In this document: positions 1-48,033 of the stretch, piece by piece | Position numbering within the stretch: position 1 is the first letter of the stretch | How the letters are laid out: every line of letters starts with the position of its first letter | Assembly: GCA_017517605.1 (NCBI GenBank) | Contig: JAFWYQ010000025.1 | Span: forward strand, 1-48,033 | Reading direction: 5' to 3' | DNA: 48,033 nt | Origin: Bacteroidaceae bacterium | Lineage (GTDB): Bacteria > Bacteroidota > Bacteroidia > Bacteroidales > Bacteroidaceae | Notes under the pieces: model-generated | The model's database searches: none | What the model was told of the DNA's origin: nothing | What the model saw: the letters and a program-made list of their open reading frames with translations, nothing else | Position numbers and translations under genes: made by a program

Positions 1-1412
1 AACAGGATTTCTTCGTAAGTGTATCCCTTTTCTCCCATGACGGCGGCACCTATCTGGCAGAGGCCGACGCCGTGTCCCCATCCTGCGCCGGTGAGGGTGA
101 AGGCGGTGGGGAGGGTAGGGGGGATAGTGCCTATAGTTTCTATAGTGGCTATGGGGGGGGGAGGGGCTATAGTGCCTATAGTTTCTATAGTGCCTATAGG
201 GGATGGAGGGGGTGGAGTTCCTGGAGGGGTGGCTGTGGCGGTGGGGAGGGGGGAGTATTCTTTGTCGACGACGAAGGCGGAGCTGAAGAGGTGGGTGGGC
301 GAGAGGGTGCGGCGTATCTCCAGTTCCTTTCCGATGCAGAGGGTGCGTTTTGTTCCCACGATGAGGAGGCGTGTGATGCGTCCGCTTTTGCCGCGCTGTT
401 GGGGGATGAGGTCGATGATGTCGCCGAAGTCGGTTTTGGTGCGTGTGCGGACGAGTTGGGCCAGCTCGGCCTGGGTGTAGTGGACTTGCCAGCGGTAGAA
501 GTCGGTGGTTTCCTGGTCGTAGTTGTTGAGTATCTGTGCGAGGACGCGCCGGTTGTGAGTGTTGCAGAAGGCGGATGGTGTCGAGCGTATCCATCGTTCG
601 GCTTCGCACTCTTGTGTGAGGTCGGGCAGGGGAGAGGGTTTGGCGGGGTCTGTGTCGCGCACGGGTTCGAGGTAGGGGAGGTGTTTGTCTTCCCAGCACG
701 TTTCGAACTCTTCGGTGACTCCGCCGCAGCATTTGTGGAAGCGGGCGTCGCAGATGGTTCCCTGGTGGGTAAGGACTTGTCCTCTTGTTGCGAGGACGGC
801 TTGTACTACTGCCTCACTGGTGGCTTTGGTGATGCCCTGGTAACGTTGGCAGTGGTCGTCGGCGCATACGTCGAAGATGGTGTGGTCTTCGCGGTCGTAC
901 CAGCGGAGGTATTCGGTGTCGCTCTTCTGTAGTGAGAAGAATGCTCCGCGGTCGGGTTGTGCGGCCAGTGCGCGGCGTTTTTCCATCTGTGCGTAGAGCC
1001 AGCTTCGGCTGACCACGGCGTGTGCCTTGAGGAACTCCAGTGGCGATGTGGCTTTCATCTCGGAGGAGATGACGCTGATGAGGTAGTCTTCGACGGGCAG
1101 CTCGTTGATGGCGGTTATCTTGCCTTCGTGGACGACGAAGCGCAGTGTGCCCTGGAAGATTTGTGTCTCTGTGCGCTCCCAGTGGAAGTTGATGCCGATG
1201 ACGACGTTGTAGAGCGAGAAGGAGGCTGCCTCTTCCAGTGGGGTGAAGGTGAGTTCCTGATAGAGGTTTCCTCGCCAGAGGATGCCGCCTTCGGCGAAGG
1301 TGACTTGCTCTTCGCCGCGGTGTGTCTCTCCTTTGGCGGAGTAGTTCATGTTCAGTGAGAAGTGTATCTCTTGTGCGTTGACGATGCCGACGCTTACCAT
1401 GGGTTCTTTCAT
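1..1412 (-). CDS. SpoIID/LytB-domain protein, C-terminus cut by window edge
   Basis: SpoIID/LytB proteins act on the glycan strands of peptidoglycan (lytic transglycosylase in spore formers) and also occur in non-sporulating Bacteroidetes, where the role is unclear. About 470 residues are visible. The family signature GWGHGVGLCQIGA lies near residues 441-454, and residues about 80-330 carry the usual core (VEDYLISVISSEM, HAVVSRSW, CDARFHKCCGG). No signal peptide is seen; translation from the ATG at 1412 starts MKEPMVSVGIVN. It lies 11 bp downstream of the glycosyltransferase fusion gene and is probably co-transcribed with it. Oddity: residues about 404-430, a linker before the signature, are encoded by a 9-bp tandem repeat and read as repeated x-Thr-Ile tripeptides with a Pro-rich break. 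Codon use is strongly G/C-ending. Family call is firm; substrate is not known. Confidence 0.9.
   Translation of the reverse strand, partial: MKEPMVSVGIVNAQEIHFSLNMNYSAKGETHRGEEQVTFAEGGILWRGNLYQELTFTPLEEAASFSLYNVVIGINFHWERTETQIFQGTLRFVVHEGKITAINELPVEDYLISVISSEMKATSPLEFLKAHAVVSRSWLYAQMEKRRALAAQPDRGAFFSLQKSDTEYLRWYDREDHTIFDVCADDHCQRYQGITKATSEAVVQAVLATRGQVLTHQGTICDARFHKCCGGVTEEFETCWEDKHLPYLEPVRDTDPAKPSPLPDLTQECEAERWIRSTPSAFCNTHNRRVLAQILNNYDQETTDFYRWQVHYTQAELAQLVRTRTKTDFGDIIDLIPQQRGKSGRITRLLIVGTKRTLCIGKELEIRRTLSPTHLFSSAFVVDKEYSPLPTATATPPGTPPPPSPIGTIETIGTIAPPPPIATIETIGTIPPTLPTAFTLTGAGWGHGVGLCQIGAAVMGEKGYTYEEIL
123..200. repeat. 9-bp tandem repeat (TATAGTGCC/TATAGTTTC) inside the SpoIID coding region
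   Basis: Units of 9 bp beginning TATAG run from 123 to about 200, interrupted by one G-rich stretch at 153-167. Read on the minus strand in the SpoIID frame each unit is one x-T-I tripeptide (GTI, ETI, GTI). The same 9-bp word appears in two intergenic places (6268-6303 and 12297-12380). Confidence 0.9.
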
Positions 1413-1423
1413 TGCCGGTGGGG

Positions 1424-3889
1424 TTATAGGTTGGTTCCCTTCATGAGGGCGTACATCTTTTCATTGAGGTCGTGGTCGCTGGGGGTGAGGTACTCTTCGT
1501 AGTGGCTCAGTCGTTCCTTCATGCGTGCGGCCACGAGGTGTGCTTCGTCCCATGAGATGCCCACTTCGCTGATGATCTGCTTGGCGGTGCGTTCGTTCAT
1601 GCGGTCGTAGTCTTCGGGCCTTGCGATGGGGAAGAGTCCTGCCATCTCCAGCGTGGCGGGGCTGACGAGGAGGCGTGCTGTTCCCTCTGCGTAGTAGCAG
1701 TCGGGGCGGTGCTTCGAGCGTGGGATGAGGAAGAGGTCGTATCCGTAGTAGCTCTGCAGGCAGAGGATGTTCATGCGCGGCTCGGGTTCGCCTTCGTGTT
1801 GGGGCAGGCAGTCGATGAGCATACGGAGGAGGGGTGCGCTTGTTGGCACGGGTGAGGGTGCTGTGACCTTGAAGACGGGGCAGGCGTATTGGGTGAGCAG
1901 TGTGACCTCTTCGAGGAGTGCGGGGTAGTCCATGGGGGTGCTGACCACTCTCTCTTCGTGGCCGCAGTAGTCGGCCAGCGGCAGGGTGTCGGTGTGTCCT
2001 ACCTGGAGGTGTGCGTGGTCGGGTGCGGATGCTCCGCAGAGGGGTCCGTTGTAGAAGGCGATGTATCCTTCGGTGAATTCGCTGACGAGGGTGAGGAGGG
2101 TGTTTATCTGCGGCACGAAGCGTTGTGGTACGTGACTGTTGGCCACGACGGTTATGTGGTCGTCGAGCACGGGGTAGGGATTGGGGAGGAGGGTGTAGTT
2201 CCTCAGCCGTCCCACGGGGCGCTGTTCCTGTGGCCGTCCTGACGGGCAGAGGAAGCAGGGGCGTTCGTTTACGCGGTCGATGTCGGCTGTGGCCGAGTGG
2301 ATGCGCTTGGGGTTCTCGCGGATGATGAACCGGCTTCTCGAGGTGACTTTCTGCCGTCCTTGAGCGGGCTGCAGGGTGTTGTAGAGGGGGATGTCCTTGT
2401 CGCTCCGTCGTGCGTTGAATTCGATGGTGCGGAGCTTGTCCTTGAGGAGGTTGTTCTCGTTCTGTCGCGACTGCGGCAGGTTTGCGTCGGAGTTGCCTTC
2501 CCATCGGCGGCAGAGATAGACGACGTCCCACACGCGTCCGATGCGGTAGGTGCGGCTTATTGCCAGAGCCATGGCGTAGTCTTCGCCGTAGCTGATGTTG
2601 GGAATCTCCACTTCGCGTCGGAGTACCGGTGTGAAGAAGGCGCGCGGTGCTCCCGCTCCGTTCACGCGCAGGAGGTTGTTGTGTCCGTTCTCCTCTGTCC
2701 ACTCGCGGTGGTCGATGACTCCGGGGGGGAGGGTGTTGAGGTCGAAGTCCGTCATTCGGTACGAGCCGATGACCATGGCTGCCCTCTGCTGGTAGAAGGC
2801 GCCGACCATCTTGGCGAGGGTGTCGGTGCCGCTGTAGAGGTCGTCGCTGTCGAGCTGCACGGCGAAGCGTCCGCACTGCGGATGGTGCACGGCGAGGCTC
2901 CAGCAGCCGCCTATGCCCAGGTCGGTGCGTGTGGGGGTGAGGTGGACGAGGCGCGGGTCTTCCTTGGCCAGTGCGGCCAGGATTTCGGTGGTGCCGTCGG
3001 TGGAATGGTTGTCGATGACGATGACGTTGTAGTCGAAGTCCGTCTGTTGGCTCAGTGCGGAGCGCACGGCGTCGGCTATCGTCCGCGCGCGGTTCTTCAC
3101 GGGGATGATGACGGATGCCTCTACGGGGAAGGTTCCCTCGGTGAGGTCGGGGCTGACGAGGTCGAGGCGGGGGATGTAGGCGCCTGTCTCGCGCAGGAAC
3201 TGGGTGAAGACCACCTCCATCTCGCGCTGCACCTCAGCCTGTGCGGGGTTGACGTAGTCGAACTGCCGTTCGCCCGACGTGCGGCGGTCGGTGCGGTCGA
3301 TGGTGTAGAGGGGTTCGCTGATGTGCACGGGCAGGGGTCGCTCCACAGCGTGGAAGGCCAGTGCCAGCGCATAGAAGGCGGCGTAGCGCATCTGCGCCTC
3401 CATGCCCACGTGCTCCGGCAGTTGGGCGGCGGCCCTCACCACCGTGTGGTGCACCATCAGCAGGGTGCCCATGTCGAAGTCGCTGCGGAGGCTTCCCGCC
3501 TGGAAGTCGATGAGGGGATGCAGCGTGCGCACTCCCTCGTCCTCCACATAGTGGTCGGCATACACGATGCCTGCGCGGTAGTCCTCGGCCACCCTCAGCA
3601 TACGCTCCACGGCGCGGTGGCCGAGGCGCACGGGACGGGGCGCGGTGAGCATCAGGCAGTACTCCCCCCTCATGCACTGCTCCACCAGCCGCAGGTTGCC
3701 GAAGTGGCCTATGGGGCTGAAGCTGTGCAGCACCTGGCACCCTTCGGGGGTGGGGATGGAGGGGTCGGGCGTCTCGGGACAGAGCAGGAAGATGGTGCCT
3801 ACGGCGGGCGACTGCCGCAGCTCGGCGATGGTGGTCAGGGCCTCGTCCCAACAGCTGAAGGGAAGGAAGCAGTTGATGCGTGCATTCAT
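1424..3889 (-). CDS. Fusion of glycosyltransferase family 2 and GalT/HIT-like (DUF4922-type) phosphorylase domain
   Basis: This 821-aa protein has three parts. Residues 1 to about 240 resemble a degenerate GT-A glycosyltransferase fold. Residues about 256-480 are a clear family 2 glycosyltransferase (SVIIPVKNR, then [12 protein letters not shown], and the metal-binding DSDD near 346). Residues about 530-821 resemble GDP-hexose phosphorylase and GalT proteins of the HIT superfamily: [22 protein letters not shown], and [13 protein letters not shown] near 617-630, which supplies the H-x-H-x-Q nucleotidyl-transfer motif. One chain might therefore both make or recycle a nucleotide sugar and transfer the sugar; that is inference. 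It has its own promoter (3920-3951) and is followed after 11 bp by the SpoIID gene, suggesting a shared envelope-glycan job. No signal peptide or membrane segment is visible, so it is likely cytoplasmic. Confidence 0.85.
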
Positions 3890-3919
3890 ACGTATACCTT
3901 ATTATAATATAACCGGCCA

Positions 3920-3951
3920 CAAAGGTACAATAATCCTGCGGAAGTGCCAAA
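3920..3951 (-). promoter_or_regulatory. Bacteroidetes-type promoter for the glycosyltransferase fusion operon
   Basis: On the minus strand TTTG (3948-3951) is followed after 20 bp by TACCTTTG (3920-3927), matching TTTG-N19-21-TAnnTTTG. It would start transcription about 20-25 bp upstream of the ATG at 3889. Confidence 0.8.
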
Positions 3952-3963
3952 CGGTTGGCACGG

Positions 3964-4040
3964 TTTTTTTCGTCCGCCTCCCACGGAAAGGGCATCGCCG
4001 CTTTGTGAAACTTTTTTTAACTCTTTGCGGACGAAAAAAA
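3964..4040. repeat. 14-bp perfect inverted repeat between divergent promoters
   Basis: TTTTTTTCGTCCGC at 3964-3977 and its exact reverse complement at 4027-4040 are separated by 49 bp. The pair lies between the leftward promoter at 3920-3951 and the rightward promoter at 4053-4084, so it could be an operator for a regulator acting on both units. The flanking bases continue the symmetry imperfectly (GCACGG left, GTGC right). Confidence 0.7.
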
Positions 4041-4052
4041 GTGCCCTCCACG

Positions 4053-4084
4053 CTTGGCCGTCTGAAAACTTCTGCGTACTTTTG
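4053..4084 (+). promoter_or_regulatory. Bacteroidetes-type promoter driving the first HU-HIG gene
   Basis: CTTG (4053-4056), 20 bp, TACTTTTG (4077-4084). Transcription from near 4091 would give a leader of about 440 nt before the ATG at 4529, and that leader contains the whole palindromic array at 4252-4412. Confidence 0.7.
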
Positions 4085-4251
4085 TGGCAGTTATCGCAAC
4101 CAAGTCCGTGGGACGGCCACAGAGAGGAAGTATCCGCCTCCGCACAACCGCCGCAGGAGGCACGCAGAGAGAGACGCACTCCCACAGGCACGCAAGCTAA
4201 CTGCCGCTCATTGAAAGACTTACGGGGCATTCGGCGTGGAATTACCCCGCC

Positions 4252-4412
4252 CTCTGCTGAGGAATTTCCCTCCCCCTCGCAGAGGGCACCCAAACGCCTC
4301 CGCGGAGACATCCCCAACGCCTCCGCGGAGGCATCATCAACGCCTCCGCGGAGGCATCGTCAATGCCTCCGCGGAGGCATTCGAGGTCCCTCCGCGGAGG
4401 CATTCAGCCCCC
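4252..4412. repeat. 23-bp tandem array with palindromic core CTCCGCGGAG
   Basis: Perfect cores CTCCGCGGAG start at 4298, 4321, 4344, 4367 and 4390, an exact 23-bp spacing. Two decayed units keep the same phase upstream (CTCTGCTGAG at 4252, CCTCGCAGAG at 4275). The fourth perfect unit extends to a 20-bp palindrome, AATGCCTCCGCGGAGGCATT. The array ends 116 bp before the HU-HIG start codon, in a gap of 639 bp (3890-4528) that otherwise holds only the divergent promoters and an inverted repeat. The open frames across it are periodic artefacts. Confidence 0.95.
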
Positions 4413-4528
4413 CTTGCCACGAAAAATGGATTCCGCTCCACACCCCCCGGCCAACCCCCTTGGCCGAGCCGGTGGAAATCGGACCGCAGTGTTAATAAAT
4501 TTTATTACTAATCTAAAACCAAACAACT

Positions 4529-5047
4529 ATGAGTATCAAATTTAATCTCATTGAGCGAGCCAATCCGAACAATCCGGAAGGGCCCAAGAAATGGTACGCA
4601 GTACCCAGTAGCGAATCCCCCCTGACAGGCAAGGCCATGACCCGCGCAGCCACGGCCAACACCTCCACGGCAGCCATCGAGATGGAAGCCGCCATGGAGC
4701 ACCTCGCCGCCTTCATCCCACAGCAACTGCTGCAGGGGCACACGGTCAAGGTCCCCGGCCTCGGCAGCTTCCGCATCTCCTTCAAGAGCAAGGGCACAGA
4801 GTCGGTGGCCGACTTCAACGCCAGCGCCATGATCAGTGAACCGCGAATCATGTTCACACCCGACAAGGCACTGCGCAACAGCGTCATCCCCAACCTCGTC
4901 TTCGAGAACGGAGGACTGCTGAAGGACGGCGTGCGCTACGCCACCATGGCCGACTACCTCAAGGCAACAGGCAGCGGCTCCGCAGGCACAGGCGGCGAAG
5001 GCGACTCCGGCAACAACAGCGGAGCCACCGGCGGTAACCCCCTCTGA
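4529..5047 (+). CDS. HU-HIG family DNA-binding protein with Gly-rich tail (paralogue 1)
   Basis: A 172-aa protein of the Bacteroidetes HU-related group (TIGR01201-like; HU-HIG, HU fused to wHTH, Ig or glycine-rich tail). Residues 1-135 form the HU-like unit: KKWYAVP near 20-26, LAAFIPQQLLQGHTVKVPGLG, GSFRISFKSKGTES, ADFNASAMISEPRIMFTP, LVFENGG. The end is low complexity (GSGSAGTGGEGDSGNNSG) and stops in GATGGNPL. The paralogue at 45677-46207 has the same overall plan and an identical last eight residues. Canonical HU bends DNA; what these members bind is not established. The gene stands alone behind a promoter and a long repeat-filled leader, and is followed by a hairpin. Codon use is strongly G/C-ending. 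Confidence 0.9.
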   Translation: MSIKFNLIERANPNNPEGPKKWYAVPSSESPLTGKAMTRAATANTSTAAIEMEAAMEHLAAFIPQQLLQGHTVKVPGLGSFRISFKSKGTESVADFNASAMISEPRIMFTPDKALRNSVIPNLVFENGGLLKDGVRYATMADYLKATGSGSAGTGGEGDSGNNSGATGGNPL

Positions 5048-5067
5048 TTCCCCACACACGACAGCAC

Positions 5068-5096
5068 GTGAGGCACCGACACAACCGGTGCCTCAC
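5068..5096 (+). terminator. Hairpin after the first HU-HIG gene
   Basis: GTGAGGCACCG (5068-5078) and CGGTGCCTCAC (5086-5096) form a perfect 11-bp stem with a 7-nt loop, 20 bp past the stop codon. The T-tract after it is poor, so it may be a weak terminator or an mRNA 3'-end stabiliser. Confidence 0.6.
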
Positions 5097-5135
5097 CGCA
5101 TTCTCGCCCCGACGAGAAAAAAGAGGCCCATTTCC

Positions 5136-5166
5136 TTTGTCCTTCGACCCATTTTCACTACCTTTG
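5136..5166 (+). promoter_or_regulatory. Bacteroidetes-type promoter for rlmN
   Basis: TTTG (5136-5139), 19 bp, TACCTTTG (5159-5166). Expected start near 5173, leaving a leader of under 20 nt before the ATG at 5191. Confidence 0.85.
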
Positions 5167-5190
5167 CACACCTATTATATAATATAAGGT

Positions 5191-6228
5191 ATGGACCGAA
5201 CAAAACTCCCCCTGTTGGGGTTGACATTAGACGAGCTGAAACAAGTCGCCGCCCGCGCAGGAATGCCACCCTTCGCCGCCCGGCAGATGGCACAGTGGCT
5301 CTACGGCAAGCGCGTGCAGACCATCGCCGAGATGACCAATCTCTCGCTGCGACACCGCCAAGCCCTCGAGCAGGACTACGAAGTGGGCCGACGCCCGCCC
5401 GTCGAAGCCGTCCGCTCCGTAGACGGTACAGTCAAGTACCTGTTCCAAGTCGGCGACTCCGCAGTCGAATCCGTCTACATCCCGGCCGAGGACGGCTCCC
5501 GCGCCACACTCTGCGTCTCATCCCAAGTGGGGTGCAAGATGAACTGCCTCTTCTGCATGACCGGCAAACAGGGCTTCACGGCACACCTCACCGCAGCGCA
5601 GATACTCAACCAAGTCCTCTCCATACCCGAGGCCGACACCCTCACCAACGTAGTCCTCATGGGAATGGGAGAACCTTTCGACAACATCGGCCAAGTCCTC
5701 CGCGCACTCACCCTCATGACAGCCGACTACGCACTGGCATGGAGCCCCAAACGCATCACAGTCAGCACCGTAGGCATCATGCGCGGACTGCGCCGCTTCC
5801 TCGACGAGAGCGAGTGCCACCTCGCCATCAGCCTGCACAACCCCTTCCCCCAGGAACGGCTGCAACTGATGCCCGCCGAAAAGGCCTGCTCCATCACAGA
5901 CATGCTGCAGCTGCTCCGCCAGTACGACTTCACCCACCAGCGCCGACTCTCCTTCGAATACATCGTCTTCCGCGGCGTAAACGACAGCGAAGCCCACGCA
6001 CGCGAACTGGTAAGGCTCCTCAAAGGCCTCCCCTGCCGCATCAACCTCATCCGCTTCCACGCCATCCCGGGAGTCCCCCTCGAAGGCGTCGATGCCACCG
6101 CCATGACAGCCCTCCGCGACTACCTGACCCGCCACGGCGTCTTCACAACCATCCGGGCCAGCCGCGGCGAAGACATCTGGGCCGCCTGCGGAATGCTCTC
6201 AACCCTAAAGAAGGAGGGCCGCCTGTAG
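5191..6228 (+). CDS. rlmN: 23S rRNA (adenine2503-C2)-methyltransferase RlmN
   Basis: RlmN is a radical-SAM enzyme that methylates C2 of A2503 in 23S rRNA (and A37 in some tRNAs) through a methyl-cysteine intermediate. The 345-aa length fits the family. The [4Fe-4S]/SAM site is CKMNCLFC with cysteines 115, 119 and 122; the GMGEP motif follows; the second catalytic cysteine is C333 in the terminal block IWAACGML. The start at 5191 sits just downstream of a strong promoter. The downstream DUF4837 gene is 127 bp away across a 9-bp repeat tract and a small hairpin (GCGCCC/GGGCGC, 6250-6265), so co-transcription is possible but not certain. Almost every codon ends in C or G. Confidence 0.97.
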   Translation: MDRTKLPLLGLTLDELKQVAARAGMPPFAARQMAQWLYGKRVQTIAEMTNLSLRHRQALEQDYEVGRRPPVEAVRSVDGTVKYLFQVGDSAVESVYIPAEDGSRATLCVSSQVGCKMNCLFCMTGKQGFTAHLTAAQILNQVLSIPEADTLTNVVLMGMGEPFDNIGQVLRALTLMTADYALAWSPKRITVSTVGIMRGLRRFLDESECHLAISLHNPFPQERLQLMPAEKACSITDMLQLLRQYDFTHQRRLSFEYIVFRGVNDSEAHARELVRLLKGLPCRINLIRFHAIPGVPLEGVDATAMTALRDYLTRHGVFTTIRASRGEDIWAACGMLSTLKKEGRL

Positions 6229-6267
6229 CGCCCCCAAGGCCCCTCCATAGCGCCCATACGGGCGCAC

Positions 6268-6303
6268 TATAGTTACTATAGTCACTATAGTTCCTATAGT
6301 CCC
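6268..6303. repeat. 9-bp tandem repeat (TATAGTTCC family), intergenic copy
   Basis: Four consecutive 9-bp units (TATAGTTAC, TATAGTCAC, TATAGTTCC, TATAGTCCC) lie between rlmN and the DUF4837 gene. Same family as 123-200 and 12297-12380. Confidence 0.9.
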
Positions 6304-6355
6304 CATACAGGGCCCTCAGGCCCCCCCAACAGCAACCCATTAAACAACCCGCTAT

Positions 6356-7450
6356 ATGAAAAAGCTACTTACCACCACCCTCCTCCTCGCCACCCTCATC
6401 ACCGTGGCAGGATGCCGCCAAGGAGACGGCACCCTCTTCGCACCGGCCTCCAGCGGCCGACCCTACGAAATGCTCGTTGTCATGGACGACTCCGCCTGGG
6501 AACGTCCCGCCGGACGCGCCCTCTTCGACGCACTCGACACCGACGTGCCGGGCCTGCCCCAGAGCGAACGCTCCTTCAGAATCATGCAAATCAACGACCG
6601 GCAGATGAACAACACCTTCGGCATCTTCCGCAACATCATCATCCCGAAGATAGACCGCATCTACTCCCAGGTGAAGTTCAAGTTCGCCCGCGATGTCAAC
6701 GCAAAGCCTCAGATGATCATGTACATACAGGCCCCCAGCGAGGAAGCCTTCGCCTCCTACGTGGCGCAGCACAAGCAGACCATTGTCGACTTCTTCACCC
6801 GCGCGGAGATGAACCGGGCCGTCAAGCTGCTCGAAGGCGACCACAGCGCACTCGTCGAACAACTCGTGCGGGACAGCTTCCAGTGCATCGTCCACGTACC
6901 CAGCGACATCGAGAACTACAAGCGGGGACGGAACTTCCTGTGGACAACAACCAACCGCGACCTCGACGACCTCAACTTCGTCATCTACACCTATCCCTTC
7001 ACCGACCCGCAGACCTTCACCCTGGACCACTTCGTACACAAGCGCGACTCCTTCATGAAGGCAAACCTCCCGGGACCGCTTGACGGCTCGTACATGTCCA
7101 CGGACAAGGACTTCGTCTTCTCGCAGGACATCGCCGTGCGCGGCAAGTACGCCTTCGAGGTGAGAGGGCTGTGGGAAATGGAAGGCGCCGTCATGGGAGG
7201 CCCGTTCGTCTCCCACGTCCGGGTCGACGAGGCTAACCAGCGCGTCATCGTCGCCGAGGCCTTCGTATACTCACCGGGAAAGAAGAAGCGCGACATCATG
7301 CGCCGCATGGAAGCCGCACTCTATACCCTGCAGCTCCCCGGTGAACTCCCCGAAGTCGGCATCACGCCTATGGGACCCGACATCGAGGGCGTCGAGGAGG
7401 AACAAGCCCCCACAGACTCGCCCCAACAAAACCAAAACCGCGATAACTAA
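6356..7450 (+). CDS. DUF4837 family lipoprotein
   Basis: A 364-aa protein with a lipoprotein signal (MKKLLTTTLLLATLITVAGC, lipidated Cys about residue 20). The body matches the Bacteroidetes DUF4837 family as I recall it: GRPYEMLVVMDDSAWE near the start of the mature chain, then FRIMQIN, NNTFGIFRNII, and in the second half RGLWEMEGAVMGGPFVSH. The function is unknown; it is expected to be anchored in the envelope. The C-terminus is Glu/Gln/Asn-rich and probably disordered. It sits between rlmN and pdxA, 67 bp ahead of the latter. Confidence 0.85.
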   Translation: MKKLLTTTLLLATLITVAGCRQGDGTLFAPASSGRPYEMLVVMDDSAWERPAGRALFDALDTDVPGLPQSERSFRIMQINDRQMNNTFGIFRNIIIPKIDRIYSQVKFKFARDVNAKPQMIMYIQAPSEEAFASYVAQHKQTIVDFFTRAEMNRAVKLLEGDHSALVEQLVRDSFQCIVHVPSDIENYKRGRNFLWTTTNRDLDDLNFVIYTYPFTDPQTFTLDHFVHKRDSFMKANLPGPLDGSYMSTDKDFVFSQDIAVRGKYAFEVRGLWEMEGAVMGGPFVSHVRVDEANQRVIVAEAFVYSPGKKKRDIMRRMEAALYTLQLPGELPEVGITPMGPDIEGVEEEQAPTDSPQQNQNRDN

Positions 7451-7479
7451 CCGATAACATAACACTCCCATCCCCCTCC

Positions 7480-7489
7480 CTCCGCGGAG
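7480..7489. promoter_or_regulatory. Single extra copy of the CTCCGCGGAG palindrome upstream of pdxA
   Basis: The ten-base core that is repeated at 4252-4412 occurs once more, 28 bp before the pdxA start codon and outside any gene. It may be a second site for whatever recognises the array, or chance. Confidence 0.4.
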
Positions 7490-7517
7490 ACACGGGGTGG
7501 GGCATACAGGAAACATT

Positions 7518-8594
7518 ATGAACGAAAAACTGAGAGTGGGAATCACCCACGGCGATATAAACGGAGTAGGCTACGAGGTCATACTCAAAGCCTTCGAGAA
7601 CCCCACCATGCTCGACCTCTGCACTCCCATCGTATACGGCTCGCCCAAGGTGGTGACATACCACCGCAAAGCCATCGACAGCCCTACGAACTTCACCATC
7701 ATCACCAACGCCGCCGAGGCACACCGCGCCAAGCTGAACATTCTCGCCTGCGTCGACGATGAACTGAAGGTGGAACTGGGAAGCCCCAGCCAAGAGGCCG
7801 GCAAGGCCGCCCTCGACGCTCTGGAACGCGCACTGGCCGACTACCGCGAAGGCCTCATCGACGTGCTGGTGACAGCACCCATCAACAAGCGCACCATCCA
7901 GAGCGACGACTTCCGCTTCCCCGGACACACCGAGTACATACAGCAACGCGCCGGCGACGGGGAGAAAGCCCTGATGATACTGATGAAGGACGAGCTGCGC
8001 GTCGCACTCGTGACCGGACACCTCCCCATCAGCGCCGTCGCCTCTACGCTGACAAAGGAGCTTATACAAGAGAAACTCACCATCTTCAACCACGCACTCT
8101 GCCGCGACTTCCTCATCGACAAGCCACGCATCGCCGTGCTGGCGCTCAACCCGCACGCCGGCGATGACGGACTCATCGGCACCGAGGAGCAGGACATCAT
8201 CCGCCCCGCCCTCACCGAACTGAAGAAGCAGGGCATGTTCTGCTACGGCCCCTATCCCGCCGACGGCTTCTTTGGGTCGGAACAGTACACGAAGTTCGAT
8301 GGCATCCTGGCCATGTACCACGACCAAGGGCTGGCTCCCTTCAAAGTCTTGGCCATGGAGGATGGGGTGAACTACACCGCCGGCCTCCCCATCGTGCGCA
8401 CATCCCCTGCCCACGGCACCGCCTACGACATCGCAGGAAAGGGCGTCGCCTCTGCGGCATCCCTCTGCCACGCCATCTATACGGCGCTGGATGTGCACCG
8501 CAACCGCATCTTCTACGACGAGGCACGGGAGAACCCCCTGAAGAAGCAGTATCACGAGAAACGCGACGACAGTCACAAACTGAAGCTCGACTAA
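7518..8594 (+). CDS. pdxA: 4-hydroxythreonine-4-phosphate dehydrogenase (PdxA)
   Basis: PdxA oxidises 4-phosphohydroxy-L-threonine for the deoxyxylulose-dependent pathway to pyridoxal phosphate; SerC, encoded at 46.6 kb in this window, supplies its substrate in that pathway. The 358-aa protein shows GITHGDINGVGYEV at the start, APINK, the metal-binding histidines in FPGHTEY, LNPHAGDDG and a late RTSPAHGTAYDIAGKG block. The ATG at 7518 is preferred over one seven codons upstream because it fits the family start and follows AGGAAA. The stop is 11 bp before the nucleotidyltransferase gene, so the two may share a transcript. Confidence 0.97.
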   Translation: MNEKLRVGITHGDINGVGYEVILKAFENPTMLDLCTPIVYGSPKVVTYHRKAIDSPTNFTIITNAAEAHRAKLNILACVDDELKVELGSPSQEAGKAALDALERALADYREGLIDVLVTAPINKRTIQSDDFRFPGHTEYIQQRAGDGEKALMILMKDELRVALVTGHLPISAVASTLTKELIQEKLTIFNHALCRDFLIDKPRIAVLALNPHAGDDGLIGTEEQDIIRPALTELKKQGMFCYGPYPADGFFGSEQYTKFDGILAMYHDQGLAPFKVLAMEDGVNYTAGLPIVRTSPAHGTAYDIAGKGVASAASLCHAIYTALDVHRNRIFYDEARENPLKKQYHEKRDDSHKLKLD

Positions 8595-8605
8595 GAGGAA
8601 CACGC

Positions 8606-9409
8606 ATGAACTTCGCAATCATCGCAGCCGGAGAAGGCTCACGTCTGGCACAAGAGGGCGTGGACAGACCCAAGCCCTTGGTGCAGTTGAACGGCGAGGC
8701 CATGGTGGAGCGCCTCGTGCGAATCTTCCAGAGGCAGGGGGCACACCGCATCGTAGTCATCATCAACGACCGTGTGGCAGAGACACGCGACTTCCTGCAG
8801 TCCCTGCAACAATCCCTCCCCATCGACCTCGTGGTGAAGACCACACCAAGCTCGATGCACAGCCTCCACGCGATAAGCCACCTGCTGCGGGGAGAACGCT
8901 TCTGCCTCACCACCGTCGACACCATCTTCCGCGAGGAGGAGTTTGCACGCTACATCCAAGCCTTCCGCAACTCCACCGCCGACGGACTGATGGCGGTCAC
9001 CGACTTCGTGGACGACGAGAAGCCGCTCTACATCTCAACCGACCGCGATGAGGACATCACCTCCCGCCAAAGCCGTCACGAAGGGGAGTGCGACCTGCAC
9101 ACCACCTCTCACCAAAGCCGTCACGAGGAGGAGTGCGACCTGAACATCACCGGCTTCCACGACCGTCCGACACCCCACTGCCACTACATCTCGGGTGGCA
9201 TCTACTGCCTCACCCCACGGGCACTGGACACCCTCGACCGCTGCATCGCACAGGGACAGTCACGAATGCGCAACTTCCAGCGGCAGCTGGTGGCCGACGG
9301 ACTACGGCTGCAGGCGTGGCCCTTCGGAAAGATTATCGACGTGGACCATGCCAGCGACATCGCGAAGGCGGAAAAGTTCCTGTCCGAAGAAACAACCAAG
9401 GAGATATAG
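8606..9409 (+). CDS. Sugar-phosphate-type nucleotidyltransferase, candidate inositol-1-phosphate cytidylyltransferase
   Basis: A 267-aa NTP_transferase-fold enzyme: signature AAGEGSRL at residues 7-14, RPKPLVQLNG near 23-32, and the metal-binding aspartate in TTVDTIF. Such enzymes join an NTP to a sugar or polyol phosphate. Its company (CDP-alcohol phosphotransferase three genes on, inositol-1-phosphate synthase at the end of the run) suggests CTP plus inositol-1-phosphate giving CDP-inositol, as in hyperthermophile inositol pathways; that substrate is inference. Oddity: residues about 151-180 are a 15-residue tandem duplication (SRQSRHEGECDL, then SHQSRHEEECDL) in a loop before the ISGGIY block. 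The next gene starts 13 bp after the stop behind AGGAGGAAA. Confidence 0.8.
   Translation: MNFAIIAAGEGSRLAQEGVDRPKPLVQLNGEAMVERLVRIFQRQGAHRIVVIINDRVAETRDFLQSLQQSLPIDLVVKTTPSSMHSLHAISHLLRGERFCLTTVDTIFREEEFARYIQAFRNSTADGLMAVTDFVDDEKPLYISTDRDEDITSRQSRHEGECDLHTTSHQSRHEEECDLNITGFHDRPTPHCHYISGGIYCLTPRALDTLDRCIAQGQSRMRNFQRQLVADGLRLQAWPFGKIIDVDHASDIAKAEKFLSEETTKEI
9056..9145 (+). repeat. 45-bp in-frame tandem duplication inside the nucleotidyltransferase gene
   Basis: Two copies of a 45-bp segment spaced exactly 45 bp (CCAAAGCCGTCACGA begins at 9067 and 9112). The copies differ at several positions, so the event is not brand new. Confidence 0.85.
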
Positions 9410-9422
9410 GAGGAAAGTCAGT

Positions 9423-10367
9423 ATGACCATCATAGCCATCAGCCGCGCTTCCCGGTACTCGCCCAACCACATCGGCAACGATGCCGCCATCTTCAACGCA
9501 GTGGTGGACGAACTACGCCGCACAGGCCACACCGTGCTCCCGTGCACCGAGGAGGAACTCCTCCACATGCCCCTGCCCGAGGCCCCCCTCACCGTAGTGA
9601 CCATGGCACGCGACGGGCGCACCATCAGCCGCCTGCTCGAATGGGAATCTGCCGGGGCAACCGTCATCAACTCCCCACAAGGAGTGCTCAACTGTGTGCG
9701 CCGGCCCATGACCGAACTCCTCCTGCAACACGGCATACCTCACCCCAAGAGCTGGATTCTCACCACCGCAGAGCCTTTGCCTGCCGACCTCACCTTCCCC
9801 TGCTGGCTCAAGCGGGGCGATTCACACGCCATCGTGAAGGAAGATGTCTGCTATGCCGTCACCCCCGACGAGGCTCTACGCACCCTTGCCGACATGCACC
9901 GCCGAGGCATCCCTACGGCTGTGGCAAACGAACACTTGCCGGGCGACCTGGTGAAGTTCTACGGTGTGCAGGGCGACTCCTTCTTCCACTGGTTCTACCC
10001 CTCAGCCGCTTCCCACAGCAAGTTCGGACAGGAGGCCATCAACGGACAATCGCAAGGCCATCCCTTTTCCTCCTCCCTGCTGAAACAGTGTGCCGACACG
10101 GCCGCCCATGTATTGAACGTCCCCATTCACAGCAAGTTCGGCTTGGAGGCCATCAACGGACAGCCACAAGGCCATCCCTTTTCCCCCTCCCTGCTGAAAC
10201 AGTGTGCCGACACAGCCGCCCGCGCCCTCAGTGTCCCCATCTACGGCGGCGACGCAGTGGTATCTCCCGACGGAAGCCTACGCATCATCGACTTCAACGA
10301 TTTCCCCAGCTTTGCCCCCTGCCGCCCCGAAGCGGCCAAGGCAATAGCACGGAGAGTGACAAAATAA
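9423..10367 (+). CDS. ATP-grasp-like protein of the inositol-lipid cluster
   Basis: A 314-aa protein resembling ATP-grasp ligases: an N-terminal part with SRASRYSPNHIGND, a middle part with CWLKRGDSHAIVKEDV (the ATP-binding lysine region near 137-152), and a terminal IYGGDAVVSPDGSLRIIDFNDFPSF that matches the metal-binding end of the fold. ATP-grasp enzymes couple a carboxylate to an amine or thiol through an acyl-phosphate. The substrate here is unknown; nothing in a plain phosphatidylinositol route needs this chemistry. Oddity: residues about 198-273 are a 38-residue segment present twice in tandem, starting HSKFGQEAINGQ and HSKFGLEAINGQ. The start follows AGGAGGAAA, and the CDP-alcohol phosphotransferase follows after 9 bp. 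Confidence 0.7.
   Translation: MTIIAISRASRYSPNHIGNDAAIFNAVVDELRRTGHTVLPCTEEELLHMPLPEAPLTVVTMARDGRTISRLLEWESAGATVINSPQGVLNCVRRPMTELLLQHGIPHPKSWILTTAEPLPADLTFPCWLKRGDSHAIVKEDVCYAVTPDEALRTLADMHRRGIPTAVANEHLPGDLVKFYGVQGDSFFHWFYPSAASHSKFGQEAINGQSQGHPFSSSLLKQCADTAAHVLNVPIHSKFGLEAINGQPQGHPFSPSLLKQCADTAARALSVPIYGGDAVVSPDGSLRIIDFNDFPSFAPCRPEAAKAIARRVTK
10014..10241 (+). repeat. 114-bp in-frame tandem duplication inside the ATP-grasp gene
   Basis: Copies at 10014-10127 and 10128-10241 abut exactly. They are nearly identical in their first two thirds (both contain CTGAAACAGTGTGCCGACAC) and diverge toward the end. The duplicated block lies just before the IDFNDFPSF region. Confidence 0.9.
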
Positions 10368-10376
10368 CAACGCACT

Positions 10377-11297
10377 ATGCCAACAAACAAACCGCAAGGA
10401 GGCATCGCCTCCACCTATAAGTCCCTCGATACGGAGGAGCGCTTCGACATCTACTTCAACCGCCCAATCGGCTACCTGTGGGCCTTGTTCTTCAAGGCAT
10501 TGCATGTCCATCCTAATGTGGTGACCATCGCATCCATCTTGTTAGGAGCCGCCGCAGGTTACTTCTTCCTCTCCGCAGACTGGAAACAGAACCTCATCGG
10601 TGTGATCCTCCTCGTGTGGGCCAATCACTACGACAGTGCCGACGGACAGTTGGCACGCATGACTGGGCAGAAAACCTTGTGGGGACGCATCCTCGATGGC
10701 TTTGCCGGCGACGTGTGGTTCTTCTCCATTTACTTCTTCATCTGTCTGCGCCTCACACCCACATGGGGCATCTGGATATGGCTGATGGCCGCTCTCTCTG
10801 GGTTCATATTCCACAGCAAGCAGTGTGCCTTGGCCGACTATTACCGCAACATCCACCTTTACTTCCTCAAAGGGAAGGAGGGAAGCGAACTGGACAATTC
10901 GCGCCAGCAACGCTCTCTCTTCCGCAACGCTCCGTGGAAGGGACACATTTGGTTCAAGCTCTTCCACTTCTTCTATGGCAATTACACCCACTCGCAAGAG
11001 CGGATGACTCCTAAGTTCCAACGCTTCTTCGCCTTGGTGCAACAGCGCTATGGAACACAGATCCCCCAGACGTTGCGCGATGAGTTCCGCGCAGGCAGTC
11101 TGCCCTTGATGAAGTGGGCCAACATCCTCACCTTCAATACCCGCGCCATCGTCCTCTTTGTGGTGGTGCTGACAGGAGTGCCTTGGGTTTACTTCGTGTT
11201 CGAGTTGACTGTAATGAACCTCCTCTTCTTCTATATGCGCAGCAAGCACGAGGCGTTGTGCGCCCGACTCACCAACCAATTGGAGGCTAAGGCATGA
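10377..11297 (+). CDS. CDP-alcohol phosphotransferase (candidate inositol-phospholipid synthase)
   Basis: A 306-aa integral membrane enzyme. The CDP-alcohol signature D-x2-DG-x2-AR-x8-G-x3-D-x3-D is complete near residues 85-108 (DSADGQLARM, then GRILDGFAGD), with the second DxxxD providing the catalytic aspartate. Hydrophobic segments surround it and another pair sits at 255-290. The family transfers a phosphoalcohol between a CDP-activated partner and an acceptor. With a cytidylyltransferase-like gene upstream and inositol-1-phosphate synthase downstream, a product carrying inositol phosphate on a lipid is the likely outcome; whether the CDP partner is CDP-inositol or CDP-diacylglycerol (or a ceramide analogue) cannot be told. 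Its stop overlaps the next gene by 4 bp (ATGA), so they are translationally coupled. Confidence 0.88.
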   Translation: MPTNKPQGGIASTYKSLDTEERFDIYFNRPIGYLWALFFKALHVHPNVVTIASILLGAAAGYFFLSADWKQNLIGVILLVWANHYDSADGQLARMTGQKTLWGRILDGFAGDVWFFSIYFFICLRLTPTWGIWIWLMAALSGFIFHSKQCALADYYRNIHLYFLKGKEGSELDNSRQQRSLFRNAPWKGHIWFKLFHFFYGNYTHSQERMTPKFQRFFALVQQRYGTQIPQTLRDEFRAGSLPLMKWANILTFNTRAIVLFVVVLTGVPWVYFVFELTVMNLLFFYMRSKHEALCARLTNQLEAKA

Positions 11298-12277
11298 AGC
11301 AGAAGTATCGTAACATATTCCTCCTTTTCGGTATCGCAGCCATTGTCATCATGCTGTGCACCTTTGATATGGACTACACCGACTTGTGGCAGAATCTGCT
11401 CCGTGCCGGCCGTTGGTTTCCTGCTATCGTAGGGCTGTGGGTTATCATTTACCTGATGAATGCCCTTTCGTGGTACTGCATCATTCGCGATGGCAAGGAT
11501 TGTCCCGTATCCTTTTGGTATGTCTATAAACTCACCATCTCGGGTTTTGCCCTCAACTATGCCACCCCCATGGGGCTGATGGGGGGCGAGCCTTACCGCA
11601 TCATGGAATTGACCCCTTACTTGGGCGCCAGTCGTGCCACTTCCTCAGTCATCCTTTATGTAATGATGCACATATTCTCGCACATCAACTTCTGGTTCTT
11701 TTCCATCTTTCTCTACATTGCCCTTTACACGGTTACGTGGGAGATGGGCGTGCTGCTTACCGTTATTGGTGCCTTTTGCCTGTTGGCTATCTACTTCTTT
11801 ATGAAGGGATATAAGAATGGAATGGCTTTGCGTACGCTGAAGCTCCTTTGCCACGTCCCCTTTGTCCGTCGTTGGGCCATGGGGTTTGTAGAACGTCAGC
11901 GCGAGACACTGGAGCGTATCGACAGCCAGATAGCCCAATTGCATCAGCAACGTAAACGCACCTTCTACCTCTCTTTCCTGATAGAGTTCCTCTCCCGCAT
12001 TGTGGGTTGTTTGGAGATATGGTTCATCCTCAACATCCTGACGACCGATGTCAGCTTTGCGGCCTGCATCCTTATCATGGCATTCTCTTCCCTGTTCAGC
12101 AACCTCTTCTTCTTCTCGCCCATGCAGTTGGGTGCACGCGAAGGTGGTTTGGCATTGGCTGTGGGCGGTTTGGCCATCCCCAGTGCCTTTGGGGTCTATA
12201 CAGGATTGCTCACCCGAGTGCGTGAATTCATTTGGATTGTTATTGGCGTGGCATTGATGAAGGTAGGGAATAAATAG
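11294..12277 (+). CDS. Lysylphosphatidylglycerol-synthase-TM (MprF flippase-like) membrane protein
   Basis: A 327-aa polytopic protein with about eight hydrophobic helices, beginning KYRNIFLLFGIAAIVIML. Characteristic of the LPG_synthase_TM (UPF0104) family are the blocks ALNYATPMGLMGGEPYR near 90-106 and FFFSPMQLGAREGGLAL near 275-291. In MprF this domain moves a modified phospholipid across the membrane. Next to a lipid-head-group synthase, with which its start overlaps by 4 bp, it is a reasonable candidate for moving the inositol lipid or a derivative to the periplasmic face. That assignment is inference. Confidence 0.85.
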   Translation: MKQKYRNIFLLFGIAAIVIMLCTFDMDYTDLWQNLLRAGRWFPAIVGLWVIIYLMNALSWYCIIRDGKDCPVSFWYVYKLTISGFALNYATPMGLMGGEPYRIMELTPYLGASRATSSVILYVMMHIFSHINFWFFSIFLYIALYTVTWEMGVLLTVIGAFCLLAIYFFMKGYKNGMALRTLKLLCHVPFVRRWAMGFVERQRETLERIDSQIAQLHQQRKRTFYLSFLIEFLSRIVGCLEIWFILNILTTDVSFAACILIMAFSSLFSNLFFFSPMQLGAREGGLALAVGGLAIPSAFGVYTGLLTRVREFIWIVIGVALMKVGNK

Positions 12278-12296
12278 GAGGGATATGGTGGGTATC

Positions 12297-12380
12297 TATA
12301 GTATCTATAGTCCCTATAGTTCCTATAGATCCTATAGTTCCTATAGTTCCTATAGTTCCTATAGTTCCTATAGCCCCTAT
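12297..12380. repeat. 9-bp tandem repeat (TATAGTTCC), intergenic copy with about nine units
   Basis: Nine units and a partial one, several being exactly TATAGTTCC, fill most of the gap between the membrane protein stop (12277) and the HAD start (12402). Because 9 is a multiple of 3, an upstream ATG at 12285 stays in frame with the HAD gene and would add a Tyr-Ser-Ser repeat. Confidence 0.95.
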
Positions 12381-12401
12381 AAAAAAAACAAAACTGAAAC
12401 T

Positions 12402-13127
12402 ATGATTCAAGGAATAATCTTCGACTATGGCGGCACGCTGGATACCAACGGTGTGCATTGGGCCGAGGTGCTGTGGAGGCAGTACGAGACATGTGGCTTG
12501 CCTGTGGCAAAGGCGGACTTTCGCGAGGCTTACGTGCATGGCGAGCGTACCATGGGTAAGCAACCTTTGGTGCAGGCTACGGACGATTTTCATCAAGTGC
12601 TTTTGATAAAGAGCCGTTTGCAGTTGCAGTATCTTGTGGATAAGGGGTGCTTGGATGCTGAAACTTATCCCACAGAAATGTATGCCCGTCGGTTGGCCGA
12701 CGGTGGCTATGCTGTGGCCAAAGAGGTTGTCAATAATGCCCGAAAAGTGCTCCAAAAGGTGGAAAAGAAGTATAAAATGGTGCTTGTCTCAAACTTTTAT
12801 GGGAACATTCGCACGATTTTGGAAGATTTTGGTTTACTTTGCCACTTCGAAGAGGTGATAGAGTCTTCCGTGGTGGGTGTGCGCAAGCCCGACCCTGCCA
12901 TCTTCTCTTTGGGTGTGGAGGCAATGGGCTTCCCTGCCGGAGAGGTGGTTGTGGTTGGCGATTCCTATACAAAGGACATTGTTCCTGCCCATTCACTTGG
13001 ATGTCGCACTGTGTGGTTGAAGGGCATTGGTTGGGCCGACGAGCAGGCAGATGACTCTTTGCCCGATTTTATCATTGCAGACTTGGCGGAATTGCCAAAC
13101 GTTATAGAGGAAATAAATAAAGAATAA
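12402..13127 (+). CDS. HAD-superfamily phosphatase (subfamily IA)
   Basis: A 241-aa haloacid-dehalogenase-like hydrolase. Motif I is FDYGGTLD (residues 7-14): the nucleophilic Asp is present, while the usual second Asp of DxDxT is Gly, as in other active HAD-IA members with DxGxx. Motif II is LVSNFYG, motif III K in VRKPDP, motif IV GDSYTKD. The cap lies between residues 15 and about 110. In the inositol cluster it is a good candidate for removing the phosphate from a phosphatidylinositol-phosphate-like intermediate, but the sequence does not prove it. The ATG at 12402 gives the normal short lead-in to motif I; an in-frame ATG at 12285 behind AGGAGG would add 39 residues encoded by the 9-bp repeat. 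ino1 follows after 5 bp. Confidence 0.85.
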   Translation: MIQGIIFDYGGTLDTNGVHWAEVLWRQYETCGLPVAKADFREAYVHGERTMGKQPLVQATDDFHQVLLIKSRLQLQYLVDKGCLDAETYPTEMYARRLADGGYAVAKEVVNNARKVLQKVEKKYKMVLVSNFYGNIRTILEDFGLLCHFEEVIESSVVGVRKPDPAIFSLGVEAMGFPAGEVVVVGDSYTKDIVPAHSLGCRTVWLKGIGWADEQADDSLPDFIIADLAELPNVIEEINKE

Positions 13128-13132
13128 GATAT

Positions 13133-14440
13133 ATGAACAATCAGAATGTAAAGCCTGCTGAAGGCAAATTGGGAATCATGGTTGTTGGACTTGGTGCCGT
13201 GACTTCCACTTTCATGACCGGTGTGCTGATGGCACGCAAGGGACTGACCAAGCCCGTAGGTTCCATGACACAATACGACAAAATCCGTGTAGGAAAGGGC
13301 GCGGACAAGAAGTATCTGCCCTATTCGGAGATTGTTCCTTTGACAAAACTTGACGACATCGTATTCGGTGCTTGGGACGTATATCCCGCCGATGCTTACC
13401 GTTCGGCCATGTATTGCGAGGTGCTGAAGGAGAAGGACATCAATCCCGTGAAGGACGAGTTGGAAAAGATTGTTCCCATGAAGGCTGCTTTCGACAAGAA
13501 CTTTGCCAAGCGTCTCGATGGTGATAACGTAAAGGATTGCAAGACCCGTTGGGAGATGGTAGAAGCTCTGCGCGAAGACATCCGTCGCTTCAAGGCCGAG
13601 AACAATTGTGCACGCATTGTGGTGGCTTGGGCTGCATCTACCGAAATATATGTTCCCGTATATGAACCCGTACACGGCACGCTGGCCGCCTTCGAACAGG
13701 CCATGAAGGACAACGACACCGAACACATCGCCCCCTCGATGTGCTACGCCTATGCCGCCCTGGCCGAAGGGGCTCCCTTCATCATGGGTGCGCCCAACAC
13801 CACCGTGGACATTCCTGCCATGTGGGAGCTGGCCGAGAAGACCCGTATGCCCATTGCCGGCAAGGACTTCAAGACGGGGCAGACACTCGTCAAGTCGGGC
13901 TTTGCACCCATCATCGGCACCCGTTGCCTGGGGCTGAACGGATGGTTCTCCACCAACATCCTCGGCAATCGCGACGGACTGGTGCTCGACGAACCCGAAA
14001 ACTTCCGCACCAAGGAGGTGTCGAAGCTCTCCACCCTCGAGTCCATCCTTGTGCCCGAGGCGCAGCCCGACCTCTACACCGACTACTACCACAAGGTGCG
14101 CATCAACTACTATCCCCCGCGCAACGACGACAAGGAGGGATGGGACAACATCGACATCTTCGGATGGATGGGCTACCCCATGCAGATTAAAATCAACTTC
14201 CTCTGCCGCGACTCCATCCTGGCAGCTCCCCTGTTGCTCGACCTCTGCCTGCTCTCCGACCTTGCCGCACGTGCCGGACGCTACGGCATCCAGCGCTTCC
14301 TGAGCTTCTACCTGAAGTCGCCCATGTATGACTACCGCACCGACGAGGTGCCCGTCAACCACCTCTTCCAGCAGTACACCATGCTGAAGAATGCCATCCG
14401 CGAAATGGGCGGTTACGAGGCCGACGAGGAGATTGATTGA
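13133..14440 (+). CDS. ino1: Inositol-3-phosphate (myo-inositol-1-phosphate) synthase
   Basis: MIPS converts glucose-6-phosphate to inositol phosphate with transient NAD reduction, the committed step to inositol lipids. The 435-aa protein begins with a Rossmann motif (IMVVGLGAVTSTFMTG) and carries the family blocks GMAWDVYP-like (FGAWDVYPADAY), WAASTE, GAPFIMGAPNTT, AGKDFKTGQT, GWFSTNILGNRDG and the catalytic-lysine region KINFLCRDSILAAPLL. It ends the cluster; a 22-bp array and then a terminator follow. Oddity: codon use changes inside the gene. In a 59-codon stretch near the start 33 third positions are G/C, whereas in a 60-codon stretch from 13793 fifty are. Confidence 0.96.
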   Translation: MNNQNVKPAEGKLGIMVVGLGAVTSTFMTGVLMARKGLTKPVGSMTQYDKIRVGKGADKKYLPYSEIVPLTKLDDIVFGAWDVYPADAYRSAMYCEVLKEKDINPVKDELEKIVPMKAAFDKNFAKRLDGDNVKDCKTRWEMVEALREDIRRFKAENNCARIVVAWAASTEIYVPVYEPVHGTLAAFEQAMKDNDTEHIAPSMCYAYAALAEGAPFIMGAPNTTVDIPAMWELAEKTRMPIAGKDFKTGQTLVKSGFAPIIGTRCLGLNGWFSTNILGNRDGLVLDEPENFRTKEVSKLSTLESILVPEAQPDLYTDYYHKVRINYYPPRNDDKEGWDNIDIFGWMGYPMQIKINFLCRDSILAAPLLLDLCLLSDLAARAGRYGIQRFLSFYLKSPMYDYRTDEVPVNHLFQQYTMLKNAIREMGGYEADEEID

Positions 14441-14452
14441 TTGTTAACGAAC

Positions 14453-14562
14453 CTTAGCCCTGGGCTGAGCCTGCCTTACCCCAAGGCTGAGCCTCATTCA
14501 GTTACCGACTGTTCCCCCTTCAGTCACCGACTGTACCCTGTTCAGCCCCCAAGGCTGAGCCT
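14453..14562. repeat. 22-bp tandem array downstream of ino1
   Basis: Five 22-bp units begin at 14453, 14475, 14497, 14519 and 14541. Three carry the dyad (A/G)GGCTGAGCCT (at 14462, 14484, 14552); the middle two are variants with ACCGACTGT. The array starts 12 bp after the ino1 stop. Confidence 0.8.
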
Positions 14563-14572
14563 GTTTTATCCA

Positions 14573-14625
14573 CCGCCTGTGCCATCCTCAACCCCCGCAT
14601 GAGGGTGGCACGGGCGGCTTTTTCG
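14573..14625 (+). terminator. Rho-independent terminator for the inositol-lipid cluster
   Basis: CCGCC, GTGCCA and CCTCA on the left pair with TGAGG, TGGCAC and GGCGG on the right with single-base bulges, followed by CTTTTTCG. It closes the run that ends with ino1. Beyond it, 14626-14977 holds no gene or repeat that I can recognise. Confidence 0.8.
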
Positions 14626-14977
14626 TTTCCCCCCCCCTTTGCCTCCGCGTGATACAAAGATACAAAACTGTGCCCCGGGTTGTCAAGAGGGGAGGCCGTT
14701 TTGGCGGAGATTTAACAAAATGGGGTAGCCCCCTCAATCCCCCAAAGGGTGGAGGTTCAAAGAGATACATGCTTGTCCTCTCCCCCTCGGGGGAGTTGAA
14801 GGAGCCTGTTCTTTAACGATTGCAAAAACTTGATTTGTAAGGATAATTCAAAGCGCCCGCCATATCACTTCGACTACCCCCCAAAGGAAAGCCAACTGAT
14901 TCCGTACAAGGCTTGGGATGGGGTTCATTTAGCGTAAAATGGAGTCAACCTTTTCAGGAAAGAGACACGAAAAAAAC

Positions 14978-15163
14978 GCTATCACAGTTATCACAAATCA
15001 CAGATAACAGTTAGTGAAAAGTCGAAATCGTAAACTCTGAGGTGAAAATTTATATTATAATATTATATTATAGTATAAAATATTATTTACAAGTTTTGCA
15101 TCCCCATTGTTGTTTTCTCATTTTTTGTAACTGTTATCTGTGATTTGTGATAACTGTGACAGC
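14978..15163. repeat. Long inverted repeat: two 36-bp arms around an AT-rich spacer
   Basis: Arm 14978-15013 and arm 15128-15163 are reverse complements at 35 of 36 positions; the spacer is 114 bp and very AT-rich (TATATTATAATATTA). Each arm has internal GTTATC/GATAAC symmetry and repeated TCACA words. It lies 213 bp upstream of the sigma-54 activator gene and just before its two promoters. Confidence 0.9.
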
Positions 15164-15222
15164 ACTTGTGCCAGCACCTGTGAGATTTTTTTCAACTGAG
15201 GATGAAAATAATGCCCCGAAAA

Positions 15223-15254
15223 CTTGCATTCGGCCGAAAAATGTTGTATCTTTG
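15223..15254 (+). promoter_or_regulatory. Upstream promoter P1 of the sigma-54 activator operon
   Basis: CTTG (15223-15226), 20 bp, TATCTTTG (15247-15254). A leader of about 115 nt would result. Confidence 0.65.
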
Positions 15255-15310
15255 TATCACCTCCGAAACAGGGCCTGCGAAAGGCCGATTTGCTGAAAAA
15301 CCATTAAATT

Positions 15311-15342
15311 TTTGCTCATGTAGCAGAAATAGTGTACTTTTG
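15311..15342 (+). promoter_or_regulatory. Downstream promoter P2 of the sigma-54 activator operon
   Basis: TTTG (15311-15314), 20 bp, TACTTTTG (15335-15342), an excellent match. It would start transcription about 27 nt before the ATG at 15376. Confidence 0.85.
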
Positions 15343-15375
15343 TAGCTTCTAAAGAGAGTAAAGGCAAAACAGTAA

Positions 15376-16662
15376 ATGGTAACCCCCGAAATACAGCAAG
15401 TGAAGCTACGGTTTGGCATCATCGGCAATGCCGACGGACTCAACCGTGCCATAGACATCGCCATGCAGGTGGCCCCCACCGACCTGTCGGTGCTCATCAC
15501 CGGCGAAAGCGGTGTGGGTAAAGAGGCTTTCCCCAAGATTATCCACGAGTATAGCCGGCGCAAGCACAGCCGCAAGTACATTGCCGTGAACTGTGGTGCC
15601 ATCCCTGAAGGCACCATCGACTCCGAGCTGTTCGGCCACGAGAAGGGCGCCTTCACCGGAGCCATCGGCGAGCGTCAGGGCTACTTTGGCGAGGCCAACG
15701 GTGGCACCATCTTCCTCGACGAGGTGGGCGAACTGCCACTGGCCACACAGGCCCGCCTGTTGCGCGTGCTCGAGAGTGGCGAGTACATCCGCGTAGGCTC
15801 TTCAAAGGTGGAGAAGACCGACGTGCGCATCGTGGCCGCCACGAACGTGAACCTCATGCAGGCCATTGCCGAGGGGCGCTTCCGCGAAGACCTCTTCTAC
15901 CGCCTCAACACCGTGCCCATCACCATACCCCCCCTGCGCGAGAGGGGAGGCGACATCAGCCTGCTCTTCCGCAAGTTTGCAAACGACTTTGCCGAGACTT
16001 ACCGTATGCCCGCCATCCAACTGACCGAGGATGCACAACGCCTGTTGCTGGATTACCCTTGGCCGGGCAATGTGCGCCAGTTGAAGAATGTGACCGAGCA
16101 GATTTCCATCATCGAACGTAACCGCGAGATTACGGCCGAGATATTGCAAACCTATATTCCCGCTCCCGTGAGGGAATCACGTATGCCCGCCCTGGTAGGA
16201 AATTCTTCCTCGTCGGGAAAAACATTCGAGAGCGAACGCGAGATTCTGTATCAGATATTGTTCGACCTTCGTCGCGATGTGACCGAATTGAAACGCTTGG
16301 TCAACTCCAACATCGGACAGATGCACTCCGCATCCCCGTCGGGTGGAAGCAATGTGCCGGTTCCCTACTATCCGACCGAGGAGGTGCAGTACCCCACCGT
16401 GCAGAGGGTGCAGACCATCCCCGATGCTTCGGTGTTGCCGGCACCGACAATGAACCGTTCTTCGTCCAGAGTGATGGAAGACGAGGATATTCAGGATACC
16501 GAGGAGTATGTGGAGGAGTCTCTGTCGTTGAACGACTTGGAGCGCGAAACTATCCGCAAGGCATTGGAGCGCCATCACGGACGCCGGCGCAATGCTGCCA
16601 AGGACTTGAACATATCGGAACGTACCCTCTATCGGAAAATCAAAGATTATGGATTGGATTAA
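15376..16662 (+). CDS. Sigma-54-dependent transcriptional activator (AAA+ and Fis-type HTH), no receiver domain
   Basis: A 428-aa enhancer-binding protein. AAA+ domain residues about 12-245: Walker A GESGVGKE (43-50), the sigma-54 contact loop GAFTGA (about 92-97), Walker B TIFLDEVGEL, and RLNTVPITIPPLRER. A long Ser/Pro/Glu-rich linker (about 265-385) leads to a Fis-type HTH at the end (AAKDLNISERTLYRKIKDYGL). There is no N-terminal receiver or GAF domain, so control by protein level, a partner or the linker is likely. The target promoters are not identifiable here. lptE overlaps its end by 14 bp, tying the regulator to envelope genes lptE, TPR and secG. Codon use is G/C-rich in the first two thirds and lower after about 16.1 kb. 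Confidence 0.95.
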   Translation: MVTPEIQQVKLRFGIIGNADGLNRAIDIAMQVAPTDLSVLITGESGVGKEAFPKIIHEYSRRKHSRKYIAVNCGAIPEGTIDSELFGHEKGAFTGAIGERQGYFGEANGGTIFLDEVGELPLATQARLLRVLESGEYIRVGSSKVEKTDVRIVAATNVNLMQAIAEGRFREDLFYRLNTVPITIPPLRERGGDISLLFRKFANDFAETYRMPAIQLTEDAQRLLLDYPWPGNVRQLKNVTEQISIIERNREITAEILQTYIPAPVRESRMPALVGNSSSSGKTFESEREILYQILFDLRRDVTELKRLVNSNIGQMHSASPSGGSNVPVPYYPTEEVQYPTVQRVQTIPDASVLPAPTMNRSSSRVMEDEDIQDTEEYVEESLSLNDLERETIRKALERHHGRRRNAAKDLNISERTLYRKIKDYGLD

Positions 16663-17170
16663 GAAACAGAAATATATCGTAGTTAGCCTCCTGTCGGCCT
16701 TGCTGATGGCTTCGTGCACCATATCCTATAAGTTCAATGGCGCCTCCATCAACTACGACAAGGTTAAGACCATCACCATTGAGGACTTTGCCAATCGTGC
16801 CTCGTATGTGTGGGGCCCCATGGCACCGATGTTCAACACCGATTTGCAGGACATCTATGTGCAACAGACCCGCCTGCAACAGGTGAAGCGTGGAGGCGAC
16901 CTCCACATCGCGGGCGAGATAACGGCTTACGACCAGTACAACAAGTCAGTCTCGGCCGAAGGATACTCGTCGGTAGTGGAATTGAAGATGGTGGTGAGCG
17001 TGCGCTTTACCAACAACACCAACCATTCCGAGGATTTCGAGAAGACCTTCTCGGCCACGTGTGAATACGACGCCACCCAGCAACTCTCGTCCGTGCAGGA
17101 GGAATTGGTGACTCAGATGATTGACGAGATTACCGAACAGATATTCAATGCTACCGTTGCTAACTGGTAA
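16649..17170 (+). CDS. lptE: LptE-family LPS assembly lipoprotein
   Basis: LptE plugs the LptD barrel in the outer membrane and helps deliver lipopolysaccharide. The 173-aa protein has a lipoprotein signal (VVSLLSALLMASC, Cys about residue 23) and the Bacteroidetes LptE pattern: TISYKFNGASINYDKVKTI, FANRASYVWGPMAP, FNTDLQDIYVQQTRLQQV, GGDLHIAGEITAYD. The ATG lies inside the end of the sigma-54 gene. LptD itself is encoded about 8 kb away at 25444-28224. A dispersed repeat element follows before the next gene. Confidence 0.9.
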   Translation: MDWIKKQKYIVVSLLSALLMASCTISYKFNGASINYDKVKTITIEDFANRASYVWGPMAPMFNTDLQDIYVQQTRLQQVKRGGDLHIAGEITAYDQYNKSVSAEGYSSVVELKMVVSVRFTNNTNHSEDFEKTFSATCEYDATQQLSSVQEELVTQMIDEITEQIFNATVANW

Positions 17171-17285
17171 GGAGTTGAGACGGTAAAGGAGTTATCGCAG
17201 GCACAGCCTGCCGGCCAAATGTATTGCAATACTATTGGCTCTAACTCCTTAGGTTCGTAGAGCCGATAACTCCTGTAACTCCTAA
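17171..17285 (+). repeat. Dispersed GGAGTTA hairpin element, copy A
   Basis: About 115 bp filling the gap after lptE. It contains GGAGTTATCGC, CCAAATGTATTGC, ACTATTGGCTCTAACTCC, AGAGCCGATAACTCC and GTAACTCCT. All of these words recur in the same order on the opposite strand at 33170-33315, so the two are copies of one element. GGAGTTA/TAACTCC words at the two ends allow a hairpin. Confidence 0.85.
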
Positions 17286-17319
17286 AAGAAAATTAGATAA
17301 AGAATAAAAAGACGAGTCT

Positions 17320-18093
17320 ATGAGTCTGAATATACCTGAATTGATAGCCCATCCCGAAAAGTTGGCTGACCGTGCGGTGCTGAACGAACTGCGCGAGTTG
17401 ATGGACGAATATCCCTATTTTCAGTCCATCCGTCTGTTGTATATCAAGGGACTCTATCTGTTGCGCGATGCTTCGTTTGGCGAAGAGTTGAGGCGCGCAG
17501 CCCTTTTTGTTCCCGACCGCAAGGTGCTTTTCAACCAGATTGAAGGCGAATACTATACCCTCCGCCCTGTAGTGCGTAAGGCAAAACACCAAGTGGCTGA
17601 TGAGTCGGCACCGGTTGACCGTACCCAGGTGCTGATTGATGCTTTCCTCAATGGATTGCCACCCGAACCGGAAGAGGAGACACCCCTGTTGCCGATAGAC
17701 GATGGCGGACTCAGTGCGGACTATACGGCATACATCCTTCGCGAAGAAGAATTGTCGGATGAAGAGGAGGATGCTACCGATGACATGACTCCCATGAAGG
17801 GGCAGCAACTGATTGATGATTTCATTAAAAATTCAGACAATAATACCCCTGCCGAAGTAAAAGAAGAGCCGATTCCTGTAGTGGAACAAGAAATGGAGAA
17901 ATTACCCGAAATTGACGAAGATGATGGCTATTTTACCGAGACTTTGGCCAAAATTTACATAAAACAGCAGCGATATGGCAAGGCTCTTGAAATTATTCGG
18001 CGATTAAGTTTGAAATATCCAAAAAAAAATGCTTACTTTGCAGACCAAATTCGATTCTTGGAGAAATTAATAATAAATTCTAACGATAAATAA
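17320..18093 (+). CDS. Tetratricopeptide-repeat-like protein
   Basis: A 257-aa protein with no signal peptide. The N-terminal part (LIAHPEKL, LRELMDEYPYFQSIRLLYIKGLY) and the C-terminal part (YFTETLAKIYIKQQRYGKALEIIRRLSLKYPKK, about 206-238) are helical and TPR-like; the middle (residues about 105-200) is rich in Glu, Asp and Pro and probably disordered. TPR proteins are scaffolds; no partner is evident. It sits between lptE and secG, with secG starting 12 bp after its stop, an arrangement I recall from other Bacteroides genomes. Confidence 0.75.
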   Translation: MSLNIPELIAHPEKLADRAVLNELRELMDEYPYFQSIRLLYIKGLYLLRDASFGEELRRAALFVPDRKVLFNQIEGEYYTLRPVVRKAKHQVADESAPVDRTQVLIDAFLNGLPPEPEEETPLLPIDDGGLSADYTAYILREEELSDEEEDATDDMTPMKGQQLIDDFIKNSDNNTPAEVKEEPIPVVEQEMEKLPEIDEDDGYFTETLAKIYIKQQRYGKALEIIRRLSLKYPKKNAYFADQIRFLEKLIINSNDK

Positions 18094-18105
18094 ACAAAGA
18101 AAAAG

Positions 18106-18453
18106 ATGTACGTATTGTTGATTGTATTGATTGTGTTCGTCGCTATTCTGTTGTGCGGCGTAGTCATGATCCAGAATTCAAAAGGAGGCGGTTTGGCCTC
18201 AAGCTTTGCTTCGTCAAACCAGATTATGGGTGTGCGCAAGACCACTGACTTCATTGAGAAGTTCACTTGGGGATGCGCCATTGTAATGGTAGTGTTGAGC
18301 ATTGCTACTGCCTATGTGTTGCCTCACGGTACAGTAGCTACCCATTCAGTGCTTCAGGACGAGGCTCAGAGCGAAAGCTTGGTTAACCCCGTAACCGTTC
18401 CCGGTTTCGATGCGGCTGTTCCTGCTGAAACTCCCGCTACTCCTGCCGAATAA
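18106..18453 (+). CDS. secG: Preprotein translocase subunit SecG
   Basis: SecG is the small non-essential subunit of the SecYEG channel. The 115-aa protein has two membrane helices (residues 2-21 and about 52-74) separated by the conserved cytoplasmic loop NSKGGGLASSFASSNQIMGVRK, and an extended Ala/Pro/Glu-rich tail typical of Bacteroidetes SecG. It is followed at once by a strong terminator, so it is the last gene of the sigma-54/lptE/TPR/secG unit. Confidence 0.95.
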   Translation: MYVLLIVLIVFVAILLCGVVMIQNSKGGGLASSFASSNQIMGVRKTTDFIEKFTWGCAIVMVVLSIATAYVLPHGTVATHSVLQDEAQSESLVNPVTVPGFDAAVPAETPATPAE

Positions 18454-18469
18454 TGAACAGGAAATAAAA

Positions 18470-18516
18470 GAAAAGAGGATGTGTCCCGCATGTGGATACA
18501 TCCTCTTTTCTTGTTT
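18470..18516 (+). terminator. Rho-independent terminator after secG
   Basis: GAAAAGAGGATGT (18470-18482) pairs with ACATCCTCTTTTC (18498-18510), followed by TTGTTTTT. The gene downstream is convergent. Confidence 0.9.
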
Positions 18517-18527
18517 TTAAACGTCAC

Positions 18528-19298
18528 TTATCGGCTTGTATGATGGATAAGGTGTTTGATTTCCTGCAACTCGGATTTGATTTCTTGTAACTCGCCCTTC
18601 AAGGCTTTGAACTCTTCCTGCATGGCCTCTTTCTCAATGAATGCGTGTATCTGTTCGCTGATGGCGGTCATACCGGCAATGGAGGGGTGGCTCTGTTGCT
18701 TGTCTATATTATATAAGGTAATGACGGGTACATCGTAGCGCTGGCAGATGGTGTAGACGGATTCGTTGATGACATCCTTCAGCTCGCTATTCAGCAGATA
18801 ATAGACTTTGGCATGAGGATAGAGGCTTTGCAATCCGTTGAGCAGATAGGCAAGAGCCGGGCGGAAACTGTATAGCTCTTCCTTTGTCCATCCTTCGTAT
18901 CTGTACTCTCCGATGGGAGCACCTGCCCAACTGTCGTTGGTGGCACCGAAGATGAAGATGATGTCGGGGTTACCCAAATTGTTCATGCGGGTGATGAAGG
19001 AACGGTCGCTATAATCCTCCTTGCGATAACCGGTGTTGCAGATGGTGGAGCCGCTGAAGGAATTGTTTACTTCCAGCGTGTAGCCGTAGTTGTTGATGAA
19101 CTGTTGCCACCAGGTTTGTTTCAGCTCCTTCACGTCGTTCTTGTCAGTAGGATACCATACGGCATTCTCTTTGGGGGTTACGTTCTCCTTGAAGGTCGAG
19201 TACGAGTCGCCGAGGATAGAGACTTTTTTCTGTGCATGTGCGACACTTGCAGAGAGGGCACAGAGGAATAGTGCCAGTAGGATGAAATGTTTCTTCAT
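18528..19298 (-). CDS. Secreted SGNH/GDSL-family hydrolase
   Basis: A 256-aa protein with a cleavable signal peptide (MKKHFILLALFLCALSASVAHA). SGNH blocks: GDSYSTF (catalytic Ser) soon after cleavage, an Asn-containing block near NNSFSGSTIC, GATNDSW, and a late SHPSIAG carrying the probable catalytic His, with Asp in NIDKQQSHPS. The family includes esterases and acetyl-xylan or peptidoglycan deacetylases; the substrate is unknown. The end (QEEFKALKGELQEIKSELQE) is a heptad-patterned coiled coil, unusual for a monomeric esterase and possibly for oligomerisation. The ATG at 19298 is chosen because it begins the signal peptide; an ORF start 13 codons upstream does not. Confidence 0.85.
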   Translation of the reverse strand: MKKHFILLALFLCALSASVAHAQKKVSILGDSYSTFKENVTPKENAVWYPTDKNDVKELKQTWWQQFINNYGYTLEVNNSFSGSTICNTGYRKEDYSDRSFITRMNNLGNPDIIFIFGATNDSWAGAPIGEYRYEGWTKEELYSFRPALAYLLNGLQSLYPHAKVYYLLNSELKDVINESVYTICQRYDVPVITLYNIDKQQSHPSIAGMTAISEQIHAFIEKEAMQEEFKALKGELQEIKSELQEIKHLIHHTSR

Positions 19299-19326
19299 GT
19301 TTTTGTTGTTTTTATAGTTTGTTAAA

Positions 19327-19641
19327 TTATTCTTCACTTTCTTCCAATGCCTCGATTAGGAAACTGACGGGACGAAATCCGTCGTTGCACGAAATCATGG
19401 CTGAATGAGGATTTTTCATCCAGCCATCGTAGAAGTTGCTTCCGCCATGAGCCAATGCCATAACGAAGGGCGACATGGAGTCCCATGCACTTTGACAAAG
19501 TCCCTCGGGCTTTTCCCAACCGTTGGCAATGAATACTTGCCCCTCGCACATGTCGCAGGCATGTTCAAGCGGGTTCTCGTATTGGGCTATCAAGTCGTGA
19601 TAGCACGCTTTGCGGATGACTGTGATACGGATTTTTTTCAT
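19327..19641 (-). CDS. TIGR04076 family protein
   Basis: A 104-aa cysteine-containing protein with the pattern I associate with TIGR04076: MKKIRITVIRKACYHDL, CDMCEGQVF, PEGLCQSAWDSMSPFVMALAHGG, WMKNPHSAMISCNDGFRPVSF. Function is unknown. The conserved cysteines (C38 C41-type pair, one in GLC, one in SCNDG) suggest metal binding. It lies between the SGNH hydrolase (28 bp downstream) and the 187-aa protein in the murF-led minus-strand run. The 75-bp gap upstream has short simple repeats (ACCTTAAA twice, ACAAGCTACAAG). Confidence 0.8.
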   Translation of the reverse strand: MKKIRITVIRKACYHDLIAQYENPLEHACDMCEGQVFIANGWEKPEGLCQSAWDSMSPFVMALAHGGSNFYDGWMKNPHSAMISCNDGFRPVSFLIEALEESEE

Positions 19642-19716
19642 AATTGATTAGTTACAAGCTACAAGTTACAAACTTCTTGAACTTTGAACCTTAAACCTTA
19701 AACCTTGAACTTTTCC

Positions 19717-20280
19717 TTACCCCGGCATTTCCACCTTCTCGAACTTGTATCCGAGGCGCTTCAACTCAATGGCTGCACCGATGCGATACATCACGCGACA
19801 GGCGCGGGCGAATACGTGGAAAGCCATGGCGCTTTGTGGTTCGATACGCTCGTGGCGAATGAGTGCTACGGCTGTTTCTCCACATCGGCGGATGATATTT
19901 TCGATATTCTTTGTTTCGTAGCCGTCGGGCAGAAGGTTGAGCATGTCGAATGTGATATGTTCGTCCATGTCGTCGAATCCTTGTTTGCCATAGTAGCTAC
20001 TGTAGGGTGCTTGTTTGCAGAGGTTCCAGTCGTTGTCCCATCCCCAAGCGACTCCCATCCCTAAATAGGAGGCCCATGCTACCGAAACGGTGGGGTAGTC
20101 CTTCACTTGTGGCACGGCATCGGCCATGTATTCGGGTGCCAATGTACGCCAATGTTCGTCGATGTCTTCGCTTGCCAATAAGGTGCCGTTGAGCATGCCG
20201 GCTGAGGTGCAGAGGCGTAAAAGCTCCTCTTCTACACGGCGTTCGAATTTCTCTAAGTAATCAGTTCGTAGGGTTTCCAT
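19717..20280 (-). CDS. Conserved-looking hypothetical protein
   Basis: 187 aa, not recognised. No signal peptide or membrane segment. It begins METLRTDYLEKFERRVEEELL and has a Trp-rich centre (VSVAWASYLGMGVAWGWDNDWN, about 83-105) and a helical C-terminal half. Composition and codon use match its neighbours, and it starts 24 bp after the murF stop, so it is probably a real gene co-transcribed with murF. Confidence 0.7.
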   Translation of the reverse strand: METLRTDYLEKFERRVEEELLRLCTSAGMLNGTLLASEDIDEHWRTLAPEYMADAVPQVKDYPTVSVAWASYLGMGVAWGWDNDWNLCKQAPYSSYYGKQGFDDMDEHITFDMLNLLPDGYETKNIENIIRRCGETAVALIRHERIEPQSAMAFHVFARACRVMYRIGAAIELKRLGYKFEKVEMPG

Positions 20281-20304
20281 AATGGTGTCGGTTTATGAAA
20301 TGTA

Positions 20305-21615
20305 TTATAGGTAGGGGACGGTTTGGGCCAATTTCATGCTGTTTGAACCTTTTATAAGGATATAGAAGTCATGGATTTCCTCTTCTTGAATGGCTTGAAT
20401 CACTTCGTTTACATGGCTGAAAGTGCGATGCTTGTCCGAAATGGCCGTTGCGGTGAATTGATCACCGACGAGCCATACTTTGTCGAACTGGGTTTCGTCG
20501 AGGAAGGAGACAATCTTTTGGTGTTCGTCCATACTGCATTCGCCCAATTCTTTCATGTCTCCAAGGATGGCCATCTTGGGTGTCACGTCCATGTCGCGGA
20601 AATTCTTCAATGCTGCCATCATGCTGGTAGGGTTGGCATTGTAGGCATCGATGATGAGGCGGTTGTGTGGCGTGTGTTCCAATTGCGAACGGTTGTTGCG
20701 CGGGATGTATTCGGTCAGGGCTTCGTTGATTTGCGAAGGGGTTACTCCAAAATAGAGGCCTATAGTAGCGGCCGCCATCATGTTGTCGATGTTGTATGAG
20801 CCGATGAGGTGTGTCTGCACTTCATTCCAAGCCGAATTCCCCATATGCCAGCGGAAGTGTAGGTAAGGAGCACAATCGATGACTTCACCGCTGACGCGCA
20901 AGGGTAGGTGCTCTTGTGGTGCTCCGTAGCGTATCTGGTTCAAGTCCTGTGCAATCTCTGTCAAGTACTTGTTGTCGTTGTTGATGAAAATGGTAGCATT
21001 GGATTTGGTGCGCAAATAGTCGAACAATTCGCCTTTGGTGCGGATGACGCCTTCCAACGATCCGAATCCTTGCAAGTGTGCCATACCCACGTTGGTGATA
21101 AGGCCGAAGTCGGGTTCGGCAATCTCGGTCAACTCCTTGATGTCGCCGGGATGGCTGGCACCCATTTCGATGACGGCAATGTCATGTTCTGCCGTAAGGC
21201 GCAACAAGGTGAGGGGGACTCCGATGGCATTGTTCAAATTGCCTTCGGTATAGAGCACGTTGTGCACTTGGCTCAATACGGCGGCAACCAACTCTTTAGT
21301 GGTGGTTTTGCCATTGGTGCCAGTGATGCCTATCACACGTGTTCCCAATTGACGACGGTGGTAGTTGGCAAGTTTTTGTAAAGCTTTCAAAGTGTCGTTA
21401 ACAAGGATGAACCGCTTGTCGTTAGGGACGGCATAGGATGGTTCATCTATTACAGCATAGGCACAACCTGCTTCCAGTGCTTTTGAAGCAAAGGCGTTTC
21501 CGTTGAAGTTCTCGCCTTTGAGGGCAAAGAAGATGGAGCCTTTGGGGCAGTTGCGGCTATCTGTTGTCACTAACCTTTTTTCTTGGAAAAGGTGGTATAA
21601 AGCGGCTATTTCCAT
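20305..21615 (-). CDS. murF: UDP-N-acetylmuramoyl-tripeptide--D-alanyl-D-alanine ligase (MurF)
   Basis: MurF adds D-Ala-D-Ala to UDP-MurNAc-tripeptide, the last cytoplasmic step of the peptidoglycan precursor. The 436-aa protein has the Mur ligase P-loop GITGTNGKTTTKE (about 103-115), VIEMGASHPGDI, NVGMAHLQGFGSLEGV, the H-N-R ribose block RNNRSQ, and DAYNANPTSM. The ATG at 21615 is used because the 25 upstream codons of the ORF are outside the family. On the minus strand TATCTTTG (21639-21646) lies 24 bp upstream and is a likely -7 element. folP is divergent. Confidence 0.96.
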   Translation of the reverse strand: MEIAALYHLFQEKRLVTTDSRNCPKGSIFFALKGENFNGNAFASKALEAGCAYAVIDEPSYAVPNDKRFILVNDTLKALQKLANYHRRQLGTRVIGITGTNGKTTTKELVAAVLSQVHNVLYTEGNLNNAIGVPLTLLRLTAEHDIAVIEMGASHPGDIKELTEIAEPDFGLITNVGMAHLQGFGSLEGVIRTKGELFDYLRTKSNATIFINNDNKYLTEIAQDLNQIRYGAPQEHLPLRVSGEVIDCAPYLHFRWHMGNSAWNEVQTHLIGSYNIDNMMAAATIGLYFGVTPSQINEALTEYIPRNNRSQLEHTPHNRLIIDAYNANPTSMMAALKNFRDMDVTPKMAILGDMKELGECSMDEHQKIVSFLDETQFDKVWLVGDQFTATAISDKHRTFSHVNEVIQAIQEEEIHDFYILIKGSNSMKLAQTVPYL

Positions 21616-21638
21616 ATCTATTTTTAAGTTTTGGGGAA

Positions 21639-21708
21639 CAAAGATACAATAAAACAACAAAAAAATGGCAGGAAAGTCTGTTAATCCCAAGAAATGTGTG
21701 TATTTTTG
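21639..21708. promoter_or_regulatory. Divergent -7 elements for murF and folP
   Basis: TATCTTTG on the minus strand (21639-21646) points to murF; TATTTTTG on the plus strand (21701-21708) points to folP. The -33 TTTG is weak in both. Confidence 0.55.
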
Positions 21709-21735
21709 CCATGATGTTTAAATGAAAGTGCGTTT

Positions 21736-22590
21736 ATGCAGCCCTTGAAACACTATACAATCAATGTGAACGGGCGTTTGCTCTCACTAGACAAACCAAA
21801 GGTAATGGGAATCCTGAACCTTTCGGAAGACTCTTTCTATGCCCCGAGTTCCGCCCCTACGAGAGAAAAAGTTTTTTCTCGTCTGGAAAAAATTTTGTCC
21901 GAGGGAACCGATATGATTGATGTGGGTGCATGTTCTACCCGTCCGGGTTCGACGGGAGTGACTATGGAGGAAGAGATGCAGGCTCTTCGGATGGCCTTGC
22001 TCATCATCCGTGAGCGGGCACCTGAGGCCATTGTGTCTGTCGACACTTATCGTGCTGATGTGGCCACTATGTGTGTGGAGGAGTATGGTGTGTCGATGAT
22101 TAACGACATATCAGCCGGCGAAATGGACAATCGTATGTTCGATACCATTGCCCGATTGCGCGTACCTTATGTAATGATGCACATGCAGGGAGTGCCTGCC
22201 ACTATGCAGGTGAATCCCCAATACAATGATGTGGTGGACGACGTGGTTACCTATTTGGCCCGCCGGGCAGGTGAGTTGCGCGACAGGGGAGTGGCCGATG
22301 TGATTGTGGATCCGGGCTTTGGCTTCGGAAAGACTTTAGAGCATAATTACGAATTGATGTCGCGCCTCGAAGAACTGCATCTGTTGGAGATGCCTCTGTT
22401 GGTAGGTGTTTCGCGGAAGTCGATGGTTTATAGTCTTCTTGATACTACTCCCGAAGATTCGTTGGAGGGCACAACTGCATTGAATACCATAGCATTGATG
22501 AAAGGTGCTCACATCCTGCGGGTGCACGATGTCAAAGCCTGTCGTCAGTGTGTCGAGATTGTAGATAAGTTGAGACGTGTACACCCTTAA
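21736..22590 (+). CDS. folP: Dihydropteroate synthase (FolP)
   Basis: FolP condenses p-aminobenzoate with hydroxymethyl-dihydropterin pyrophosphate in folate synthesis and is the sulfonamide target. The 284-aa protein has VMGILNLSEDSF, the loop DVGACSTRPGS, SVDTYRADVA, INDISAG, MHMQG, DPGFGFGKTLEHN, GVSRKSM and RVHDV. The first loop has LNLSEDSF rather than the more common LNxTPDSF. The cyclase gene cdaA begins 38 bp later. Confidence 0.96.
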   Translation: MQPLKHYTINVNGRLLSLDKPKVMGILNLSEDSFYAPSSAPTREKVFSRLEKILSEGTDMIDVGACSTRPGSTGVTMEEEMQALRMALLIIRERAPEAIVSVDTYRADVATMCVEEYGVSMINDISAGEMDNRMFDTIARLRVPYVMMHMQGVPATMQVNPQYNDVVDDVVTYLARRAGELRDRGVADVIVDPGFGFGKTLEHNYELMSRLEELHLLEMPLLVGVSRKSMVYSLLDTTPEDSLEGTTALNTIALMKGAHILRVHDVKACRQCVEIVDKLRRVHP

Positions 22591-22628
22591 CTTTTAGTTT
22601 TTAACTTTTAAATTTTAATTCTCTCACC

Positions 22629-23405
22629 GTGTTTATTGAATTTGGCATAAAGGATTTTATCGACATACTGTTAGTCGCATTTCTGTTGTACAAATTGTAC
22701 AAGTTGATGAAAGAGACAGGTTCGTTGAACATCTTCATCGGTGTATTGATGTTCTTGGGTGTGTGGGTACTAGTTTCGCAAGTGTTGGAAATGCGTCTGC
22801 TGGGAAGCATCCTCGATGTGTTGCAAAATGTAGGTATTCTTGCCTTGATAGTACTTTTTCAAGAAGAAATACGCCGATTCCTACTCAATTTAGGAACTCA
22901 TCGTAAGATGAACAATGTATTGAAATGGCTTGGGGGTAAAAAGAGTGAGCAGGTAGAGCGTGCCGACATGATGCCTTTGGTAATGGCCTGTTTGAACATG
23001 AGCAAGCAGAAAGTGGGCGCTTTGATTGTGATAGAGCAGGAAGTGCCGTTGAACGAATTTGTGCGCACTGGTGATGAGATTGACGCCACCATCAGTCAAC
23101 GTTTGATAGAGAATATCTTTTTCAAGAATAGCCCCCTTCACGATGGAGCCATGATTATTTGTGGCAAACGCATCAAGGCCGCCGGTTGCATCTTGCCGGT
23201 TTCGCACGACCTTAATATCCCACGCCATTTAGGACTTCGCCATCGTGCTGCATTAGGTGTCTCGCAAGTCTCAGATGCAATCGTCATTATTGTGTCAGAG
23301 CAGACTGGTGCCATCTCTATGGCTCATGAGGGACAATTCCGTTTGCGCCTTTCGGCAGAAGAACTCGAACGTGAGTTGACGCGTGTTAAGATTATCAACA
23401 GATAA
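22629..23405 (+). CDS. cdaA: Membrane diadenylate cyclase (CdaA/DisA-N type)
   Basis: Makes cyclic di-AMP from two ATP. The 258-aa protein has an N-terminal membrane region with about three helices (residues 8-85) and then the DAC domain with SPLHDGAMII (DGA motif) and GLRHRAALG (RHR motif), both intact. The start is GTG at 22629 (GTG TTT ATT GAA), the first start codon in frame after an AT-rich tract. folP is upstream at 38 bp, a pairing common in Bacteroidetes. No recognisable c-di-AMP target gene is adjacent. Confidence 0.93.
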   Translation: MFIEFGIKDFIDILLVAFLLYKLYKLMKETGSLNIFIGVLMFLGVWVLVSQVLEMRLLGSILDVLQNVGILALIVLFQEEIRRFLLNLGTHRKMNNVLKWLGGKKSEQVERADMMPLVMACLNMSKQKVGALIVIEQEVPLNEFVRTGDEIDATISQRLIENIFFKNSPLHDGAMIICGKRIKAAGCILPVSHDLNIPRHLGLRHRAALGVSQVSDAIVIIVSEQTGAISMAHEGQFRLRLSAEELERELTRVKIINR

Positions 23406-23553
23406 TTGCATTTCGTGCATTCTTTTAGAATATCCTTTCCAAAAAGAAAGTTGAATGATTGTTTTTGATGCCATTTTTATTTTATTTTTCTAAAAATGGT
23501 TTCATTCTAATAAAATATTGCGTATATTTGCGGCCGATTTAAATATAACATAC

Positions 23554-24591
23554 ATGAGTTATCTGATAAAACCCGCAAACTATCGTCCTTTGCTCGATTT
23601 GAAGCAGACAGAGCAGGGGATTAAACTTATAAAGGAATTCTTTCAACAGAATCTTTCTACCGAGTTGCGCTTGCGCCGTGTCACCGCTCCTCTTTTTGTA
23701 TTGCAAGGAATGGGTATCAACGATGATCTTAGCGGTGTAGAGCGTGCCGTCACCTTCCCTATCAAGGATTTGGCTGATGCCAAGGCCGAAGTGGTACATT
23801 CGTTAGCCAAGTGGAAACGCTTGACTTTGGCCGATTATGACATCGAGCCGGGATATGGTATCTATACCGATATGAATGCTATTCGTGCCGACGAGAAGTT
23901 GGGCAATCTACATTCCCTCTATGTCGACCAATGGGATTGGGAGTTGGTTATTACCGGCAAAGACCGTACGGTGGCTTTCCTCAAAGACATTGTTACCCGT
24001 ATATATGCTGCGATGTTGCGTACCGAGTTTATGGTGTGCGAAACTTATCCGCAGATAACTCCCTTCTTGCCGGAAAAGTTGTTCTTTATCCATTCCGAAG
24101 AATTGCGCCAGATGTATCCTGACCTTTCGGCAAAGGAGCGCGAAGACCGCATTACTCGTGAATACGGAGCCGTGTTTATTATAGGTATTGGTGCCAAATT
24201 AGCTGATGGAAAAGAACATGATTTGCGTGCGCCTGACTATGACGATTATTCGACCATTGGTGAAAATGGATTGCCGGGTCTCAATGGCGATTTGCTTATA
24301 TGGGATAGTGTAGTTGACCGTGCCGTAGAGCTTTCTTCTATGGGTATCCGTGTAGATCGCGAGGCTTTGCTCCGTCAGTTGACCCTTTCAGGAAAAGAAG
24401 AACGGAAGGAACTCTATTTCCACCGTCGCCTGCTTGATGGTACATTGCCTCTCAGTATTGGCGGAGGTATAGGACAAAGCCGACTCTGTATGGTCTATCT
24501 GCGTAAAGCTCACATTGGCGAGATTCAAGCAAGCATTTGGCCGGAAGATATGCGTGCCGAGTGTGCCGAGTACGGAATGCCTTTGATATAA
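23554..24591 (+). CDS. asnA: Aspartate--ammonia ligase (AsnA)
   Basis: AsnA makes asparagine from aspartate, ATP and free ammonia. The 345-aa length and blocks such as RVTAPLFVLQGMGINDDLSGVE, KWKRLTL, GIYTDMNAIR, YVDQWDWE, FIHSEELRQMYPDL and SIGGGIGQSRLCM (class II aminoacyl-tRNA-synthetase-like fold) fit well. The ATG at 23554 is preceded by TATATTTG (23523-23530), a likely -7 element, so an earlier in-frame ATG at 23518 would lie before the transcript start. The 148-bp upstream gap is AT-rich with no riboswitch that I recognise. Confidence 0.95.
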   Translation: MSYLIKPANYRPLLDLKQTEQGIKLIKEFFQQNLSTELRLRRVTAPLFVLQGMGINDDLSGVERAVTFPIKDLADAKAEVVHSLAKWKRLTLADYDIEPGYGIYTDMNAIRADEKLGNLHSLYVDQWDWELVITGKDRTVAFLKDIVTRIYAAMLRTEFMVCETYPQITPFLPEKLFFIHSEELRQMYPDLSAKEREDRITREYGAVFIIGIGAKLADGKEHDLRAPDYDDYSTIGENGLPGLNGDLLIWDSVVDRAVELSSMGIRVDREALLRQLTLSGKEERKELYFHRRLLDGTLPLSIGGGIGQSRLCMVYLRKAHIGEIQASIWPEDMRAECAEYGMPLI

Positions 24592-24677
24592 GATTTAGTT
24601 ATAAGCTACGAGTGATGAGCTACGAGCTATAAGTGACAAGTAGCCATGTGGTTCTAAAACTAACCAGCTATACTATT

Positions 24678-25340
24678 ATGAACGTAAGAATTGAAGAAAG
24701 TTGGAAACGGCAGTTAGCTTCGGAATTTGAGAAGGACTATTTTGTTCGTCTCACCGAATTTGTACGTCAGGAGTACGCTCAAGGGACGGTATATCCTCCT
24801 GGTCGGCTCATCTTCAATGCGTTCGACCTTTGTCCGTTTGATAAAGTGAAGGTTGTGATTATCGGACAAGACCCTTATCACGGTCCTGGTCAGGCACATG
24901 GCCTTTGCTTTTCCGTGAACGACGGAGTTCCTTTTCCGCCATCGTTGGTGAATATATTCAAGGAGATAGAGAGTGATTTGGGTACTCCTGTCCCTACGTC
25001 GGGCAATCTTACCCGTTGGGCCAATCAGGGAGTGCTTCTGCTCAATGCCACACTTACCGTGCGTGCCCATCAGGCAGGAAGTCACCAACGCCAAGGGTGG
25101 GAGGAATTTACTGATGCGGCCATTCGTACCCTTGCCACAGAGCGTGAAGGATTGGTCTTTATTTTATGGGGAGCATACGCACAGAAGAAGGGCGCGTTCA
25201 TTGATCGTTCGCGTCATTTGGTGCTCTCTTCGGCCCATCCGTCACCACTTTCCGCTTGGCATGGATTCTTTGGAAACAAGCATTTCAGTCGTGCCAATGA
25301 GTATTTAGTTTCACAAGGAAAAGAACCGATAGTTTGGTAG
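24678..25340 (+). CDS. ung: Uracil-DNA glycosylase, family 1
   Basis: Removes uracil from DNA to start base-excision repair. The 220-aa protein carries the catalytic water-activating motif GQDPYH (residues 64-69), [11 protein letters not shown], and the DNA-intercalating HPSPLS (about 187-192). The ATG at 24678 gives the normal length; an in-frame ATG 15 codons upstream adds residues outside the family. The 86-bp gap before it has short GCTACGAG repeats. It converges on lptD across a large hairpin. Confidence 0.97.
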
Positions 25341-25344
25341 ATAT

Positions 25345-25429
25345 TAAGGGTTAGGGAGTAAGATGTAGGGATGAAGGATTACTTTCTATCCTTACACTTT
25401 GTTCCTTACATCTTACTCCCTAATCCTTA
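25345..25429. terminator. Bidirectional hairpin between ung and lptD
   Basis: Arms 25345-25367 and 25407-25429 are complementary at 22 of 23 positions (TTAGGGAGTAAGATGTA and its complement) with a 39-nt loop. It lies between convergent stop codons. There is no long T-tract, so it may also be a dispersed repeat. Confidence 0.65.
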
Positions 25430-25443
25430 CATCTTACATCTGA

Positions 25444-28224
25444 TTAATACCAATCAATATTGGTACTATATCCACTACGCTTATCGTACTTAAGGGCATC
25501 GGCCAACATGCTGCTATTGGCACTGATGCTGAAGTTGTATGAAGTATATGGCGCAAGGATAATGCCGCACGACATAGAGAAACAGTGCAAGTCGCGACTG
25601 ATGTTGCATGTGGTGGCGGCTATCTTCTTGTAATCAAAGTCATAACCCGATGTGAACGAGATGTTCCATTTGTTCGAAGGTTTTATGTTTCCCGATATAT
25701 TTACACGGTGGCTGAACGAGAAGGGGTAACGCATCGTCTTGATGTTGATTTCCTTTTGACGGTCTTCGGCCAAAGTATAGTTCCACGATACATTCAGCGA
25801 CCAAGGAATCTTGAAGGCCATATAGCCGTCGGGATCCTTTTCGGCTTTTTCTGTTTTCTTCTCCGTTTGTCCGTTCGAATTGTTTGTATCGGCGGTTGAT
25901 TCATCCTCCTCCTCTTCGTCATCTTCTTCTTCACCATTTTCTTTAGGACCGAACCACTTCTTGAAGGTTTCGTTGTTGAATGTGTATGAGAATCCGTTAC
26001 TCATTCCTTGGAAACGTCCAAAACGTCCGTATGACCATTCCGTACGGTCGCCCACAATTACTTGTCCCTTGTCGTTGAATTCGTAGGCGTATGTGGCGAA
26101 CACACCGTTCAAGTTGAATGTCTTGTTCTTTCCTAATTTCAAGCGCAAGCGAAGGTTCAGGTTGCTCCAGGGTTTGGTCTTGGCGGCCAAGTTGTAAGAG
26201 AGGCTGGCTCCCAAATCATCAATAATGCTGATTTTGCGTACACCGGTAGTGTCCTTATCGGATTTCACCTTCATTTCGATGTTGTTCGACATGCTGAAAC
26301 TTACGCTTCCTGTCTTTCCTTTGCCCGGCACGCCGAATACGGCTCCTTGGTAGGGGGAATATTCTTGGGTAACCAGCTCTCCGTCTGCATCATAGTAACT
26401 GTATGAGTCGTAGTAGCCATACTTGTAATCTCCAAAGTCGGGAGTCATACTGAAACTTACAGAGGGAGTGAACACGTGTCGTACGGCCTCAATCTTGTCT
26501 CCGAAAATGGCTTTGGATGGCTTGTAGAAACCATATAGCTTGGTGTTCATCGACAGACTCATGTCGTAGTTATATACACGGTTGAATCCGTATATCGTAT
26601 CGGTTACTGCGGCTTGCAAGGATTCGTCCCACTCCTTTTCCTGACGGTAGGTGTACCACCGTTCGGTATAGTTCACGGCGGCTGTCAAGTTCATATATTT
26701 AAAAAGGTTGAACGTGGCGCTGATAGGGATGCGGTGTTGCATACCATTCTTCCAATCCTTGATGATATTGGTTTTCATTATCTCATCCTCTTTGCTTTGG
26801 ATGCTGTTCTTCAAATAACCGCTATAGCTGAGTGCAATCTTTTCGTACCACTGCTCCTTGCCCAATCTCTTCTTTCGCTTGAAAGGATAGAGGCGGCTCA
26901 GTGAAATGTTCAAGTCGGGGAAAGAGACTGACAGACTGCTGTCGCGCACATTCTGTGCAATATTGAATGTGCCCGAAAGGGTCAGACCTATGTCGGGGAA
27001 TGAGCGTGAGTAGCTTACACTTGATGTGCGCGTACTTTGGCTACTCAGTGCCAAATTGTATTGGCTGTTCAGATTGCTTTTTTCGTAACTGCTTGTTGCA
27101 TAGTTTACACTGGCCGAGAAGGTGCTGTTGGGGCTTGCCTTGGCATCTTGGCGATGAGTCCATTGAATCTTGAAGTCCTTGCTTACAGAGTAGTCGGGCA
27201 TATTCTTTTCGCCCAATTTGGTAGTCAGAGTACTCAGATTGACGGCACCCGAGAATTTGTAACGCTTGTTATAGGTGCTGCTTGCATTCAATCCCCACGA
27301 ACCTTTGGTGAATATCTCACCTGTCAGTTTCAAGTCCATATAGTCGCTGATGGCGAAGTAGTAACCGCCATCGCGCAGGTAGAAGCCGCGCTCCGTTTCA
27401 TCACCATAGGTTGGCATAATGAATCCCGAGGCATATTCCTCGTTGCTGAAGGGAAAGAATCCGAAGGGGATAGCCAAAGGCAGAGGCACATCCTCCACTA
27501 CCAGATAGGCAGGGCCGAATACCACATTCTTGCCCGGTCGCATCTTGGCGCGTGTCAATGCCAAATAGAAGTGGGGATGCTCGTGGTTGTCGCAGGTGGT
27601 GTATTTTCCATTGGCTCCATAGAAAGCGTCGTCAGAACCCTTCTTGGCATATTCACTGGTCATATATCCCTCGCCCTGCTCGGTCACCACGTTGCTGATG
27701 TATCCCTTGCGCGAACTGAAGTTGTAGCTCATCGTGTCACTCTCATAAGGAGTATCGCCATCTTTGAACACGGGGCGTCCGATTTCCTTTCCTGTAGAGT
27801 CCTTCACACCGTGCGCATACACCGTTTTGGTGTCAATGTCCACGGTAATCTGCTCGGCCGTCAGGCCAATCTTCTGGTAATCCACCTGGCTGTTCTTGTA
27901 AAGGTAAGCCTTGGCGTTGGCCACAATCCACACAAGTGAGTCTTCTGCCTGATAAGTGACAGGGGCATCCAGCACGTCCTCTTGTTTCTTGGTGGTCGAG
28001 TCGGTCACTAAGGTATCAGCCAATGTGGCGGTCAGCGAGTCGCCATTGATGGAAATGTCTGTTTGGGAACTTTCATTAGCCAACGAATCCTCTTCCGCCC
28101 GCAGGGCTGCATATAGTTTGCCATACTCGTCGTTCGGGATACGCGCATTGGCTTCTGATGCCGCCATCAGTAGGAATATAAGCGATAAAATGGGCAAAAA
28201 TATATTCTTGCTATATGAAGTCAT
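25444..28224 (-). CDS. lptD: LPS-assembly protein LptD-like outer-membrane protein
   Basis: LptD is the outer-membrane barrel that, with LptE, inserts lipopolysaccharide. The 926-aa protein has a signal peptide (about 1-28), an OstA-like periplasmic part (ANAKAYLYKNSQVDYQKIGLTAEQITVDIDTKTVYA, GYISNVVTEQGEGYMTS) and the family stretch PLAIPFGFFPF with SGFIMPTYGD near 250-275, then repeated amphipathic strands to the end. Oddity: residues about 755-795 form a strongly acidic and polar loop (EEDDEEEEDES followed by a Lys/Glu stretch), which would fall in a barrel loop or turn. The ATG at 28224 is taken because it begins the signal peptide; TAATTTTG on the minus strand (28249-28256) is a possible -7 element. 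Confidence 0.88.
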   Translation of the reverse strand: MTSYSKNIFLPILSLIFLLMAASEANARIPNDEYGKLYAALRAEEDSLANESSQTDISINGDSLTATLADTLVTDSTTKKQEDVLDAPVTYQAEDSLVWIVANAKAYLYKNSQVDYQKIGLTAEQITVDIDTKTVYAHGVKDSTGKEIGRPVFKDGDTPYESDTMSYNFSSRKGYISNVVTEQGEGYMTSEYAKKGSDDAFYGANGKYTTCDNHEHPHFYLALTRAKMRPGKNVVFGPAYLVVEDVPLPLAIPFGFFPFSNEEYASGFIMPTYGDETERGFYLRDGGYYFAISDYMDLKLTGEIFTKGSWGLNASSTYNKRYKFSGAVNLSTLTTKLGEKNMPDYSVSKDFKIQWTHRQDAKASPNSTFSASVNYATSSYEKSNLNSQYNLALSSQSTRTSSVSYSRSFPDIGLTLSGTFNIAQNVRDSSLSVSFPDLNISLSRLYPFKRKKRLGKEQWYEKIALSYSGYLKNSIQSKEDEIMKTNIIKDWKNGMQHRIPISATFNLFKYMNLTAAVNYTERWYTYRQEKEWDESLQAAVTDTIYGFNRVYNYDMSLSMNTKLYGFYKPSKAIFGDKIEAVRHVFTPSVSFSMTPDFGDYKYGYYDSYSYYDADGELVTQEYSPYQGAVFGVPGKGKTGSVSFSMSNNIEMKVKSDKDTTGVRKISIIDDLGASLSYNLAAKTKPWSNLNLRLRLKLGKNKTFNLNGVFATYAYEFNDKGQVIVGDRTEWSYGRFGRFQGMSNGFSYTFNNETFKKWFGPKENGEEEDDEEEEDESTADTNNSNGQTEKKTEKAEKDPDGYMAFKIPWSLNVSWNYTLAEDRQKEINIKTMRYPFSFSHRVNISGNIKPSNKWNISFTSGYDFDYKKIAATTCNISRDLHCFSMSCGIILAPYTSYNFSISANSSMLADALKYDKRSGYSTNIDWY

Positions 28225-28472
28225 TATTGGCTTTTTACATTCAGTCGGCAAAATTACATATAATTCGGGAGATAGCCCCTTATCTCCCGTTAAAATTATG
28301 AATTATTTGGTATTTGAGGGGGCAACTTCCGCTTTATCATCCTTGTTATTCCTATTTTTCAATGGTTAAACGAAATTATCCAAACAAATAAATTGGCCTA
28401 AAAGTGAAAAATCCAAAGAAATTATTGACCCAAGGGACTTCAACCTGTTTAAGTTGACGCTGTTTTAAAGTA

Positions 28473-28520
28473 TTAACTCCGTTTGAGAACCGAACAAACA
28501 CGGTAGGCGAACGGAGTTAA
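28473..28520. repeat. 11-bp inverted repeat in the lptD/HD-protein gap
   Basis: TTAACTCCGTT (28473-28483) and AACGGAGTTAA (28510-28520) with a 26-nt loop. The whole gap 28257-29098 has no gene I can support; it holds this hairpin and the two arrays listed next. Confidence 0.6.
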
Positions 28521-28650
28521 CTGTAAAGAATGTTACATTTGAATTTTAGGAAATGGAGAAAATTCACTTAATCCCATCCCTTTAATCCTTTGTTCGTGAG
28601 GTAATAGCATTTCTTCTGTTTGCCTTTGGGGAGTACCGCGATGGATGTAA

Positions 28651-28713
28651 AGTGTAGTGCGGCACTACGCTAAAGTGCAGTGCGGCACTATACAAAAGTG
28701 CAGTGCGGCACTA
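28651..28713. repeat. 23-bp tandem array, core AGTGCGGCACT
   Basis: Three units starting at 28651, 28674 and 28697 (exact 23-bp steps), each with AGTGYAGTGCGGCACTA. The core AGTGC-G-GCACT is symmetric about one base. No coding frame here is credible. Confidence 0.92.
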
Positions 28714-28952
28714 CACTTTTCATGGATAACGATACGTTTATGGACGAAGTGTGATTTGCGGACAGATAAATGGCACGCGGATGACGCGGAAGAAACGAAT
28801 GACCACTGATTTTTTTCTTTTTTTGACAGAAGTACAAAAGAACAGAAGACTAACGTGCCGCATGGGTTAATGGCCGAATGGTCTCCGACTTTAGGCGAAA
28901 TGGCGTTAGGCGAGGAAAGGGGGAGCAAAAAGGCAACGAACGGTTAAGACAT

Positions 28953-29011
28953 AAAGGACGTACCTTTTTATATTAAAGGACGTACCTTTTCCTATTAAAG
29001 GACGTACCTTT
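28953..29011. repeat. 22-bp tandem array, core AAAGGACGTACCTTT
   Basis: Three identical 15-bp cores start at 28953, 28975 and 28997 (exact 22-bp steps). The arms AAAGG and CCTTT are symmetric around ACGTA. The array lies 88 bp past the HD-protein stop codon (its 3' side). Confidence 0.92.
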
Positions 29012-29098
29012 ATTCCAATGCCTTCGTTCCTCTACATTTTGAAGTGTTGAGGCTATGCGTATAGAGCATCTGTGATGCGATGAACAAGTGCCATATTG

Positions 29099-29635
29099 TT
29101 ACAGAAACATCTCGCACCAGCGTTCGAATCGGCTGACTCCTTCGTCGCCGTGCTTGAGGAGGCTTTTGAGGGCCTTTTCGATAGACTTCTCCTTGTCGAG
29201 TTTGGTTTTGGAGAAGAATTTGTCGGCAAAGCATACCACTTGCTCTTCCATGCTGACGGGGCGCATGTCGCGGTGGGGGATGGGGAGGGCTTGACGCTCG
29301 ATTTCCTCCAACGAGAGACCGGCACCGGTGTGGCGCTCGCACACAAGGGCATGGCGCGGATAACCTTCGGCCCGCAGGAGGTCGGCACCGAGGTAGCCGT
29401 GGCAGATGTAGGGGTGCTGGCCGTAGCAATGGATGCCGTCGGCATCGGTGAGGAAGATGCCGATGTCGTGCAGAAGGGCGGCCTCTTCGATGAATTGGGT
29501 GTCGAGGTTCAATTCGGGGTGGCGACGGGCAATGTCGAGTGCTTTGTCGGCCACGGCACGGCTATGTGTCACGAGGATGTGCTTCAGTTCGTTCTCCTCG
29601 GGATAGTACTTGTCGATGATGGAAAGGGCATTCAT
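29099..29635 (-). CDS. HD-domain (HDIG) hydrolase
   Basis: 178 aa. Metal-dependent phosphohydrolase of the HD superfamily: His in VTHSRAVADKA (about 24), the HD pair in ALLHDIGIF (about 54-55), and later GQHPYICHG and CERHTGAGLS histidines. Substrate is unknown; this small HDIG group (start MNALSIIDKYYPE) occurs widely in Bacteroidetes, often annotated only as HD domain protein. It stands behind a hairpin that separates it from the GHL10 gene upstream. Confidence 0.88.
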   Translation of the reverse strand: MNALSIIDKYYPEENELKHILVTHSRAVADKALDIARRHPELNLDTQFIEEAALLHDIGIFLTDADGIHCYGQHPYICHGYLGADLLRAEGYPRHALVCERHTGAGLSLEEIERQALPIPHRDMRPVSMEEQVVCFADKFFSKTKLDKEKSIEKALKSLLKHGDEGVSRFERWCEMFL

Positions 29636-29659
29636 TGTTAGAACGTATTTTTTTGTTTT

Positions 29660-29733
29660 AGGACACAGAGACGCAGAGACACAGAGTTTTAATTAGAAAA
29701 TATTTTCTCTGTGTCTTTGTGTCTCCGTGTTCT
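29660..29733. repeat. GACACAGAGA-type hairpin element, copy 1
   Basis: Arms 29660-29686 and 29707-29733 match at 23 of 27 positions, all differences being transitions that keep G-U pairs in RNA. On the minus strand the stem is followed by an oligo-T run (complement of AAAAC... at 29647-29659), so it can end the GHL10 transcript. The same words occur at 43880-43938. Confidence 0.75.
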
Positions 29734-29748
29734 AAAGTATTATACATA

Positions 29749-31299
29749 TTACATAGTTCTTTTCAATTCCTCCAATGTGCGTGGTTTCGGAGCCTCTTCT
29801 GTCCGTAGTTGAACGGGTGTGCTCTCGTTGCCGCATCGGTCGATGGCGGTGACGGCATAGTGGAGGGTGGGTTGGAAGGGAGTTTCTTGATGGATGTAGC
29901 ACGTGTCGGTCAGGTAAGTGCTTATCAAGTTGCTCGGATTGTCTGTATCTACAGGAAAGTTGTGTGAGGCATAGATGTTGTATCGCATGCCTCCCTCCAT
30001 ATTGTCGGTGGCTGAGGCCCAAGTGAGGTGGATGGTTGACTTTTCGCGTTTCATTTGCACCTCTTGCGGAGTTGATGGAGCGATGCTGTCTATCCACGTG
30101 ATGGGAGGGACGAGGGCAGGGGTGTAGTAGAAATCTTCTTGCACGAGGTTGTAAAGGCCCTGCGTGTTGTCGGTGAGGAAGCGCGAGCGGAAATGGCTCT
30201 CTCCCTCGCATCCGCTCCAACGCATGAAGTTGAGTTGGCGCTCGATTTCGTCCAACGTCCAGTCGCCCTCTGATGGGTGGAGGAAGTAGATGCCCAAGCC
30301 GGGGGCCACCATGCGTCCGTAGCTATGCTCTTTCCAATCGAGCACGAAGGGGTAGAAATAGTTGTCGCGGTAGTAGAGCATGGGGAAGATGATGTCCTGT
30401 ATGCCCTCCTTCATCCAGGCTTGTGCCTCTTGATAGACATCGTGGTAGCCATTCCAACCGGCTTTGTATCGGCTGGTGTTGCGGTATTTGCCTAACGGCG
30501 CGCTACTCACCTTTACCCAAGGTTTGGTGCTCTTCACTTCGTCATAGACGGCACGGACGAAAGCGGTGATGTTGTCGCGCCGCCATTGGTCGAGGGTTTT
30601 GCCTTTACCATATTTGCGATAGTCGGACGCATCGGGGAAGCGTTTGGGACGGTCGGGATAGCGGATGTAGTCGAGATGTACGCCATCCACATCGTATCGG
30701 GTAATCAGCTCGTTGACGAGCGAGGCCAAATACTTCTTGCTATCGGGGTGTCCGGGGTTCAGATACCAATTGTTGCGGAAGCGTTTGCACAGGTGTGGAT
30801 AGCGTTTGGTGATGGATTCGCTGCCCATCTCCTTGTGCACTTCGTCGCTACCAAGGGGAACGGATACCATCCAGGCGTGAAGCTCCATACCTCGCTTGTG
30901 ACACTCTTCGATGGCAAAAGCCAAGGGGTCGTAGCCGGGATTGCCACCTGCTTTGCCGGTAAGTGATTCGCACCAGATTTCGATGTCGGAGGGATAAATC
31001 AGATTGCCTCGTACACGTGTCTGGAAGAGGACGGTGTTGATGTGTGCAGCTTGCAATTGGTCGAGGATGTCGGTCAGTTCCTTCTTCTGCTTGTCGATGT
31101 CCGCTTCACTCTTTATCTGAGTAGTTGGCCAATCGAGTCCTCGGAAGGTGGTAAGCCACACGGCACGCACTTCGTGTTTCTTTGGAGTATAAAGAGGTGA
31201 ATAGGGAGCATTTCCAAACCCTGTGCACGGCAGGGTGCAGGCAAGGAAACACAGCAGGGATTTCAAAAAATAGGTTCTTACGGTTCGATTCTGTTTCAT
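29749..31299 (-). CDS. Secreted GHL10-type (family 10-like, DUF187) glycosidase-like protein
   Basis: 516 aa with a signal peptide (YFLKSLLCFLACTLPCTGFG). Residues about 40-340 match the GHL10 pattern: EVRAVWLTTFRGLDWPTT, INTVLFQTRVRGNLIYPS, YDPLAFAIEECHKRGMELHAWM, and VDGVHLDYIRYPD, where the Asp/Tyr cluster marks the active-site strand of the TIM barrel; QDIIFPMLYYRD follows. A fibronectin-III-like domain ends the protein (about 415-500). Members are thought to cleave glycans, possibly peptidoglycan-related; the substrate is unknown. TAACTTTG on the minus strand (31319-31326) is a likely -7 element. Confidence 0.88.
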   Translation of the reverse strand: MKQNRTVRTYFLKSLLCFLACTLPCTGFGNAPYSPLYTPKKHEVRAVWLTTFRGLDWPTTQIKSEADIDKQKKELTDILDQLQAAHINTVLFQTRVRGNLIYPSDIEIWCESLTGKAGGNPGYDPLAFAIEECHKRGMELHAWMVSVPLGSDEVHKEMGSESITKRYPHLCKRFRNNWYLNPGHPDSKKYLASLVNELITRYDVDGVHLDYIRYPDRPKRFPDASDYRKYGKGKTLDQWRRDNITAFVRAVYDEVKSTKPWVKVSSAPLGKYRNTSRYKAGWNGYHDVYQEAQAWMKEGIQDIIFPMLYYRDNYFYPFVLDWKEHSYGRMVAPGLGIYFLHPSEGDWTLDEIERQLNFMRWSGCEGESHFRSRFLTDNTQGLYNLVQEDFYYTPALVPPITWIDSIAPSTPQEVQMKREKSTIHLTWASATDNMEGGMRYNIYASHNFPVDTDNPSNLISTYLTDTCYIHQETPFQPTLHYAVTAIDRCGNESTPVQLRTEEAPKPRTLEELKRTM

Positions 31300-31426
31300 T
31301 CGTTCTTGTTTTTCGCTACAAAGTTACGTATTTCTGTCTAATAAATCGAAATAATTGGGTGTGAATGCGCCAACTTTTCTATTATTTCCTTACTTTTGCA
31401 TCAAAATTCAGTAAACACTAAATGAT

Positions 31427-32854
31427 ATGATTACATTTACCTTGGCATTATTGCTGCTGATAGGTGGCTACTTCATTTATGGCCGCTATGTTGAAAGGGT
31501 TTTTGCGCCCGATGCCAGTCGTAAGACACCGGCCATTACCCAAGCCGATGGGGTGGATTTCATCCGTCTTCCGAATTGGAAGATATTTATGATTCAGTTC
31601 CTCAATATTGCGGGTTTGGGACCTATCTTCGGTGCCATCATGGGAGCGCAGTTTGGTACGGCATCATACCTGTGGATTGTGTTGGGCACTATCTTTGCCG
31701 GTGCTGTACACGATTATTTTTCGGGTATGCTCTCCATCCGCAACGGCGGTGAAAGTTTGCCTGAAATTATCGGTCGTTTTTTGGGCGGACGTACAAAAAC
31801 TGTTTTCTGTGTCTTCGCGATGATTCTGATGGTGCTTGTGGGTGCTGTCTTCGTTTCCGGGCCTGCCGAATTGTTGGCCGGTATGACTCCTGCTTCGCTT
31901 GATTTCTTATTTTGGATAGGAGTCATCTTCCTCTATTACATATTGGCTACGTTGATGCCGGTGGATAAGATTATCGGACGCATCTATCCGCTTTTTGCAG
32001 CAGCGCTATTGTTCATGGCTTTGGGCATTGTGGTGATGCTTTATGTGAAGTCGCCTGACTTGCCTGAGATATGGGAAGGATTCGGCACGAAGTACGACCC
32101 GAATCCCATTTTCCCCATGATGTTCATTTCCATCGCTTGCGGAGCCATCAGTGGTTTCCATGCCACCCAATCGCCTTTGATGGCACGTTGTATGGAAAAT
32201 GAGAAGAATGGCCGCCCCATATTCTATGGAGCGATGGTGGCCGAGGGTATTGTGGCGCTCATTTGGGCTGCCGCTGCCACCTATTTCTTTCAAGAAAATG
32301 GGGTTATTGATCAGGTGACGGGTAAGGCGTTTTCGGGAGCTGCGGTAGCTACTCAGATATCCAAGGATTGGTTGGGCACTTTCGGAGGCATCCTGGCCAT
32401 CTTAGGCATTGTGGCAGCCCCTATTACCAGTGGCGATACGGCGCTACGTTCGGCCCGCCTCATTATGGCAGATTTCCTTCATTTCGACCAGAAGAAGATT
32501 CGCAACCGCTTGATTATTTGCATCCCCTTGTTTGCCGTTACCATTGCCATCTTGATATATAGCTTGACTGATGCCGACGGATTCAAGATTATTTGGCGTT
32601 ACTTTGCCTGGTGCAATCAGACAATGGCTGTCTTTACCCTCTGGGCCATTACTGTATACCTGACATTGAAACGTAAGAATTTCTATATTACTCTGTTTCC
32701 CGCCTTGTTGATGACATGCGTGTGTTCAACTTACATCTGCATGGCTCCCGAAGGATTTGCATTGCCTGCTGTGTGGGGATATGTCATTGGTGGGGCATGT
32801 GCCGTGATTGGTTTGGTGTGGTTTATAGCATGGAAAAAGAAAATAATGTGCTAA
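31427..32854 (+). CDS. CstA-family (carbon starvation) transporter
   Basis: 475-aa polytopic membrane protein with about 12 or more helices. Family marks: FIYGRYVERVFAPD near the start, QFLNIAGLGPIFGAIMGAQFG (about 58-78), VHDYFSGMLSIRNGGESLPEI, and ISGFHATQSPLMARC near 244-258. CstA/BtsT proteins import pyruvate or peptides. This is the shorter Bacteroidetes form, compared with about 700 aa in E. coli CstA. TACTTTTG (31391-31398) is a likely -7 element 29 bp before the ATG. A 73-aa membrane protein follows, as small CstX/YbdD partners do elsewhere, though no sequence match to those is claimed. Confidence 0.9.
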   Translation: MITFTLALLLLIGGYFIYGRYVERVFAPDASRKTPAITQADGVDFIRLPNWKIFMIQFLNIAGLGPIFGAIMGAQFGTASYLWIVLGTIFAGAVHDYFSGMLSIRNGGESLPEIIGRFLGGRTKTVFCVFAMILMVLVGAVFVSGPAELLAGMTPASLDFLFWIGVIFLYYILATLMPVDKIIGRIYPLFAAALLFMALGIVVMLYVKSPDLPEIWEGFGTKYDPNPIFPMMFISIACGAISGFHATQSPLMARCMENEKNGRPIFYGAMVAEGIVALIWAAAATYFFQENGVIDQVTGKAFSGAAVATQISKDWLGTFGGILAILGIVAAPITSGDTALRSARLIMADFLHFDQKKIRNRLIICIPLFAVTIAILIYSLTDADGFKIIWRYFAWCNQTMAVFTLWAITVYLTLKRKNFYITLFPALLMTCVCSTYICMAPEGFALPAVWGYVIGGACAVIGLVWFIAWKKKIMC

Positions 32855-32923
32855 TATGTCAATATGCTAATGTGTAAATGTGTACAATTGTCATTAGCTC
32901 ATTAACATTATATTAAGAGAAAG

Positions 32924-33145
32924 ATGAAACGATACAAGAAATCCATTATCATGCCGTTGGCCTTATTCATTTATGCCACGGTGATGGCTATTTATTTTAT
33001 TCCTCGTAATCAGGAGTTGAGTGATGTTGAGAAGTGGGGAACCGTAACTGCTTCGTATGTGATTATAGCTCTTCTGTGGTGGGTGCTCCGTAAGAAAGAG
33101 CAAATGATGGCCAAACGTAATGAAGAAATGAATAAAGATAAGTAA
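32924..33145 (+). CDS. Small two-helix membrane protein
   Basis: 73 aa with two hydrophobic helices (IIMPLALFIYATVMAIYFI and the VIIALLWWVL segment) and a Lys/Glu-rich end. Not recognised as a named family. It lies 69 bp after the CstA-type gene on the same strand and may be its accessory subunit, which is inference from position only. The gap upstream has AATATGCTAATGTG-like simple repeats. Confidence 0.7.
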   Translation: MKRYKKSIIMPLALFIYATVMAIYFIPRNQELSDVEKWGTVTASYVIIALLWWVLRKKEQMMAKRNEEMNKDK

Positions 33146-33148
33146 TTC

Positions 33149-33332
33149 AAGTTTCGCAAGTAGGAACTTGCGAAGGAGTTATAGGAGTTAAAGGAGTTAC
33201 CGGCTCTTCGAGCCTAGGAGTTAGAGCCAATAGTTTGGCAAATTATGCAAGCAATACATTTGGTTTTAACTCCTTTAACTCCAAGCGAAGCGATAACTCC
33301 TTTAACTCCAAAAGGTTGTACATGCGAAACTT
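33149..33332 (-). repeat. Dispersed GGAGTTA hairpin element, copy B
   Basis: Bounded by AAGTTTCGCA (33149-33158) and its exact complement TGCGAAACTT (33323-33332). The interior, read on the minus strand, repeats the words of copy A at 17171-17285 in the same order, with two extra inserts beside GGAGTTATCGC and after CCAAATGTATTGC. It fills the 218-bp gap before the barrel gene. Confidence 0.85.
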
Positions 33333-33363
33333 AAATAAGTAATTAAAAAAGGTATATAGGAGT

Positions 33364-33864
33364 ATGAAGAAATTGTTTGTATGTCTTGTCATGCTGGCAA
33401 CCACTGCGTTGGCACACGCCCAGTTTGAACAGAATAAATGGTATTTCAATGCTGCTGTCAGCAATTTGGGGCTTTCATATAGTGGCTCTGAAGAGTTGCG
33501 TTTGGGTGGACAAGTCACTGTTGGTACATTTTTATTTGATAATATATCTCTGTTGCTTAATGGGGAAGGCGTTTATCATAAATTGGGAGAACGGAGTGCT
33601 ACTTTTGGAGTGGGCGGACGTTATTATTTCAGCCAAAATGGTATCTATGTAGGTACGGGTGTCAAATTCCGTCACTATGAGTATCGCTCTAATGGAGAAA
33701 AGACTTCTGACTTCACCGATGGCCTTTGGTCGTTTGAGACGGGATATGCATTCTTCCTTAGCCGTACGGTAACTATTGAACCGGCTGTGTATTATGACCT
33801 TAGTTTCAAGGATAGAGATTATAGTAAAGTAGGATTCAAATTAGGCTTTGGACTTTATTTCTGA
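33364..33864 (+). CDS. Small outer-membrane beta-barrel protein
   Basis: 166 aa with a signal peptide (MKKLFVCLVMLATTALAHA) and alternating hydrophobic strands ending in Phe (KVGFKLGFGLYF), the usual barrel-closing end recognised by BamA. Predicted eight-stranded barrel of the OmpW/OmpA-like kind; no ligand or partner is evident. The M48 lipoprotein gene starts 5 bp after its stop, so the two are co-transcribed. Confidence 0.8.
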   Translation: MKKLFVCLVMLATTALAHAQFEQNKWYFNAAVSNLGLSYSGSEELRLGGQVTVGTFLFDNISLLLNGEGVYHKLGERSATFGVGGRYYFSQNGIYVGTGVKFRHYEYRSNGEKTSDFTDGLWSFETGYAFFLSRTVTIEPAVYYDLSFKDRDYSKVGFKLGFGLYF

Positions 33865-33869
33865 TTTGT

Positions 33870-34661
33870 ATGAAGAAGTTCTTATTTACTCTTGGGATTG
33901 CCTCTTTTTTGTGGGCAGGATGCGGCACAGTGCCCATTACCGGTCGTAAGCAGGTGCTTTTAGTAAGCGATCAGGAGGTCTTGTCCTCCAGTCTCAGTCA
34001 ATATAGTAGCTATGTCAGTACGGCCCCGCGTTCGGGCAATGCTTCCCACTTGGCGATGGTTACTCGTGTGGGGCAACGTATTGCTGCTGCTACCGAGCAA
34101 TATCTTCGTGCCAATGGATTGGAGAGCGAGTTGGCGAACTTTGCGTGGGAGTTCAATCTGGTGAGTGACACGCAAGCAAACGCTTTCTGTATGCCTGGCG
34201 GAAAGATTGTTGTGTATGAGGGATTGTTGGAATTGATTGCGTCCGAAGACGAGTTGGCTGTAGTGGTAGGGCATGAAGTGGCTCATGCTGTGGCCAAGCA
34301 TAGCAACGAGCGTATGAGTCAGCAGATGCTTGCCGAATATGGAGCGCAGATATTGGGTGCAGCCGTCTCCGAGAAAAGTGCGGCCGTGCAGAATATGGCT
34401 TCTCAAGTTTATGGTTTGGGTGCACAGTATGGTTTGATGCTTCCCTTTTCGCGTAAGCATGAGAGTGAAGCGGATTACATGGGCCTTATCTTGATGACTA
34501 TTGCTGGATACAATCCTGATGTTGCGGTTGATTTCTGGCAGAAGATGTCGGCTGGTGGTCAGCAAGTGCCGGAGTTTATGAGTACCCATCCAAGTGATGC
34601 TACCCGTATCAAGGATATCAATAAGGAACTTCCGAAGATAAAGAAGAATTATCAGAAATAA
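33870..34661 (+). CDS. M48-family metallopeptidase lipoprotein (BepA/LoiP-like)
   Basis: 263 aa with a lipoprotein signal (LGIASFLWAGC). The zinc site is HEVAH near residues 135-139, with the third ligand in KHESEADYMGL about 60 residues later, as in periplasmic M48 proteases that survey outer-membrane protein assembly. The start of the mature chain (GTVPITGRKQVLLVSDQEVL) is typical of Bacteroidetes M48 lipoproteins. Immediate neighbour of a small barrel gene, which might be a client or merely a partner in expression. Confidence 0.93.
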   Translation: MKKFLFTLGIASFLWAGCGTVPITGRKQVLLVSDQEVLSSSLSQYSSYVSTAPRSGNASHLAMVTRVGQRIAAATEQYLRANGLESELANFAWEFNLVSDTQANAFCMPGGKIVVYEGLLELIASEDELAVVVGHEVAHAVAKHSNERMSQQMLAEYGAQILGAAVSEKSAAVQNMASQVYGLGAQYGLMLPFSRKHESEADYMGLILMTIAGYNPDVAVDFWQKMSAGGQQVPEFMSTHPSDATRIKDINKELPKIKKNYQK

Positions 34662-34662
34662 T

Positions 34663-34899
34663 GGGTCAGTCAGCCCCCCGGTTGTTAAATATAGAATGAC
34701 AGGAGACCGTCAGACACTCAATATGCTCATTGGCCATTTAACATAAGTTCATTGGCCATTTAATATAGGTTCATTGGCCATTTAATATAAGTTCATTGGC
34801 ACTTTAATATAAGTTCATTGGCACTTGCACTTATTCCGTATTCCAGATGGTCTTTGGTAAAGGTCCAAAAGGGACGCAACTGACTTTTCGGACTGACCC
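34663..34899. repeat. Element bounded by 9-bp inverted repeats GGGTCAGTC
   Basis: GGGTCAGTC (34663-34671) begins just after the M48 stop and GACTGACCC (34891-34899) ends 237 bp later. The 22-bp array at 34725-34829 is inside. Might be a small mobile element or a closing stem; no target duplication is obvious. Confidence 0.5.
34725..34829. repeat. 22-bp tandem array, unit beginning GTTCATTGGCCATTTAA
   Basis: Five units start at 34725, 34747, 34769, 34791 and 34813, exact 22-bp steps. The first three have the palindrome TGGCCA; the last two have TTGGCACTT instead. It lies in the gap between the convergent M48 and rng genes. Confidence 0.95.
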
Positions 34900-34929
34900 G
34901 AAATAATCGCTATAATAGATTTGATAAAA

Positions 34930-34981
34930 GCAAAACGCCATCCTTGTATATCTGTTTTCAGATAGAGGGATGGCGTTTTGC
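34930..34981. terminator. Bidirectional terminator between M48 gene and rng
   Basis: GCAAAACGCCATCC (34930-34943) and GGATGGCGTTTTGC (34968-34981) form a perfect 14-bp stem; a second small stem TATCTG/CAGATA sits in the loop. The A and T tracts at the stem base serve both directions. Confidence 0.85.
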
Positions 34982-35001
34982 TATGTTATGGGTTTACCCT
35001 T

Positions 35002-36579
35002 TTACGGTTTGATTTCAAACTCTTCCTTCATGTCTATTTCTTCGCCGTGCGTGTCATAAAATTCGTATTGCAGCATGGCGAGTTTCTGATTGGGGATGAC
35101 TTTGATTCCGAATCCGTATTTCATCTGCCACTTCCGTTTCATGGAAATAAATCCTTGGTTGACGTAAGCGGCCACGTAGGGATGCAGATGAAGCTTGAAC
35201 TTCTTGATTCCGACCTTATTGACTAAGTAATCAATTTTGCTCTCCAATGTATCTGTAAAAAGAATGGATGGTTGGATGCTACCCTTGCCGAAGCAGACAG
35301 GGCAGGTTTCAGCCGTAGTGATATCCATGGCAGGACGTACACGTTGGCGTGTAATTTGCATCAAACCGAACTTGCTGAGCGGAAGGATGTTGTGTTTGGC
35401 GCGGTCTTTCTTCATGTTTTCGCACATGCGTTCATAAAGCTTTTGCCTGTTTTCCGCTAAGTTCATATCGATGAAATCCACTACGATAATTCCTCCCATA
35501 TCACGCAAACGTAGTTGACGGGCCAGTTCATCGGCAGCGCCCAAGTTTACTTCCAAGGCATTGGCTTCCTGTCCGTTTTCGGCTTTTGTTCGGTTGCCGC
35601 TATTGACATCTACTACGTGCAGTGCTTCGGTGTGCTCGATGATGAGGTATGCACCGCGTTTGTAAGAGATGGTCTTGCCAAAGGATGACTTGATTTGCTT
35701 GGTGATTGAGAAATTGTCGAAGATGGGAAGTTCGCCCGTGTATCGCTTGACAATTCCAACCCTATCGGGTGCAATGAGTGAAACATAATCACGTACTTCG
35801 TGATAGACGGTTTCGTCATTGACATAAATACTCTCGTAAGAGGGATTGAAAAGGTCGCGCAAAAGACCTACCGTACGACTTGTCTCTTCGTGGATAAGCA
35901 ACGGAGTCTTGGTGCACTTCTGTACTTTTGTGATGGCTGATTCCCAATGGCGCAGTAGGGTTTCAAGTTCGGCGTTCAGTTCGGCGGCCCCTTTACCTTC
36001 TGCTACTGTGCGCACAATCACTCCGAAGTGTTTGGGTTTGATGCTCTGCAGCAATTGTTTCAGGCGGGCGCGTTCGCCACTGGACTTGATTTTGGTAGAT
36101 ACGGAGACCTTCTCGTTAAAGGGTACGAGCACCAGATAGCGTCCGGCAAAGGACAATTCGCAGGTGAGGCGTGGGCCTTTGGTCGAGATAGGTTCCTTTA
36201 CAACTTGTACCATCACCTCTTGGCCTTGTTGCAGGGTGTTGCTGATGCTGCCGTCCTTCTCCAAGTCAGGCATAGTGGTGGCTTTGGCGATGGGGTAGAG
36301 CTTTTTACGGTCGCTCTGAACCTGTTTCAGATACTTTTGAAAAGAGCGGAATTGAGGTCCCAAGTCAAGATAATGCAGGAAAGCGTCCTTGCCCGAGCCT
36401 ACATCCACAAAGCAGGCATTCAAGCCGGGCATCAGTTTCTTGATGCGTCCGAAATAAATGTTGCCTACCGAATAGGAGGCCTCGCGGGCTTCCTTTTGGA
36501 ATTCTACCAGAGCCTTGTCTTCCATGAGGGCTATGGAGATTTCTTTCGGTTGTACATCTACTACTAATTCGCTTGTCAT
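35002..36579 (-). CDS. rng: Ribonuclease E/G family protein
   Basis: Single-strand endoribonuclease for rRNA maturation and mRNA decay. 525 aa. S1-like domain near 35-125 (VGNIYFGRIKKLMPGLNACFVDVGSGKDAFLHYLDL), the 5'-sensor and DNase-I-like parts in the centre (IIEHTEALHVVDVNSG, GGIIVVDFIDM with catalytic Asp residues), and the zinc-link cysteines in CPVCFGKG near 415. There is no long C-terminal degradosome scaffold, so it is RNase G-like in length. It is downstream of the 29-aa basic peptide gene and could share its transcript. Confidence 0.95.
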   Translation of the reverse strand: MTSELVVDVQPKEISIALMEDKALVEFQKEAREASYSVGNIYFGRIKKLMPGLNACFVDVGSGKDAFLHYLDLGPQFRSFQKYLKQVQSDRKKLYPIAKATTMPDLEKDGSISNTLQQGQEVMVQVVKEPISTKGPRLTCELSFAGRYLVLVPFNEKVSVSTKIKSSGERARLKQLLQSIKPKHFGVIVRTVAEGKGAAELNAELETLLRHWESAITKVQKCTKTPLLIHEETSRTVGLLRDLFNPSYESIYVNDETVYHEVRDYVSLIAPDRVGIVKRYTGELPIFDNFSITKQIKSSFGKTISYKRGAYLIIEHTEALHVVDVNSGNRTKAENGQEANALEVNLGAADELARQLRLRDMGGIIVVDFIDMNLAENRQKLYERMCENMKKDRAKHNILPLSKFGLMQITRQRVRPAMDITTAETCPVCFGKGSIQPSILFTDTLESKIDYLVNKVGIKKFKLHLHPYVAAYVNQGFISMKRKWQMKYGFGIKVIPNQKLAMLQYEFYDTHGEEIDMKEEFEIKP

Positions 36580-36697
36580 TTCTTTTGTTTACTTGTTTTC
36601 TCAATACACAAAGAACAAACCCGAAAGTCCTTTTGTGTGGTGTACTTTGCAAGTTTGTTCTTCATTTTGTTTGTTTGCTCTTTGGCCTGACTGAGGC

Positions 36698-36787
36698 TTA
36701 TTTGCTCTTATGTCTGTTCTTTCTCAGTCTTTTTTTACGCTTGTGCGTAGCCATCTTGTGTCTTTTTTTCTTCTTACCGCTTGGCAT
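36698..36787 (-). CDS. 29-aa Lys/Arg-rich peptide (AURKAIP1/COX24-domain type, probable ribosomal protein)
   Basis: ATG at 36787 to TAA at 36698. The product begins MPSGKKKKRHKMATHKRKKR and continues LRKNRHKSK, with 17 Lys or Arg in 29 residues. I recall the same peptide annotated across Bacteroidetes as AURKAIP1/COX24 domain-containing protein, related to the mitochondrial small-subunit protein mS38; such a basic peptide fits rRNA binding. It lies between HU (35 bp upstream) and rng, an RNA-maturation gene. Below the size at which most gene finders report, but composition and context make it convincing. Confidence 0.85.
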   Translation of the reverse strand: MPSGKKKKRHKMATHKRKKRLRKNRHKSK

Positions 36788-36822
36788 AATCGAAAATTTT
36801 TATGGGTTAATACTCTAATTGT

Positions 36823-37101
36823 TTAGTCTTCCTTTACTGAAATGGTGAAAGTCTTTGCAGGCTTGAAAGAAGGAATGTTGTGCTCGGGGATGATGATTGT
36901 AGTGTTCTTAGAGATGTTGCGAGCTGTCTTCTGTGCTCTTTTCTTCACTACGAAGCTACCAAATCCGCGGAGATATACATTCTCACCATTTGACATAGTT
37001 TCTTTTACTGTGGCCATGAAAGCCTCGATGGTGTTCAATACAGTGACCTTGTCAATACCTGTATTCTTGTTAATTTCGTTTACAATATCAGCTTTAGTCA
37101 T
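36823..37101 (-). CDS. HU-family DNA-binding protein
   Basis: Canonical-length HU, 92 aa, a nucleoid protein that bends DNA as a dimer. MTKADIVNEINKNTGI leads the helical body, then RGFGSFVVKKRAQKTARN begins the beta arm. At the arm tip the usual intercalating Pro (RNP) is Ile (RNIS), as in the common Bacteroidetes HU. The ATG at 37101 matches the family start; a longer ORF start at 37194 lies upstream of a probable -7 element (TATATTTG on the minus strand, 37149-37156). Different from the two Gly-tailed HU-HIG genes. Confidence 0.95.
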   Translation of the reverse strand: MTKADIVNEINKNTGIDKVTVLNTIEAFMATVKETMSNGENVYLRGFGSFVVKKRAQKTARNISKNTTIIIPEHNIPSFKPAKTFTISVKED

Positions 37102-37256
37102 TTCGCTTAAATTTATAGTTATACGATATATCTTAATTTTTTGGACTGCAAATATATAGCTTTTCTTGCTCTCAAAAAAATATATTTTGCACATTTTTCT
37201 AAAAAAAGGGCTAACTTTTTAATTCTTGGCTTATTTTTGCACCAAAATTGGAGTTT

Positions 37257-38303
37257 ATGGAAGAAATAAGCGGCATTTTATTGGATTGGTACCGATTAAA
37301 CCGACGCTCATTACCTTGGCGTGAGACGAGGGATGCTTATCGGATTTGGGTGTCAGAAATTATCTTACAGCAGACGCGTGTTGCGCAAGGCCTTGACTAT
37401 TTTTTGCGTTTTATGGAGCGTTTTCCTACGGTGGAGTTGTTGGCCGATGCGGATGAAGATGAGGTGATGAAACTTTGGCAAGGGTTAGGATACTACTCCC
37501 GTGCCCGCAATCTTCATACGGCGGCCAAGCAAATTGTCGCTATGGGTGGTTTTCCTGATACCTACGAAGGGGTGCGCGCCTTGAAGGGGGTGGGGGATTA
37601 TACGGCTGCGGCCATTTGCTCGATAGCTTACGGATTGCCTCATGCCGTGGTGGATGGTAATGTCTATCGGGTGTTGTCCCGTTTGTATGGGGTGGATACT
37701 CCCATTGACTCTGTGTCAGGGAAGAAGGAGTTTGCGATGTTGGCAAAGGCTATGCTTGATGGCCATGAGCCAGGCGAATACAATCAGGCAATTATGGATT
37801 TTGGCGCTCTTCAATGTACGCCGGGGATGCCTGATTGCTCTGCATGTCCCTTGTGTGAGCATTGCATAGCAAGGGCCGAGGGGCGAGTAGGGGGATTGCC
37901 GGTCAAGGGACATAAGACACGGACAAAGAATCGTTATTTTAATTATATATATGTTCGCGCAGGTGCGTATACTTATATAAATAAGCGTTCGGATGATGAC
38001 ATTTGGCGCAATTTGTACGAATTTCCTTTGATTGAGACAGAAAAGGAGGTCGGCGAGGAAGAGTTTTATCGCCTGCCTCAGCTACAAGTTTTGTTGGGAG
38101 GGACGATGAATCCACATTTCCGTTTGATAAGCAAAAGGGTTAAGCATGTGTTGTCGCATCGGGTGATATGGGCGAACTTCTATGAGTTGCTTTTGCCGGA
38201 GGATACAGGCTTGTTTGCATCGTATATGCGTATTCGCGAAGATGAATTGGAAACTTTTCCAGTTTCTCGTCTAATGAGTTTGTTTTTAGAAAAAAAACAG
38301 TAA
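37257..38303 (+). CDS. mutY: A/G-specific adenine glycosylase (MutY)
   Basis: Removes adenine mispaired with 8-oxoguanine. 348 aa. N-terminal glycosylase with PWRETRDAYRIWVSEIILQQTR (catalytic Glu in SEI), the helix-hairpin-helix LKGVGDYTAAA, VVDGNVYRVLSR with the catalytic Asp, and the [4Fe-4S] loop C-x6-C-x2-C-x5-C (CTPGMPDCSACPLCEHC, about 196-212). The C-terminal NUDIX-like part (about 225-345) reads 8-oxoG. ATG 37257 is preferred over an in-frame TTG at 37248, because TATTTTTG (37232-37239) places the transcript start almost at the TTG. Confidence 0.95.
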   Translation: MEEISGILLDWYRLNRRSLPWRETRDAYRIWVSEIILQQTRVAQGLDYFLRFMERFPTVELLADADEDEVMKLWQGLGYYSRARNLHTAAKQIVAMGGFPDTYEGVRALKGVGDYTAAAICSIAYGLPHAVVDGNVYRVLSRLYGVDTPIDSVSGKKEFAMLAKAMLDGHEPGEYNQAIMDFGALQCTPGMPDCSACPLCEHCIARAEGRVGGLPVKGHKTRTKNRYFNYIYVRAGAYTYINKRSDDDIWRNLYEFPLIETEKEVGEEEFYRLPQLQVLLGGTMNPHFRLISKRVKHVLSHRVIWANFYELLLPEDTGLFASYMRIREDELETFPVSRLMSLFLEKKQ

Positions 38304-38306
38304 TTG

Positions 38307-38338
38307 TTTGGTTGGTCGGTGAATAATGTGTAATTTTG
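38307..38338 (+). promoter_or_regulatory. Bacteroidetes-type promoter for ssb
   Basis: TTTG (38307-38310), 20 bp, TAATTTTG (38331-38338), starting 3 bp after the mutY stop codon. Confidence 0.85.
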
Positions 38339-38365
38339 GCAATTATTTCTATAACAGAGTTAAAT

Positions 38366-38785
38366 ATGTCAGTAAATAAAGTGATATTGATTGGTAACGT
38401 AGGGCGCGACCCCGAAGTACGTTACTTGGATAATGGAGTGGCGGTAGCTACTCTTACGTTGGCAACTTCAGAGCGTGGCTATACATTGCAAAACGGTACT
38501 CAAGTGCCTGAACGTACTGAATGGCACAACATTGTGCTTTGGCGAGGATTGGCCGAAGTGGCCGAGAAGTATGTCCGCAAAGGTGACAAATTGTATGTAG
38601 AAGGAAAAATCCGCACCCGTTCATACGATGACCAGAATGGTGTGAAACGCTATGTGGTGGAGATTTTTGCCGACAATATGGAGATGCTCTCTGCACCCCG
38701 TCAAGCTGGCGCGCAGGCTTCTCAGCCTCAGCCTCAGGCGCAACCGGCGCAGGCTCCTCGTCCCATCGACGAAGTGCCGTTTTAA
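38366..38785 (+). CDS. ssb: Single-stranded DNA-binding protein
   Basis: 139 aa. OB-fold residues 1-105 (MSVNKVILIGNVGRDPEVRYL, TEWHNIVLWRGLAEVAEKYVRKGDKLYVEG), then a Gln/Ala/Pro linker and the acidic tip IDEVPF, the variant of DDIPF that binds repair and replication partners. The ATG at 38366 is the family start and lies about 20 nt after the expected transcript start. gldE follows closely. Confidence 0.97.
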   Translation: MSVNKVILIGNVGRDPEVRYLDNGVAVATLTLATSERGYTLQNGTQVPERTEWHNIVLWRGLAEVAEKYVRKGDKLYVEGKIRTRSYDDQNGVKRYVVEIFADNMEMLSAPRQAGAQASQPQPQAQPAQAPRPIDEVPF

Positions 38786-38818
38786 TGATAAACTTTTGTT
38801 GAACTAAATTTTTTATCC

Positions 38819-40174
38819 TTGGATACAGACTCGTATTTACGTCAATTAGCTGAACTTTTTGATTGTATAACGTTCAATACTCCCACTACGGGAGCTATTG
38901 TGGCCTTGGTGTTGGCCTTGTTATTGTTGCTCTGCTCGGGCTTTGTTTCCGCGTCAGAGATTGCCTTTTTCTCTTTGTCGCCCAAAGATATGAGCGAAAT
39001 CAACCAAAGTGGGAAGAATGTGGACAAGCGTATCCTCGCCCTGTTGGACGAGTCGGAGCGTTTGTTGGCCACGATACTTATCTCCAACAATTTTGTGAAT
39101 GTGACCATCGTCATGTTGTGCAACTATTTCTTTGGACAAGTGGTTGATTTCGGTGCATCTGAGATTTTGGAGTTTATCGTGCTGACGGTATTGCTTACCT
39201 TTTTACTTTTGCTTTTCGGGGAGATTATCCCCAAAATTTATTCGGCGCAAAATACACTCTCTTTCTGTCGTATTTCGGCGCCAGTGATGAATGTATTGCG
39301 CAAGGTCTTCTATCCGTTGTCCAGTTTGTTGATGCACTCTACGTTCATCGTTAACCGTGTGGTGTCGAAGGAGGACCACAACATCTCTGTTGATGAACTT
39401 TCGCAAGCATTGGAGTTGACAGATAGGGAAGAGATTAAGGAAGAACGCAATATCCTGCAAGGCATCATCCGCTTTGGTGATGAGACGGCCAAGGAGGTAA
39501 TGACTTCGCGACTTGATATGGTCGACCTCGACATCCGTACTCCCTATACCCAAGTGCTGAAAGGGGTAGTGGAGAATGGCTATTCGCGTTTGCCCGTCTA
39601 CGAAGGTTCGCAGGACAATATCAAGGGTATACTTTATATCAAGGATTTGCTCCCTCATTTGGATAAGGGAGACAATTTCCGTTGGCAATCGCTTATCCGT
39701 CCCGCCTACTTTGTGCCCGAGACGAAGATGATTGACGACCTTTTGCGCGATTTCCAGAAGAACCACATCCACATTGCCGTGGTGGTGGACGAGTTTGGAG
39801 GTACATCGGGTATCATTACGCTGGAGGACATCATCGAAGAAATTGTTGGTGAAATCAACGACGAGTACGACGAGGAGGAACGCCAATATGTGAAGGTGGA
39901 CGAAAACGTCTATGTCTTCGAAGCTAAAATCCTCTTGGCAGACTTTTATAAGGTGTTCGATACTGAATACGAGGAGTTTGAGCCAATCGTAGGTGAAGCC
40001 GACACTTTAGCTGGCCTTTTGCTCGAAATCAAGGGCGATTTCCCTAAATTGCACGAGCAGTTGGAGTATGGACGCTATGCTTTCGAAGTATTGGAGATGG
40101 ACTCCCGTCGTATTCTGAAGGTAAAGGTGCAGGTGAACGGGCAAGAGGGAGACTCAGATAAAGATACTGACTGA
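38819..40174 (+). CDS. gldE: GldE-like CNNM/CBS transporter-family protein
   Basis: 451 aa. N-terminal DUF21 membrane domain (helices near 24-46, about 85-110, 116-140 with FGEIIPKIYSAQN), paired CBS domains (about 200-330; FGDETAKEVMTSRLDMVDL, GYSRLPVYEGSQDNIKGILYIKDLL, VVVDEFGGTSGIITLEDIIEEIVGEI) and a CorC/HlyC domain at the end. In Flavobacterium GldE is needed for gliding; in non-gliding Bacteroidales it is retained and may move Mg2+ or Co2+. The start must be TTG at 38819, the only start codon between the upstream stop and the first helix. Ends 2 bp before the phosphopantetheinyl transferase gene. Confidence 0.9.
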   Translation: MDTDSYLRQLAELFDCITFNTPTTGAIVALVLALLLLLCSGFVSASEIAFFSLSPKDMSEINQSGKNVDKRILALLDESERLLATILISNNFVNVTIVMLCNYFFGQVVDFGASEILEFIVLTVLLTFLLLLFGEIIPKIYSAQNTLSFCRISAPVMNVLRKVFYPLSSLLMHSTFIVNRVVSKEDHNISVDELSQALELTDREEIKEERNILQGIIRFGDETAKEVMTSRLDMVDLDIRTPYTQVLKGVVENGYSRLPVYEGSQDNIKGILYIKDLLPHLDKGDNFRWQSLIRPAYFVPETKMIDDLLRDFQKNHIHIAVVVDEFGGTSGIITLEDIIEEIVGEINDEYDEEERQYVKVDENVYVFEAKILLADFYKVFDTEYEEFEPIVGEADTLAGLLLEIKGDFPKLHEQLEYGRYAFEVLEMDSRRILKVKVQVNGQEGDSDKDTD

Positions 40175-40176
40175 TA

Positions 40177-40824
40177 ATGCCTTTATATAAGCTATTTCCC
40201 CATAGTAAGGAAACATGTACGGTTGCCATTTGGCGGATAACCGAGAGCGAGGAGGAGCTGATGGCTCCTCTCTTTGCAGGTGATGTCTTGTTGGTAGAGG
40301 CCCGCGAGCGATTCAAAGCTGCCAGTCGCCGGCTCGAATGGCTCTCTGTTCGCCGATTGATGCACGAGTTGGGCGTTTCTTCGCCTATAGCTTATCTCGC
40401 CAGCGGACGACCTTACTTGAAGGACGATGCACGGCACATCAGCATCTCCCACACACGGGGATATGCAGCCGTAGCTATCAGTGAATTGAATCCCATAGGA
40501 CTTGACATTGAGCAACGCACCGATAAAGTGTGCCGTGTGAGGGATAAATTTCTCTCCCGTGAGGAAAAAACTTTTCCCCTGTTGGCAAAAAAAAATGTGG
40601 AGGCAATGCTCGTCGTTTGGACGGCCAAGGAGGCTATGTTTAAATTGATGGATAAGCAGGGGATTGACTTTGCCGAACATCTCCACGTCGCGCCTTTCGA
40701 GCTTGCTGATGAGGGATGCTTCAAAGCGTATGAGACATTTACCGACGAGCAATTCAGTTTTGAGTGCGACTATCAGATTTATCCCGAATTTGTACTCACT
40801 TTGGCACAGAAATTAATTCTTTAG
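40177..40824 (+). CDS. 4'-phosphopantetheinyl transferase superfamily protein
   Basis: 215 aa. Transfers the phosphopantetheine arm of CoA to a carrier protein. Motifs: SISHTRGYAAVAIS, GLDIEQRT (metal-binding Asp and Glu near 109-111), and VVWTAKEAMFK (about 146-156). Sfp-like in length, so it may serve fatty-acid or aryl-polyene/peptide carrier proteins; no synthase is nearby. Coupled to gldE by a 2-bp gap, a neighbour pair seen in other Bacteroidetes. Confidence 0.92.
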   Translation: MPLYKLFPHSKETCTVAIWRITESEEELMAPLFAGDVLLVEARERFKAASRRLEWLSVRRLMHELGVSSPIAYLASGRPYLKDDARHISISHTRGYAAVAISELNPIGLDIEQRTDKVCRVRDKFLSREEKTFPLLAKKNVEAMLVVWTAKEAMFKLMDKQGIDFAEHLHVAPFELADEGCFKAYETFTDEQFSFECDYQIYPEFVLTLAQKLIL

Positions 40825-40917
40825 ATGCAGATTATTTAATATATGGCAAGAATGAATCCGCGTCATCCGTGTCATCTGCGTCTAAGAAATATAACGATAA
40901 GGAATATTGGTTGTAGA

Positions 40918-42252
40918 ATGAAAAAATATCCCGAATACATACAGAAGGCCCTTGCGTCCATGAATATCGAGCAACTGAACCCTATGCAGGAGGCCGCTAT
41001 CGATGCTTGGAGCGAGGGAAAAGACCTTGTGTTGCTTTCGCCTACGGGTAGTGGCAAGACATTGGCTTATCTGTTGCCCGTGCTTGGTCGCTTGCAAGCC
41101 GATGTGGAGGGCGTACAAGCCGTGGTGCTTGTGCCTTCGCGTGAATTGGCTTTGCAGACAGAGCAGGTGTTCAAGTCGATGAACACTCCCTTCAAGGCCG
41201 TCAGTTGCTATGGTGGTCGTCCGGCTATGGAGGAGCACCGCACGCTCAAGGGTGTCCGCCCCTCTGTGGTGATTGCTACTCCCGGTCGTATGAACGACCA
41301 TTTGGGCAAAGGCAATATCGATGCTTCTACCGTCCGTACATTGGTGATTGACGAGTTCGACAAGAGCCTCGAGTTGGGTTTTCACGACGAGATGGAGAGT
41401 GTCATCAGTCGCCTTCCTGCCTTGCGTCGGAGATTCTTGCTCTCGGCCACCGATGCCGACGAGATTCCTCAGTTTGCCGGTGTGGGGCAGCAGAGTATCC
41501 GTCTCGACTTCCTCTGTGATGAGGAGCAGATACCTTCGCGTATCCGTCTCCATGTGGTGCATTCGCCAGAGAAGGACAAGCTGGAGGCTTTGGGCAAGTT
41601 GCTCTGTACGCTTGGCGAAGGGTCGAGCCTCGTCTTCGTGAATTATCGCGAAGCCGTGGAGCGGGTAGGGAAGTACCTGCAATCCGCAGGCATCAGTTGC
41701 GGTATGTTTCATGGAGGCATGGAGCAGCCCGACCGCGAGCGGGCGCTTTACCGCTTCTGCAATGGCAGTTGCCATGTCTTTGTCTGCACCGACCTTGCTG
41801 CACGTGGTCTTGATATTCCCCATATCGACAACGTTATCCACTACCATCTTCCCGCTAACGAGGATGGATACATCCACCGCAACGGACGTACTGCCCGTTG
41901 GGAGGCCGAGGGTGATGCTTTCCTCCTCATTCATGCCGAGGAGCGGGTGCCGGAGTATGTGAAGGACACTCCCGAGGAGTACCCCCTTCCGCAGAATCCT
42001 CCCAAGCCGAAGCCTGCCCGATGGGCCACTATATATATAGGTAAAGGGAAGAAGGACAAACTGAGCAAGGGCGACATCATGGGATTCCTCTCCAAGAAGG
42101 GCGGATTGAATCGTGATGATGTGGGCCGCATTGATGTGAAGGACCACTATGCCTTCGTGGCCATCCTCCGCAAGAAACTTTCCCACACCCTCTCCCTTGT
42201 CCGTGGCGAAAAGATCAAGGGTATGAAGACACTCTTTGAGGAGGCGAGGTGA
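40918..42252 (+). CDS. DbpA-like DEAD-box RNA helicase with a DEFD box
   Basis: 444 aa. Helicase motifs in order: Q region LNPMQEAAI, SPTGSGKT, PSRELA, TPGR, DEFD in place of DEAD, LSATDAD, CTDLAARGLDIP and HRNGRTAR. The C-terminal 75 residues (WATIYIGKGKKDKLSKGDIMGFLSKKGGL) look like the DbpA domain that binds 23S rRNA hairpin 92, pointing to large-subunit assembly. Conserved-helix residues are present, so it should be active despite the box change. ATG 40918 is the family start; the in-frame upstream ATGs read through a CGTCATCCGTGTCATCTGCG-type dispersed sequence. Confidence 0.9.
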   Translation: MKKYPEYIQKALASMNIEQLNPMQEAAIDAWSEGKDLVLLSPTGSGKTLAYLLPVLGRLQADVEGVQAVVLVPSRELALQTEQVFKSMNTPFKAVSCYGGRPAMEEHRTLKGVRPSVVIATPGRMNDHLGKGNIDASTVRTLVIDEFDKSLELGFHDEMESVISRLPALRRRFLLSATDADEIPQFAGVGQQSIRLDFLCDEEQIPSRIRLHVVHSPEKDKLEALGKLLCTLGEGSSLVFVNYREAVERVGKYLQSAGISCGMFHGGMEQPDRERALYRFCNGSCHVFVCTDLAARGLDIPHIDNVIHYHLPANEDGYIHRNGRTARWEAEGDAFLLIHAEERVPEYVKDTPEEYPLPQNPPKPKPARWATIYIGKGKKDKLSKGDIMGFLSKKGGLNRDDVGRIDVKDHYAFVAILRKKLSHTLSLVRGEKIKGMKTLFEEAR

Positions 42253-42505
42253 CATCGATTTCAAAAAAAACTTGGTCAGAGGCATGGGCTTTTCAAAAAA
42301 AGTTGCTTACCTTTGCCCCTCAAATAATTGAAAAATATATGGGAGAATATTTGCATATATCAGATAATATGTTAGCAAGCGTATATATATAATAAAAGGT
42401 ATAGGACGGGCCTTGGCCCGGACGACAACATGTCCTTGCTTGACGGGAGCGGGTAGTTTTATTCCGTGAATTTGTTTGTATGTATGCTTTTGTACAATTA
42501 ATCTG
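42253..42505 (+). other. Structured leader-like gap after the helicase gene
   Basis: No gene is seen. TACCTTTG (42308-42315) is a possible -7 element. Beyond it CGGGCCTTGGCCCG (42407-42420) is a compact hairpin and GGAC...GTCC follows, so a transcript here could fold. Could be the 5' leader of the AraC gene or a small RNA; I do not recognise a family. Confidence 0.35.
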
Positions 42506-42701
42506 TTAAGGGAGGTTCTATAAAATTAGCTTGCGAGGATTTGCTTCGGATTTTTGAGGATTTTTCTCCTTATCTGCGAAGATGCGTAGCGGGCTACGTA
42601 TCAAGCAGACAAGAAGAAAAAGGCCAAAAAGACAAGCAAAGCATCCAAGCAGAGAACCAACCTGAATAAACTTAAAAACTAATTTATAGAACGTCCCTTA
42701 A
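42506..42701. mobile_element. 196-bp MITE-like element with terminal inverted repeats
   Basis: Left end 42506-42529 begins TTAAGGGAGGTTCTATAA; right end 42679-42701 is its near-exact reverse complement (one substitution, one gap). TTAA at both outer ends may be a target duplication. The interior has a Lys-rich frame ending in NLNKLKN at 42682 without a start codon, which may be the tail of a lost transposase gene. The element stops 10 bp before the AraC start codon. Confidence 0.75.
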
Positions 42702-42711
42702 TATTAACGAA

Positions 42712-43839
42712 ATGGACTATTCGCAATTCCTTATAACTGTCAATTCGTCAAGTATCATTCTGTTGGTGATGCTTGCCTTGGTTCTGCTTCATGCCACCCG
42801 TTTCAAGGAAGGGATTGGCTATGCTGCCGCCATCATTGTGGTACCTACGGTGCCTGTTTACCTCTATAATGTGAGCCGCATGTTGGGGTGGACGGACTTT
42901 TCCCTCTTCATATTGCCCATTGCCTTTTCGGTGAATACGCTGCAACTGCCTTTGCTGTGGCTCTTTGCCAAGCATAGTTTCGGTAGCGGTCTTCGTCTGC
43001 TGCATTGGCGGAACTTCATCCACTTTCTGCCCATGTTGGTCTTTCTTGTTCTCTGTCTGGCAATGCCTGTGGAGGAGCGGGTTCGGAACATTGCCTCTGA
43101 GGCGGCAGGTGTGGATACATGGATGGGCGACCTCAACACTTCAGTTGTGGCAGTGCAGTTGGTGCTTTACTACACGCTTATCTTCCGTTTCCTCCGTAAG
43201 GCGCGTCGTGAGGTAAGTGATACGATGAGCGACTCTGAGTGGGTGGAGAAAATTTATGTAGTCCGTTTCCTGTCATTGTATGGTGCGTTCTTCATTGTCG
43301 TGATGGTGTGTTACGCCATTTGGCCGCGTACGGATGCCTGGCTCATTCAGATACTGAACGTGATAGCCATGTTCTACTTGGTGCACCACGCCATTGCCAA
43401 TCCTGCTATGGACAAGCCGTTGAAGCCTTTGGCTGAACAGGTGCCGGTGCAACCGCTTGTGGAAGTTGCCACTGAACCTGCCATGTTGCCCGAGGAGATG
43501 GAGACTGTGTGCGACCGTGCCATTCACTTCCTTGTTGAAACGAAAGCCTATCTGCGGCCCGACATCTCGCTGGCTGTCTTTGCCAAGGAGGCGGACATCC
43601 CCCAACGTACCCTTTCGCGAAGTATCAACGGGCACCTGCACTGCAACTTCTTTACCTTCATCAACGGGATGCGTGTGGAGGAGGCCAAGCGTTGTCTGCT
43701 GGCACTTGAAACTTCGGGATTCAACATCGACAGCATCTATAGCGAATGTGGTTTCCGTTCGCGCTCTACCTTCTTCATGGTCTTCAAGAAAATCGAAGGA
43801 AAGTCTCCTGCCGTATGGTTGGAGGAGGCAAGGCGGTGA
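42712..43839 (+). CDS. AraC-family regulator with N-terminal membrane domain
   Basis: 375 aa. Residues 1 to about 235 contain six or seven hydrophobic helices (first SSIILLVMLALVLLHA), so the protein is membrane-anchored; the C-terminal third (about 265-375) is an AraC-type double HTH (DISLAVFAKEADIPQRTLSR, then NIDSIYSECGFRSRSTFFMVFKK). Such one-component regulators sense an envelope or membrane signal. A probable target is the barrel and lipoprotein pair downstream, which has its own promoter; this is inference. A MITE-like element lies directly upstream, so its leader has been rearranged. Confidence 0.88.
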   Translation: MDYSQFLITVNSSSIILLVMLALVLLHATRFKEGIGYAAAIIVVPTVPVYLYNVSRMLGWTDFSLFILPIAFSVNTLQLPLLWLFAKHSFGSGLRLLHWRNFIHFLPMLVFLVLCLAMPVEERVRNIASEAAGVDTWMGDLNTSVVAVQLVLYYTLIFRFLRKARREVSDTMSDSEWVEKIYVVRFLSLYGAFFIVVMVCYAIWPRTDAWLIQILNVIAMFYLVHHAIANPAMDKPLKPLAEQVPVQPLVEVATEPAMLPEEMETVCDRAIHFLVETKAYLRPDISLAVFAKEADIPQRTLSRSINGHLHCNFFTFINGMRVEEAKRCLLALETSGFNIDSIYSECGFRSRSTFFMVFKKIEGKSPAVWLEEARR

Positions 43840-43879
43840 GGTTCAAGGTTCACTATTCAGCGGAATGATTCATTCAGAA

Positions 43880-43938
43880 ACACGGAGACACAGAGTTTTT
43901 TAGATAAAACAATAAGAAAAAACTCTGTGTCTCCGTGT
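43880..43938. repeat. CACGGAGACACAGAG hairpin element, copy 2
   Basis: A perfect 22-bp stem (43880-43901 with 43917-43938) and 15-nt loop. Shares its words with 29660-29733. Located 40 bp after the AraC stop; the 346-bp gap (43840-44185) otherwise holds only the next promoter. Confidence 0.85.
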
Positions 43939-44050
43939 CTCTGTGTTCTTCTCCAAAAGGATGAAAGCGCCTTTTTGATACAATTTTCAGGTATTTTGTG
44001 TCTGTTTTAGTCCAAACTTCGGTATTTTAGACTGCAAACGCTCATATTTT

Positions 44051-44082
44051 TTTGCATCAGTGCATACATCTTCTCATCTTTG
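44051..44082 (+). promoter_or_regulatory. Bacteroidetes-type promoter for the barrel gene
   Basis: TTTG (44051-44054), 20 bp, CATCTTTG (44075-44082), one base from TAnnTTTG. Leader of about 97 nt. Confidence 0.6.
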
Positions 44083-44185
44083 CAGCCGAGAAGACGTTGC
44101 AAGGAAGCCTTCAAACTTTCCGGATGCGACAAAGCGGAACCGAAAAGCTGAGAGAGTAGGACTAATCTTCAAGAATTGATGTATT

Positions 44186-44689
44186 ATGAAGAAGTTTGTA
44201 GTTTTTTTGATGGCACTGATGTGCATGACAGTGGCTCAGGCCCAGGTGAAGGGCGACATGGCCGCAGGTGTTAACCTCGACATGGGATTCGGATACGACG
44301 GAGACTATGACAACATGGGTATTGGCGTCAAGTTCCAATACTCTGTGACTGACCAAATCCGCGTGGAACCCACTTTTGTCCATTATTTCGAGAAGAATTA
44401 TCTGACCATGAACGAATTTATGGTCAATGCCCACTACCTGTTCCCCATGATGGAGGGCAAGTTGAATGTGTATCCCTTGGCCGGACTCGGGTTGGTGACA
44501 ACGAAGGTGGAGGTGTCTTTCTTGGGCTTCACGGAGTCTGCCAAAGAGAGCGATTTCGGCCTTGACTTGGGCGGCGGTGCAGAGTACAAGCTGACCGACA
44601 ACATCTCCCTTGGTGCCGAACTGAAGTATTATCTCGTTGGCGACTGGAATCACCTGGGCTTGCAGATTGGTGCAACTTATGCATTCTGA
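44186..44689 (+). CDS. Small outer-membrane beta-barrel protein
   Basis: 167 aa with a signal peptide (MKKFVVFLMALMCMTVAQA) and alternating strands (DMAAGVNLDMGFGYDGDYD, VYPLAGLGLVTTKVEVSF, LGGGAEYKLTDNISLGAELKYYLV) ending in a C-terminal Phe (GATYAF). This is the porin-family/OmpA-like barrel type common in Bacteroidetes. A hairpin (44704-44737) separates it from the lipoprotein gene. Function unknown. Confidence 0.85.
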   Translation: MKKFVVFLMALMCMTVAQAQVKGDMAAGVNLDMGFGYDGDYDNMGIGVKFQYSVTDQIRVEPTFVHYFEKNYLTMNEFMVNAHYLFPMMEGKLNVYPLAGLGLVTTKVEVSFLGFTESAKESDFGLDLGGGAEYKLTDNISLGAELKYYLVGDWNHLGLQIGATYAF

Positions 44690-44703
44690 CAGGATGGAAT
44701 AGG

Positions 44704-44737
44704 GCACAGGGGATACTCTGAATTTGTATCCCCGTGC
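44704..44737 (+). terminator. Intergenic hairpin after the barrel gene
   Basis: GCACAGGGGATAC and GTATCCCCGTGC pair with one bulged A around a 9-nt loop. There is no T-tract, so partial termination or 3'-end protection of the barrel mRNA is more likely than a full stop. Confidence 0.55.
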
Positions 44738-44796
44738 TTCTGTGCACTAAGAGAGAAAGAGGATTTATGTATTAATCACTAAAAACAACAACAAGA

Positions 44797-45246
44797 ATGA
44801 AAGCAATGAAGAAATTGATGGCCATGCTGATGATGGCCGGTATGGTGTTCGCCTTCCCCGCTTGTGGTGGCGACGATGACGACGAGAAGATTCAGGACCC
44901 CAGCGAGATTGGCGGTATCGTGGACCAAGCAGGCTCGTGGAGCGAGAGTGGTGACAAGATGACCTATACCCACAGCTACGGAGCGGCCGGTTACACCTAT
45001 CAGGAGAAATGGGTTTTCATCATGAAGAACGGTGTCTGCACAGCGGCCGAGACACAGATTACCTGTCCCTCGGATATGATAGCGGAACTTACTTACCAAG
45101 AATACCTGAACGATCCCGAGGAGGGTGTGACAGTATCCCGCAATGGCAAGGTGATTACCGTCAAATACACCGACACCTACATCGGCATGGACAAAGAGAC
45201 CATCAAGATGATGTTCGACATGATGTACGGTGGCGGGGATATGTAA
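44797..45246 (+). CDS. Small lipoprotein, lipocalin-like length
   Basis: 149 aa, not recognised as a named family. Lipoprotein signal with a Met-rich core and lipobox FPAC (Cys about residue 23), then an acidic spacer GGDDDDEK, which resembles the Bacteroidetes lipoprotein export signal for surface exposure. The mature part has beta-rich patterning (WSESGDKMTYTHSYG, EKWVFIMKNGVC, VSRNGKVITVKYTDTY). It follows the barrel gene and ends in front of a terminator. Confidence 0.8.
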   Translation: MKAMKKLMAMLMMAGMVFAFPACGGDDDDEKIQDPSEIGGIVDQAGSWSESGDKMTYTHSYGAAGYTYQEKWVFIMKNGVCTAAETQITCPSDMIAELTYQEYLNDPEEGVTVSRNGKVITVKYTDTYIGMDKETIKMMFDMMYGGGDM

Positions 45247-45283
45247 TGTTTACTGCCACAGATATGGAGATGGCATAATATCT

Positions 45284-45335
45284 ATCCCACGTGTGGATTA
45301 CCTTCGAGAGGGGTACCCGCGTGGGGTATTTTTTG
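45284..45335 (+). terminator. Rho-independent terminator after the lipoprotein gene
   Basis: TATCCCACG near 45284 pairs with CGTGGGGTA ending at 45328 (one G-U pair), followed by an oligo-T run. It isolates the following array and HU-HIG gene from upstream transcription. The rest of 45336-45468 has no gene. Confidence 0.75.
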
Positions 45336-45468
45336 CAAAGCATGGAGACTGTTAACCCCGATTGTATAACCCCACCGCCAAGTCCGCCGAAAGGAGCGGA
45401 AGTCCGTAGCGCGGCACACACCACCACCCGAAACCTTCCCGAAGAGAGACCACGGAGGGAGGGGAAAT

Positions 45469-45612
45469 GACATCCCCGACGTCACCATATAGGACATCCC
45501 CGACGTCACTATACATGACATCCCCGACGTCACTATACATGACATCCCCGACGTCATTATGCATGACATCCCCGACGTCATTATGCATGACATCCCCGAC
45601 GTCATTTGGAAC
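45469..45612. repeat. 24-bp tandem array, core GACATCCCCGACGTCA
   Basis: Six identical 16-bp cores start at 45469, 45493, 45517, 45541, 45565 and 45589, exact 24-bp steps. The core holds the palindrome GACGTC; the spacer in the later units is YTATRCAT, itself near-palindromic. The array ends 64 bp before the second HU-HIG start codon. The minus-strand frame across it gives an eight-residue repeat and is not a gene. Confidence 0.97.
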
Positions 45613-45676
45613 CACATCAAGGGACGGTTGAAGGTGAAATGTTGGACCCTATTATTTATTTAACAATCAGACGATT

Positions 45677-46207
45677 ATGGCAAAGTATAAATTAGTGCAG
45701 AAAGGCAAGCCTTTTGACAAGACTGCCCCTATGAAATGGTATGCAACCCCCATCAGTGAGAAGGCCCAGTCGGCCACGGCCACCACGCGTGCGGCTACGG
45801 AGAACACCACCACGGGTCCCACGGAGCTGGACGGCTCGTGCTACATCCTGCGCCGCTATGTGGAGAACATGCTCCTGCTGGGACACATCGCCACCATCCC
45901 TTACTTCGGCACCCTGCGCATCACCTTCAAGAGCAGCGGTGTGGAGAAGATAACCGACTTCAATGCCGGCGAGATGATCAAGGAGCCGCGCATCCTGTTC
46001 ACCCCCTCCAAGGAGTTCCGCGAGGCGGTCATCAACAAGCTGACCTTCGAGTGCGGCGGTGTCATTGCCGACGGCATCACCTACGGCAGTGTCAAGAACT
46101 ACCGCACCGCCATCGGCGAAATCGCTCCCGATGACGGTGGCTCTACTGACGGTGGCTCCGATGACGGTGGCGGCAGCGGCGGCGCTACAGGCGGCAATCC
46201 GCTGTAA
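45677..46207 (+). CDS. HU-HIG family DNA-binding protein with Gly-rich tail (paralogue 2)
   Basis: 176 aa, paralogue of 4529-5047. Shared landmarks: MKWYATP, TTRAATENTTT, LLLGHIATIPYFGTLRITFKSSGVE, DFNAGEMIKEPRILFTP, LTFECGGV, and a tail of Gly, Asp and Ser (DDGGSTDGGSDDGGGSGG) that ends in the same GATGGNPL. The body differs at many positions, so this is an old duplication. It has its own repeat array upstream and a strong terminator behind it, so it is a single-gene unit like paralogue 1. I found no clear TAnnTTTG promoter in the 340 bp upstream. Codon use is G/C-rich relative to the neighbours. Confidence 0.9.
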   Translation: MAKYKLVQKGKPFDKTAPMKWYATPISEKAQSATATTRAATENTTTGPTELDGSCYILRRYVENMLLLGHIATIPYFGTLRITFKSSGVEKITDFNAGEMIKEPRILFTPSKEFREAVINKLTFECGGVIADGITYGSVKNYRTAIGEIAPDDGGSTDGGSDDGGGSGGATGGNPL

Positions 46208-46247
46208 AGCCCCCCTCAATCCCGCCCCAGAAGGGGCATGATACAGG

Positions 46248-46287
46248 GCAGGGGCAGACCCATGTGGGGTCTGCCCCTGCTGTTTTT
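46248..46287 (+). terminator. Rho-independent terminator after the second HU-HIG gene
   Basis: GCAGGGGCAGACCC (46248-46261) and GGGTCTGCCCCTGC (46267-46280) form a perfect 14-bp stem with a 5-nt loop, followed by TGTTTTT. Confidence 0.95.
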
Positions 46288-46295
46288 CTTATTGG

Positions 46296-46376
46296 GCTAA
46301 TTAGTCTTATTAGTCCAATTGGTCTAATTGGCCTTATTGGTCTGATTGGCCTTATGGGCCTGACAGGGCTAATGGG
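46296..46376. repeat. 9-bp imperfect tandem repeat (CTAATTGG-like)
   Basis: Nine 9-bp units from GCTAATTAG through TCTAATTGG, CCTTATTGG, TCTGATTGG to GCTAATGGG. It lies between the terminator and the serC promoter. No gene in 46288-46600. Confidence 0.85.
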
Positions 46377-46495
46377 GAATCCCTAATCCCTACACGCTAA
46401 TACCTCAATATTACACATTGAAAGTGAATTTGTGCAAAAAAATAACAAGTTGAAAGAAATTTATCTCATTTTGCATACAATTTGTTTGGGAAATG

Positions 46496-46526
46496 TTTGT
46501 CGGGTAGAAATTATTGTGTAATTTTG
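46496..46526 (+). promoter_or_regulatory. Bacteroidetes-type promoter for serC
   Basis: TTTG (46496-46499), 19 bp, TAATTTTG (46519-46526). Leader of about 68 nt before the ATG at 46601. Confidence 0.88.
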
Positions 46527-46600
46527 CGGCGTCGTTTACAGAATGACAACGAAAATTCAAGAATTTAATCATTTGTATAACACATAAACAATCAAAAGAA

Positions 46601-47668
46601 ATGAAAAAGCATAATTTCAATGCAGGACCCTCCATCTTGCCTCGCGAGGTGATTGAACAGACAGCTCAAGCAGTGTTGGACTTCAATGGCTCTGGCCTCT
46701 CTGTTCTGGAGATCAGCCACCGTGCCAAGGATTTCCAGCCGGTGGTGGACGAAGCTGTAGCCCTCTTCAAGGAACTTCTCAACATTCCCGAAGGTTATTC
46801 GGTACTCTTCCTTGGCGGTGGAGCCAGCCTGGAGTTCTGTATGATTCCCTATAACTTCCTCGAGAAAAAGGCCGCTTACCTCAACACCGGTGTGTGGGCC
46901 AAGAAGGCGATGAAGGAGGCCAAGGGATTCGGCGAAGTGGTGGAAGTGGCATCCTCGGCCGAAGCTACCTATACTTATATTCCCAAAGATTACGAAGTGC
47001 CTGCCGATGCAGACTATTTCCATATCACCACGAACAACACCATCTACGGTACTGAGCTGAAAGAGGACCTCGACGTGAACGTGCCGATGATTGCCGACAT
47101 GTCGTCCGACATCTTCTCCCGCCCCATCGACGTGAGCAAGTATGTCTGCATCTACGGTGGTGCCCAGAAGAACCTGGCTCCTGCCGGTGTCACCTTCGTC
47201 ATCATCAAGAACGATGCGTTGGGTAAGGTGTCACGCTACATCCCCACCATGCTGAACTATCAGACCCACATCGATGGGGGCTCTATGTTCAACACTCCTC
47301 CCGTACTTCCTATCTACACAGCCCTTCAGACCCTCCGTTGGATCAAGGCTCAAGGTGGTGTGAAGGAGATGGAGCGCCGCGCCATCGAGAAGGCCGATAT
47401 GCTGTATGCCGAAATCGACCGCAACAAGATGTTCGTAGGTACAGCCGCCAAGGAAGACCGCTCACGCATGAACATCTGCTTCGTGATGGCTCCCGAGTAC
47501 AAGGAGTTGGAGGCCGAATTCATGAAGTTCGCCACCGAAAAGGGTATGGTCGGCATCAAGGGCCACCGTTCAGTCGGCGGTTTCCGTGCCTCATGCTACA
47601 ACGCCATGCCGAAAGAGAGCGTACAGGCACTGATTGATTGTATGCAAGAGTTCGAGAAGTTACATTGA
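46601..47668 (+). CDS. serC: Phosphoserine aminotransferase (SerC)
   Basis: PLP enzyme for serine synthesis that also makes 4-phosphohydroxythreonine, the PdxA substrate; pdxA is at 7.5 kb in this window. 355 aa, typical. [13 protein letters not shown] at the start, [25 protein letters not shown], the PLP lysine in [12 protein letters not shown] (K190) and [11 protein letters not shown] near 225-235. The coding end runs into a short 7-bp repeat and the next gene. Confidence 0.97.
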
Positions 47669-47694
47669 TTTATGATTTATGATTTATGATTTAT
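47667..47694 (+). repeat. 7-bp tandem repeat GATTTAT, four copies
   Basis: Four exact copies begin in the serC stop codon and end in the ATG of the following gene, so the repeat forms the whole spacer between the two genes. Confidence 0.9.
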
Positions 47695-48033
47695 GAGGAA
47701 TAATCCGACCTATGTGAAGGCTTTGGCTTTTTCGGTGCGAATTGTAAATCTGTTCAAGTACCTGAAACATCAGAAAGATGAACGTATAATAAGTAAACAA
47801 CTATTGCGTTGCGGTACTTCAATAGGGGCAAATATCAGCGAAGCGATTTCCGCAGAATCAACAGCCGATTTTATACATAAGTTAGGTATTGCTCAGAAAG
47901 AGGCGAATGAAACATTGTATTGGCTTGATCTTTTGAAAGTAACCGATTACATATCGGAAAAGGAATACGGCTCAATAAATTCAGATTGTGAAGAGATACG
48001 CAAGATTATAACTTCCATAATCTTGACTTCTAA
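47693..48033 (+). CDS. Four-helix-bundle protein (23S rRNA IVS-type), C-terminus cut by window edge
   Basis: 113 codons are visible with no stop. Begins MRNNPTYVKALAFSVRIVNL, then RIISKQLLRCGTSIGANISEA, HKLGIAQKEANETLYWLDLL: the four-helix-bundle pattern of proteins encoded in 23S rRNA intervening sequences and scattered through Bacteroidetes chromosomes. Usual length is about 115-125 aa, so only a few residues are missing. Function unknown. The start at 47693 is the first ATG in frame after a TGA within the GATTTAT repeat. It is 24 bp after serC. Confidence 0.9.
   Translation, partial: MRNNPTYVKALAFSVRIVNLFKYLKHQKDERIISKQLLRCGTSIGANISEAISAESTADFIHKLGIAQKEANETLYWLDLLKVTDYISEKEYGSINSDCEEIRKIITSIILTS

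Follow-up and report, generated by a model that had tools for sequence, protein, structure and literature searches.

Palindromic repeat arrays linked to HU-HIG genes in Bacteroidaceae: the repeat period is tied to the protein more closely than the unit sequence

Two HU-HIG genes in the DNA presented above are each preceded by an array of short palindromic repeats, and the two arrays differ in unit and period, which raises the question of whether each protein has co-diverged with a private array of its own, as a sequence-only reading had proposed. HU-HIG proteins are HU-like chromosome proteins that have received little study. We report that their genes are linked to an array whose period follows the protein more closely than its unit sequence does, and that private, co-diverged pairs of protein and site are the less apt description. 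The DNA analysed (the window, 48,033 nucleotides) corresponds to contig C20; the assembly to which it belongs totals 2.97 Mb over 134 contigs and is 80.5% complete, and the nearest public-genome loci found were ruminant metagenome-assembled genomes (MAGs) labelled Bacteroidaceae. Genes were called using an in-house hexamer caller and the HU-HIG clades (KWY, YEFYE and IKQE) were set by motif.

The array upstream of HU-HIG gene 2 (45467-45605, forward strand, six dyad units) was predicted by Tandem Repeats Finder at 45467-45604 (period 24, 5.8 copies, 94% match, score 227), and the 17-mer GACATCCCCGACGTCAY is present six times without mismatch at 24-bp spacing (45469-45605) compared with a mean of 0.01 copies expected, while none of 100 shuffles reached six; the array is thus real. 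Some of its particulars differ from what had been described: the units are exact over the 17-mer in all six copies and vary in the remaining 7 bp, the dyad is ATGACaTCcccGAcGTCAT and not a GACGTC core alone, and the gap to the start codon is 71 bp (45605 to the ATG at 45677) instead of 64 bp. Gene 2 (45677-46207, forward strand) encodes a protein of 176 amino acids with a predicted HU core at approximately residues 28-122 and a Gly-rich, disordered tail. The AlphaFold model has a mean pLDDT of 84.9, with residues 153-173 under 50, and its best structural matches are HU/IHF chains, i.e. the predicted fold is that of HU; a search by sequence for solved structures gave none at the thresholds used. 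With 68.6 bits for gene 1 and 45.4 bits for gene 2, both window proteins exceed the curated threshold of PF18291 (HU-HIG), which is 26.2 bits, and both end in GATGGNPL, in keeping with the shared fold and tail end noted before. Approximately 100 bp before the array (45345-45460, forward strand) can be aligned with an orthologue in genome G009 that has a different array, and a motif scan upstream of gene 2 did not find the promoter motif TAnnTTTG. Further upstream (45284-45334, forward strand), 3' of a lipoprotein-like gene, two palindromes followed by a T run resemble by eye CCCCACGCGTGGGG, the 24-bp array unit of the HU-HIG gene at locus L009, and they are a possible terminator of the upstream gene. 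Downstream of gene 2 (46287-46363) there are 9-bp repeats around ATTAGTCTTATTGG, which are also present before an aminotransferase gene that carries the gene-2 unit (L029:6582-6611).

HU-HIG gene 1 (4529-5047, forward strand, 172 amino acids) is preceded by a 23-bp array with the dyad TGCCTCCGCGGAGGCA (4285-4403, forward strand; Tandem Repeats Finder), in which CCTCCGCGGAG is present in five copies spaced by 23 bp at 4297-4403, with a weaker sixth at 4251. On the 5' side of the array, a motif scan and an alignment with five orthologues identified a putative promoter (TTGG ... TACTTTTG; 4054-4084, forward strand) of a consensus, TAnnTTTG with an upstream TTG, that we take to be the Bacteroidales promoter type. 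Gene 1 and its orthologues have a divergent upstream neighbour, and in all of them the motif with its TTG is located ahead of the array. Its position is -362 to -364 in four species, -425 in a fifth (counted from a start codon that was placed 51 bp into the region of homology) and -452 for gene 1 itself.

No Rfam family reached its gathering score anywhere in the window, and four sub-threshold matches to miRNA families across five loci were taken as chance. We also considered that arrays of the gene-2 type are coding repeats; a period of 24 bp is in frame, but the clade norm of 23 bp is out of frame and this was rejected. Other features of the window include a canonical HU gene (36823-37101; PF00216, 92.4 bits) that lacks an array and carries a TAnnTTTG motif at -55, an array of 22-23 bp period in the gap where an M48 peptidase gene and an RNase E/G gene converge (34727-34822), and two more with this period between an HD-domain gene and an LptD gene (28648-28717 and 28952-29011). 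Moreover, a reading frame called as a HAD hydrolase opens with 9.6 copies of CTATAGTTC (12296-12381), and its start codon may be misplaced, and a called gene includes a 114-bp tandem duplication (10014-10260).

To what extent such arrays belong to HU-HIG genes was addressed in 356 kb of the same genome (the window, 20 contig stretches and a stretch of contig C12), where 37 of 40 arrays with a period of 19-27 bp are intergenic and 27 of these 37 have a period of 22 or 23 bp. Likewise, exact lags of 21, 22, 23 and 24 bp were detected in 5, 9, 7 and 3 of 182 gaps; among 259 genes the counts were 2, 0, 0 and 0, and shuffled sequences gave none. Other peaks were at 8-9, 14 and 44-46 bp. The genome has 20 HU-HIG matches, and among genes with a gap of at least 150 bp an array is present within 400 bp upstream of 10 of 17 HU/HU-HIG genes (including the canonical HU genes L017 and L018) and of 10 of 101 others (P = 2e-5). 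Across genomes, with duplicates removed and three genes with truncated starts (L073, L083 and L094) assigned to the clade by hand, 38 of 42 KWY genes are preceded, at no more than 400 bp, by an array of 22-24 bp period; the corresponding numbers are 9 of 20 for other HU-HIG genes and 8 of 32 for neighbouring control genes, seven of the latter eight sharing their gap, by coordinates, with an HU-HIG gene. The array is therefore linked to the gene family, and orthologues lacking it, which had been named as evidence against the proposal, account for four of the 42 clade genes.

Specifically, the public-genome loci (31 in total, from ruminant MAGs, Bacteroides, Phocaeicola, Caecibacteroides and one Bergeyella) include 26 with such an array; L101, L104 and L105 are without, L109 has a gap of 70 bp and L124 is truncated. 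Gene-2 homologues are present in all 15 genomes of the genus searched, and two separate searches both yielded one or more HU-HIG matches in every one of these genomes. Rows left out were L096-L099, L107, L113, L119 and L122 (same species as genomes of the G set and identical), L011 and L109 (short gaps), L017-L019 and the truncated L124; for the period analysis L104, L105, L243, L244, L258, L262, L270 and L272 (own-gene repeats, wrong picks or already listed) and L260 (low-complexity array) were also removed. In the later collection of loci, L248 and L256 yielded no gene and several loci were picked wrongly.

The arrays had been called private to their genes. Genome-wide searches were done with the units of gene 1, gene 2, their orthologues and B. 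heparinolyticus, leaving out the other eight HU-HIG arrays of the genome, and of the units followed only that of gene 1 forms an array at its own gene alone; those of gene 2, GAGACCCACCTGTGTCTC, GRGAACTTGATGTC and CTCGMATATRCGAG are not. The only array of the gene-1 unit in its own assembly is the one at gene 1; the window has one further site, with two mismatches, at 7477-7492, and matches in other genomes are near control level. A 25-base pattern of the gene-2 array (at most three mismatches) matches the window array and a second 24-bp array of 5.8 units on contig C12, between genes for a permease of the Asp-Al exchanger family and a class I/II aminotransferase. "Private" thus holds for gene 1 as tested, at the search sensitivity used and in its own assembly, and fails for gene 2, since the gene-1 array is single while the gene-2 unit is also found on C12. 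We likewise rejected the idea that the aminotransferase-gene array is a target conserved along with gene 2, as it is present in one of eight genomes holding a close homologue of that gene (none of the seven others). With at most two mismatches the gene-2 unit also forms runs of two and three units in G002, one of them before an AcrB-family gene.

In other genomes the units recur more widely. GRGAACTTGATGTC, the unit of the gene-1 arrays in G004 and G008, is matched exactly 25 times in the former and 14 times in the latter, once in G000 and never in the remaining 12 genomes, and runs of at least two units are located at five (G004) and four (G008) loci besides gene 1. GAGACCCACCTGTGTCTC is the gene-1 unit of G002 and G009, with runs at two further loci in each, and it also forms runs at three loci in G004 and five in G008, although gene 1 there uses another unit. 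In B. heparinolyticus, CTCGMATATRCGAG (one mismatch) gave 38 matches in forward and 14 in reverse orientation, with part of the sites counted in both, compared with one for the reversed control; this one unit is common to three HU-HIG leaders, the third gene being identified by eye via the KWY motif, and to eight other loci between called genes. Pfam-confirmed neighbours of the dispersed gene-1-unit arrays of G002/G009 or G004/G008 include TopA, RuvA, RecR, RecJ and MgsA. Several such arrays (L156, L157, L160, L162 and L163) adjoin genes for DNA topology or repair. By eye, dispersed gene-1 units appeared to share one orientation with respect to the gene that follows, and those of B. heparinolyticus did not. 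In five gaps (L157, L159, L162, L285 and L290) arrays of two different units are adjacent, mostly both with a 23-bp period, and these composite gaps look as if one unit type replaces another.

If protein and site had co-diverged, unit sequences should follow the protein, and this is so in part. The units differ between the HU-HIG arrays of the genome, with the exception of one similar pair (L001/L003), but an 82%-identical orthologue of gene 2 (L067) with nearly the same HU core has a different unit, ATGAGGTCTCGGTCTCAT, in the same place, and approximately 100 bp before its array can still be aligned with the region upstream of gene 2; a run of three ATGAGGTCTCGGTCTCAT units is also present in G004, away from any called HU-HIG gene. 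Unit similarity rises with protein identity, weakly (rho 0.28, 0 of 2000 permutations), and a near-identical 16-mer is shared by none of 336 pairs below 25% identity and by 39% of the 23 pairs above 75%; yet L069 and L081 (69% identical) share GAGACCCACCTGTGTCTC while L070 and L081 (76%) do not. The unit sequence turns over fast, and what follows the protein instead is the period. Among 59 array-bearing HU-HIG genes it is 23 bp in 28 of 36 KWY genes (22 bp in four and 24 bp in four), 22 bp in all five YEFYE genes and 21 bp in all four IKQE genes, and it ranges between 20 and 24 bp in the 14 unclassified. Protein identity correlates with similarity in period (rho 0.54 across 1600 gene pairs whose units are unrelated, a value reached in 0 of 5000 permutations); the repeat period goes with the protein clade, outlasting the turnover of letters, and it may simply be inherited with the gene by descent.

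With respect to whether the dyads act on DNA or RNA, 54 arrays hold 77 even- and 68 odd-centred dyads compared with means of 21.5 and 21.1 in 200 unit-permuted controls. Dyads were selected on their outer arms only, so that the central pairs are unselected, and these are complementary in 56% and 75% of even-centred and in 34% and 31% of odd-centred dyads. Mismatches on the sense strand comprise 26 G-T and 42 A-C, and double changes within arrays are complementary in 5 of 13 cases where approximately one third is expected by chance. For even-centred units these data lean towards a dyad on DNA, and nothing is decided for the rest. Considering the promoter, 15 of the 47 genes with an array carry the TAnnTTTG motif on its upstream side alone, nine on its downstream side alone (six genes of other clades and three KWY), one on both sides and 22 on neither; 20 of these 22 sit behind a co-directional gene, and L013 and L095 have the motif within the array span. 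For 14 of 15 array-less genes the motif is within the last 400 bp. Within the KWY clade the motif, when seen, mostly lies ahead of the array, which suggests that in many clade members the array would be part of a transcribed 5' leader.

We tentatively favour, at rather less than even chances, that the array is an old cis-element of the KWY HU-HIG clade, which in several genomes is one copy of a dispersed family of palindromic arrays, and that HU-HIG dimers read dyad and spacing over letters, with the leader copy giving feedback. Dimers would occupy successive units, recognising DNA shape more than exact bases, and array copies elsewhere would be further binding sites or decoys; through the leader copy the protein might repress its own synthesis, such that its level would follow the number of free arrays. 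Feedback via the leader array is our best guess at its function. The association with the gene family, the excess of dyads, the clade-bound period, the sharing of units in trans, the different units found with nearly identical HU cores and the HU fold count for this reading, while the gene-1 unit having no second array in its own assembly, the arrays in G004 and G008 whose unit is foreign to gene 1 of these genomes, a period that descent of the gene might explain, the density result given below (P = 0.13), the compensatory changes (5 of 13), the motif downstream only in 9 of 47 and the arrays at 10 of 101 ordinary genes count against it. An extension, which we consider doubtful, is that the HU-like proteins of Bacteroidota form a set for which a DNA address consists of dyad and spacing (periods of 21, 22 or 23-24 bp) and not of letters, each clade assembling chromosome-wide on arrays of its own period and the leader copy setting dosage.

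Several of the same observations fit REP-like extragenic palindromic repeats that are kept in HU-HIG gaps for mRNA stability, attenuation or long leaders and are not bound by HU-HIG, a reading that is unlikely, if to be taken seriously. The arrays are nearly all intergenic, the same unit is found at unrelated loci and the array before the aminotransferase gene is limited to one genome of eight. Moreover, array density does not track array-bearing KWY genes across genomes: excluding G006 and G007 (under 15 kb sampled), there are 15 dispersed arrays in 369 kb of genomes where no array-bearing KWY gene was found and 45 in 683 kb of the others (P = 0.13), and G010, among the former, has nine in 100 kb, which does not help our hypothesis. 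This test is weak because some genomes without KWY arrays carry 22-bp arrays at other HU-HIG genes (for example G010, at locus L263). That the arrays are strongly enriched before HU-HIG genes, with a period bound to the clade of the protein, speaks against REP-like repeats, and repeats driven by a Y1 transposase of the RAYT type were rejected, as 10 of 15 genomes gave no Y1_Tnp match.

Control at the RNA level, in which the transcribed array forms a row of hairpins that HU-HIG, a ribonuclease or Rho responds to, would accommodate the 15 of 47 genes whose motif lies ahead of the array and nowhere else, the far-upstream motif of the four gene-1 orthologues, the co-directional gene ahead of most motif-less ones, and the loop-like, non-complementary centres of odd-centred dyads; G-T not exceeding A-C on the sense strand, the complementary innermost pairs of even-centred dyads and the lack of any Rfam family at gathering score in the window make it improbable. 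We give still less credence to the original proposal, in which the unit sequence would direct every HU-HIG paralogue to its own array and the two would form a co-diverged, self-addressing pair. Different units do precede most paralogues, the gene-1 unit does stay with gene 1 in its own assembly and unit sharing does rise with protein identity, but the gene-2 unit has its second locus on C12, three paralogues in B. heparinolyticus share one unit, nearly identical HU cores go with different units and the L069/L070/L081 comparison runs contrary to identity.

HU proteins are usually regarded as nearly sequence-blind, and an HU-like family tied to arrays with clade-specific spacing would give a first handle on the role of HU-HIG; it might also explain part of the approximately 22-bp intergenic arrays in these genomes, and is testable in culturable Bacteroides. 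The description of HU-HIG (PF18291), of the HU/IHF superfamily, mentions no linked array, and no account of HU-HIG-linked arrays was found in the open-access subset of the literature. With REPIN/RAYT (Pseudomonas; PMC3116915), the likeness is in dispersed extragenic palindromes, a copy flanking one gene family and unit types that differ between genomes, while the arrays described here are head-to-tail with a fixed period of 21-24 bp and the linked gene is HU-like instead of a Y1 transposase. The arrays are dispersed, repetitive extragenic palindromes as in REPIN/RAYT, and the 10 genomes without a Y1_Tnp match include G002 and G009, both with several arrays (assemblies 65-99% complete). Finally, the BIME/RIB-RIP elements of E. 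coli are extragenic palindromes bound by IHF, and if HU-HIG binds here the candidate parallel would be that of palindromes with a binder of the HU/IHF family; the difference is that here the array precedes the gene of its putative binder.
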